From: Actinobacteria bacterium HGW-Actinobacteria-6
Lineage (GTDB): Bacteria; Actinomycetota; Coriobacteriia; Anaerosomatales; Anaerosomataceae
Direction: 5' to 3'
NCBI GenBank assembly: GCA_002841295.1
Contig: PHEU01000024.1
Location: 1 to 43,335 of the forward strand
DNA length: 43,335 nt
Shown here: in pieces, positions 1-43,335 of the stretch
Numbering within the stretch: position 1 is the first letter of the stretch
How the letters are laid out: each line of letters begins with the position of its first letter
Program-made: the position numbers and the translations under genes
The notes under the pieces: model-generated
Databases searched by the model: none
What the model saw: only the letters and a program-made list of their open reading frames with translations
What the model was told of the DNA's origin: nothing

Positions 1-176
1 TCCGCGAATCCAGGGCTAGCCGGGTGAAGTATCGCTACTACCACAAGCAGTGGGGCTACCTGAGCAAGTTCGAGCGTGTACTGTGCGTGGGCTGCGGCCG
101 ATGCGCGCGGGCCTGTCCTGCCGGCATCAATCCGGTGAATGTCATCGAGGCGCTGCAGACGGGGGAGGTGCGATGA
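1..176 (+). CDS. Hydrogenase-associated 4Fe-4S subunit (sulfhydrogenase beta-like), C-terminal fragment
   Basis: This is the last 57 residues of a protein whose start lies before the window; the frame is set by the stop at 174-176. The fragment contains a basic stretch followed by CVGCGRCARACP, a ferredoxin-type 4Fe-4S ligand set, and then the short tail typical of sulfhydrogenase beta / anaerobic sulfite reductase A-like iron-sulfur subunits. These subunits pass electrons between the flavin subunit and the hydrogenase dimer in the cytoplasm. The stop overlaps the start of the next gene (ATGA), so the two are translationally coupled. Identity rests on the cluster motif and on the order beta-gamma-delta-alpha, which matches group 3b [NiFe] hydrogenases. 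The N-terminal part, which should hold another cluster, cannot be seen. Confidence 0.75.
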   Translation, partial: RESRASRVKYRYYHKQWGYLSKFERVLCVGCGRCARACPAGINPVNVIEALQTGEVR

Positions 177-1036
177 ACACCAAAGTGGACGATTGCCCGC
201 GTGACATCGATGCGAATCCGTATCATCCGTGGCCTGCACGAATCACGTCGATCATGGATCTCACTGACAAGGAGAAGCTCTTCGAGCTTCGAATCATCGA
301 CGAGGACGTTCGCGAAGCGTTCAAATTCGACTCTGGACAGTTTGTTGAACTCTCCATATTCGGTGTCGGCGAAGCACCGATATCGATTTCCTCGGCACCC
401 AGCAAGCAGGGCTTCATCGAGTTGTGCGTCCGTGACTCGGGTGACGTTACCGGCGCGCTGCACGCGAAGCAGTGCGGTGATGTCGTCGGGCTGCGCGGTC
501 CATATGGCCGGGGATTTCCGTTTGAGGAGATGAAGGGACACGACATTCTGCTCGTGGCAGGCGGTCTTGGCATCGCGCCCCTGAAGTCCCTGATCAACCA
601 CATCCATGATGAGCGGCACGAGTTCGGCAAGGTCACGATCTTGTACGGGTCGAGGAATCCCTCAGAGGTGCTGTTCCGTCATCAGTTCGAGATGTGGAAG
701 CACCGGGACGACTTCGACCTGATCCTGACCGTCGACCAACCGGATGAGACTTGGGACGGCGAAACAGGCCTGGTGACGAAGCTCTTCGATGGCCTTGATG
801 TGGATCCGGACAACACGTATGGGGCTATCTGCGGACCTCCGGTCATGTACAAGTACGTGATCGACGAGATGCGGAAGAAGTCTATGGATGTGGACCGCAT
901 CTACGTTTCCTTCGAGCGTCGCATGAAGTGCGGCATCGGCAAGTGCGGCCATTGTGGTGTCGGCCATCAGTACACGTGCGTCGACGGCCCGGTCTTCAAT
1001 TACTGGGAAGCCATGAACTTGCAGGGGGCGATTTAG
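173..1036 (+). CDS. hydG: NAD(P)H/FAD-binding gamma subunit of group 3b [NiFe] hydrogenase (HydG/AsrB-like)
   Basis: The product is a 287-residue ferredoxin-reductase-type flavoprotein. An N-terminal beta-barrel would bind FAD (the segment around PYGRGFPF and the preceding RxxS-like SISSAPS stretch). A Rossmann half carries GGLGIAPLKS and YGSRNP for NAD(P). The C-terminus has a 2Fe-2S-type cysteine set (CGIGKCGHCGVG, then a fourth Cys in YTCVDG). This is the family architecture of sulfhydrogenase gamma and anaerobic sulfite reductase B. I chose the ATG at 173 because it overlaps the upstream stop in an ATGA and gives the family-like N-terminus; the open frame runs further up but only through the preceding gene. 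The expected role is electron exchange between NAD(P)H and the hydrogenase clusters. Confidence 0.88.
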   Translation: MNTKVDDCPRDIDANPYHPWPARITSIMDLTDKEKLFELRIIDEDVREAFKFDSGQFVELSIFGVGEAPISISSAPSKQGFIELCVRDSGDVTGALHAKQCGDVVGLRGPYGRGFPFEEMKGHDILLVAGGLGIAPLKSLINHIHDERHEFGKVTILYGSRNPSEVLFRHQFEMWKHRDDFDLILTVDQPDETWDGETGLVTKLFDGLDVDPDNTYGAICGPPVMYKYVIDEMRKKSMDVDRIYVSFERRMKCGIGKCGHCGVGHQYTCVDGPVFNYWEAMNLQGAI

Positions 1037-1780
1037 ATGGCGCCTCGCGTGGTGATCATCGGCTTGGCGAGCGACTTCGGCTGCCAGGTCCAGGTGACGA
1101 ACATGGAAGACCATCTCCTCGACGTTCTCGGCCTCATGGACCTTGCGTACTGGCAGCTCGCGTCGAGCGGACATCTGCCTGATGAGTATGACGTCGCCGT
1201 CATCGAGGGTGCCGTTACGACCGCCGAGCACGTGGAGACGCTGCGTCGTGCGCGTCAAACGGCTGCGGTCGTCATCGCCCTCGGCTCGTGCGCCGTGACC
1301 GGCGGAATTCCGGCACTTGCCGGTACTGCCGACTTCGATTCGCGGTACGGCGTTGTGTACGGTGACGGCGTTCAAGTCGCGCCCGGTCGCCAGTCTCCGA
1401 TGCCGATTTCCTCGGTCATCAGCGTGGACTACCACGTGCCCGGATGTCCCATCGATCCGTCCGAATTCGTCGGAGTGCTCTCCAGAGCCCTTATGGGTCT
1501 CAAGGACAACATGCCGCAGGATCCGATGTGCGCGATCTGCAAGACCAAAGAGAACGTCTGTTTCCTGGACCGCGGCTATGCGTGCCTCGGTCTGGTGACG
1601 CGTACCGGGTGTGGTGCGAAGTGCGTGTCCCTTGGTCGCCCCTGCTCCGGGTGTCGTGGAATCTCGCCTGAGGCGAACATCGCCGCTGCGCGGACCGTGT
1701 ACGCGGACAAAGGCTTTAGCCCGCTTGAGCTTGACCGGTTGTTCGACTTGTACAATGCCGCACGGGAGGCCGTCCTATGA
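1037..1780 (+). CDS. hydD: [NiFe] hydrogenase small (delta) subunit, group 3
   Basis: This 247-residue iron-sulfur subunit of a cytoplasmic [NiFe] hydrogenase (NADH:ubiquinone oxidoreductase 20-kDa family) has no Tat signal. It starts directly after the previous stop. Proximal-cluster ligands would come from the N-terminus (Asp13 and Cys16, where most relatives have Cys-x-x-Cys), Cys85 in the GSC motif and Cys137 in PGCP. The C-terminal third holds Cys165, 168, 175, 183, 192, 196, 203 and 206, enough for two further 4Fe-4S clusters as in group 3 enzymes. The Asp13 substitution is read directly from the codon GAC. It is reminiscent of the Asp ligand reported for the F420-reducing hydrogenase small subunit. 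The protein carries electrons between the NiFe site and the beta and gamma subunits. Confidence 0.88.
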   Translation: MAPRVVIIGLASDFGCQVQVTNMEDHLLDVLGLMDLAYWQLASSGHLPDEYDVAVIEGAVTTAEHVETLRRARQTAAVVIALGSCAVTGGIPALAGTADFDSRYGVVYGDGVQVAPGRQSPMPISSVISVDYHVPGCPIDPSEFVGVLSRALMGLKDNMPQDPMCAICKTKENVCFLDRGYACLGLVTRTGCGAKCVSLGRPCSGCRGISPEANIAAARTVYADKGFSPLELDRLFDLYNAAREAVL

Positions 1781-3039
1781 CCACGCTGACAGTCGAACAT
1801 ATCGCGCGCATCGAGGGCCACGGTACCATCACCGTTGAGATGGAGTCGGGCGTCGTAAGCGACGTACGTATGGACATCGTCGAGGCAGCTCGTTTCTTCG
1901 AGTCGATGGTCGTCGGGCGACGCTTCGACGAGGTATCGCTCATCACCAGCCGCATCTGCGGCATCTGCTCGCCGAACCATGCGCTCACCTCTCTGAAAGC
2001 AGTCGAGGCGGCTCTCGGCATAGAAGTATCCGAGCGAACCGTGCTGCTTCGTAAGCTGCTCCTCTACGGATCGTACCTGCAGAACCATGCGACGCACCTC
2101 TACATATTCGCCGCTCCGGATTTCGTCGGTCTGCCGAGCGTCTTCCCGCTCGCGCAGACGCACCCCGACGTGGTTGAGCGCGCGCTACGTGTGAAGAAGA
2201 CCGGCAATGACCTCACCACGCTCATCGGCGGACGTCCGGTGCATCCGATAACCGCCGTCGTGGGTGGCTTCTCGGCTGAGCCCTCGGTCGCTGAGCTTCG
2301 CGCTATGGCTGTGAGGCTTGAGGCTCTCGTGGCCGATACGATCGCCACCGCCGAGTTGTTCCACTCATTTGAGGTACCGCAGTTCGAGACCTCAGGTGAG
2401 ATGCTGGCGCTCGTGGACGGTTCTGACTACGCGATCTATGGCGGCGAGGTTGCCGCGCTCGACGGGGGCTGGCGTCGTCCGGCTTCCGAGTATCGCAGCT
2501 TCATCTCTGAGCGCGTTGTCGGACACAGCAATGCCAAGCACAGCACGGTCGACGGGCGTACGTTCATGGTTGGATCGCTGCCACGTATCAATCTCTCGGC
2601 GGGTCAGCTCATGCCGCGTGCTGCTGAGATGCTTGCGAAGCTCGGCATCGAGGCGCCGTCGCGCAACTCCTTCCTCAACAACGTATGTCAGGCGGTCGAG
2701 CTTGTGGATGCTGCCGAGCGGTGTGCGATGTACATAGAGCAGCTTCTCGGCATTGGTGGTTCTTCGAAACCTGAATCGTTCTCGGTGCATGCGTCGAGTG
2801 GCGCTGCAGCGTCGGAGGCTCCGCGCGGGACGCTCTACCACGCGTATGGCATCGATGATGACGGCATTATCGTGAGTGGCGATATCATCACACCGACCGC
2901 ACAGAATCTCGGTAACCTTGAGGCGGACATGCGTCTGTTTGCGCCTACAATCGCGGATCTGCCCAAGGATGAGTTCATTTTAGGCATGGAGAAACTCGTT
3001 CGCGCATACGATCCCTGTCTGTCCTGTTCGGTGCATTAA
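1777..3039 (+). CDS. hydA: [NiFe] hydrogenase large (alpha) catalytic subunit, group 3b type
   Basis: The 420-residue catalytic subunit overlaps the small subunit by ATGA. It has the N-terminal L1 motif RICGICSPNH (Cys61, Cys64, His68) and the C-terminal L2 motif DPCLSCSVH (Cys414, Cys417, His420), which together bind the Ni-Fe(CN)2CO centre. The stop codon follows His420 directly, so there is no C-terminal peptide for a maturation endopeptidase to remove. Most catalytic [NiFe] large subunits are made as precursors with a short extension. Together with the three upstream genes this forms a sulfhydrogenase-like NAD(P)-linked enzyme. The normal direction (H2 evolution or uptake) cannot be told from sequence. 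Confidence 0.92.
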   Translation: MTTLTVEHIARIEGHGTITVEMESGVVSDVRMDIVEAARFFESMVVGRRFDEVSLITSRICGICSPNHALTSLKAVEAALGIEVSERTVLLRKLLLYGSYLQNHATHLYIFAAPDFVGLPSVFPLAQTHPDVVERALRVKKTGNDLTTLIGGRPVHPITAVVGGFSAEPSVAELRAMAVRLEALVADTIATAELFHSFEVPQFETSGEMLALVDGSDYAIYGGEVAALDGGWRRPASEYRSFISERVVGHSNAKHSTVDGRTFMVGSLPRINLSAGQLMPRAAEMLAKLGIEAPSRNSFLNNVCQAVELVDAAERCAMYIEQLLGIGGSSKPESFSVHASSGAAASEAPRGTLYHAYGIDDDGIIVSGDIITPTAQNLGNLEADMRLFAPTIADLPKDEFILGMEKLVRAYDPCLSCSVH

Positions 3040-3050
3040 GCCGCTCACCG

Positions 3051-3082
3051 GAGCAGGCGTACCGTTCGCGGTGCGCCTGCTC
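3051..3082 (+). terminator. Hairpin terminator after the hydrogenase operon
   Basis: A 14-bp stem (GAGCAGGCGTACCG pairing with CGGTGCGCCTGCTC, one G-T wobble) with a TTCG loop begins 11 bases after the hydrogenase stop. No T-run follows (GGTGTATAAAGG), so it may be a weak or factor-assisted terminator, or an RNA-stabilising 3' end. It separates the hydrogenase genes from the rnf genes. Confidence 0.6.
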
Positions 3083-3160
3083 GGTGTATAAAGGAGCCAC
3101 AAGGGGTGTGGCGAATCGGGTTCTCTCATACGGGAACGACAAGTGACGGAGGGTGAGCGC

Positions 3161-4459
3161 TTGAGCAAGGCGGCGTTCCGAGGCGGAGTCCATCCGCCAG
3201 AACACAAAGAACAGACGTCGGCGTCCGCTATCGAATGGATGCCGGTTCCGGCACGGCTCGTGATACCGATGAGTCAGCATCTCGGCGCGCCGTGCGCTGT
3301 GCAGGTGGCTGTTGGCGACCGCGTGCGTCGTGGGCAGGTCATCGGTTCGGTCGATGCGATGGTGAGCGCTCCGATCCACAGTCCGGTCGACGGCGAGGTG
3401 GCTGCCATCGGACTGTCGCTCACAGCCGGTGGGATGCGTGTACAGTGCGTGACGGTCACGCCAGACGCCGAGCAGAACCTTGAGGCGTTCGTCCCGGTGC
3501 CCGCAGGCGACGTGCGTGCGACCGTGCGCGCCGCAGGAATCGTTGGGCTCGGCGGAGCGGCGTTCCCCTCGGCAGTGAAGCTGAGTCCTCCTAAGGACAT
3601 GAACGTCACCACGGTCATCCTCAATGGTTGCGAGTGTGAGCCGTACCTGACGTGTGACCACCGTGTGATGGTTGAGTCGCCCGAGCGGGTTGTCGCCGGC
3701 GCGCGCATCATTGCCGAGGCAATCGGCGCAAGCCGGGTCGTGATCGGCGTCGAAGAGAACAAGCCGGATGCGATCGCCGCGCTTCGCGAAGCGGCAATCG
3801 AAGGCGTCGAGGTCAGCTCACTTGTGACCCGTTATCCGCAGGGAGCGGAGAAGCAGCTCATCTGGGCGTTCCTCAAGGCCGAGGTGCCGCACGGCAAGCT
3901 TCCTGCCGCCGCGGGTGCGCTGGTACACAACGTTGCCACCGCTGCTGCGATTGCTGACGCTGTCGAGCTACGCAAGCCGCTGACTGAGCGGGTCGTGACC
4001 GTGACTGGTCGTGTCGCGAAGCCGGGCAACTATCGCGTCCTGCTCGGCACGCTCGTGAGCGACCTCATCGAGTTTGCGGGCGGGTTCTCTGGTGGGGTCG
4101 GACGTGTGATTGCCGGTGGTCCAATGACCGGGCCCGCGCTTGCGGACCTCGACGTGCCGATCGCGAAGGGCTCTTCAGGTATCGTCGTTCTTGGACCCGA
4201 CGAGATCGCGCCGCTCGTTGAAGGCGACCAGGCATGCATTCGCTGCGGAAGATGCTCCGAGGCGTGCCCGATGTTCTTGCAGCCATATCTGATCGCCACG
4301 CACGCCAATCGGCGTGACTGGACAACCGCCGAGATATTCCACCCGGTGGACTGCATCGAGTGCGGTGTCTGCTCATATTCGTGCCCGACGCGGCGACCGC
4401 TTCTGCAGCTGATCAGGCTTGCGAAGGCCGCGGTCATGTCGAAAGGAGCGAAGCTGTGA
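3161..4459 (+). CDS. rnfC: Rnf complex subunit C (NADH-binding, peripheral)
   Basis: RnfC is the NADH-oxidising peripheral subunit of the ferredoxin:NAD+ oxidoreductase, which couples electron transfer to Na+ or H+ transport. The 432-residue product has the family N-terminus FRGGVHPPEHK, the lipoyl-like domain with VGDRVRRGQ, the GLGGAAFP nucleotide/flavin region and two C-terminal 4Fe-4S motifs (CIRCGRCSEACP and CIECGVCSYSCP). I chose the TTG start at 3161: GGAGGG at 3148-3153 sits seven bases upstream, and the protein then begins MSKAAFRGG as in relatives. An upstream GTG at 3143 is in frame but has no ribosome binding site. The stop overlaps rnfD. It is the first gene of the rnfCDGEAB operon, so its promoter should lie in 3083-3147, where a TATAAA at 3087 is a weak candidate. 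Confidence 0.93.
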   Translation: MSKAAFRGGVHPPEHKEQTSASAIEWMPVPARLVIPMSQHLGAPCAVQVAVGDRVRRGQVIGSVDAMVSAPIHSPVDGEVAAIGLSLTAGGMRVQCVTVTPDAEQNLEAFVPVPAGDVRATVRAAGIVGLGGAAFPSAVKLSPPKDMNVTTVILNGCECEPYLTCDHRVMVESPERVVAGARIIAEAIGASRVVIGVEENKPDAIAALREAAIEGVEVSSLVTRYPQGAEKQLIWAFLKAEVPHGKLPAAAGALVHNVATAAAIADAVELRKPLTERVVTVTGRVAKPGNYRVLLGTLVSDLIEFAGGFSGGVGRVIAGGPMTGPALADLDVPIAKGSSGIVVLGPDEIAPLVEGDQACIRCGRCSEACPMFLQPYLIATHANRRDWTTAEIFHPVDCIECGVCSYSCPTRRPLLQLIRLAKAAVMSKGAKL

Positions 4460-5466
4460 GCGACTCCACGGAACTGAAGCCGCGTCTGTCTGTTGCTTCG
4501 TCTCCTCACATCGGGGCAACGGTGACGTGCACGAACATCATGCTTTGGGTTGTAGTGGCGCTGGCTCCAGCTTCCATTTGGGCCATGGTGAGCATGGGAT
4601 GGCCGGCGGTTCAGATGTTCGTGCTGTGCATCGGCTCGGCACTCGGCACCGAGGCTGCCTGGAATGCGATTGCCAAGAAACCACAGACGCTTCTTGATGG
4701 CAGCGCGCTTGTAACGGGCGTGCTGTTGGCGTTGTGTATGCCGCCGATGCTGCCCTGGTGGATGTCGGTCGCCGCAGGCTTCATCTCCATAGCACTCGGC
4801 AAGATGATCTTCGGCGGGCTGGGATGGAACCTCTTCAATCCCGCGCTCGTCGGCCGAGCATTCGTACTCATGTCGTGGGCAGGTGTGCTTTCCAAGCTCC
4901 CGAACAAGGGCTGGTTCAAGACGATCGATGTTGTCGGCGCAGGTGGCTTGGACGCTATCAGTGGAGCCACGCGTCTTGCGATCGCATCGGCTGATCGGGC
5001 TGCGGCCGGCGGCTACGGATTCAACCTGGCTTCTCAGTATCAGCCGCTTCTATGGCGAAACCTCGAGGGCTCGCTCGGTGAGGTTTCTGCCGGGCTGTTG
5101 ATCCTTGGTGGGCTCGTCCTGCTGTTCAAGGGCATCATCGACTGGCGCATTCCTGCGGGGTACATCGGAACCATGGGTCTGCTGTCGTGGGTGTTCGGCT
5201 CCGACCCGATCTTCAATGTCCTGGCGGGCGGCGTTGTGCTCGGTGCGTTCTTCATGGCGACTGACTACGTGTCGTCGCCGATGACCAAGAACGGCAAGCT
5301 TGTTTACGGCATCGGATGTGGTGTCTTCAATGCTGTCGGTAGGTTCTACGGGCCGGCACCGGAGTCTACGACCTTCGCGATTCTGTTCATGAACGGACTG
5401 GCGCCGCTCATCGACAAGATGTTCATTCCTCGGACTTTTGGGTGGGTGAAGCGCAATGAAGAGTAG
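4456..5466 (+). CDS. rnfD: Rnf complex subunit D (membrane flavoprotein)
   Basis: This is a 336-residue integral membrane subunit of the NqrB/RnfD family, with about nine to ten hydrophobic helices. The covalent-FMN motif S-G-A-T is present, with Thr172 as the expected phosphoester attachment residue (ApbE-dependent flavinylation in the family). GTG at 4456 overlaps the rnfC stop as GTGA, and AAAGGAG at 4442-4448 lies seven bases upstream, which fixes the start; longer in-frame extensions run back through rnfC. The 3' end overlaps rnfG by 11 bases. No apbE is visible in the window, so the flavin transferase must be encoded elsewhere. Confidence 0.92.
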   Translation: MSDSTELKPRLSVASSPHIGATVTCTNIMLWVVVALAPASIWAMVSMGWPAVQMFVLCIGSALGTEAAWNAIAKKPQTLLDGSALVTGVLLALCMPPMLPWWMSVAAGFISIALGKMIFGGLGWNLFNPALVGRAFVLMSWAGVLSKLPNKGWFKTIDVVGAGGLDAISGATRLAIASADRAAAGGYGFNLASQYQPLLWRNLEGSLGEVSAGLLILGGLVLLFKGIIDWRIPAGYIGTMGLLSWVFGSDPIFNVLAGGVVLGAFFMATDYVSSPMTKNGKLVYGIGCGVFNAVGRFYGPAPESTTFAILFMNGLAPLIDKMFIPRTFGWVKRNEE

Positions 5467-6043
5467 TCCACTTCGCCTCATTATCCCCGTGGTGTTGACG
5501 TGTATCGCCGCCGCCGCCAGCCTCGCCGCAACGTACACGATCACTGAGCCGCTCATTGTCGCTCAGGAGAAGGCTGCCGAGGAGGCAGCGCTCAAGAGCG
5601 TCTTGCCCGACGCCGTGACCTTTGAAGCTACCGATGCGACCGTGCTCGGCGCGGCTCAGGAGGCTGCCGGTGAATCCAAGGTTGATGCTGTGTATCGCGC
5701 GCTGGACGCGGACGGGCAGACGCTCGGATGGGGACTGAAGGTCGGGTCGCGAGGTTATAGCGGCCTGGTGAAGATGGTTTGGGGTCTGGATAGGGACGGT
5801 AAAGTGCTGGACCTTACAATTCTGAGCATGAACGAGACGCCGGGACTTGGTACGAGGATCAAGACCGAGCCGGCATTCCTGGATCAGTACAAGGCGCTGC
5901 CGAGTGCATTCGCCGAGAAGGACGTGAAGGCGCTCGATATGATTTCCGGAGCGACGAAGTCGTCGAGGTCTGTGAGAGACAGTGCGGTTGCGGTATCGGC
6001 GGTATTCGACGCGGTGCTCAAGACGGCAGGGGAGGTGCGCTGA
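5456..6043 (+). CDS. rnfG: Rnf complex subunit G (FMN-binding)
   Basis: The 195-residue subunit has one N-terminal transmembrane helix (about residues 6-26) and an extracytoplasmic FMN-binding domain. The covalent FMN motif SGAT is near the C-terminus with Thr167 as the attachment residue, and the conserved T-P-G-L-G-T (ETPGLGTR) segment precedes it. The ATG lies inside the last codons of rnfD, an 11-base overlap, and the stop shares a base with the rnfE start (TGATG), so the cistrons are tightly coupled. It relays electrons on the outer face of the membrane between RnfD and the RnfA/E iron site. Confidence 0.92.
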   Translation: MKSSPLRLIIPVVLTCIAAAASLAATYTITEPLIVAQEKAAEEAALKSVLPDAVTFEATDATVLGAAQEAAGESKVDAVYRALDADGQTLGWGLKVGSRGYSGLVKMVWGLDRDGKVLDLTILSMNETPGLGTRIKTEPAFLDQYKALPSAFAEKDVKALDMISGATKSSRSVRDSAVAVSAVFDAVLKTAGEVR

Positions 6044-6666
6044 TGAAAGAATGGCTCAGGGTGTTCAAGAATGGACTCTCGATCGATAACCCGCTGACCG
6101 TTCTCATGATTGGACTGTGCGCCACGCTTGCCGTCTCGAGTCAGGTCGAGGGCTCGCTGTTCATGGGAATCGCAGTCATCTTCGTACTTGTCATGAGCAA
6201 CGCGCTTATCGCGATGCTCCGCAAGGTGATTCCGGCACAGGTCAGAATCCCGATCTTCATCGTCATCATCGCTTCGTTCGTCACGGTGGTCGATCTCTTC
6301 CTGAAGGCGTTCTTCCCGCCGATTTATGCGGTGCTCGGCATCTGGATTCCGCTCATCGTCGTCAACTGCATCATCCTGGGTCGTGCCGAGGCGTTCGCCT
6401 ATCACAACTCAGTATGGCTCTCGATCGCTGATGGGCTCGGCATGGGAATCGGGTTCTCATTCGTATTGCTTGGGCTCGCGTTCATCAGAGAACTATTTGG
6501 CTCGGGCAAGATCGAACTGTTCGGTTCTGCAGTACTCAAAATGCCTTCTGGATACGCGCCTCCCATCATTCTGATGATGTTCCCGGGAGCGTTCATCCTC
6601 TTTGGATTCGTCGTCGCGTTCGTCCGTTGGCTGAACGAACGATCGACCGAGCGGAAGGCGGCGTGA
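6043..6666 (+). CDS. rnfE: Rnf complex subunit E (membrane)
   Basis: This is a 207-residue hydrophobic protein of the RnfA/RnfE/NqrD/NqrE family with six predicted transmembrane helices. Family residues include the cysteines in the LCATLAVSS region and in VNCIILGRAEAF, which by homology help hold an iron-sulfur centre between the RnfA and RnfE pair inside the membrane. It starts within the rnfG stop (TGATG) and ends one base before rnfA. Size and order C-D-G-E-A-B match Rnf operons of anaerobic bacteria. The RnfE assignment rather than RnfA follows the start MKEWLRVFKNGLSIDNP, which is RnfE-type. Confidence 0.92.
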   Translation: MKEWLRVFKNGLSIDNPLTVLMIGLCATLAVSSQVEGSLFMGIAVIFVLVMSNALIAMLRKVIPAQVRIPIFIVIIASFVTVVDLFLKAFFPPIYAVLGIWIPLIVVNCIILGRAEAFAYHNSVWLSIADGLGMGIGFSFVLLGLAFIRELFGSGKIELFGSAVLKMPSGYAPPIILMMFPGAFILFGFVVAFVRWLNERSTERKAA

Positions 6667-6667
6667 C

Positions 6668-7288
6668 ATGCTGACGATTTCGCACTTCCTCTTACTGTTC
6701 GTGGGCGCCGCGCTGATAAACAACATCTTGCTGACTCGCTTCATCGGGCTGTGTTCGTTCTTCGGTATTTCGAACAGCATGAACACCGCTTTCGGAATGA
6801 GCGCAGCCGTGATCTTCGTCATGATGATGGCGAGCACCACCACCTGGCTTGTATGGAAGTTCATTCTGTTCCCGCTCAATATCGGCGAGTTCCTGTACAT
6901 CCCGGCGTTCATCCTCATCATTGCAGCGCTCGTGCAGTTCGTTGAAATGTACCTACGGAAGTCGAGCCCCGCGCTCTATCGTGCGATGGGCATCTACTTG
7001 CCGCTGATCACGACGAACTGTGCGGTTCTGGCGGCCGCTACCGAGGTCTCGAAGCCGGGCTTCTTCAAGATGGCCATGCCGTACAGCTACACGCTTGGGG
7101 AGGCGCTCGTGTACGCCTTCGGTGTGTCGGTCGGTTTTGGTTTCGCGCTTCTGACGTTCACGGCTCTGCGAGAGCGGCTTGATATTGCGCCGGTGCCTCG
7201 CGTACTCAGAGGTAATCCGATGTCGTTCATCACTGCAGGTCTTCTGTCACTTGCTTACGTTGGCCTAGCCGGCTGGTTCGGGCTGTAG
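6668..7288 (+). CDS. rnfA: Rnf complex subunit A (membrane)
   Basis: The 206-residue polytopic protein has six hydrophobic helices and is the partner and paralogue of RnfE. The RnfA signatures NNILLTRFIGLCSFFG near residue 20 and the second Cys in LPLITTNCAVL are visible; the two half-repeats of this fold are arranged head-to-tail in opposite membrane orientation. It starts one base after the rnfE stop. RnfA and RnfE together form the transmembrane electron path and ion channel candidate of the complex. Confidence 0.93.
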   Translation: MLTISHFLLLFVGAALINNILLTRFIGLCSFFGISNSMNTAFGMSAAVIFVMMMASTTTWLVWKFILFPLNIGEFLYIPAFILIIAALVQFVEMYLRKSSPALYRAMGIYLPLITTNCAVLAAATEVSKPGFFKMAMPYSYTLGEALVYAFGVSVGFGFALLTFTALRERLDIAPVPRVLRGNPMSFITAGLLSLAYVGLAGWFGL

Positions 7289-7299
7289 GGGGTATAGGA

Positions 7300-8187
7300 A
7301 TGCTTCTGACAGTCCTCAAAGCGATAGGTGCGCTCTCGGTGCTGGGTCTGGCCGCCGCGTCAATGCTGGCGCTCGCAGCCCGCAAGTTCCATGTCGATGT
7401 CGATCCTCGTGTCGAGGCGATCGCGTCGGCACTGCCGGGTGCCAACTGCGGCGCATGCGGCAACCCTTCATGCTTCTCGGCTGCCGAGGCAATCGCAGCC
7501 GGTAGGCTCCCGGTTACGGCGTGCACCGCGGGCGGGAAGTCCGTTGCCCAGGCCATTGGTGCGCTGATGGGGGACGACGCATGTGATGTCGTGGCAGCTG
7601 TTTCGGTCCGACATTGCGGTGGCGGAACCAACGCGTCTCGGGCATACGAGTATGGCGGGGTTCAGAGTTGTGGAGCAGTTGCCAAGCTTGCAGGTGGCGC
7701 ACTGGTGTGTGCTAGCGGGTGTCTTGGATATGGCGACTGTGTTCGCGCGTGCCCGTTTGGCGCGATGAGCCTCGATGAGCGAGGTCTTCCGGTCATCGAT
7801 TCGGCAAAGTGCACTGGCTGCGGAATCTGCGTGCGTGAATGCCCGAGGGGGCAGATATCCCTCCTCGAACTGGTCTCGGACGCTGCGCCTGTGGTTGTTC
7901 GCTGCAACGCCCACAACAAGCCGCGCGATAGGAAATCATCGTGCTCGGCTTGCTGCATTGCGTGCAAGAAATGTGAGCGTGAGTGCCCCGCCGACGCGAT
8001 TCACGTGATCGACCTGCTTGCGGTCGTCGACTACGAGAAGTGCACTGGCTGCGGTACATGTGTTGAAGTGTGTCCGCAGGACTGTATCGACCTCAATGCC
8101 GGGCACCTCTCGGTTACGGGTGACGGCAAAGGAAAGTCCGCTACCGCAGGCGAGCAGGCTCTCGCCGGTGCCGTCTCGGGGGACTGA
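7300..8187 (+). CDS. rnfB: Rnf complex subunit B (ferredoxin-oxidising, multi-cluster)
   Basis: RnfB accepts electrons from reduced ferredoxin. The 295-residue product has an N-terminal transmembrane helix (about 5-27), then the 4Fe-4S domain with Cys50, Cys53, Cys58 and Cys75 (GANCGACGNPSC). Ferredoxin-type motifs follow at CLGYGDCVRACP, CTGCGICVRECP, CSACCIACKKCERECP and CTGCGTCVEVCP. That gives about five 4Fe-4S clusters, the long form seen in many anaerobes. The ATG is 11 bases after rnfA with a GGGGGTATAGGA stretch upstream as binding site. It is the last core rnf gene and is followed three bases later by the NusG-domain gene. Confidence 0.93.
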   Translation: MLLTVLKAIGALSVLGLAAASMLALAARKFHVDVDPRVEAIASALPGANCGACGNPSCFSAAEAIAAGRLPVTACTAGGKSVAQAIGALMGDDACDVVAAVSVRHCGGGTNASRAYEYGGVQSCGAVAKLAGGALVCASGCLGYGDCVRACPFGAMSLDERGLPVIDSAKCTGCGICVRECPRGQISLLELVSDAAPVVVRCNAHNKPRDRKSSCSACCIACKKCERECPADAIHVIDLLAVVDYEKCTGCGTCVEVCPQDCIDLNAGHLSVTGDGKGKSATAGEQALAGAVSGD

Positions 8188-8190
8188 ATC

Positions 8191-8556
8191 GTGAGCCGCG
8201 CCGATAGGATCTTGGCCATTGCCGTGGTTCTGTTCGCCCTGCTGGTCGGGCCTGCGGTGCGCGGGGCGGCAGCTCTTTCGCCTGCTCAGACTGTGACGAT
8301 CAAGGGACCGTCAGGAAGCACTCGGGTGTCTCTTTCGGCCGAGCGAACCCTTGAAGTCGAGGGCTTGAACGGTGTCGTCGTCGTTGTCGTTCACGACGGA
8401 CACGCGAGCGTCAGGGAGTCTTCGTGTCCGGACCATGTTTGCGTGAGATCCGGTGTTGTCTCGCGATCTGGCGAGGCAATCGCGTGTGTTCCGAACGGTG
8501 TCACCGTGCGCATCGGCGGTGAGCGCAACGATGGACTCGACGCTGTCGCACGCTAG
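8191..8556 (+). CDS. NusG domain II-containing exported protein (Rnf-associated)
   Basis: This 121-residue protein has an N-terminal hydrophobic segment (about 6-29, signal or anchor). A small beta domain of the NusG_II family follows, with the family motif ESSCPDHVCVRSG (two cysteines) and a C-terminal ACVPNGVTVRI strand. It is not the transcription factor NusG. The family is commonly found beside rnf, apbE or Gx-transporter genes in anaerobic Gram-positives, but its function is not established. GTG at 8191 is three bases after rnfB. The two conserved cysteines outside the membrane could bind metal or form a disulfide; this is inference. Confidence 0.8.
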   Translation: MSRADRILAIAVVLFALLVGPAVRGAAALSPAQTVTIKGPSGSTRVSLSAERTLEVEGLNGVVVVVVHDGHASVRESSCPDHVCVRSGVVSRSGEAIACVPNGVTVRIGGERNDGLDAVAR

Positions 8557-9085
8557 AGCAACGGCTACCCCCACGGTTGCCGTGACCCGTCGAGTCGTTC
8601 TCGGCGGGTGCCTGCTTGCGACGGCATGCGTACTTGGGCTACTTGAAGCCAGCATTGCGTCGCCCGTTCCAGGCGTGCGTTTTGGCCTGGCGAACATAGC
8701 GGTTCTGGTAGCGCTTGCGGTACTGGGTGAGAAGTCCGCGCTCGCAGTCAGCGTCTTGCGAGTGGGAATCGTAGGCCTGGCAACCGGCACCTTGTTCGGC
8801 CCGGTATCGGTGTTGGCCGTCTCCGGCGCGCTCGCCTCATGGGCTGCCATGGTGCTCGCCTTCAGGAGTTCCGCGCGCTTCACGTTTGTCGGCATCTCGA
8901 TTGCGGGCGCATCTGCGCATGTGACGGCGCAGTTTGTGGCTGCCGCATTCCTGAGTGGTACGACCGGTGTCCTCGCTTTTGCAGCGATACCGATAATCGC
9001 GAGCCTCCTCTTCGGCATCGCAACGGGCTTCGCGGCCCGATACATCATCTCCCGGCTGGAAGGCAATGGACTCGCGGGGAGATGA
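8531..9085 (+). CDS. Gx transporter family / heptaprenyl diphosphate synthase component I-like membrane protein
   Basis: The 184-residue membrane protein has about five hydrophobic helices and the family pattern ASIASPVPGVRFGLANI, with later glycine-rich helices. The fold resembles the ECF transporter substrate-binding (S) components and is annotated as Gx transporter or HepS component I. ATG 8531 lies inside the end of the NusG_II gene, a 26-base overlap, with GGTGAG at 8519-8524 as binding site. The frame extends further upstream, but only through its neighbour. NusG_II plus Gx is a recurrent pair, often next to rnf or apbE genes, suggesting a role in cofactor, quinone-precursor or flavin handling. 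The substrate is unknown. Confidence 0.75.
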   Translation: MDSTLSHARATATPTVAVTRRVVLGGCLLATACVLGLLEASIASPVPGVRFGLANIAVLVALAVLGEKSALAVSVLRVGIVGLATGTLFGPVSVLAVSGALASWAAMVLAFRSSARFTFVGISIAGASAHVTAQFVAAAFLSGTTGVLAFAAIPIIASLLFGIATGFAARYIISRLEGNGLAGR

Positions 9086-9104
9086 CGGAAGGGGGGTGGC
9101 GCTG

Positions 9105-9767
9105 ATGGCGCCGCGCCTAGTGGGTCGCGAGCTGGCAGCGCGCGATCTCTTGCTTGATGGTCGGCCTGAGACGGTCACCGATGCCGCGCTGGTCGCGCTC
9201 GTGTTGGGAGACACCGATGAACAACTCGGCCGTACGGTTCTACGTGAGCATCCCATACCGCACGGTCTTTGGAGAGTTCGCGCTGAGGACCTGTGCGTGC
9301 ACGGTGGAATCGGTCCAGCACGTGCGGCGGTGCTTCTTGCGTGCTTGGAGCTGAGCCGTCGAGCCTCATGCTGGACTGGCAACGATCGTCCTTGCATCTC
9401 CACGCCGGAAGACGTGGTGCGACTATGCGGACCGCAGTTCGCGGGAATGGACCGCGAGTTCTTCTGGGCACTCGCGCTCAACACGAAGAATCAGCTTCTC
9501 AAGATCATCGAGGTCTCAATTGGAAGCCTCAATGCGTCAATCGTGCATCCGCGTGAGCTCTTCAAGGATGCAGTTCGTCTCTCCGCAGCATCGATTGTGG
9601 TGGTCCATAACCATCCAAGCGGCGACCCAACGCCGTCCGGGGCCGACACCCAACTCACGCGCAGACTCGTGCGAGCTGGTGATGTCTTAGGCATTGAGGT
9701 TCTGGATCATGTGGTGATAGGCGATGGCGGGGCTCATGCAAGTATGCGCGAGCTGGGGCTCATGTAA
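9105..9767 (+). CDS. radC: RadC family JAB1/MPN domain protein
   Basis: This is a 220-residue RadC-like protein. An N-terminal helix-hairpin-helix-like part (residues about 40-80) is followed by the JAB/MPN metalloprotease-like domain with the zinc motif HNHPSGDPTPSGAD near residues 167-180 and an upstream conserved Glu-type position. The molecular role is unclear in the family; a DNA repair role was proposed and then doubted. ATG 9105 follows a strong GGAAGGGGGG (9087-9096); a GTG at 9096 and an ATG at 9066 are in frame but poorly placed. It precedes mreB, as in many Gram-positive bacteria (radC-mreBCD). Confidence 0.9.
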   Translation: MAPRLVGRELAARDLLLDGRPETVTDAALVALVLGDTDEQLGRTVLREHPIPHGLWRVRAEDLCVHGGIGPARAAVLLACLELSRRASCWTGNDRPCISTPEDVVRLCGPQFAGMDREFFWALALNTKNQLLKIIEVSIGSLNASIVHPRELFKDAVRLSAASIVVVHNHPSGDPTPSGADTQLTRRLVRAGDVLGIEVLDHVVIGDGGAHASMRELGLM

Positions 9768-9779
9768 CCCGCTGGCTAC

Positions 9780-9806
9780 CAACACCACCGCCGACCTGCG
9801 GTGTTG
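9780..9806 (+). terminator. Imperfect hairpin after radC
   Basis: CAACACC...GC (left, three-base bulge) pairs with GCGGTGTTG, forming a hairpin 13 bases after the radC stop. There is no T-tract. It directly abuts a TGCTATACT sequence that resembles an extended -10 box. It is a possible weak terminator. Confidence 0.3.
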
Positions 9807-9849
9807 CTATACTGATTCCTGTATGGGCGCGTTTTCTGTGCTCGGATTA

Positions 9850-9858
9850 TGCTAAACT
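9850..9858 (+). promoter_or_regulatory. Extended -10 promoter candidate for mreB operon
   Basis: TGCTAAACT is an extended -10 (TGn plus TAAACT) in an AT-richer stretch. The matching -35 region (around GCGTTTT at 9829-9835) is poor. Another TGCTATACT lies 45 bases upstream (9805-9813). Transcription from here would give a leader of about 110 bases before mreB. Confidence 0.45.
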
Positions 9859-9877
9859 CGCGTCGATATGCGTCCGT

Positions 9878-9974
9878 GCGCGCGGTGGCGAAGGTCTGGC
9901 CGCGCGCTTTGCGTGCGCTTTCGCTTTGGGAGCGGAAGTTGCGCCTGAACGCGTGAATGCGAAAGGAGAGCGCT
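9878..9974 (+). promoter_or_regulatory. Structured 5' leader of mreB
   Basis: The non-coding stretch ahead of mreB contains a perfect 8-bp GC stem (GCGCGCGG at 9878-9885 with CCGCGCGC at 9900-9907, 14-base loop). A second hairpin follows (CTTTCGCT with AGCGGAAG, one wobble). The leader ends with AAAGGAG at 9962-9968. I do not recognise a known riboswitch class. Confidence 0.4.
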
Positions 9975-11015
9975 TTGTCGCTTGTAGATATGTTCTTCAA
10001 CTCGTGGGCTAGTGACATGGCCGTTGACCTCGGCACTGCCAACACGCTTGTTTCTGTGCGTGGTCGTGGCATCGTGCTTATCGAGCCGTCGGTTGTGGCT
10101 GTTGAGCGGGATACGAAACGAGTTCTAGCCGTTGGCATTGAGGCTAAGCGGATGCTCGGTCGTACTCCGGGCAGCATCGTGGCCATTCGTCCGCTTAAAG
10201 ACGGCGTCATCGCCGACTTTGAAGTCACTGAGGCGATGCTTCGCTACTTCATCAACAAGACGCGCATGAAGCGTTTTCCCTGGCAGCCGAAGCCTCGTGT
10301 GGTCGTGTGCGTTCCTTCAGGTGTCACTGAGGTCGAGAAGCGGGCCGTGTTTGAAGCGACGATGCAGGCTGGCGCTCGTCAGGCATACCTGATCGAGGAG
10401 CCGATGGCTGCAGCGATCGGAGCCGGACTGCCGATTCAGGAGCCGACCGGAAACATGGTCGTCGACATCGGCGGAGGAACCACTGAAGTCGCTGTCATCT
10501 CGCTCGGCGGAATCGTCGTATCTCAGTCGATCCGTATTGGTGGAGATGAGTTTGACGACGCGATCGTTGCTCACATCAAGAAGGAATACAACGTCCTCAT
10601 CGGCGAGCGTACGTCGGAGGAGATAAAGTTCGAAATCGGCTCGGCGCACCCTCTGGCCGAAGAACTCGATGTTGAAGTTCGCGGGCGCGATCTGCTGACC
10701 GGTCTGCCTCGCACGATTCAGCTCTCGTCTGAGGAGATCCGGGTTGCGGTCGAGGAGCCCACGCAGGCTATCATCTCGGCAATCAAGGGCACCCTCGAGC
10801 AAACACCGCCTGAGCTTGCAAGCGATGTTATGGAGTACGGGATCGTACTTACTGGCGGAGGGGCGCTGCTCAAGGCGCTTGATGATCGCATCCGGTTTGA
10901 GACCGGCATGCCGGTTCATGTTTCAGAGAACGCTCTTATCAACGTCGTCCTCGGATCGGCGATGGCTCTTGAGGAGATCGACGTGCTCAAGAAGGTCCTC
11001 ACCGTTACCCGGTAG
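9975..11015 (+). CDS. mreB: Rod shape-determining protein MreB
   Basis: MreB is the bacterial actin homologue that organises lateral wall synthesis in rod cells. The 346-residue product has the phosphate-1 motif [12 protein letters not shown], phosphate-2 [13 protein letters not shown] and the adenosine motif LTGGGALL, all intact, and the usual family length. I chose the TTG start at 9975 because AAAGGAG at 9962-9968 is six bases upstream and gives [20 protein letters not shown]. The in-frame ATG at 9957 precedes that binding site and has none of its own. It is the first gene of the mreBCD-PBP2-rodA operon. Confidence 0.95.
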
Positions 11016-11027
11016 GCCGGACTGCCC

Positions 11028-11885
11028 ATGCGCATTGCTAACAATGAACCGAGACGAGCTAACCCGACGCTGCTGATCGCGCTCGTGGTGGCGTCGCTCA
11101 TTCTCGTGACGATGTATTTCCGAGAAGCCGAGACTGGAGTGCTACACAGCGCTCGCAAGGTTACTCTCACCGTCACAGCACCGTTCTCTCAGCTCGGCAA
11201 CACGATGGCGAGCCCATTCGTCGCAGTTGGTGATTGGATCTCAAGTCTTGGGATATCGCGCAGCGATATCAACGCATTGCAGACACAGAACGAAGAACTG
11301 CGTGCGCGGCTTGCGGACCTCGAGGAGTCCAGGCAGGAGAATGAGCGACTTCGCGTGCTTGTTCAATTTGCCGAGGAAGCCAAGCTCACCAAGCTCGGCG
11401 CTCGTGTGATCGGCCGCCCAACGAGTGCCTGGGAAGGTGTCATCGTCATAGACAGGGGTTCCGCCGACGGTGTAATAGTCGGCATGTCCGTCCTTGCTCC
11501 TCAGGGACTGGTCGGCCAGATCGAAGAGGTCTCGCAGAACTCCTCACGGGTCCGGCTGATCACCGACCAGGAGAGTGGCGTTGCGGCGATGATCCAAAGC
11601 ACTCGCGCTGTAGGGGTGGTTCAGGGGAGCATCGATCGGTCGCTTTCGCTCGACTTCGTGGACAAGAAGGACGTACCAAAGGTCGGCGACGTAGTAATCA
11701 CATCGGGTCTCGGCGGTATCTATCCCAAGGGACTCGTCGTGGGTGACGTGATTTCGGTGGACAATCGCCGGGCAGACCTTTATCCCCGCATCACGCTGCT
11801 CTCCAGGGTTCCCGTTAATCAGCTGGAGGAAGTGCTCGTCTTGCTCGGACCTGTCGTATCCAGCGATGTTGGGGTGGTCGAGTGA
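11028..11885 (+). CDS. mreC: Rod shape-determining protein MreC
   Basis: MreC is a 285-residue bitopic membrane protein. It has an N-terminal transmembrane segment (about residues 15-33, LLIALVVASLILVTMYF) and an extracytoplasmic coiled coil (about 80-118, rich in NEELRARLADLEE-type heptads). Two beta-barrel subdomains follow with the family signatures VIGRPTSAWEGVIVIDRGSADGV and TSGLGGIYPKGLVVG. It links MreB to PBP2/RodA. The start is 12 bases after mreB, and the stop overlaps the mreD GTG (GTGA). Confidence 0.93.
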   Translation: MRIANNEPRRANPTLLIALVVASLILVTMYFREAETGVLHSARKVTLTVTAPFSQLGNTMASPFVAVGDWISSLGISRSDINALQTQNEELRARLADLEESRQENERLRVLVQFAEEAKLTKLGARVIGRPTSAWEGVIVIDRGSADGVIVGMSVLAPQGLVGQIEEVSQNSSRVRLITDQESGVAAMIQSTRAVGVVQGSIDRSLSLDFVDKKDVPKVGDVVITSGLGGIYPKGLVVGDVISVDNRRADLYPRITLLSRVPVNQLEEVLVLLGPVVSSDVGVVE

Positions 11886-12394
11886 ATCGTTTCTGGACCT
11901 CCGGAGGCTTGATTGCGGCGTCAGTGCTCTTGCAGCTGATCGTGGCCCCGCATGTCGCTCCGTTCGGGGTTGTGCCGAGCATCCCGCTGTTGGTGGTTAT
12001 CACGCTCGCATTCGTACAGGGTCCTGGCTCGGGCGCTGGTGCAGGCTTCGCGGCCGGGCTTGCGCTCGATCTGCTCGGGAGTGGTCCTGTGGGCGCGTGG
12101 GCACTGGTGTTCACAATCGTCGGATATCTTGCCGGGATGATGGAAGCGAACCTGTTTGCAGAGGGCTGGCTGCTACCGGTCACGGTCGCGCTGCTTGCCG
12201 GATTGGCAGCTGAGTTCGCGTATCTGGTCGTTCTCACAGTGCTCGGCGTCGAAGTGTCATTTTGGAGAGCCGTGCTTGGCGTTGTGATTCCGCGAAGCAT
12301 CTACAACAGCGTCTTGGCGTTGTTGTTCTATCCATGGTTGGCGCGATTCTTGCGCACGGATCGTTCAGTAAAGTCCTTCCGGCGGCTTGCGTAA
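11882..12394 (+). CDS. mreD: Rod shape-determining protein MreD
   Basis: This 170-residue, very hydrophobic protein has about five transmembrane helices, in the MreD family by position and character (for example LALDLLGSGPVGAWAL, a conserved small-residue-rich segment). It starts GTG overlapping the mreC stop. MreD stabilises the MreC-PBP2 complex in the membrane; sequence conservation in this family is low, so position supports the call strongly. It is followed by 51 bases containing a hairpin before the PBP2 gene. Confidence 0.9.
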   Translation: MNRFWTSGGLIAASVLLQLIVAPHVAPFGVVPSIPLLVVITLAFVQGPGSGAGAGFAAGLALDLLGSGPVGAWALVFTIVGYLAGMMEANLFAEGWLLPVTVALLAGLAAEFAYLVVLTVLGVEVSFWRAVLGVVIPRSIYNSVLALLFYPWLARFLRTDRSVKSFRRLA

Positions 12395-12411
12395 CGTGCC
12401 GGTTCCGGTCA

Positions 12412-12430
12412 CGAAGGCGACTCGCCTTCG
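12412..12430 (+). promoter_or_regulatory. Hairpin abutting the PBP2 ribosome binding site
   Basis: A perfect 8-bp stem, CGAAGGCG with CGCCTTCG and a 3-base loop, ends exactly at the first base of the GGAGGG (12430-12435) that precedes the PBP2 ATG. It could restrict ribosome access or mark a processing site between mreD and PBP2. No T-run follows, so termination is unlikely. Confidence 0.4.
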
Positions 12431-12445
12431 GAGGGTTGTTCACTC

Positions 12446-14368
12446 ATGACGACATTCCAACAGCAGCTTAAGTCGCGGTTCGCAGCACTCGGACTCATTG
12501 TGGTCCTGGTGTTGGCGTCTCTGCTGCTGCGTCTGTGGTCGATGCAGGTACTCGCGGGCGACTCGTTTGCCGCCCAAGCGGAGAGCAATCGCATTCGTGA
12601 GATTTCCCTTGATGCGCCGCGTGGGCGGATTCTCGATCGCAATGGGACGGCACTGGTGACCAACCGAGCGACGCTCGCGGTTTCGGTCGATCCCGCGGAT
12701 GACGATGTTCGCGAGCTCATCATCAAGGAGCAAAGCCTCGACAAGACCGACGACCCGACGCGCGCGGACCTGGAGCGAGTGTTCGGCGGGCTGAGCGATC
12801 TGCTTGGGATGACACCACAAGAAGTCTTCGACAAAGTCTCCGACTCCAGTGTCGAGGCGCTCCGGCCGCGTGTCGTGGCCGTAGACGTGCCGCTCGACAT
12901 CGTGTCTCAGGTGCTGGAGCGGCAGCAGGAGTTTCCGGGCGCGGACATTGATGAGATAGCTGTTCGGGAGTATCCGTATGGTGATTTGGCGGCCCATGTC
13001 GTCGGCTACACGGGTGAGATATCCGAGAAACAGATGTCTTCCGCTCCCAAGACGGCCGGCTACGAGTTGGGTGACATAGTAGGCAAGGCAGGCGTCGAAG
13101 CGGAATACGAGAATGTACTCCAAGGCGACAAGGGCGCGCGCCGTATTGAAGTGAATGCATCCGGCAAGGCTCAGCGCATCTTGGAAGAGCAGGCTGGGGT
13201 GCCCGGCCGTGATATCAAGCTCACCATCGACATCGAGGTCCAGAAAGTGGCTGAGGCCGCGCTTCAGGATGCCCTCGCCGAGGCTCACAGGCAGAACTTC
13301 CGAGATGCCAAGGCAGGCGCAGCGGTCGTGATCGATGTCAAGACGGGTGAGGTTCTCGCGATGGCGAGTGCGCCGACATACGATCCCTCCACATTCCTTG
13401 GCGGGATCAGCCAGACGGAATGGACCAGTTTGACGAACAAATCGAGCGAGTACCCACTCAATAACCGCGTGGTGATGGCGGCGTATCCGCCCGCCTCCAC
13501 ATTCAAGGCAGTCACGGGGCTTGCCGGTCTGGAAACGAAGGTCACGTACAGTGGCAAGACGTACACGTGCACCGGCAGGTGGACGGAAATGGGCGCTCAA
13601 TGGCCCAAGTGGTGCTGGGATCACTCAGGTCACGGGACCATTTCGTTCGACGGTGGCGTCGAGGAGTCGTGCGATACCGTCTTCTATGAGATCGGCTACG
13701 AATTCTACAAGCGCAAGAAGGAGGAGTTGCAGTCGGTCTCACGCACCTTCGGTCTTGGCTCGGACACCGGTATCGACTTGCCAGGTGAAGTCTCCGGGCG
13801 CGTTCCGGATGCCGCTTGGAAGAAGCAGTTCAATGAGAACTACCCGGAGTACCAGGTGTGGCTGCCTGGTGACACCGTGAACATGGCTATCGGTCAAGGG
13901 GACCTACTCGTGACACCTTTGCAGATGGCGACGACGTACGCCGGAATCGCAAACGGTGGTGTTGTCATGACGCCACATGTGCTGAAGAACGTACTCGGTT
14001 CTGACGGCAAGGTTGCCAAGAGCTACGAACCTGAGGTTCTCGCAAACACGAAGATATCGTCGAAGAATCTTGCGATTATGCGGAGTGCACTCGTGCGCGT
14101 CACGACAACAGGAACTGGCAAGGGTGCGTTCGCGGGTCTCGGCGTCACAGTTGCCGGGAAGACCGGAACCGCACAGGTCTATGGCAAGGACGACTATGCG
14201 TGGTTTTGTGCCTTTGCTCCCGCCGAGAGTCCCAAATATGCGGTCGCCGTTGTGATCGAGCAGGGTGGTCACGGTGGCTCAGTGGCCGCGCCTGCGGCGC
14301 GCAACATCTTGGCCAAGCTCCTCGGCAAGAAGATCACGACCGTACACACAACGGATAGATCACGATGA
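12446..14368 (+). CDS. mrdA: Penicillin-binding protein 2 (elongation transpeptidase, class B)
   Basis: This monofunctional DD-transpeptidase of the elongasome has 640 residues. There is one N-terminal transmembrane helix (about 15-35), a dimerisation/pedestal domain starting DAPRGRILDRNG, and a transpeptidase domain. The domain carries the nucleophile motif STFK (Ser351, Lys354), SCD as the SxN/D box (EESCDTVFYE) and KTGTAQV as the KTG box. It cross-links peptidoglycan laid down by RodA, encoded next. The ATG has GGAGGG ten bases upstream. The length is typical and all catalytic motifs are intact. The stop overlaps rodA by ATGA. Confidence 0.95.
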   Translation: MTTFQQQLKSRFAALGLIVVLVLASLLLRLWSMQVLAGDSFAAQAESNRIREISLDAPRGRILDRNGTALVTNRATLAVSVDPADDDVRELIIKEQSLDKTDDPTRADLERVFGGLSDLLGMTPQEVFDKVSDSSVEALRPRVVAVDVPLDIVSQVLERQQEFPGADIDEIAVREYPYGDLAAHVVGYTGEISEKQMSSAPKTAGYELGDIVGKAGVEAEYENVLQGDKGARRIEVNASGKAQRILEEQAGVPGRDIKLTIDIEVQKVAEAALQDALAEAHRQNFRDAKAGAAVVIDVKTGEVLAMASAPTYDPSTFLGGISQTEWTSLTNKSSEYPLNNRVVMAAYPPASTFKAVTGLAGLETKVTYSGKTYTCTGRWTEMGAQWPKWCWDHSGHGTISFDGGVEESCDTVFYEIGYEFYKRKKEELQSVSRTFGLGSDTGIDLPGEVSGRVPDAAWKKQFNENYPEYQVWLPGDTVNMAIGQGDLLVTPLQMATTYAGIANGGVVMTPHVLKNVLGSDGKVAKSYEPEVLANTKISSKNLAIMRSALVRVTTTGTGKGAFAGLGVTVAGKTGTAQVYGKDDYAWFCAFAPAESPKYAVAVVIEQGGHGGSVAAPAARNILAKLLGKKITTVHTTDRSR

Positions 14369-15522
14369 GACGTGTAGAGAAGACACTGAGACAGCAGGCG
14401 CGGGACTCAGTCAATGGACCACTCATGTTGCTCGTCATATCGCTACTCGCGTACGGGTCTGTCATGGTCTCGTCGGCCACTGCAGGGATGACCGGCGGAC
14501 CGGGTCTGTTCAGGCGCCATCTCGTTGGAATCGCAATCGGGCTCGTGCCAATGGTGATTGCCTGGGCCATCGACTACAAGAAGCTCAAGCACTGGACTGG
14601 TCCGCTGCTGATACTGTTCGCGTTCCTGCTGATCAGCCCGCGAATTCCCGGACTGGGTACGACTGCGAAGGGCGCGACGTCCTGGCTACAGGTCTTTGGT
14701 GTTCGACTCTTCCAGCCCTCAGAGCCAGCCAAGCTCGTCTTCATTGTCGTCATGGCGGCGCTTATCGCCGAGTATGAGGGGCGCATCGACAAACCTCGCG
14801 ATGCGCTGCGGCTCTTGGGCTATCTCGGCATGGCGATCGCTCTGATTCTGCTGCAGCCTGACCTTGGAACCGGTCTCGTCTTTGTGGCGATTTCGTTCAC
14901 GATGCTGCTCGTGGGCGGCATGAAGGGTCGGTATTTCGCGGTTCTTGCGCTCGTAGCCGTGATTGGTATCGCTGGAATTCTCGGCATTGACGCGACTCTG
15001 GACCGTGCCTTTGGTCGCGATGTTGCGCTGAAGGACTATCAGAAGAATCGCCTGCTCGTGTTCGTCGATCCCGGTCGAGATCCTGCGGGCGCAGGGTACA
15101 ACCTCGCGCAGTCCAAAATCGCCATCGGGTCCGGCGGTATCTCCGGAAGTGGGCTGGGGAGCGGGACGCAGTCGAACCTGCACTTCTTGCCCGAGCGACA
15201 CACTGACTTCATTTTCGCTGTTCTCGGCGAGGAACTCGGGTTCACCGGTGCGATTCTGCTTCTCGGTCTGTTCCTCGCGCTGCTGATCGCATCGCTCGGG
15301 ATTGCCGCATCATCTCGAGATCTGTACGGAGCTTTGGTCGTTGCAGGCGTCATGGGTATGTGGTTGTTCCAGATACTGGAGAACATCGGCATGACGGTGG
15401 GTATGATGCCTATCACAGGCATTCCGTTGCCGTTCATGAGTTTTGGGAGTTCTGCCATGGTCACGAACCTTGGCGGGGTCGGCCTGCTCTTGTCGGTCTG
15501 GTCCCGACGATATGGCACGTAG
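14365..15522 (+). CDS. rodA: Peptidoglycan glycosyltransferase RodA (SEDS family)
   Basis: RodA polymerises lipid II into glycan strands in the elongasome. The 385-residue product has about ten transmembrane helices, and the SEDS signature LPERHTDFIFAVLGEELGF includes the catalytic-region acidic residue. The C-terminal GIPLPFMSFGSSAM segment is the usual (G)xPLPFxSxGGS box with the second Gly of the family replaced by Ser (GSS). It starts within the PBP2 stop (ATGA), the standard pairing of SEDS protein and cognate PBP. RodA rather than FtsW or SpoVE is inferred from the mreBCD context. Confidence 0.93.
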   Translation: MRRVEKTLRQQARDSVNGPLMLLVISLLAYGSVMVSSATAGMTGGPGLFRRHLVGIAIGLVPMVIAWAIDYKKLKHWTGPLLILFAFLLISPRIPGLGTTAKGATSWLQVFGVRLFQPSEPAKLVFIVVMAALIAEYEGRIDKPRDALRLLGYLGMAIALILLQPDLGTGLVFVAISFTMLLVGGMKGRYFAVLALVAVIGIAGILGIDATLDRAFGRDVALKDYQKNRLLVFVDPGRDPAGAGYNLAQSKIAIGSGGISGSGLGSGTQSNLHFLPERHTDFIFAVLGEELGFTGAILLLGLFLALLIASLGIAASSRDLYGALVVAGVMGMWLFQILENIGMTVGMMPITGIPLPFMSFGSSAMVTNLGGVGLLLSVWSRRYGT

Positions 15523-15548
15523 CACGAGCACCCTAAGGAGGATGCCGG

Positions 15549-16541
15549 ATGGCAATTCCATTGGATCTACGCGATCTTGTGAAGTCGGGATCGAAACTGC
15601 AGCATGAGAGGCAGCAGCCCGTCGCGGTTGCTATTGTTATCGAGACTGACGCGGACGACGCTCTGATCGATGCGTTGCGCGATCGATTGCGTCCGCACAC
15701 CGCGGGGGCAACGCTGCAAGTCGAGGTCGCAACTGCGGGATCGACGGTCTCCTTGCGTCCAGCGGATGCGGTTATCATCGTCGCCGGCAGCGGCGGTAGC
15801 GTGCTTGCCGAGACACTCCGTGCTTCTCGTCAGGGAAACGTGCCCATCGTTGTCGTCGCGCTTGGTGACGAGCGTCTTCGCGTGCACCTGGCTGATGCGC
15901 TTGCGCAGCCGCTTGCCGATCTCGTCGTTGCCGACGATGCTGCTGAAATCATCGATGTCCGCCTGAGTGCATGGCTTGCAGACGAGCTAGGCTCGAAGCG
16001 TCTCGCGCTGGCCCATAACTTCCCGTTCATGCGCAAAGCGGTAGCGAACGAGGCTGTTCGTGCGACAGCAGTGCAAAACGGTCTGGTCGGTGCGGTGGCA
16101 TTCTTCCCTGGCGCGGACATGCCGATCATGACCGCGAATCAAGCCAAAATGTTGCTGCAGATTGCTGCGGCATACGGCGAGAAGCTTGGGACAGAGCGTC
16201 TCCGCGAGCTGGCTGCGGTTATCGGCGGAGCGTTTGCCATGCGCACCGTCGCTCGGCAGCTCCTCGGCTTTGTACCGGTGCTTGGCTGGGCTGTGAAGGG
16301 CGGTATCGGCTATGCCGGTACTCTCGCGATGGGCAAGGCCGCGATTGAGTACTTCGAGGATGGTGCCGACATTTCCGAGGTCGCACGCAGACTTCGCGAT
16401 GGTGCAGGTGATCTAGCCAAGCAGCTGCCACGGGTGCGCAAGAACACCCCGGCGCTGGCGGAAGCACCGACGGATGACGTCCAGCCCCAGTTGCCGGGAA
16501 TCTCCGGCCCGTCGTCCGAAGTCGGGATCGCCGGTGAGTGA
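15549..16541 (+). CDS. DUF697 (YcjF-like) membrane protein of unknown function
   Basis: The 330-residue protein has an AAGGAGG binding site about nine bases before its ATG. The N-terminal half (1-150) looks like a Rossmann-type alpha/beta region (VAIVIETDAD, ADAVIIVAGSGG, PIVVVALGDERL) but has no P-loop GKS/T. The C-terminal half matches the DUF697 pattern. This includes RKAVANEAVRATAVQNGLVGAVAFFPGADMP split over two helices, then an AQAKMLLQ-like NQAKMLLQIAAAYG and the hydrophobic GFVPVLGWAVKGGIGYAGTL. In many relatives this domain follows a GTPase (Era-like). Here the GTPase signature is missing. It sits between rodA and the radical SAM gene and overlaps the latter by eight bases. Confidence 0.75.
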   Translation: MAIPLDLRDLVKSGSKLQHERQQPVAVAIVIETDADDALIDALRDRLRPHTAGATLQVEVATAGSTVSLRPADAVIIVAGSGGSVLAETLRASRQGNVPIVVVALGDERLRVHLADALAQPLADLVVADDAAEIIDVRLSAWLADELGSKRLALAHNFPFMRKAVANEAVRATAVQNGLVGAVAFFPGADMPIMTANQAKMLLQIAAAYGEKLGTERLRELAAVIGGAFAMRTVARQLLGFVPVLGWAVKGGIGYAGTLAMGKAAIEYFEDGADISEVARRLRDGAGDLAKQLPRVRKNTPALAEAPTDDVQPQLPGISGPSSEVGIAGE

Positions 16542-18387
16542 GCTGTGGAGTCGGATCGAGCCGCTGCTCACCGGAATCGAACGTCCCGTACGCTACATAA
16601 ACTCTGAGTGGGGTTCGTCGCACGCCGATGAGCCGTACAAAGTCGCCCTCGTCTATCCGGACGTCTATGAGATCGGCATGGCCAACCAGGCCATCCAGAT
16701 CCTCTACGAACGCTTCAACGTGCTTCAAGGTGTATCCGCCGAGCGGGTCTTCGTTCCCTGGAAGGACATGGCGGATGCCATGCGCTCGGCCGGGGTGCCG
16801 CTTTTCACGCTTGAATCCTGCAGGCCGGTTTCAGAGTGCGATCTCCTTGGCATCACACTGCCCTACGAGCTCACGTACCAGAACATCCTCGAGGCGCTCG
16901 ACCTTGCCGGTCTTGCGCTTCGCTCCAAAGACCGCACGGATGCCGATCCAATCGTCATCGGTGGCGGACCGTGTGCGTTCAACCCCGAGCCGGTCGCCCC
17001 GTTCTTAGACGCGATTCTCATCGGCGACGGTGAAGACGCCGTTGCCGACATCGTTGCTGCACATCGAGCTTCGATTGCCGCTGGTGATTCTCGCTCGGCG
17101 ACACTTGCGGCTCTGGCCCTGGTTCCGGGTGTGTACGTGCCCTCTCTCTACGAGCCGCAGATCGAGGGCGGGGAGTTCAAGGGGATGACTGCGCTTCCCG
17201 GCGCCCCGACGGTCGTGCGGAAGCGCGTGCTGCCGGATCTTGACGACTATCGCTCGCCAGCGTGCCCTGTCGTGCCGTTCATGGACGTTGTGCACGACCG
17301 CGTTGGCGTTGAGGTCCTGCGCGGATGCGCCAGGGGTTGCCGATTCTGTCAGGCGGGTATGGTCTACCGTCCCGTGCGGGAGCGAACCCCCGACAGCATC
17401 GTTCGAGACGCGATCTCTGCTCTCAGCTGCACGGGATACGAAGAGGTCTCGCTGACGTCGTTGTCTACCGCTGACCACTCCGGCATCGAAGAAGTGCTGC
17501 GACGCCTTACACGGCGGCTTGACGGCACCGGTGTGACGGTTTCGTTGCCTTCATTGCGCGTCGACGCATTCAACGTCCAAGTCGCGCGTTTGCTTGGCGG
17601 TGGGAAGAAGACGGGACTCACCTTCGCACCTGAAGCCGGCACGCAGCGCTTACGCGACGTCATCAACAAGAACGTGACCGAGGAAGACCTGCTTCGCACA
17701 GTGAACCAGGCGTTCTCGGCAGGATGGCGACGCGTGAAGCTCTACTTCATGATCGGACTTCCGACCGAGACTGACGAGGACATCGTCGGCATTGGAGAGC
17801 TCGTGAGTCGCGTCTTCCTGGCGGCCCGCGAGGTCACACCTCCCGCCGAGCGGGGCGGCATGAAGGTGGCGGTATCGGTCTCCACGTTCGTCCCGAAAGC
17901 TCATACGCCGTTTCAGTGGGAGGCGCAGATTCCGTTCGAGGAAGTGAGGCGTCGACAATCCCTGCTGCGCTCGTCGATGCAGCACAAGGGCATCGACCTT
18001 TCCTGGCACGACTCGCAAGTCTCGTTCCTGGAGGGCGTGCTCTCGCGCGGCGGTCGTGAGGTCGCTGACGTCATCGAGGCGGCGTGGCGTGGCGGCGCGC
18101 GCTTTGATGCGTGGACCGAGGAGTTCAAGCCTTCGCGCTGGTCCCTTGCGTTCGAGGCCGTCGGAATCGATCCGACATCGATCGCTAATCGGCAAAGGCG
18201 GGTGGATGAGGCGCTGCCGTGGGATCATATCTCGGTCGGCGTGACGCGCGCCTACCTTCGGATCGAGCGCGACAACGCGCTTGCCGAGAAGACCACTCCG
18301 GACTGCACCTTCGATGGGTGCACAGGCTGCGGCGTGTGCGGATCATCGCTCGTGGCGAATGTCCTGGCGGGTGAGCGACGTGGCTGA
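16534..18387 (+). CDS. TIGR03960-family B12-binding-type radical SAM protein
   Basis: The product is a 617-residue radical SAM protein. Residues 1-200 form a cobalamin-binding-like N-terminal domain (VALVYPDVYEIGMANQAIQIL, VIGGGPCAFNPEP). The radical SAM core carries Cys265-x3-Cys269-x2-Cys272 (RGCARGCRFCQAG) for the 4Fe-4S cluster. The C-terminus has a small Cys motif (CTFDGCTGCGVCG). The family's reaction is not known. The GTG at 16534 was chosen because the protein then begins VSELWSRIEPLL as relatives do; an ATG at 16474 would overlap the DUF697 gene by 68 bases. It is adjacent to the DUF2344 protein, with which it is fused in some genomes, and to RNase E/G. Confidence 0.88.
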   Translation: MSELWSRIEPLLTGIERPVRYINSEWGSSHADEPYKVALVYPDVYEIGMANQAIQILYERFNVLQGVSAERVFVPWKDMADAMRSAGVPLFTLESCRPVSECDLLGITLPYELTYQNILEALDLAGLALRSKDRTDADPIVIGGGPCAFNPEPVAPFLDAILIGDGEDAVADIVAAHRASIAAGDSRSATLAALALVPGVYVPSLYEPQIEGGEFKGMTALPGAPTVVRKRVLPDLDDYRSPACPVVPFMDVVHDRVGVEVLRGCARGCRFCQAGMVYRPVRERTPDSIVRDAISALSCTGYEEVSLTSLSTADHSGIEEVLRRLTRRLDGTGVTVSLPSLRVDAFNVQVARLLGGGKKTGLTFAPEAGTQRLRDVINKNVTEEDLLRTVNQAFSAGWRRVKLYFMIGLPTETDEDIVGIGELVSRVFLAAREVTPPAERGGMKVAVSVSTFVPKAHTPFQWEAQIPFEEVRRRQSLLRSSMQHKGIDLSWHDSQVSFLEGVLSRGGREVADVIEAAWRGGARFDAWTEEFKPSRWSLAFEAVGIDPTSIANRQRRVDEALPWDHISVGVTRAYLRIERDNALAEKTTPDCTFDGCTGCGVCGSSLVANVLAGERRG

Positions 18388-19069
18388 GTCGACATTCCGT
18401 CTTCGGGTCAAGTACCAGAAAGCAGGACGCCTGCGTCACCTTTCGCACCTGGAAGTCGTCCATAGCTGTGGTCGTGCTGCACGGCGTGCGGGATTGCCGT
18501 ATGCTGTGACGCAGGGGTTCAGTCCGCACATGAAAGTCGCCTTCGGCCCGGCACTGCCTGTTGGCACGGCCGGTCTCGGCGAGTATCTGGATCTGTGGCT
18601 GAGTTCATACGTACCGTCAGGGGAGGCTTTCGAAGCCCTGAAGGCGGCGTCTGCGCCCGGACTCGCTCCTGTGCAGGTGAAGTATGTGGCCGAGCGGGAA
18701 CCGTCGCTCGGCGCGGCACTGACGATCGCCAAGTATGAGGTCGTCATGGAAGGGGGAGAAGTACTGGCAGAGGGGCTCACCAGCTCCTTTGCGGCCATCA
18801 TCGCCGAGGGCGTCTTGGCCGTCGATCACAAGGGCAAGCCAAAGGTTTTCGAGCTTGCGTCAGCGCTCCCGAAGGAGCCAGACGTATGCACGATCAAGGA
18901 ACGGACGACCGTCGGTTTGGCGGTCAGGATCGGCGAGCGAGGCTCGCTCCGTCCCGAAGCCCTTGTTAAGGCGGCACTCACGCGCGGAGCGCTTGATGGG
19001 CGAATCATGTCCGTTACGCGCACGGAACTACTTGTCGAACAGGACGGTTCTTGGCGCGACCCGCTGTAA
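18380..19069 (+). CDS. TIGR03936/DUF2344 family protein (radical SAM partner)
   Basis: The 229-residue protein has the DUF2344 start FRLRVKYQKAGRLRHLSHLE and the GFSPHMKVAFGPALPVG segment that define the family. The start is either GTG 18380 (GGTGAG five bases upstream, eight-base overlap with the radical SAM stop) or GTG 18371; I prefer 18380. Function is unknown. The constant association with a TIGR03960 radical SAM protein and RNase E/G suggests RNA or ribosome modification, but this is inference from context. The gene ends 16 bases before the RNase gene. Confidence 0.85.
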   Translation: MAESTFRLRVKYQKAGRLRHLSHLEVVHSCGRAARRAGLPYAVTQGFSPHMKVAFGPALPVGTAGLGEYLDLWLSSYVPSGEAFEALKAASAPGLAPVQVKYVAEREPSLGAALTIAKYEVVMEGGEVLAEGLTSSFAAIIAEGVLAVDHKGKPKVFELASALPKEPDVCTIKERTTVGLAVRIGERGSLRPEALVKAALTRGALDGRIMSVTRTELLVEQDGSWRDPL

Positions 19070-19085
19070 CATCGGGGGTCTTGCT

Positions 19086-20570
19086 GTGAGTGATTTCGTC
19101 CGCGAGATGTTGATCTCGCATGACGTTCATGAGACCAGGGTGGCGATTCTTGAAGATCGCCGCCTGGTTGAGCTGTACATAGAACGGCCCAAGCGTAGCG
19201 TCGTCGGAAACGTATACCTTGCCAAGGTGAGAGATGTCCTGCCAGGTATGCAAGCCGCCTTCGTGGATATCGGCTTGGACAAGAACGCTTTCCTCTATGT
19301 GGACGAGGTCGTTGCTCCTGAGGGAGTGAGCGATGTGCCACGCCGTGACATTCAGTCCCTGCTCAAACAGGGACAGCAGATCATGGTGCAGGTTCTGAAG
19401 GACCCGATGGGCACCAAGGGCGCCCGGGTCACTACCGAGATAACCTTGCCGGGTCGCTTCCTGGTGCTCATGCCGTTTTCGGCATTCGTTGGAATTTCTC
19501 GAAAGCTGCCGGATGAAGAGCGAGATCGCCTGCACGACATCATCGAACCGCTCATTGATGAGGGTCTCGGTGTGATCGTGCGCACGGCCGCTGCAGGCGC
19601 CAGTCAACGCGACTTGGAAAACGACCTGGAGTTCTTGTTGCGTCTCTGGCGCCGGGTCCAGCATCAGGCGCACGAGGGGCTCGCTCCTGAGGTCGTGTAC
19701 ACCGAGATGGACCTTGCGCTCAGAATGGTCCGCGATGCCTTTAGCGACGAATACAAGCGGCTTGTCGTTGATGACAAGCGCCTTCATGAGAAGGTGGTGT
19801 CGTTCCTTAAGAAGACATCGCCGGAGCTCGTGCGCCGCATTGTGATACACAAGGACAGGGCGCCCCTGTTCGAGGCGTTCGATCTGCACTCGCAGATCGA
19901 GATGGCTACGGTTCGCAACGTGCCGCTGCCTTCCGGGGGGCACATCACCATCGACAAGACAGAGGCGCTCACGGCCGTCGACGTGAATACCGGATCCTAC
20001 GTTGGCCGAAAGAACCTCGAAGACACCATTTTGCGCACCAATCTTGAGGCCGCAGATGAGGCAGTCAGACAACTCCGATTGCGTGACATCGGTGGCATCA
20101 TCGTGATTGACTTCATCGACATGGAGAACCCGTACCATCGAGGTGAGGTCTCCAAGCGTCTTGCCTCGGCACTGGATCGGGACCGTACCAAGACGCGTGC
20201 GACGGAGATCTCGCGCCTCGGCCTTGTTGAGATGACGCGCAAGAATGTCACGGACGGCCTTTACGGTGTGCTGACTGATCCGTGTCCGCTCTGTCATGGC
20301 GAGGGTCGCGTTATCTCAGATACAACGCGTCGTATCGCCGCAGAGCGACGGATTCGTGAGATACTTCTGAGCGGGCGTTCGGCGGCGTATCTCCTCGGAC
20401 TCAATCCGGAGACATATGCCCTGGTCACAGCGCCGGGCAACAACACTCTCGCTATCTTGCGGGCGGAGACCGGTAAGGCTGCGACGATCGTGGCAGACCC
20501 GGACTGCGGTCCGACAGAGGTCAAAGTGGTTATCGAAGGACGTGGTGGAGTCGGCGAGTTGCCGCAGTAG
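19086..20570 (+). CDS. rng: Ribonuclease E/G family endoribonuclease
   Basis: This 494-residue single-strand-specific endoribonuclease is of RNase G size, lacking the long RNase E scaffold. An S1-type RNA-binding domain lies at about 35-125 (GNVYLAKVRDVLPGMQAAFVDIG). The catalytic DNase I-like domain has Mg2+ ligands Asp299 (AVDVNTG) and Asp342 (IVIDFID), followed by the zinc-link Cys400-Pro-Leu-Cys403. The GTG start at 19086 has GGGGGT seven bases upstream. The open frame continues far upstream, but only through the DUF2344 gene. It processes rRNA and mRNA. A promoter for the ribosomal protein genes follows. Confidence 0.93.
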   Translation: MSDFVREMLISHDVHETRVAILEDRRLVELYIERPKRSVVGNVYLAKVRDVLPGMQAAFVDIGLDKNAFLYVDEVVAPEGVSDVPRRDIQSLLKQGQQIMVQVLKDPMGTKGARVTTEITLPGRFLVLMPFSAFVGISRKLPDEERDRLHDIIEPLIDEGLGVIVRTAAAGASQRDLENDLEFLLRLWRRVQHQAHEGLAPEVVYTEMDLALRMVRDAFSDEYKRLVVDDKRLHEKVVSFLKKTSPELVRRIVIHKDRAPLFEAFDLHSQIEMATVRNVPLPSGGHITIDKTEALTAVDVNTGSYVGRKNLEDTILRTNLEAADEAVRQLRLRDIGGIIVIDFIDMENPYHRGEVSKRLASALDRDRTKTRATEISRLGLVEMTRKNVTDGLYGVLTDPCPLCHGEGRVISDTTRRIAAERRIREILLSGRSAAYLLGLNPETYALVTAPGNNTLAILRAETGKAATIVADPDCGPTEVKVVIEGRGGVGELPQ

Positions 20571-20583
20571 TACTGCGGTCGCG

Positions 20584-20612
20584 TTGACCCTGGTCATGCC
20601 CTGTGTTAGCAT
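20584..20612 (+). promoter_or_regulatory. Sigma-70-type promoter for rplU-rpmA
   Basis: TTGACC (20584-20589), a 17-base spacer and TAGCAT (20607-20612) preceded by TG at the extended -10 position. It lies 38 bases before the rplU ATG and 13 bases after the RNase stop. A strong promoter is expected for ribosomal protein genes. Confidence 0.75.
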
Positions 20613-20649
20613 TTCTCCTCGCGTTTGATTCCGGAGACTGGAGCTATTG

Positions 20650-21180
20650 ATGTACGCAGTCGTTGTAACCGGCGGCAAGCAGTCCAAGGTAGAAAAGGGC
20701 ACTGTAGTCGTTGTAGAAAAGCTTGATGCAGCGGTCGGCGAAGCCGTCACGCTGCCTGTTCTATTTGTAGCCGACGGCGACACCGTGCTCTTTGGCGCGG
20801 ACGCAGCCGCTGCTACCGTTACCGGCACTGTGGTTGAGCACTTCAGGGGCGAGAAGGTAATCATCTTCAAGTTCAAGAAGCGCAAGGGTTACAAGCGCAA
20901 GAAGGGTCACCGTCAGCACCAGACGGCTGTTCTCATCAATGAGATCACCGTTGGGGCGCCGAAGAAGGCAGCCAAGGCCGCCAAGACCACGGAGCCTGTT
21001 GCCGAGGTAGCCGCCGAGAAGGCACCGGTCAAGAAGCCGGCCGCCAAGAAGGCTGCTCCGAAGGCAGAGACTGCTGCTGCCGAGAAGGCTCCTGCAAAGA
21101 AGCCCGCGGCAAAGAAGCCGGCCGCCAAGAAGCCGGCAGTGAAGAAGACCGTACCGAAGGCCGAAGAGGCCGCCGAGTAG
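20650..21180 (+). CDS. rplU: 50S ribosomal protein L21 with long Lys/Ala/Pro-rich C-terminal tail
   Basis: Residues 1-102 are a complete L21 (MYAVVVTGGKQSKVEKG... FKFKKRKGYKRKKGHRQ... INEI), which binds 23S rRNA. The protein continues for about 74 residues made almost only of Lys, Ala, Pro, Glu, Val and Thr, with repeated KKPAAKK and EKAP units. Standard L21 is close to 103 residues. The tail resembles the histone H1-like tails of mycobacterial HupB and other actinobacterial nucleic-acid-binding proteins. ATG 20650 has GGAG (20640-20643) six bases upstream; a TTG directly before it is in frame but less likely. It shares an operon with rpmA, 20 bases downstream. Confidence 0.95.
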   Translation: MYAVVVTGGKQSKVEKGTVVVVEKLDAAVGEAVTLPVLFVADGDTVLFGADAAAATVTGTVVEHFRGEKVIIFKFKKRKGYKRKKGHRQHQTAVLINEITVGAPKKAAKAAKTTEPVAEVAAEKAPVKKPAAKKAAPKAETAAAEKAPAKKPAAKKPAAKKPAVKKTVPKAEEAAE

Positions 21181-21200
21181 TATCGAAGGGGTTGTGAACG

Positions 21201-21455
21201 ATGGCCCATAAAAAAGGTCTCGGCTCCACGAAGAACGGCCGCGATTCCAAGTCAAAGCGACTTGGCGTCAAGCGGTTTGCTGGCCAGACGGTAACGTCGG
21301 GCTCGATCCTCGTGCGCCAGCGCGGTACGCGCCTGAAGCCCGGCGTCAACGTCGGTATCGGTCGTGACGACACGCTGTTTGCCAAGATGGACGGCGTTGT
21401 CGAGTTCTCGCACGGCAAAGATCGTCGGGTTCACATCCGACCGCTCGTAGGCTAA
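21201..21455 (+). CDS. rpmA: 50S ribosomal protein L27
   Basis: L27 is an 84-residue protein near the peptidyl-transferase centre. The N-terminus [16 protein letters not shown] is the mature form reaching the tRNA ends. There is no Firmicutes-type cleavable N-terminal extension, so no Prp protease is needed. The remaining sequence ([32 protein letters not shown]) is typical and full length. The binding site GAAGGGG lies about ten bases ahead of the ATG. The gene is followed by a terminator-like hairpin before obg. Confidence 0.96.
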
Positions 21456-24045
<2,590 letters not shown>

Positions 24046-24095
24046 GAATTCTCTGCTTCGAGTGATGTGACGGTGTGATCGATAAGGAGCTACGC

Positions 24096-25346
24096 ATGTC
24101 GGAAGTCCTGACTCTTGCGAACAAGGCTCGTGAAGCTGCGGACGCACTCGCCAAGACGTCGACGGATCAGCGCAACAGCGCACTCCTCGCTATGTCACAG
24201 GCTCTTATCGCGCGTCAGCAAGAGATTCTAGATGCGAATGCTCTCGACGTTGCAGCCGCGCGCGCAAAGGGCACGGCTGCTCCGCTTGTTGATCGGCTCG
24301 AACTCACCGCAGCCCGCATCAGTGTGATTGCCGAGGCGCTCGCAAGCCTCTCCCTGCTTCCTGATCCGATCGGCGAGGTCCTGAGCGGGTCTCGGCTGGC
24401 GAACGGAATCTGGCTGCAGCAGGTACGTGTTCCAATGGGCGTCGTCGCGATGATCTACGAGGCCAGGCCGAACGTCACTGCTGACGCAGCCGGGCTGTGC
24501 ATCAAGACTGCCAACGCGGTGATACTACGCGGTGGTTCTATGGCGCAGCAGTCGAACCTCATGATGACCGACGTGCTCGCCTCGGCGGCCGTTAGTGCAG
24601 GCCTGCCCGAGGGGTGCATCCAATCCGTCGAGTCGACCGATCATGCCGCTGCCGAGGAGCTCATGGGCTTGCACGGCAAGATCGACGTGCTCATACCCCG
24701 CGGCGGTGCGAAGCTCATTCAGAGTGTCGTCCAAAACGCCAAAGTGCCTGTCATCGAGACCGGTGTTGGCAACTGCCACGTGTACGTTCACGAGAAGGCT
24801 GACCCGGCCATGGCCGAGCGGATCGTCGTGAACGCGAAGTGTCACCGGCCAGGCGTCTGCAACGCTGCCGAGTCACTCCTCATCGATGAGGCGGTCTACG
24901 CGACCGTCTTGCCGTCGATCCTGGAGGCGCTCGAATCGGCCGGCGTCACGATCTACGGAGACGAGAAGACACGCTCGCTTGGCGTCGGGCACATCGAGGC
25001 GGCTACTGAGGAAGACTGGGGCACCGAGTATCTCGACATGAAGATATCGTGCAAGGTCGTGACCGGACTTGATGAGGCGATCTCGCACATCAACACGTAC
25101 GGAACGAAGCACAGTGAGGCCATCGTGACCGAGGATTACGCCTCGGCGCTGCGGTTCCTGAATGAGATCGACGCCGCCGCGGTGTACGTCAACGCGTCCA
25201 CGCGTTTCACGGACGGTGCGGAGTTTGGTCTCGGCGCTGAGATCGGCATCTCCACACAGAAGCTACACGCGCGCGGCCCCATGGGCCTCACCGCGCTTAC
25301 GACGACCAAGTTCATCGCGATGGGGAGCGGTCAGATACGCGAGTGA
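24096..25346 (+). CDS. proA: Gamma-glutamyl phosphate reductase
   Basis: This is the second enzyme of proline synthesis, an NADPH-dependent aldehyde dehydrogenase-fold protein of 416 residues. The catalytic cysteine is Cys255 in RPGVCNAAESLL, and the family motifs EARPNVTADAAGLCIKTANAVILRGG and GLGAEIGISTQKLHARGPMGL are complete (quoted in parts of one conserved stretch each). ATG 24096 has AAGGAG about six bases upstream; the GTG at 24075 is in frame but precedes this site. The 50-base gap from proB holds nothing else. The stop overlaps nadD (GTGA). Confidence 0.95.
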   Translation: MSEVLTLANKAREAADALAKTSTDQRNSALLAMSQALIARQQEILDANALDVAAARAKGTAAPLVDRLELTAARISVIAEALASLSLLPDPIGEVLSGSRLANGIWLQQVRVPMGVVAMIYEARPNVTADAAGLCIKTANAVILRGGSMAQQSNLMMTDVLASAAVSAGLPEGCIQSVESTDHAAAEELMGLHGKIDVLIPRGGAKLIQSVVQNAKVPVIETGVGNCHVYVHEKADPAMAERIVVNAKCHRPGVCNAAESLLIDEAVYATVLPSILEALESAGVTIYGDEKTRSLGVGHIEAATEEDWGTEYLDMKISCKVVTGLDEAISHINTYGTKHSEAIVTEDYASALRFLNEIDAAAVYVNASTRFTDGAEFGLGAEIGISTQKLHARGPMGLTALTTTKFIAMGSGQIRE

Positions 25347-25957
25347 GAAAGAAACTCAGGCTCGGCATAATGGGCGGCACGTTTGACCCGATTCACTACG
25401 GTCATCTTGTGACGGCCGAGGAGGCACTTGTCCAGTTCAATCTGGACAAGGTCGTCTTCATGCCCACAGGCATGCCTGTGCGCAAGACGCACCGTATGGT
25501 GACGTCTGCCGAGCACCGCTATCTGATGACCGTTATCGCCACGGCCAGCAATCCTGACTTTGAGGTCTCGCGACTCGAGATCGATCGGCCCGGACTTACC
25601 TATACCGTCGACTCGATCAAGGCGCTTCGGGACCTGCATGGATCGCAAGTAGAGCTCTACTTCATCACCGGAGCAGACGCGGTCTGGGACATCCTCACAT
25701 GGAAGGAATCCGCGTCTTTAGCGGGGGCCTGTACCTTCATAGCGGCCACGCGCCCGGGCTTCGATCTCGGTCGTTTTGCCGAGGAGCGCGAGCGCGGCAT
25801 CCTCATCGAGACGATGGAAGTGCCGGCGCTTGCAATCTCATCGACTGACATCAGAAGCCGATTCTCCGAGCGTCGGCCAGTGCGGTACCTGTTGCCCGAG
25901 TCTGTTGCTGCGTACATCGAGAAGAACCGGCTGTACGCCGATGGGGCTGAATCATGA
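25343..25957 (+). CDS. nadD: Nicotinate-nucleotide adenylyltransferase
   Basis: The enzyme makes nicotinate adenine dinucleotide from NaMN and ATP in NAD synthesis. The 204-residue product has the nucleotidyltransferase motif GGTFDPIHYGHL (HxGH) near the N-terminus and the ISSTDIRSRF motif near residue 170. Length and motifs are canonical. The GTG start overlaps the proA stop, and the stop overlaps yqeK (ATGA). The nadD-yqeK-rsfS order is common in Gram-positives. Confidence 0.95.
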   Translation: MRKKLRLGIMGGTFDPIHYGHLVTAEEALVQFNLDKVVFMPTGMPVRKTHRMVTSAEHRYLMTVIATASNPDFEVSRLEIDRPGLTYTVDSIKALRDLHGSQVELYFITGADAVWDILTWKESASLAGACTFIAATRPGFDLGRFAEERERGILIETMEVPALAISSTDIRSRFSERRPVRYLLPESVAAYIEKNRLYADGAES

Positions 25958-26532
25958 CGACTCTCTGGGATGCGGCCCTCGGGGCGCTCGGCGGGCGTCT
26001 CGGTGAGGCTGGACTTCGCCATTCTCTCGGCGTTGCGCAGAGCGCGGGTGAGCTTGCTGAAGCGTACGGCGTCGATCGCGATGAGGCCCGACTGGCTGGA
26101 CTTCTTCACGACTGGTCAAAAGATGCGAGCAACGAGGAGCTTCTCTCGGCGGCAGTCGATCTTGGTATACCGGTTACTGAGGTTGACCTCGCTGTCCCAT
26201 ATCTTCTGCACGCTCCGGTTGCGGCGGCCGAGATTCGATTAGCTCTGCCCGAGGTCAGCGAGGAAGTGGCCGCTGCGATAGCCGCGCACACATATGGTGT
26301 GGTCCCGATGCAGCCGCTGGATATGATCGTGTACGTGGCTGATACCATCGAGCCCGGACGCGCCCATGAAGGCGTTGAAGCGCTTCGTGAGGCCGTGGGT
26401 CAGGTTCCGCTTGTGGAGCTCTTTACACGGGCGTACGCGAGCTCGCTCAGGCATCTCGTTGAAACGCGTCGAAGGATTCACCCCGGGACCATCGATATGT
26501 GGAACCGGCTCGTATCGGGAGACGCGAGATGA
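25954..26532 (+). CDS. yqeK: HD-domain phosphohydrolase YqeK
   Basis: The 192-residue HD-superfamily protein has metal ligands His in LRHSLGVAQ, His-Asp in GLLHDWSKD and later HAPVAA and AHTYG. YqeK proteins hydrolyse diadenosine tetraphosphate (Ap4A to two ADP) in characterised members. The gene overlaps nadD and the next gene by four bases each, so it is coupled to NAD synthesis and the RsfS gene in one transcript. Confidence 0.92.
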   Translation: MTTLWDAALGALGGRLGEAGLRHSLGVAQSAGELAEAYGVDRDEARLAGLLHDWSKDASNEELLSAAVDLGIPVTEVDLAVPYLLHAPVAAAEIRLALPEVSEEVAAAIAAHTYGVVPMQPLDMIVYVADTIEPGRAHEGVEALREAVGQVPLVELFTRAYASSLRHLVETRRRIHPGTIDMWNRLVSGDAR

Positions 26533-27722
26533 GCCGCGCTAGGCGCAAGGGAGCGCACGGTGCCGGAGCCGCCATCGACGAGTCAGCTGTTGAGGCAGTC
26601 TCGACCGAGATGGACTACCCTCGCCGTCGCACGCACGTCGAGAAACCTGCCGTAGCGAGCATTGGCTATCGAGCAGGGAGGCGAAGCGCGAAGGGTGGCA
26701 AGCGGGCGCGCCGCGCGGCGACCACCGCTCGCGTGAAGGCGGAGGTCTCTGAAACCGCCGGCAGCGTCGGCCGGGTTGTAGCTAGGGGCTTGAAGTACCT
26801 CGGTATCAGTCTCAGTGCCATCGTGGTGCTTGTCCTCGTGTTCATCCTGGTGGCGTCAGGCATCAATGAGGCGGCGCGTTTTCTGGCGAAGCGACATGCG
26901 GCAAGCCAGAACACGCCGGCGGCGGTCAAGGAGCGTGCGAAGGACAATTTGCTCATTATCGGCACCGATGGCATCAACGGTGCTGACTTCCTTGCTGTCA
27001 GGATCGACGCGAAGACCGAGCAGGTCTTTGGCGTAGCGGTTCCGGATGGCGCGTTCATGGAGGTGCCGGGTCAGGGCTTTGAGCGTGTGGGTGATTCGTA
27101 CAAGGCCGGCCCCGAGGTATCGCTCGCGGCCATCTCCAACTACCTGACCGTTCCGTTCGAGAGCTATATCGTTGTCAGCAAGCAGGCGTATCAGGATGCG
27201 CTGACCGAGCAGTCGATGGTGGGACTGATGGCCGCGGCCACGAAGTCCAATCTTTCGGCTCAGGATCGCGCGGATCTTGGTGAGTTCATGGACAAGGTGA
27301 CGACCGAGAAGGTCGCGCTGGTTCCGCTACCGGTCAAGCAGATCAACTTGGGCGAACAGATGTACTTCGAGCCGCAACGCGAACAGGTCGCGGATTTGCT
27401 GTTGCAGTGGTGGGGCGTCAAGATCGGTTCGGACGAAGGAGTCATCCGTGCGATCGTCTATAACGGTGCCGGCACCCCTGGACTTGCTGGAGAAGTCGCG
27501 CAGCAGCTCATCAAAGCAGGCGTGCGGGTCGTCGACACTAAGAACGCCGACAAGTTCGACTACAAAGAGACATTGATCGTGGTGCAGAACGGAAACCTCG
27601 AAGCTGGCGCGATGGTGAAAGAGGTTCTCGGCACCGGGAAGATCGTCGATCAGCCGTCCGATCAGGACGTGGCTGATATCATCATCATCGTTGGACAAGA
27701 CTGGAAACCGTCGAAAGGGTGA
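26529..27722 (+). CDS. LCP-like/LytR_C domain membrane protein, probably catalytically degenerate
   Basis: The 397-residue protein has a basic, Arg/Lys/Ala-rich cytoplasmic N-terminus (1-90), one transmembrane helix (about 91-112) and an extracytoplasmic region. Residues about 138-290 resemble the LytR-CpsA-Psr (LCP) fold (LLIIGTDGINGADFLAVRID, AVPDGAFMEVPGQGFERVGDSY), but the family's PRD-type Arg/Asp substrate motif reads PDG here. Residues about 305-395 are a LytR_C domain (IRAIVYNGAGTPGLAGEVAQQL). LCP enzymes attach wall polymers to peptidoglycan. Without the Arg this one may only bind. ATG 26529 overlaps the yqeK stop. Confidence 0.75.
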   Translation: MSRARRKGAHGAGAAIDESAVEAVSTEMDYPRRRTHVEKPAVASIGYRAGRRSAKGGKRARRAATTARVKAEVSETAGSVGRVVARGLKYLGISLSAIVVLVLVFILVASGINEAARFLAKRHAASQNTPAAVKERAKDNLLIIGTDGINGADFLAVRIDAKTEQVFGVAVPDGAFMEVPGQGFERVGDSYKAGPEVSLAAISNYLTVPFESYIVVSKQAYQDALTEQSMVGLMAAATKSNLSAQDRADLGEFMDKVTTEKVALVPLPVKQINLGEQMYFEPQREQVADLLLQWWGVKIGSDEGVIRAIVYNGAGTPGLAGEVAQQLIKAGVRVVDTKNADKFDYKETLIVVQNGNLEAGAMVKEVLGTGKIVDQPSDQDVADIIIIVGQDWKPSKG

Positions 27723-28120
27723 TCCTGCTGGAGACCAAAGAGTACGCACTACTTGCCGCCGAGGCGGCTACTGAGAAGAAGGCGACAGATGTCGTCGTTC
27801 TCGACGTAGCCTCCACGCTCGTTATCACGGACTACTTCATCATCGCGTCGGGAACCACGGACCGTCAGGTGCGCGCGGTGGCCGAGGAGATCGAGCATAA
27901 GCTGAAAGAGGCGGGCCTGCGCGTCATCGGCCGGGAAGGCGAGCGCGAGGCTAAGTGGATACTCTTGGACTTCGGTGATGTCGTCGCACACGTGTTCCAG
28001 CCTGATGAACGTGAATTCTACAGACTCGAGAAATTGTGGAGCGATGCCGAGCAGCTCCTGCTTGCCGTCGAGACCGAAGATGCTGCACCCGTGGTAGGCG
28101 AGGAGAGCAGCTCCTCGTGA
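27719..28120 (+). CDS. rsfS: Ribosomal silencing factor RsfS
   Basis: This 133-residue protein of the RsfS/Iojap family binds L14 and blocks joining of ribosomal subunits under nutrient limitation. Family motifs are VVVLDV, TDYFIIASGTTDRQVRAVAEEIE and WILLDFGDVVAHVF with EREFYRLEKLW. The C-terminal dozen residues are a non-conserved acidic tail. The GTG start overlaps the previous stop, and the stop overlaps the EamA gene. Confidence 0.94.
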   Translation: MILLETKEYALLAAEAATEKKATDVVVLDVASTLVITDYFIIASGTTDRQVRAVAEEIEHKLKEAGLRVIGREGEREAKWILLDFGDVVAHVFQPDEREFYRLEKLWSDAEQLLLAVETEDAAPVVGEESSSS

Positions 28121-29070
28121 CCGAGTCCTCGCGGCGCCTGTGGGTGACGCTTGCCCTGGTGGGAGTCGCAGCTTTGTGGGGCGGCACGTTCGTCATGGTC
28201 AAAGAGGCCGTGTCCGAGTACCCCATCTACGGGTTCATTGGCTGGCGTTTTCTGATCGCGGTCGTTGCTTTCCTTATCCTGTTCCCGGGGACCTTCCGCC
28301 GTTTCAGACCCGGCACGGTTCGGGTGGGACTCTTCGCCGGCGTCTTCCTTATCGCGGGGTACATCTTCCAGACGTGGGGCTTGCAGGGAACGACGGCGTC
28401 CAAAGCAGCGTTCATCACCGGTATGTTCGTCGTTATCACCCCTGTGATGCAGGCGGTGGTCTTGAGGCGCACGCCTCGGGCGACGACCGTAGCCGGCGTT
28501 GCGCTGGCGGTCGTGGGTCTGTGGCTCCTGTCAGGGGCGAGCTCGGGCGGATGGAGCGCGGGTGATTCTCGGACGCTTCTGTGCGCGTTCGCGTATTCCG
28601 GTCACATGATCGTGCTCGGGGGACCAGGGCGCGATCACGATGCTCGGGCGCTCACGCTCGTCCAGCTGGCGGTGACGGGGCTCGTGTGTGGTGCTGTTTC
28701 GCTCGCTATCGAGCGCCCGTATGCGTGGCCGTCTTCTCAAGTATGGGTCGCGCTTGTGGTTACGGGCGTGTTGGCTAGTGCGGTTGCGTTCGCTGTACAG
28801 ACGTATGCGCAGCGAATCCTGTCGCCCACGAAGACAGCTCTCGTGCTCATCATGGAGCCTGCGTTCGGCGGGTTCTTCGGCTGGCTGGCCGGAGATGCTC
28901 TTGGGATTCGCGGCGTCGCGGGCAGTGCGCTCATCCTCGGCGGTATGCTCGTTGCGGAGTTTCTTGGAAGCGCGGCCGAATCCGGTGAGCACGTCCTGCT
29001 CGAAGCTTCGATCGAAGGCCCGGCGGTTGCTGTCATCGAAACGGACGGTGGAATTACCCCCTCGGAATGA
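28117..29070 (+). CDS. EamA-family drug/metabolite transporter
   Basis: The 317-residue inner membrane protein has about ten transmembrane helices in two EamA repeats (first starting ALVGVAALWGGTFVMVKEAV, second around FAYSGHMIVLGGPGRDHDARALT). The conserved ends LSPTKTALVLIMEPAFGGFFGW and LGGMLVAEFL are present. The substrate cannot be predicted. GTG 28117 overlaps the rsfS stop (GTGA). The frame continues upstream through rsfS but without a signal. It ends the run of 4-base overlaps that began at proA; a tRNA promoter follows at once. Confidence 0.88.
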   Translation: MTESSRRLWVTLALVGVAALWGGTFVMVKEAVSEYPIYGFIGWRFLIAVVAFLILFPGTFRRFRPGTVRVGLFAGVFLIAGYIFQTWGLQGTTASKAAFITGMFVVITPVMQAVVLRRTPRATTVAGVALAVVGLWLLSGASSGGWSAGDSRTLLCAFAYSGHMIVLGGPGRDHDARALTLVQLAVTGLVCGAVSLAIERPYAWPSSQVWVALVVTGVLASAVAFAVQTYAQRILSPTKTALVLIMEPAFGGFFGWLAGDALGIRGVAGSALILGGMLVAEFLGSAAESGEHVLLEASIEGPAVAVIETDGGITPSE

Positions 29071-29075
29071 TGTAG

Positions 29076-29103
29076 TTGACCGCCGCGCGGTGGCTGCTAT
29101 ACT
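29076..29103 (+). promoter_or_regulatory. Strong promoter for tRNA-Ala
   Basis: TTGACC (29076-29081), a 16-base spacer and TATACT (29098-29103) with TGC in front (extended -10). It lies six bases after the EamA stop and 29 bases before the tRNA. Confidence 0.8.
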
Positions 29104-29132
29104 AGCGCTTGCCGTTTTGGGCACCCAGATGT

Positions 29133-29208
29133 GGGGCCATAGCTCAGCTGGGAGAGCGCATGGCTGGCAGCCATGAGGTCAGGGGTTCGATCCCCCTTGG
29201 CTCCACCA
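29133..29208 (+). tRNA. tRNA-Ala (anticodon GGC)
   Basis: The 76-base cloverleaf has acceptor GGGGCCA pairing with TGGCTCC (one G-T), D-arm GCTCAGCTGGGAGAGC and anticodon stem CATGG/CCATG. The loop CTGGCAG gives anticodon GGC, which reads GCC and GCU. The T-arm is AGGGGTTCGATCCCCC with normal pairing, and the 3' CCA is encoded. It has its own promoter and a hairpin terminator. Confidence 0.97.
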
Positions 29209-29219
29209 ATAGAATTGAT

Positions 29220-29248
29220 CAGAAGAGCGGACCATGTCCGCTCTTCTG
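29220..29248 (+). terminator. Terminator of tRNA-Ala
   Basis: A perfect 13-bp stem, CAGAAGAGCGGAC with GTCCGCTCTTCTG and loop CAT, lies 12 bases after the tRNA, followed by CTATTCGTTC (a weakly T-rich tail). Confidence 0.8.
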
Positions 29249-29269
29249 CTATTCGTTCAAGAATTTCGA

Positions 29270-29278
29270 TGATAAGAT
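29270..29278 (+). promoter_or_regulatory. Extended -10 promoter candidate for the cytochrome gene
   Basis: TGATAAGAT (TGn plus TAAGAT) lies 48 bases before the cytochrome ATG in a locally AT-rich stretch (29249-29300). No clear -35 box is seen. Confidence 0.4.
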
Positions 29279-29325
29279 AGCTTCGTTATGTTTGCTTAAG
29301 GCATCTCTAACGGAGGCAATGGTTC

Positions 29326-32300
29326 ATGCGCCTCGGCTTTGCGACCTCGCGTAAGGGCGATCTTGACCCGGTGCTCCAATGGAGACGGCTGTTCGCCGGT
29401 GTCCTGATGTGCGCGGTCGCGCTCATTATCGCGAACCCGATGGCTGCGTTGGCTGCGAATCCCCACGGAACGTACTCCTCCTCGAGTAAGTCGTGTCAGT
29501 TGTGTCATGACTTGCACTCTGCAGCTGGCGATACAATCATCGTTTCGCCCTCCGAGAAGCTGCTGTGTTACAGCTGCCATGACGGTACCGGGAGCAGTTT
29601 TAACACGAGGGCCGCGTTTGCAGAGTCTATTCTGGGCACGACTACGGCAAAGAGCTCGCATCCGGTCCCTTCCGGCGCGATGCAATGCGCAAGTTGCCAC
29701 ACGCCGCACGAAGGTCCCTCTGAGGACAACATCAGATCTCTCGGTTTTGGCTCGGCGGACGCGACGAGCGGTGTTGCTGTGTGCGGCGGCTGCCATGGCA
29801 GCGGAAGCACGCTCCCCGGAGGGAACCTTGCGGTCCCGATAGCGGGAACACCTCACGCTTCGATTGCGTCCTCGGCCAGCGCGGCAGGAATCGCTTGCGT
29901 TGCCTGTCACGAGCCGCACGCGTCTTCTAATGCTGATCTGGTGCGCGCCACGCTGCGCACTGAATCGCAGACGACCGTGACAGTTTCGGGCGAACCGGGA
30001 CTGTGTTTGGGTTGTCATCAGGATGCAGGTGGCGCGTACAACGGCGGAACGCTCGCTGGCATGCAGAAGCACTCAACTGTCACGTCTTCCACCAAGGCCC
30101 TCACGTCATGGCCGGGAGCGTCGGGTTCTGCTGCGGGATGTGATGGGTGTCATGAGCCCCATGGGACTGGTAGCGGACCGTCATACACGCGAGTAGCGGA
30201 CAAGGCTCTGTGCAGTACCTGTCACGATGCTGCATCACTTGTGTATCCCGCTGGCTACTCGTATCGCGGAGCCGCTGCGTTCGCCTCGTCAGGTCACACT
30301 GGAATCAGCTCTACGGGCATCAACTATGTCTCGGTTCTCGCGGAGCCACCCGGATTCTCTGCATGGGAGAGCACGAGCCCTCCAACGCCGAGTTCGCCTG
30401 GTGTTCCCGTCTCTGCCGCGCGGGCATCTGCGCTTCTGACTTCAGACGGAGTCAGACTGACAACGGATCTTCAGCAGACGGACGGTGACTGGGACTACCA
30501 GACGTATCGGTTCAAGGTGCCTATCCCGAAGTCCGAAGCCGGTGCAGTCCGACTCCACTGGGAGGGTTACGGTGAGGAGGCCGCAGGGTTCCCGGTCGTG
30601 CTCTCCGTCTGGAACATTAGCTCCGGCGCGTGGGACATGATTCGTAGCGCGCAAATGCCCACGCAGACGACCGTGAGCCTTCCGCTTTCCATTGCCAACC
30701 ACGTTGCTTCTGACGGAACGGTGTACCTCATGGCGAAGGCACGGTATTCGCGTGATGCAGCGCTGATCTCCGGCCCGACGATCACGGCGCTCAGTGGCAC
30801 GAGTGCGAAGGTTGAGTGGGTAACGTCGGGACTGACCAGCACCTACGTTGACTACGGGACGACCTCGTCGTACACGAAGACTGCGGGATCTGCCACGCGA
30901 GTACAGAATCACGTGGTGACCATCTATGGTCTATCACCAGGTGTTTGGCACTTCCGTGTTCGCTCAGTTGCGTTTGATGGCACCTCGTACACCTCGGGGG
31001 ATATCGTTCAGGGCATCCCACGCCCGACGACCACCGCCGTGCCTAATGTCGTATGGACCGGCGTCGACGCTACCCGCACCCTCAATTGGGCAGCCCCCGC
31101 AGGTGCTCCTGGCGGACCATTCCAGTTCCGTACCTTCCTGAACAAAGACGGCGTACCGTTCTCTTCGACGGATTGGTCCACCGCCACTTCTCGAACTGTC
31201 TCAGTCGGTCTCGGTGCGTATTCATGGCGCGTTCAGGCCCGCGATGCCGGTGGGAACTCATACGACTATTCGCCGTGGAGCTGGTTCTACGTCTACGAGT
31301 ACACGGGCTCGTGTCCGTTCCTCTTCACGTGGGACGGCGAGAAATTCGACTATGAAGCCGATCTTTACACCACCGGGAAGCTCGCCAGCCAGCGAGCGAG
31401 CGGCACGTACCAGAAGCCGAACCCGCACGACTACTACGTTCTCGACAACACACCGGTCGAGAAGGACGGCGCTTTAGAACTGCGGCTCGTAGAAGAGCGG
31501 TTCGAGACCGACTACCTTGACGAGTTCACGCTCTATGCGGTTGACGTGCCCGTTGGCAGGACCGTCGTAGCTGAGAAGATCCCGCAGGGCGGGGTGTATC
31601 AGCCACTCGAAGATGTGATTCATACAGTCAGCTCCACGATGAGCCAGCCGGTGTCGGCGACCCGCGTCAAGACCGGCGAGGACGTGCGTGATGCCATCGC
31701 CGAGAACGACGCGGTCTTCGCCGTGCTCTCGCCGGATGTCGAGAAGCCGGGGTACGAATCGATCGAGCTCGATCTTGGCGACCTTTCCGACGCCCCTGCC
31801 GTGAAGCTGGTATTCGAGGGCATGAGCCGGTTCCCGGAGACGGCGGCCGGCAAACTGCTCGGCTCCGCAGGTGTTCGGCAGAAGGTTGAAGTCGTGGACG
31901 CCGGCGGGAACTGGGTCGCGCTTCCTGGTGATTGGCCGAAGCCGGCTGAGTTTGCCCGCCCGTACATGCTCGATCTGACGGGGCGCTTCCCGACGGACGA
32001 CTATCGGGTTCGACTGACGTTCCTGCTCAAGACGTACGTTGACTCGATCAAGCTCGATACCACGGCGGACGAGCCCCTCAAGGTCACCGAGGTGAAGCGC
32101 TCCTCGGCCGAGTTGCGTCGTCACGGCGTGGACCCGATGTCTCCGGACAGCGCCATTTACGAGTATGTCTACGGTGAACCGAACGATGTGTCTGGGTATC
32201 TCCCCGGCAACTACACCCGTTTTGGCGAAGTCGGCCCACTACTTGATGCCTCCGATGACAAGTTCGTCATCTATGGTTGTGGTGATGAGATGGCGCTGCG

Positions 32301-32904
32301 ATACGAGCGTCCGGCACCCGCCTCGGCAGGCATGACACATACGTATGTCGTGTACGCGAACGGCTACTACAAGGATCTGAACACCGACATCGCAAGCGCG
32401 GTCGAGCCACTCCCGTTCTCGGCCATGAGCAACTACCCATACACCGCTTCCGAGAAGTATCCGGATGACGCGGATCACGTCGCGTATCAGGCTGAATGGA
32501 ACACTCGCCATTACGGTCCGGAGGAGGCTTCAGAGACAGCAATCGAGACAGCAGCTGCTGCTCCAGCGAGTGCGTGGTCGTGGCTGACCACGACTGTGGC
32601 ACGCGCCTGGGACGCGGTCCTCTCGTTTGTGGCTCCGAGGACTGGTGAGGACTTTATGGCGACCGCAATCACGGACGAGGTACTGCATCGTTCGCTCAAT
32701 ACAGATGTGGTGGCTCTAGAGGTCACCGGTGTCGAGCCGGTTTCGACCAACGCCTGTAGCGCGTGCCATGCGCCGCATGGCGGTGCCGACTCGGGGAAGC
32801 TGCTGACCGGCGGTCGCGGGGCAGCAGATGGGCGTACGTGTACGGCCGACGGAACCGGCGGCTGCCACGATAGCGCTGCGAACTCGGCATGGCGACTGCC
32901 ATAA
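29326..32904 (+). CDS. Exported multihaem c-type cytochrome with FN3 modules, N-terminal part of a frame-disrupted gene
   Basis: The 1192-residue product has a signal peptide (basic start, hydrophobic 22-38, likely cleavage after ALA near residue 43). Eight CxxCH haem sites follow at residues 57, 81, 121, 153, 191, 227, 272 and 296 (doubled-CXXCH type, several as CxxCHxPH). Next come a WES-type beta module, two fibronectin III-like domains and a long TWDG module (SCPFLFTWDG onward). A ninth CxxCH (CSACHAPHG) sits near residue 1146. GGAGG is nine bases before the ATG. The frame stops at 32902-32904 in mid-domain, while the next frame continues the same protein type. Inserting TG at 32890 would join the two and create CGDCH. 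It is probably an extracellular or wall-exposed electron carrier. Partner proteins are not encoded nearby. Confidence 0.85.
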   Translation: MRLGFATSRKGDLDPVLQWRRLFAGVLMCAVALIIANPMAALAANPHGTYSSSSKSCQLCHDLHSAAGDTIIVSPSEKLLCYSCHDGTGSSFNTRAAFAESILGTTTAKSSHPVPSGAMQCASCHTPHEGPSEDNIRSLGFGSADATSGVAVCGGCHGSGSTLPGGNLAVPIAGTPHASIASSASAAGIACVACHEPHASSNADLVRATLRTESQTTVTVSGEPGLCLGCHQDAGGAYNGGTLAGMQKHSTVTSSTKALTSWPGASGSAAGCDGCHEPHGTGSGPSYTRVADKALCSTCHDAASLVYPAGYSYRGAAAFASSGHTGISSTGINYVSVLAEPPGFSAWESTSPPTPSSPGVPVSAARASALLTSDGVRLTTDLQQTDGDWDYQTYRFKVPIPKSEAGAVRLHWEGYGEEAAGFPVVLSVWNISSGAWDMIRSAQMPTQTTVSLPLSIANHVASDGTVYLMAKARYSRDAALISGPTITALSGTSAKVEWVTSGLTSTYVDYGTTSSYTKTAGSATRVQNHVVTIYGLSPGVWHFRVRSVAFDGTSYTSGDIVQGIPRPTTTAVPNVVWTGVDATRTLNWAAPAGAPGGPFQFRTFLNKDGVPFSSTDWSTATSRTVSVGLGAYSWRVQARDAGGNSYDYSPWSWFYVYEYTGSCPFLFTWDGEKFDYEADLYTTGKLASQRASGTYQKPNPHDYYVLDNTPVEKDGALELRLVEERFETDYLDEFTLYAVDVPVGRTVVAEKIPQGGVYQPLEDVIHTVSSTMSQPVSATRVKTGEDVRDAIAENDAVFAVLSPDVEKPGYESIELDLGDLSDAPAVKLVFEGMSRFPETAAGKLLGSAGVRQKVEVVDAGGNWVALPGDWPKPAEFARPYMLDLTGRFPTDDYRVRLTFLLKTYVDSIKLDTTADEPLKVTEVKRSSAELRRHGVDPMSPDSAIYEYVYGEPNDVSGYLPGNYTRFGEVGPLLDASDDKFVIYGCGDEMALRYERPAPASAGMTHTYVVYANGYYKDLNTDIASAVEPLPFSAMSNYPYTASEKYPDDADHVAYQAEWNTRHYGPEEASETAIETAAAAPASAWSWLTTTVARAWDAVLSFVAPRTGEDFMATAITDEVLHRSLNTDVVALEVTGVEPVSTNACSACHAPHGGADSGKLLTGGRGAADGRTCTADGTGGCHDSAANSAWRLP
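31309..32520 (+). repeat. TWDG beta module, copy 1
   Basis: This coding repeat of about 400 residues begins SCPFLFTWDG and ends EKYPDDADHVAYQAEWNTR. It shares its beginning, the TRFGEVGPLLDASDDKFV core, the PLPFSAMSNYPY segment and its end with copy 2 at 33632-34852. The copies have diverged, so the duplication is old. It is part of the cytochrome gene. Confidence 0.75.
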
Positions 32905-35854
32905 CCCGCATTCGAACAACGTGGAGGTGCGCTTCTCGGATCCGGATGATCCGTCGAAGACGATCGGGTCGCCGCTCGGCACGGTCCTGGACGAGTCAGA
33001 CAAGCTGAACGTTCTCGTCGGAGCGAAGCACGACGCGATCGGGCCGATAATCTCGAACATTGCCATTACCGCGTCAGCTTCGACGCTAGCGTCGCCGACT
33101 GTATCGTGGACTACGAATGAGAATGCCACCTCGTGGATCGACTGGGGTCTCACGACGGCCTACGAACTCGGAAACGAGTCGCTTCCGACGCCGTTTGGAA
33201 ACAACACGCTTGCTACGGCTCATTCGATCCAGATGTCAGGTCTGGCCTTGGGGACCACGTACCACTATCGCATCCGTACCACTGACGCACTTGGGAACTC
33301 GACGTACTCGGCAGACAGGACGTACAAGCCGACAACGCCACCTCCGACGCCGCTCATGTCGGATGTAACGACGCAGACGGGGCCGGACGGCTGGGGCCCG
33401 ATTCCCGTGGAGCTCACGTGCAGCGTTGTAGCAAGCAGCGACGGGCATGCGGTGATCTACGAGTTCCAGTTGGGCACGGGGACTGTTCTTACGTCGAACA
33501 CACCTTCCTATATTGTGAATCTCTCCGACGGCACGTACACCGTCCACGTGAGGGCGCGTGACGCAGTCGATACGGCAGCCGTATCTGCGTGGTCCGCGTA
33601 CGACACGTTCGTGGTGAACAATGCGGATCCCTCGTGTCCGACGCTGTACACCTGGGACGGGACGACGTACCGGTTCGTGACCGACGTGATGGGCCTTGGC
33701 TCCGTCGGCGTCAAGAAGGGGCCGAGCGCGTATCTGGTTCCCGAGCCTGTTGAAGACAGTGTGATTCCGCAGGGTGCGCTCATCCCTCGGGACGGGAAGC
33801 TCGATATTCGCCTGACTGACGAGAAGGCCGAAGTCGAGTTCGTCGACGAGGTCTCGCTGCGGGCCGTCGACCATCCGGCCGGCACGCGGCTCCTTACGAA
33901 CGACCTCCACTGGGGTGCTTTTGACGGCGGGAGAGAGCCGACTGAGTACTTCACGATCAGCGATCCCAAGCCGGTGGCGGCTACCTACGAGCGAATCCCG
34001 GTCCTGGGAACGGAGGCGGTTCCTGAGACGGACGTGTCGCCCGAACTCGCTGTTGAGGGTGATGGCGAGGTGGCCTACAGCGGCTTGTACGACGACAACA
34101 TTTGGACCTTCGACCTCGGCAAGCTCGGCGATCCTGCGCAGATCAAGCTTGTGCTCTCGGGGTGGGTCGACTACGCGAATCGCGCCGAGAAGACGGCGTG
34201 GCTGGAGAGCGGAAAGCGCCCGCCCGCGAGCTTCATGGAGGTCCAGGACGCCAACGGCGAGTGGATCGCCGTGGGGGACGCGCCACATCCGCCCGGCTAT
34301 CCGAAGACGGTTGTGTACGACTTGTCTGACGTTTTTCCCGATGGCGTCACCGACTACAAGGTGCGCATGCGCATCTACATGCGCATGAATGTGGACTACG
34401 TGGGTGTCGATACGACTCCTGATGCGGCCGTCAAGGTGACCGAGTTGCTGCCTGTCTCGGCAGAGCTCTCCTACAAGGGACTCTCGCAGTACAGTGGCGC
34501 GCCGTATCCGACGTTCACCTATGACGACATCTCGCCGGTGGAGCCCCGCCTGCAGACGGGCGCATTCACGCGATACGGCGACGTCCTCCCACTCTTGAAG
34601 GCCGCTGATGACATGTTCGTCGTGATGAACACCGGCGATGACCTCGGTTTGACCTTCGACGAGCCTGCGGCACCTGCGGCGGGCACGGTGCGGTCGTACA
34701 TGATCCACACGGATGGCTTCCACCAGACGATTTCGGGAAGCGTGGACCCGATGCCGTTCCACGGAATGTCGAACTACCCGTACCCATCCGAGGAGCATTA
34801 CCCGGATGATGCGGAGCACTCGGCATACCTGGCAGAGTGGAACACCCGGGTTGTGAATCCGGTGCCTGCGCCAGAGATCAAGCTGAGCGGGTTCAAAGAG
34901 ATGCACGTCACCGGCATGATCGTCGCCAGTACTGGCACATACTCGCTGGTTAGCGACCAACTGCTGCTTACGGTCACTCGTGCCGACGGCTCGGTCATCA
35001 CACGCTCTCCCGTCAGCGGCTGGGAGAGCGCGTCCTCCGAGACCGCGAAGCCGACGCCGACTGCGCCGGGTGTCGAGGTTGGTGCCGCCGAGATCGCCGC
35101 GCTGGTGGCGGACGACGGCTCCGGATGGACCACCAGCATGGCCGTTGCCGACGGCATCTGGGACTGGCAGCTCATGCAATTCGACCTGTCTGACATTCCA
35201 GTCGGAGATATCAAGAGCGTGAATGTGTTGTGGAACGGCCACGGTGGACCGAATGCGGGGTACGACACCGCCGTGTACACATGGAACCCTGTGTCGCCGG
35301 GATGGACGTCCATCACCAAACGCATGATGATCGCCGACACGAGTGTGGCCGCAAGTACCAGCTCGCTAGATCCGGCGTTCTGCCTTCGCTGCCACGACGG
35401 CCTAGCGCCGAGCGGCGTGGTGATTCCCCCTGGTCTCGTGAACATCGGCGCACGCTGGAATCTGAGCACTGGGGACTTCCATGGAGCCAGGGCGGGGAGC
35501 GGCGTCGGCACTACCGGTCTGAAGGCCCCGTACGCTCGTGGTCAGGGACCCATCGGTTGTCCCACATGCCACGACACGCACGGCACGGGAAGCCTCTATC
35601 ACATACCGGCGAAGGTCAACGGGCAGACTGTGGCGACTGTGGCAGCTGGGAGTGACTACGACAACTTGTGCAGCGCGTGTCACGTGGGCAACGCGGGGAA
35701 CTGGCATCCCGATGCGGGCTGCTGGTGTCACATCAGCGGTGACTCCGAGCATGGGCTCGTGAGCGTGCCGCTCAACAACGAAATGGATTGTTCGATGTGC
35801 CACTTCGGTCACAAGAGCGAGTTCGTTCATAACTGCAACGACGGATGCCACTAG
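32828..35854 (+). CDS. C-terminal part of the multihaem FN3 cytochrome, separated by a frameshift
   Basis: This open frame of up to 1008 residues lacks a ribosome binding site, signal peptide and proper N-terminus, so it is unlikely to be a gene of its own. In-frame family sequence starts at about 32893 (GDCHNPHSNN). It contains two FN3-like domains, a second TWDG module (SCPTLYTWDG, 33632 onward) and a second WES module. The haem-binding C-terminus has canonical CLRCH, CPTCH, CSACH and CSMCH plus the unusual CWCH and a terminal CNDGCH. With two bases restored at 32890 the whole gene would encode 2176 residues and at least 14 CxxCH sites. Without restoration this part would not be exported or haem-loaded. 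Decay and sequencing error cannot be distinguished here. Confidence 0.75.
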   Translation: MGVRVRPTEPAAATIALRTRHGDCHNPHSNNVEVRFSDPDDPSKTIGSPLGTVLDESDKLNVLVGAKHDAIGPIISNIAITASASTLASPTVSWTTNENATSWIDWGLTTAYELGNESLPTPFGNNTLATAHSIQMSGLALGTTYHYRIRTTDALGNSTYSADRTYKPTTPPPTPLMSDVTTQTGPDGWGPIPVELTCSVVASSDGHAVIYEFQLGTGTVLTSNTPSYIVNLSDGTYTVHVRARDAVDTAAVSAWSAYDTFVVNNADPSCPTLYTWDGTTYRFVTDVMGLGSVGVKKGPSAYLVPEPVEDSVIPQGALIPRDGKLDIRLTDEKAEVEFVDEVSLRAVDHPAGTRLLTNDLHWGAFDGGREPTEYFTISDPKPVAATYERIPVLGTEAVPETDVSPELAVEGDGEVAYSGLYDDNIWTFDLGKLGDPAQIKLVLSGWVDYANRAEKTAWLESGKRPPASFMEVQDANGEWIAVGDAPHPPGYPKTVVYDLSDVFPDGVTDYKVRMRIYMRMNVDYVGVDTTPDAAVKVTELLPVSAELSYKGLSQYSGAPYPTFTYDDISPVEPRLQTGAFTRYGDVLPLLKAADDMFVVMNTGDDLGLTFDEPAAPAAGTVRSYMIHTDGFHQTISGSVDPMPFHGMSNYPYPSEEHYPDDAEHSAYLAEWNTRVVNPVPAPEIKLSGFKEMHVTGMIVASTGTYSLVSDQLLLTVTRADGSVITRSPVSGWESASSETAKPTPTAPGVEVGAAEIAALVADDGSGWTTSMAVADGIWDWQLMQFDLSDIPVGDIKSVNVLWNGHGGPNAGYDTAVYTWNPVSPGWTSITKRMMIADTSVAASTSSLDPAFCLRCHDGLAPSGVVIPPGLVNIGARWNLSTGDFHGARAGSGVGTTGLKAPYARGQGPIGCPTCHDTHGTGSLYHIPAKVNGQTVATVAAGSDYDNLCSACHVGNAGNWHPDAGCWCHISGDSEHGLVSVPLNNEMDCSMCHFGHKSEFVHNCNDGCH
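33632..34852 (+). repeat. TWDG beta module, copy 2
   Basis: The second copy runs from SCPTLYTWDG to EHYPDDAEHSAYLAEWNTR. Matching landmarks with copy 1 are the opening SCP-L-TWDG, TRYGDVLPLLKAADDMFV, the PMPFHGMSNYPY segment and the closing AEWNTR. Order and spacing are the same. Confidence 0.75.
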
Positions 35855-35886
35855 CACTCGGTCACGTGCTTGCGGGTCGCGTGGGC

Positions 35887-35916
35887 GACAGGTCTCGGCT
35901 ATCCTGTAGACCTGTC
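35887..35916 (+). promoter_or_regulatory. Inverted repeat around the leuS -10 candidate
   Basis: GACAGGTCT (35887-35895) and AGACCTGTC (35908-35916) are perfect inverted repeats with a 12-base loop containing TATCCT (35900-35905), a plausible -10 box. As DNA it could be an operator. As RNA it could be the terminator of the cytochrome gene 33 bases upstream, though no T-run follows. Confidence 0.45.
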
Positions 35917-35943
35917 TGAACCCGAACTCTCCCGGAGGTTCTT

Positions 35944-38484
35944 GTGCCCCGCAGCTACGACCCGCACGCGATCGAAGAGAAGTGGCAAGCCGATTGGGAA
36001 GCGACCGGGATCTACTCGGTCACGGAAGACGTCGACAAGCCCAAGAAATACGTGCTTGAGATGTTTCCGTACCCCTCTGGCGACATCCACATGGGGCACG
36101 TCCGCAACTACTCCATCGGCGACGTCGTAGCCCGCTACTTCACCATGCGCGGCATGAGTGTGCTGCATCCGATCGGTTGGGACGCTTTCGGCCTGCCTGC
36201 CGAGAATGCAGCGATCAAGAGCAACTCGCATCCCGGCAAGTGGACGTATGCAAACATCGAGAAGCAAGCCGCGAGCTTCAAGCGGATGGGCTTCAGCTAC
36301 GACTGGGACCGAACCGTGAAGACGTGCGATCCCGACTACTACCGCTGGGGCCAGTGGAGCTTCCTTAAGTTCTGGGAGCGCGGCTTGGTCGAACGCAAGA
36401 GCTCGCCGGTCAACTGGTGCCCCTCGTGCAAGACCGTGCTCGCAAACGAGCAGGTGCTCGGCGACGGAACGTGCTGGCGCTGCAAGAGCGTCGTCACGAA
36501 GCGCGAACTGGAGCAGTGGTTCCTGAAGATCACCGACTACGCTCAGGAACTCCTCGACGACCTCGACGAGCTTCCCGGCTGGCCTGATCGCGTGAAGGCC
36601 ATGCAGGCGAACTGGATCGGTCGCAGTGAAGGTGCCGAGGTGGACTTCGCGTTGTGCGACGAGTCCGGCGAGCCGTGCGATGAGACGATCACGGTGTTCA
36701 CCACTCGTCCCGACACGCTCTTCGGTTGCAGCTTCTTCCTGCTCGCACCGGAGCATCCCTTGGTGAAGCAGTTCGTCGTCGGCACGCAATATGAGGCCGC
36801 CGTGATGGATGTCGTGAAATCCGCCGAGATGGAATCCGCGATCGACCGTTCCTCGGCTGACAAAGAGCGAGCCGGCGCATTCACCGGCCGCTACGTGGTG
36901 AATCCGGTCAATGGCGAGAAGGTGCCGGTCTGGGTGAGCGACTACGTGCTCATGGAGTACGGCACCGGTGCGGTCATGGCCGTCCCGAGCGGCGACCAGC
37001 GCGACTTCGACTTCGCACGCAAGTATGACCTGCCGATTCCGCCGGTGGTCGTGGCCGAGGACGACGAGCTCTTCGGACAGCTTTCGGGTGTGCGTGAGCG
37101 CGTGTTGGCTGACGTCCCGTGGGATATCGCGTTCGCGGGCGACGGCGTCATGGTGCAGTCGGGCGAGTTCACCGGCATGCGCGGCGGCAAGGCGAGCGAG
37201 GGCATGAAGGCAGTCACCGAGTGGCTTGCCGAGCGCGGCCAGGGTCGCTTCAACATCAACTTCCGACTGCGCGACTGGCTCATCAGCCGACAGCGCTACT
37301 GGGGCAACCCGATTCCGGCTGTCCATTGCCCGGCGTGCGGCCTCGTGCCTGTGCCCGAGGATCAGCTCCCCGTGATGCTTCCGATGGACGTTGACGTCAC
37401 CAAGGGCGAGACCCTTGCAGATCACCCCGAGTTCTATGAGACCACGTGCCCCACGTGCGGCGGTGCTGCTCGGCGAGAGACCGACACGATGGACACGTTC
37501 ACGTGTTCCAGCTGGTATTACCTGCGCTACTGCGACGCCCGCAATGACGACGCCATTTGGGATCCGACCAAGACGGATTACTGGATGCCCGTCGACCAGT
37601 ACATCGGCGGCATCGAGCATGCGATCCTGCACCTGCTCTACTCGCGCTTCTTCACGAAGGTCTACCGCGATATGGGCCTTGTGAGCTTTGCCGAGCCGTT
37701 CACCAACCTACTCACGCAGGGCATGGTGAAGCTCGACGGCGCCACGATGAGCAAGTCGCGCGGCAATGTCGTCGCACCCGAGGAGATCATCGCCAAGTAC
37801 GGCGCGGACACACTGCGCGCGTATATCTTGTTCATGGCGCCGCCGGACAAGGACCTCGAGTGGAACAACGACGGCCTCGACGGCATGTGGCGCTTCCTCG
37901 GCAGGGCGTGGCGCTACATCGCTGAGGTGGCCGAGGAGGCCGCAGCCGGTGTATCTGGCGCGGCCGCCGCGGGCGATTCCGCTAGCAAGTCGCTGCGCAG
38001 TGAGCGTCACCGCGTGGTCGGCAAGGTGTCCGACGATATCGAGCGCTTCCAGTTCAACACCGCGCTCTCCGCGATGATGGAACTCGTCAACGCCGCCTAC
38101 GACTATCGCCGGGCGATGCCCGCTGGTACGCGCGACGTGGTGCTTGAGCGCGATGTCGCCGAGACGCTCACGCTTCTGCTTTCGCCGTACGTGCCGCATA
38201 TGGCCGAGGAGTTGTGGCGCGAGATTCTTGGCCACGAGACTTCCGTACACCTTGAGTCGTGGCCCGCGTGGGATCCCTCGGCGGCTGTCTCCGATGAGAT
38301 CGAGTATGCGGTTCAGGTGAACGGGAAAGTGCGCGCTCACCTCACTGTTGCTGCCGATGCGCCGACGGATGACGTCCAGGCCGCGGCGCTTGCGCTTGAG
38401 AAGGTCGTGGAGCATACGACCGGCAAGACGGTTCGTAAGGTAGTGGTCGTGCCTGGCAAGCTCATCAGCATCGTCGTCGGCTAG
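35944..38484 (+). CDS. leuS: Leucyl-tRNA synthetase
   Basis: The 846-residue class I synthetase charges tRNA-Leu. It has HMGH as HIGH signature (residues 49-52, in PYPSGDIHMGHVRNY), an editing domain (about 220-420, with TTRPDTLFG) and TMSKS as KMSKS (601-605). The anticodon-binding and C-terminal domains end VVVPGKLISIVVG. The length is normal for bacterial LeuS. The GTG start has CCGGAGG about seven bases upstream. The leader is too short for a T-box. The next gene begins nine bases downstream. Confidence 0.97.
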   Translation: MPRSYDPHAIEEKWQADWEATGIYSVTEDVDKPKKYVLEMFPYPSGDIHMGHVRNYSIGDVVARYFTMRGMSVLHPIGWDAFGLPAENAAIKSNSHPGKWTYANIEKQAASFKRMGFSYDWDRTVKTCDPDYYRWGQWSFLKFWERGLVERKSSPVNWCPSCKTVLANEQVLGDGTCWRCKSVVTKRELEQWFLKITDYAQELLDDLDELPGWPDRVKAMQANWIGRSEGAEVDFALCDESGEPCDETITVFTTRPDTLFGCSFFLLAPEHPLVKQFVVGTQYEAAVMDVVKSAEMESAIDRSSADKERAGAFTGRYVVNPVNGEKVPVWVSDYVLMEYGTGAVMAVPSGDQRDFDFARKYDLPIPPVVVAEDDELFGQLSGVRERVLADVPWDIAFAGDGVMVQSGEFTGMRGGKASEGMKAVTEWLAERGQGRFNINFRLRDWLISRQRYWGNPIPAVHCPACGLVPVPEDQLPVMLPMDVDVTKGETLADHPEFYETTCPTCGGAARRETDTMDTFTCSSWYYLRYCDARNDDAIWDPTKTDYWMPVDQYIGGIEHAILHLLYSRFFTKVYRDMGLVSFAEPFTNLLTQGMVKLDGATMSKSRGNVVAPEEIIAKYGADTLRAYILFMAPPDKDLEWNNDGLDGMWRFLGRAWRYIAEVAEEAAAGVSGAAAAGDSASKSLRSERHRVVGKVSDDIERFQFNTALSAMMELVNAAYDYRRAMPAGTRDVVLERDVAETLTLLLSPYVPHMAEELWREILGHETSVHLESWPAWDPSAAVSDEIEYAVQVNGKVRAHLTVAADAPTDDVQAAALALEKVVEHTTGKTVRKVVVVPGKLISIVVG

Positions 38485-38493
38485 GGCGGCGTC

Positions 38494-38958
38494 ATGAGGA
38501 AGCTGATCGGCTGGGCGCTGTTGGCAGGTTTGATCGTGCTGGCAGTCCTGGCGTACTTCGGCAACTCACTGCTCTTTGCGTTCTATCTTGCCGCGCTCGG
38601 CAACGCAATCGCATTTCATTGGTGGTACGCATGCAGCCGGTGCTCGAACATGTGCTGTGTGTTCAATGTGCGCAGCCCGGAGTTCTTCGCGAGGTGGCGT
38701 CCGGTCCGGATGATCGGTGAGCGCAGCCGGGAATTCTCGGATATACGCTCAGCGGCCGCCGGCGTGCCGCTACTTCTATCGGTTGCCATCGGAGTCGTAG
38801 CCGCGTGGCTCTTCGCTCCTCTTGCGGCGATAGTGTGGCTCGCGTGCATGTCCGGCGTAGGCTATGCCTACTGGAAGACGGCATGCGCCGGTTGTGGCAA
38901 TGACTGCCCCGCCAACAAGAACGCCGCGTATCTTGACTGGAAGCAAGGTTCTGGTTAG
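38494..38958 (+). CDS. Cys-rich small membrane protein with duplicated CxxCxxxC motif
   Basis: This 154-residue protein is of no family I recognise. It has two N-terminal hydrophobic helices (about 5-22 and 25-43), a basic central loop (60-88) and a third long hydrophobic stretch (about 90-125). After helix two comes ACSRCSNMCCVFN. After the last helix comes ACAGCGNDCPANKN. Both follow C-x2-C-x3-C-x3-N, so it looks like an internal duplication giving two possible metal or Fe-S sites at the same membrane face. It begins nine bases after leuS and probably shares its transcript. The ATG start is supported by the family-free but sensible N-terminus; the GGGCGG before it is a weak binding site. 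Confidence 0.7.
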   Translation: MRKLIGWALLAGLIVLAVLAYFGNSLLFAFYLAALGNAIAFHWWYACSRCSNMCCVFNVRSPEFFARWRPVRMIGERSREFSDIRSAAAGVPLLLSVAIGVVAAWLFAPLAAIVWLACMSGVGYAYWKTACAGCGNDCPANKNAAYLDWKQGSG

Positions 38959-39004
38959 GAATCGGCAACCGGTGGGTCAGACTCGCCGAGTAATGTGATC
39001 TGTG

Positions 39005-39042
39005 CGGACACCCCCTCAGTCCCGGAGGATAGGGGGTGTCCG
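39005..39042 (+). terminator. Terminator-like hairpin that contains the comEA start region
   Basis: A perfect 12-bp stem, CGGACACCCCCT (39005-39016) with AGGGGGTGTCCG (39031-39042), is followed by TTTT (39043-39046). The 14-base loop contains GGAGG (39024-39028), and the right arm contains GTG 39036, the likely comEA start. It can therefore end leuS-operon transcription and also occlude comEA translation. Confidence 0.7.
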
Positions 39043-39731
39043 TTTTGGTGGAGATACCAGATCGATTCAGAGAGCTGCTAGCGCGTGCAGGTCTTGGTGG
39101 CCTCAGCGATCGCGCCGTCGTGGCGCTCGCGGCGGTGGTACTCGCTGTCGTGGCCTTCGCGGCGTGGAGGTTCTGGCCTGCCCCGGGTGGCGTTGAGGTC
39201 GCGACCGACTCCGGTTGGATCTCGGGAGATGTCGTGACCGAGAGCAGCGCGAGCGCCGAGGAGAGCGTCGCGCCTGTCGCTGAAGTCGTCGTGCATGTCG
39301 TCGGCGCCGTGACGAGTCCGGGAGTCTATTCGCTGCCCTCAGGAAGCCGTGTGAGCGACGCTGTGGCAGCCGCGGGCGGTGCGACGGGCAATGCCGCCGA
39401 GGAGGGTCTGAACCTCGCACGCGTCGTTGCCGACGGCGAACAGATACGCGTACTCACGAAAGCCGAACTCGAAGCGGGGATTCAGGGCGGCGACACGCCG
39501 GCTGCAGTCGCGGGGGCCGGGGGAGCTACGGCATCGGGCAAGGTCAACCTCAACCGCGCCACAGCAGCTGAGTTGGACTCGCTTCCCGGCGTCGGGCCAT
39601 CTACCGCGCAGAAGATCATCGCGGACAGGGAGGCGAACGGCCCGTTCAAGAAGATCGAGGACTTGATGCGTGTCTCGGGCATCGGCGAGAAGAAGTTCGA
39701 CTCGCTCAAAGACCTTGTGACCGTCGGGTAG
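39036..39731 (+). CDS. comEA: Competence protein ComEA (SLBB plus helix-hairpin-helix)
   Basis: ComEA is the DNA receptor on the outer face of the membrane in natural transformation. The 231-residue product has a transmembrane helix (about 27-47), a SLBB domain (about 86-140, VVHVVGAVTSPGVYSLPSGSRVSDAV) and a C-terminal tandem HhH DNA-binding domain (about 168-229, VNLNRATAAELDSLPGVGPSTAQKI). The GTG at 39036 has GGAGG seven bases upstream, inside a hairpin loop; TTG 39045 and GTG 39048 are in-frame alternatives. It is followed by comEC after three bases. Confidence 0.92.
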   Translation: MSVLVEIPDRFRELLARAGLGGLSDRAVVALAAVVLAVVAFAAWRFWPAPGGVEVATDSGWISGDVVTESSASAEESVAPVAEVVVHVVGAVTSPGVYSLPSGSRVSDAVAAAGGATGNAAEEGLNLARVVADGEQIRVLTKAELEAGIQGGDTPAAVAGAGGATASGKVNLNRATAAELDSLPGVGPSTAQKIIADREANGPFKKIEDLMRVSGIGEKKFDSLKDLVTVG

Positions 39732-39734
39732 CTC

Positions 39735-42290
39735 ATGACCGAGAAGCGGCTGAGACTCGAGCCGAAGCGAAGCGAGCGTCCGACGCTGCCACCCGTGGCT
39801 TGGATCACGGTGGCGGTGTGGGCTGGGGCGGTCCTCGGCGAGGATATCGCGTGGCGTAGTGCAGGCGGCGAGAACGTGGCCGGGCGCGTGGCGGTGATGC
39901 TGCTCGTGCCCTTGGGGGTGCTGGTTACTGCGATCGTGCGGCGCCTTCGATCAGGGCGATTCGACCCTGTGGCCACCGCGGTGATCCTGAGCGTGACGGG
40001 TGCAGTGCTCGGAGTGAGCCTGTCGCTCATGCAAGGTGTCGCGTGGCGGACGCGTGCCGAGGGGCTCGCTGACGCGGGCGCACGCGAGTGGGTGGGCGTC
40101 GTCACGGCTGATCCGCGCGAGGGTGTGTTCGGGCCCGGCATACGCGTGCGTGTGATCGAGGGGCCGTTTCGAGGTGCTGCTCTTTCCGTGTGGCTAAGCG
40201 AGGGGAGCGATGTGCCCGAGTACGGGCAGCTGGTGCGCTTCTCGGCGATAGCGAAGGTGCGGGAGCACGACGAGTCGGGGAGGCGGGCTGCCAGAAGCGG
40301 CGAGCATGGGACCGCGAGTCCGTGGGCGTTCAAGGTGCAAGGATGGCCGGACGGGATCGTGGGTCAGCTGCTCAAGTGGCGTGCGCGGGCAGTGACGCGC
40401 CTGCGGGTCGTGCGCGGGGAGCCCGGTGCGCTGCTGCAGGGCATGGTGCTCGGTGACAGGCGAGCGCTTGCTGGTAGCGCGGTCGACGAGGACTTTCGGG
40501 TCCTGGGACTGTCTCATGTAGTGGCTGTATCGGGCTCGCATCTCGCGGTTGTCTGTGGAGTGGTGTTGGTCCTTGGCACCAGGTTGCGGGCTTCAAGGCG
40601 CAGCGTGCTGGCCGCGGTGGTGATCGTGGCCGGTGGATACACGGTGTTGGCCGGCATGGCGCTTTCCGCTGTGCGCTCGGCGATCATGCTCGCATGTGGG
40701 GCGGTCGGTGAGTGCCTCGGCGTTCGAAGGGACGGCACCGCGGCACTGTGTGTTGCGACGGTCGTAATGATCGCGCTGTCGCCTTGGTGCGTCTTTGATG
40801 TCGGTCTCGCGCTTTCAATCACGGCGGTCGCAGGACTGCTCATATTTGGCGACCTCGGAATCGAGTGGGTAGCGACCGCATTTGGAGGCGCCATGCCGAA
40901 GACGACCTCCCTCATAGGTGCAACGCTCGTAGCACAGGTATGTACGCTGCCGATTGTTGTTGGAACGTTTGGGATGCTCTCACTGGCCGCGCCGGTCGCA
41001 AACCTCGTCGTGGTCCCGCCCGCCGAAATCGCCATTTGTGTGGGGCTTGGCGGTGCGGTGCTCGACAGTCTGTGGCCGGCTGCGGGCCAACTTGTCATCC
41101 GGCTTGCCGGTGGCATCCTTGCGCTTGTGACCTGGTCTGCTTCGGTGTTGGCGGCGCTGCCAGGTGCGGCAGTGAGCGTCGGTGCGCCAGGTGCGCTCGG
41201 GGTCGCTCTCGGACTCGGTGTACTCGCTGCGCTCTGGGCGCGCTGGCCGGGTCCAGCCTCGGCGGCTCTCGCACGCCTGGCGATTGCAGCTGTGCTGGTT
41301 GCATCTCTCCTCGTAGGAGTGGGTCCGAGAGGTCCGTCGCGCCTGGAGATCACCGTTCTTGATGTCGGGCAGGGTGATGCGATCCTGGTGCGTGATGGTT
41401 CGGATGCGATGCTGGTTGATACTGGCACAGACGCGGGCTCGTTGCGGCAGGCGCTCGCACGTACCAGTGTGCGCTCGGTGGACGCTGTCGTACTCACGCA
41501 CGACCACGATGACCACATCGGAGGATTCGCCGGGTTGAGCGGTGTGGTGCGCGTTGGCTGGGTGGGACTTCCGGTGACGACGGGCGGTGGCGGGTTCAGC
41601 GCCGTGCGAGCCGCGATTCCGCGGTTGATCCCTCGCGCGAAGGTGCGGACGCATCTTCTACACACGGGTGACACCTGGCAGATCGGGCGTGCCGAGGTAC
41701 GAGTTTTGTGGCCCGCCGAGGACGCCCCTGACGATCTCAAGACGAATGATACGAGCGTGGTCCTCGAGGTGCGATGCGGCTTGTTCTCGTGTGTGCTCAC
41801 CGGTGATGCCGAGGAGGCGGCGCAGTCCGGCATCGCCCAGAGTGTGGGATTATCGCCGGTGAGCGTGCTCAAGGTGCCACATCACGGGAGCAAGAACGGA
41901 CTCACGCAGGAGGCGCTCGAAGCGTGGCGCCCCACGGACGCTGTTGTGAGCGTTGGTGCAGGGAACGACTTCGGTCATCCGTCGCCCGAGACCGTGAGCA
42001 GGTTGCGCGGTGCTGGCGTGCGCATCTGGCGCACGGATGAATCCGGTGATATCACGGTTGAAGTGACGGCTCATGGGTACCGGATCATCCCCGCCAAGCG
42101 TGGAGGAGCGAGGCGCGCGTGTGCGACAATAGGCGCGTCAAACACCGCCTGCCCTTGTTGGGCTTCCGGGTTACCGTTCTTCTTAAAGGAGCACGATGGC
42201 TGCGTCCAACCTGGCAGCACTGTTGCCGGTCTATTTGATCTTCGGCAAGGAAGAGTTGCTCATCGAGCGCGCCCTCCGCCGTCTTCGTGA
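39735..42290 (+). CDS. comEC: DNA uptake channel ComEC/Rec2
   Basis: The 851-residue polytopic protein moves single-stranded DNA across the membrane in transformation. It has an N-terminal DUF4131-like region with the first helices, then the ComEC competence core (about 235-500; the segment GLSHVVAVSGSHLAVV is the family signature). A C-terminal metallo-beta-lactamase domain (about 535-785) has His589, His591 and His594 in LTHDHDDHIGG, and VPHHGSKNG. The frame runs on for about 60 residues past the last conserved segment and overlaps holA by 95 bases. That tail is probably not original coding sequence, so the true end is uncertain. Confidence 0.9.
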   Translation: MTEKRLRLEPKRSERPTLPPVAWITVAVWAGAVLGEDIAWRSAGGENVAGRVAVMLLVPLGVLVTAIVRRLRSGRFDPVATAVILSVTGAVLGVSLSLMQGVAWRTRAEGLADAGAREWVGVVTADPREGVFGPGIRVRVIEGPFRGAALSVWLSEGSDVPEYGQLVRFSAIAKVREHDESGRRAARSGEHGTASPWAFKVQGWPDGIVGQLLKWRARAVTRLRVVRGEPGALLQGMVLGDRRALAGSAVDEDFRVLGLSHVVAVSGSHLAVVCGVVLVLGTRLRASRRSVLAAVVIVAGGYTVLAGMALSAVRSAIMLACGAVGECLGVRRDGTAALCVATVVMIALSPWCVFDVGLALSITAVAGLLIFGDLGIEWVATAFGGAMPKTTSLIGATLVAQVCTLPIVVGTFGMLSLAAPVANLVVVPPAEIAICVGLGGAVLDSLWPAAGQLVIRLAGGILALVTWSASVLAALPGAAVSVGAPGALGVALGLGVLAALWARWPGPASAALARLAIAAVLVASLLVGVGPRGPSRLEITVLDVGQGDAILVRDGSDAMLVDTGTDAGSLRQALARTSVRSVDAVVLTHDHDDHIGGFAGLSGVVRVGWVGLPVTTGGGGFSAVRAAIPRLIPRAKVRTHLLHTGDTWQIGRAEVRVLWPAEDAPDDLKTNDTSVVLEVRCGLFSCVLTGDAEEAAQSGIAQSVGLSPVSVLKVPHHGSKNGLTQEALEAWRPTDAVVSVGAGNDFGHPSPETVSRLRGAGVRIWRTDESGDITVEVTAHGYRIIPAKRGGARRACATIGASNTACPCWASGLPFFLKEHDGCVQPGSTVAGLFDLRQGRVAHRARPPPSS

Positions 42291-43197
42291 CATGGTCGAA
42301 GCGGAGGGCAACCCCGACTTCGACTTCGATACCTTCAGTGGAACGAACGCGAAGGCCGACGACATCATCGCCTCGGCAAACACGTTGCCGTTCCTCTCGC
42401 CGCGGCGCCTGGTGATCGTGCGTGACGCCGACAAGATGACAGCCGAGGAGCTCGGGCTGCTGGCGCAGTACGCGAAGGATCCGTCACCTGCGGCCACGCT
42501 CGTACTCGCTGCCAGCTCGATTGCGAAGAACACGCGCATCTATAAGGCCGTCGACGCACTCGGAGGCGTCTCGGAATATGCAGCGCCCAAGAAGTCGGAG
42601 CTTCCGAGCTGGGTGGTCAAGCTCTTCATCGCCAAGGGCAGGACGATCACGCGTGACGGCGCCGAGGCGTTGGTGCGTGCCGTCGGCAAGGACTTGCGGC
42701 GCCTTGAGAGCGAGGCCGACAAGGTCATCGCATATGTGGGGGAGAAGCAGCAGCTCGAGCGCTCGGATGTGGAAGAGGTCGTGGTCGAGACGGCGCCCAC
42801 GTCGATCTTTGAGTTCCTTGATGCTCTCGGTCGTCGTGATGCAGCATCCTCACTCGGGTTGCTTGGCGACCTGCTCGACAATGGAGACGCGCTTGCTGGC
42901 ATCCATGCCATGACGCTCCGGCATCTTCGATCGCTCATCGGCATCGTCGCGCTCCGAGAACGAGGCATGAGCCCGAACGAGGTCGCACGTGCCGTGAAGC
43001 TCGCAGACTGGCAGTACCGAAACCTGGCGCGCCAGGCCGAGCGTTTCCGCGAGGTAGAACTCGTGGCGGCACTGAGGGGTGCTGCTGAATTTGAAGCGAA
43101 AATGAAAACGAGCCAGGGAGATCCCCGGCTCGTGTTCGAACGCTGGTTGGTGTCCGTGTGTGACCGTTCCGGTCACACCGTCACCCGGTCGGCCTAG
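42196..43197 (+). CDS. holA: DNA polymerase III subunit delta
   Basis: HolA is the clamp-loader subunit that opens the beta ring. The 333-residue product has the N-terminal domain ([23 protein letters not shown]), followed by the AAA-like and C-terminal helical domains ([37 protein letters not shown]). AAAGGAG at 42185-42191 precedes the ATG by four bases. It follows comEC as in most Gram-positives and converges on rpsT; both stops lie in a single CTAG. Confidence 0.94.
43158..43178 (-). terminator. Hairpin in the holA 3' end, possible terminator for rpsT
   Basis: A 9-bp perfect stem, GTGTGACCG with CGGTCACAC and a 3-base loop, lies 16 bases beyond the rpsT stop on its strand, within holA coding sequence. 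There is no T-run on either strand. It could serve convergent transcripts. Confidence 0.35.
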
Positions 43198-43335
43198 CCC
43201 TCGAGCTTGCCGGCCTTCTTGAGCACGCCAGACTTACGGTTGGCGGCCTGGTTCTTGTGGATGATGCCCTTGCTGGCAGCCACGTCGAGCGCCTTGCTCG
43301 CCTTGTTGGCAGCCTCAACGGCCGCAGCCTTGTCG
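43194..43335 (-). CDS. rpsT: 30S ribosomal protein S20, C-terminal part
   Basis: The last 46 residues are on the minus strand; the start lies beyond the window. The translation contains [23 protein letters not shown] and then [10 protein letters not shown] before the stop, the characteristic C-terminal helix of S20, a 16S rRNA-binding protein. It is the expected convergent neighbour of holA. Its stop codon (43194-43196) overlaps the holA stop (43195-43197). Confidence 0.93.

Follow-up and report, generated by a model that had tools for sequence, protein, structure and literature searches.

How does a giant cytochrome gene that is read in one frame by its relatives come to lie in two frames in Actinobacteria bacterium HGW-Actinobacteria-6? 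The window, i.e. the whole stretch of 43,335 nucleotides analysed here, is one contig (PHEU01000024.1, C66 in our numbering) of a draft genome of 2.35 Mb in 69 contigs, whose source organism groups with Anaerosomatales and other Coriobacteriia-type Actinobacteria, judging by the names of its relatives. On the forward strand, an upstream frame (29326-32904, 1192 aa) and an overlapping downstream frame (32828-35854, 1008 aa) belong to the same multihaem protein, with the switch between them at about 32889. The first-pass annotation took them for a single gene interrupted by the loss of two bases (TG), whether through recent pseudogenisation, phase variation or an assembly or sequencing error, and counted 6531 bases and 2176 residues for the joined gene (6529 + 2). 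The arithmetic is correct and the joined gene stands, as relatives read through without a stop, in a single open frame at the same place; the proposed two-base lesion does not.

The cytochrome gene and its two frames

Profile searches assign the broken gene to the doubled-CxxCH multihaem c-type cytochromes, with scores for the upstream half of 90.5 bits against Pfam PF09699 (Paired_CXXCH_1, cut-off 20.6) and 77.2 bits against TIGR01905 (cut-off 25.2). Together, the two halves contain 13 CxxCH motifs and one atypical, longer-spaced C...CH. The upstream part comprises an N-terminal haem cluster with 8 CxxCH (29494-30225), followed by beta-sandwich module 1 and the start of a middle haem cluster (CSACH at 32755; CTADGTGGCH ending at 32868), and is 76% identical over residues 15/20-1188 to its counterparts in two genomes of the same genus, G003 and G004. 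Its last six codons (32887-32904) read gca tgg cga ctg cca taa, as first reported, and end in four out-of-frame residues (WRLP) and the stop codon TAA at 32902-32904, so that of the three haem clusters this frame covers the first in full and the second in part. The downstream part (32891-35854) aligns to relatives without further break and encodes, in order, GDCHNPH (the remnant of a CxxCH), fn3-like domains, beta module 2 and a C-terminal haem cluster (CLRCH at 35381, CPTCH at 35558, CSACH at 35669 and CSMCH at 35789). Between 32828 and 32890 the downstream frame is open by chance from an ATG at 32828 (MGVRVRPTEP...); this overlap is not a gene start, shows no signal peptide by eye and has no counterpart in relatives.

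When 99 related genomes were searched with the sequence surrounding the break, orthologues came to light in genomes of the same genus, family and order, in each of which the frame is open through the break point. The frame transition is absent from all 14 relatives compared (Anaerosomatales-type Actinobacteria), and homologues that end at the same stop and are followed by a separate downstream gene occur in none of them. Relatives with a complete locus have a single open frame of 1845-2651 aa, and the open frames in the larger stretches fetched from relatives span 1553-2651 aa, the shortest ending at a contig end. The gene order EamA - cytochrome - leuS - comEA - comEC is found in three genomes of the same genus (G001, G003 and G004), in G015 and in G038, a relative at the level of the order; in the window, the intact neighbour leuS (35944-38484, forward strand) serves as synteny marker. 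This shared order and the single open frame in relatives identify the two window frames as one gene. The intact orthologues include those of 1MN72D_65_13 (RCMX01000001), HGW-Actinobacteria-1 (PHFB01000013), UBA2272, Coriobacteriia E9 bin 49 and Anaerosomatales Yes46-06, which have the domain layout and haem clusters of the window, share its gene order in the nearest cases and are 47-76% identical in the upstream half; unlike the window, they keep one frame throughout and possess 34-35 extra codons.

The missing bases

In protein and DNA alignments, these 34-35 extra residues lie between CH...AANSA and GDCHNPH in 14 of 14 relatives. The stretch, which reads SGIDIRTAFTVGSDARARHDVMPADQRASGGKTAC in the nearest relative, is constant in length save for one codon in one relative, holds an invariant HDV and ends with the first cysteine of the CxxCH. 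In a predicted structure of a relative's intact junction region, the fn3-like part is confident and the haem part, with pLDDT below 50, was not used. Single deletions of all lengths between 0 and 124 bases were fitted in the two same-genus sequences to 110 bases around the junction. A loss of 104 bases is the unique best fit in both, with 21 mismatches per 110 for G003 (39 for the next-best length) and 17 for G004 (38 for the next-best), and places the deletion point within 32887-32892, the bases being lost at about 32889-32891. The deletion ends based on G003 (...GCAT / GGCGAC...) are identical to the window letters; they have at most a base or two in common and thus indicate no mechanism. 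A search for another copy of the missing stretch elsewhere in the genome found none, the next match being a distant paralogue on another contig (C35). By alignment, then, about 104 bases present in intact relatives are missing here, which cuts the gene in two.

The number 104 equals 3 x 34 + 2; because it is not divisible by three, the frame breaks, and adding two bases seems to restore it. Any two bases added at the right place do the same, which is what made the idea of a lost TG look convincing. Inserting TG was also said to recreate a haem site, ACGDCH, and the nearest relatives do read TACGDCHNPHSNN at this point, but the first cysteine and the invariant histidine of the HDV sit in the lost stretch, so that the insertion only mimics the motif. 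Nor does such a site count as independent evidence, given that CxxCHNPH arises from 11 of the 208 dinucleotide insertions tried near the break. A contraction of TGTG to TG by slippage, possibly phase-variable or following an earlier in-frame deletion, is very improbable: ahead of ggc gac/gat, both aligned same-genus relatives write gcg tgc instead of gca tgt, and a 2-base loss leaves 39 and 41 mismatches per 110, no better than other wrong lengths. The two-step form requires an extra event, and its in-frame loss of 102 bases (47 and 46 mismatches) is likewise no better than background. A phase-variable gene switched by slipped-strand mispairing was considered and rejected, as there is no simple repeat tract at the switch point, the listed repeats are short imperfect pairs, and slippage could not reverse a loss of 104 bases.

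Origin of the lesion

A programmed +1 frameshift, or a functional split gene of which both halves are made and used, would account for two long open frames that such a shift could join. This is the least probable explanation, for the shift is conserved in 0 of 14 relatives, no slippery sequence is recognised by eye, and the joined product would still be devoid of the first cysteine of the CxxCH. Maturation of c-type cytochromes attaches haem outside the membrane and requires an export signal, whereas the downstream frame of a split gene would start without any signal peptide visible by eye. A local assembly fault or minority-strain artefact, in which the sampled genome is intact and the assembler skipped about 104 bases, deserves more weight and is a real, if lesser, possibility. 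It agrees with the fragmented state of the draft genome and with a break that is the sole lesion in an otherwise conserved gene of 6.5 kb; moreover, spurious pseudogenes of technical origin are well documented (PMC11017572). Against it, the junction has no long repeat that an assembler might collapse, and other coding-frame breaks are absent from about 45 compared genes. This sample set 440 kb of the genome against 452 kb of G003, with a small overlap of about 51 kb aligned, and yielded 47 orthologues, 40 of them full length; the other 7 comprise genes cut where a fetched piece ends, cases of differing start sites, antisense frames and the broken cytochrome gene itself. No further true frame break was seen among these orthologues, nor in the window when compared with G003 and G004. 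Apparent breaks proved to be the rpmA-obgE spacer (near 21.5 kb), the tRNA-Ala gene upstream of the cytochrome start (near 29.2 kb) and, on contig C36, an open frame that matches no Pfam family and was judged to run antisense across two genes.

The preferred explanation, with a probability of roughly 60%, is that a single-copy giant cytochrome gene was recently inactivated, in this lineage or population, by a deletion of about 104 bases. Relatives with an intact orthologue at the corresponding locus, and a frame-breaking lesion (the 104-base loss and the TAA at 32902), are both what one expects of a pseudogene. The remainder of the gene is without a second lesion, both halves being otherwise open, and a pN/pS of 0.23 against G003 indicates purifying selection on the upstream half; the event, if real, is therefore recent. 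This lack of further decay suits an artefact equally well. Full-length giant cytochromes are missing from about half of the family's genomes, among them G002 of the same genus (86% complete), though the nearest carriers keep the locus in synteny. With many other paired-CxxCH proteins encoded elsewhere in the genome, such an absence makes loss of the gene plausible and probably tolerated. A contig scan for other genomes of the same species found none.

Under recent inactivation, about 104 consecutive bases would have disappeared from the middle haem cluster of a single-copy gene for a secreted multihaem c-type cytochrome of about 2200 residues, and with them the first cysteine of a CxxCH and a conserved histidine, possibly a haem ligand. 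Translation would continue out of frame for four codons before the stop, and the expected product would be a truncated protein of 1192 residues that keeps the N-terminal haem cluster but has neither beta-sandwich module 2 nor the C-terminal haem cluster. The deletion would be present in living cells and the protein inactivated by it. It is improbable that a real deletion has become fixed and that the shortened cytochrome still works as a cell-surface carrier without its second half; in such a case, the cytochrome would belong to a family in which module exchange and loss reshape the giant proteins. For annotation, each of the two predicted proteins represents half of a single gene, which lacks 34-35 codons and has not undergone a two-base slip. 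As a gene inactivation, the event would be an ordinary one. If real, it is a single instance of a giant surface cytochrome being lost from subsurface-type Actinobacteria, which keep such genes patchily, and one case leaves a wider question unanswered.

Flanking elements, module exchange and known systems

Upstream of the cytochrome gene, between it and EamA, a tRNA-Ala(GGC) gene (29133-29208, forward strand) is strongly conserved in G003 and G004, as is a 13-pair terminator-like hairpin just 3′ of it (29220-29248). Since the tRNA gene is common to these same-genus relatives, the 5′ end of the cytochrome gene is not frame-broken. A riboswitch was searched for 5′ of the cytochrome gene and none was found. 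Elsewhere in the window, the rpmA-obgE spacer (21430-21530) is strikingly conserved in same-genus relatives and contains the hairpin-like GGCCCTCCACCACTGGGTGGGGGGCC; it is without match in Rfam and is possibly a terminator or a leader RNA.

The beta modules have a history of their own. Module 2 of the window's gene (33500-34900; residues about 1400-1850) shares 72% identity with that of Coriobacteriaceae sp. EMTCatB1 and only 34-37% with the second module of G003 and G004, in which the second module is 76-78% identical to the first module of the same protein. These identities point to module replacement or gene conversion within the giant cytochromes. Relative to the deletion, the module switch is about 200 residues further downstream, and no link between the two is drawn.

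The intact protein likely carries electrons across the cell envelope. The two cultured members of these Actinobacteria possess 17-18 multihaem cytochromes, and Fe(III) is reduced by one of them (PMC9686372). OcwA, a known reductase, was not found in a sequence search of solved structures. The surface cytochromes of Thermincola, which take part in Gram-positive extracellular electron transfer, are distant, loci from Thermincola metagenome-assembled genomes matching the middle region of the window's protein at 32-37% identity. The strain EMTCatB1, from an electromethanogenic cathode, highly expresses multihaem cytochromes that have been linked to electron uptake (PMC7943316). Its giant cytochrome gene (BDLO01000001), which may or may not be one of those named in that study, shares beta module 2 with the window; unlike the window's gene, it has a shorter and different N-terminal half in a frame of 1845 aa, and its junction is intact.
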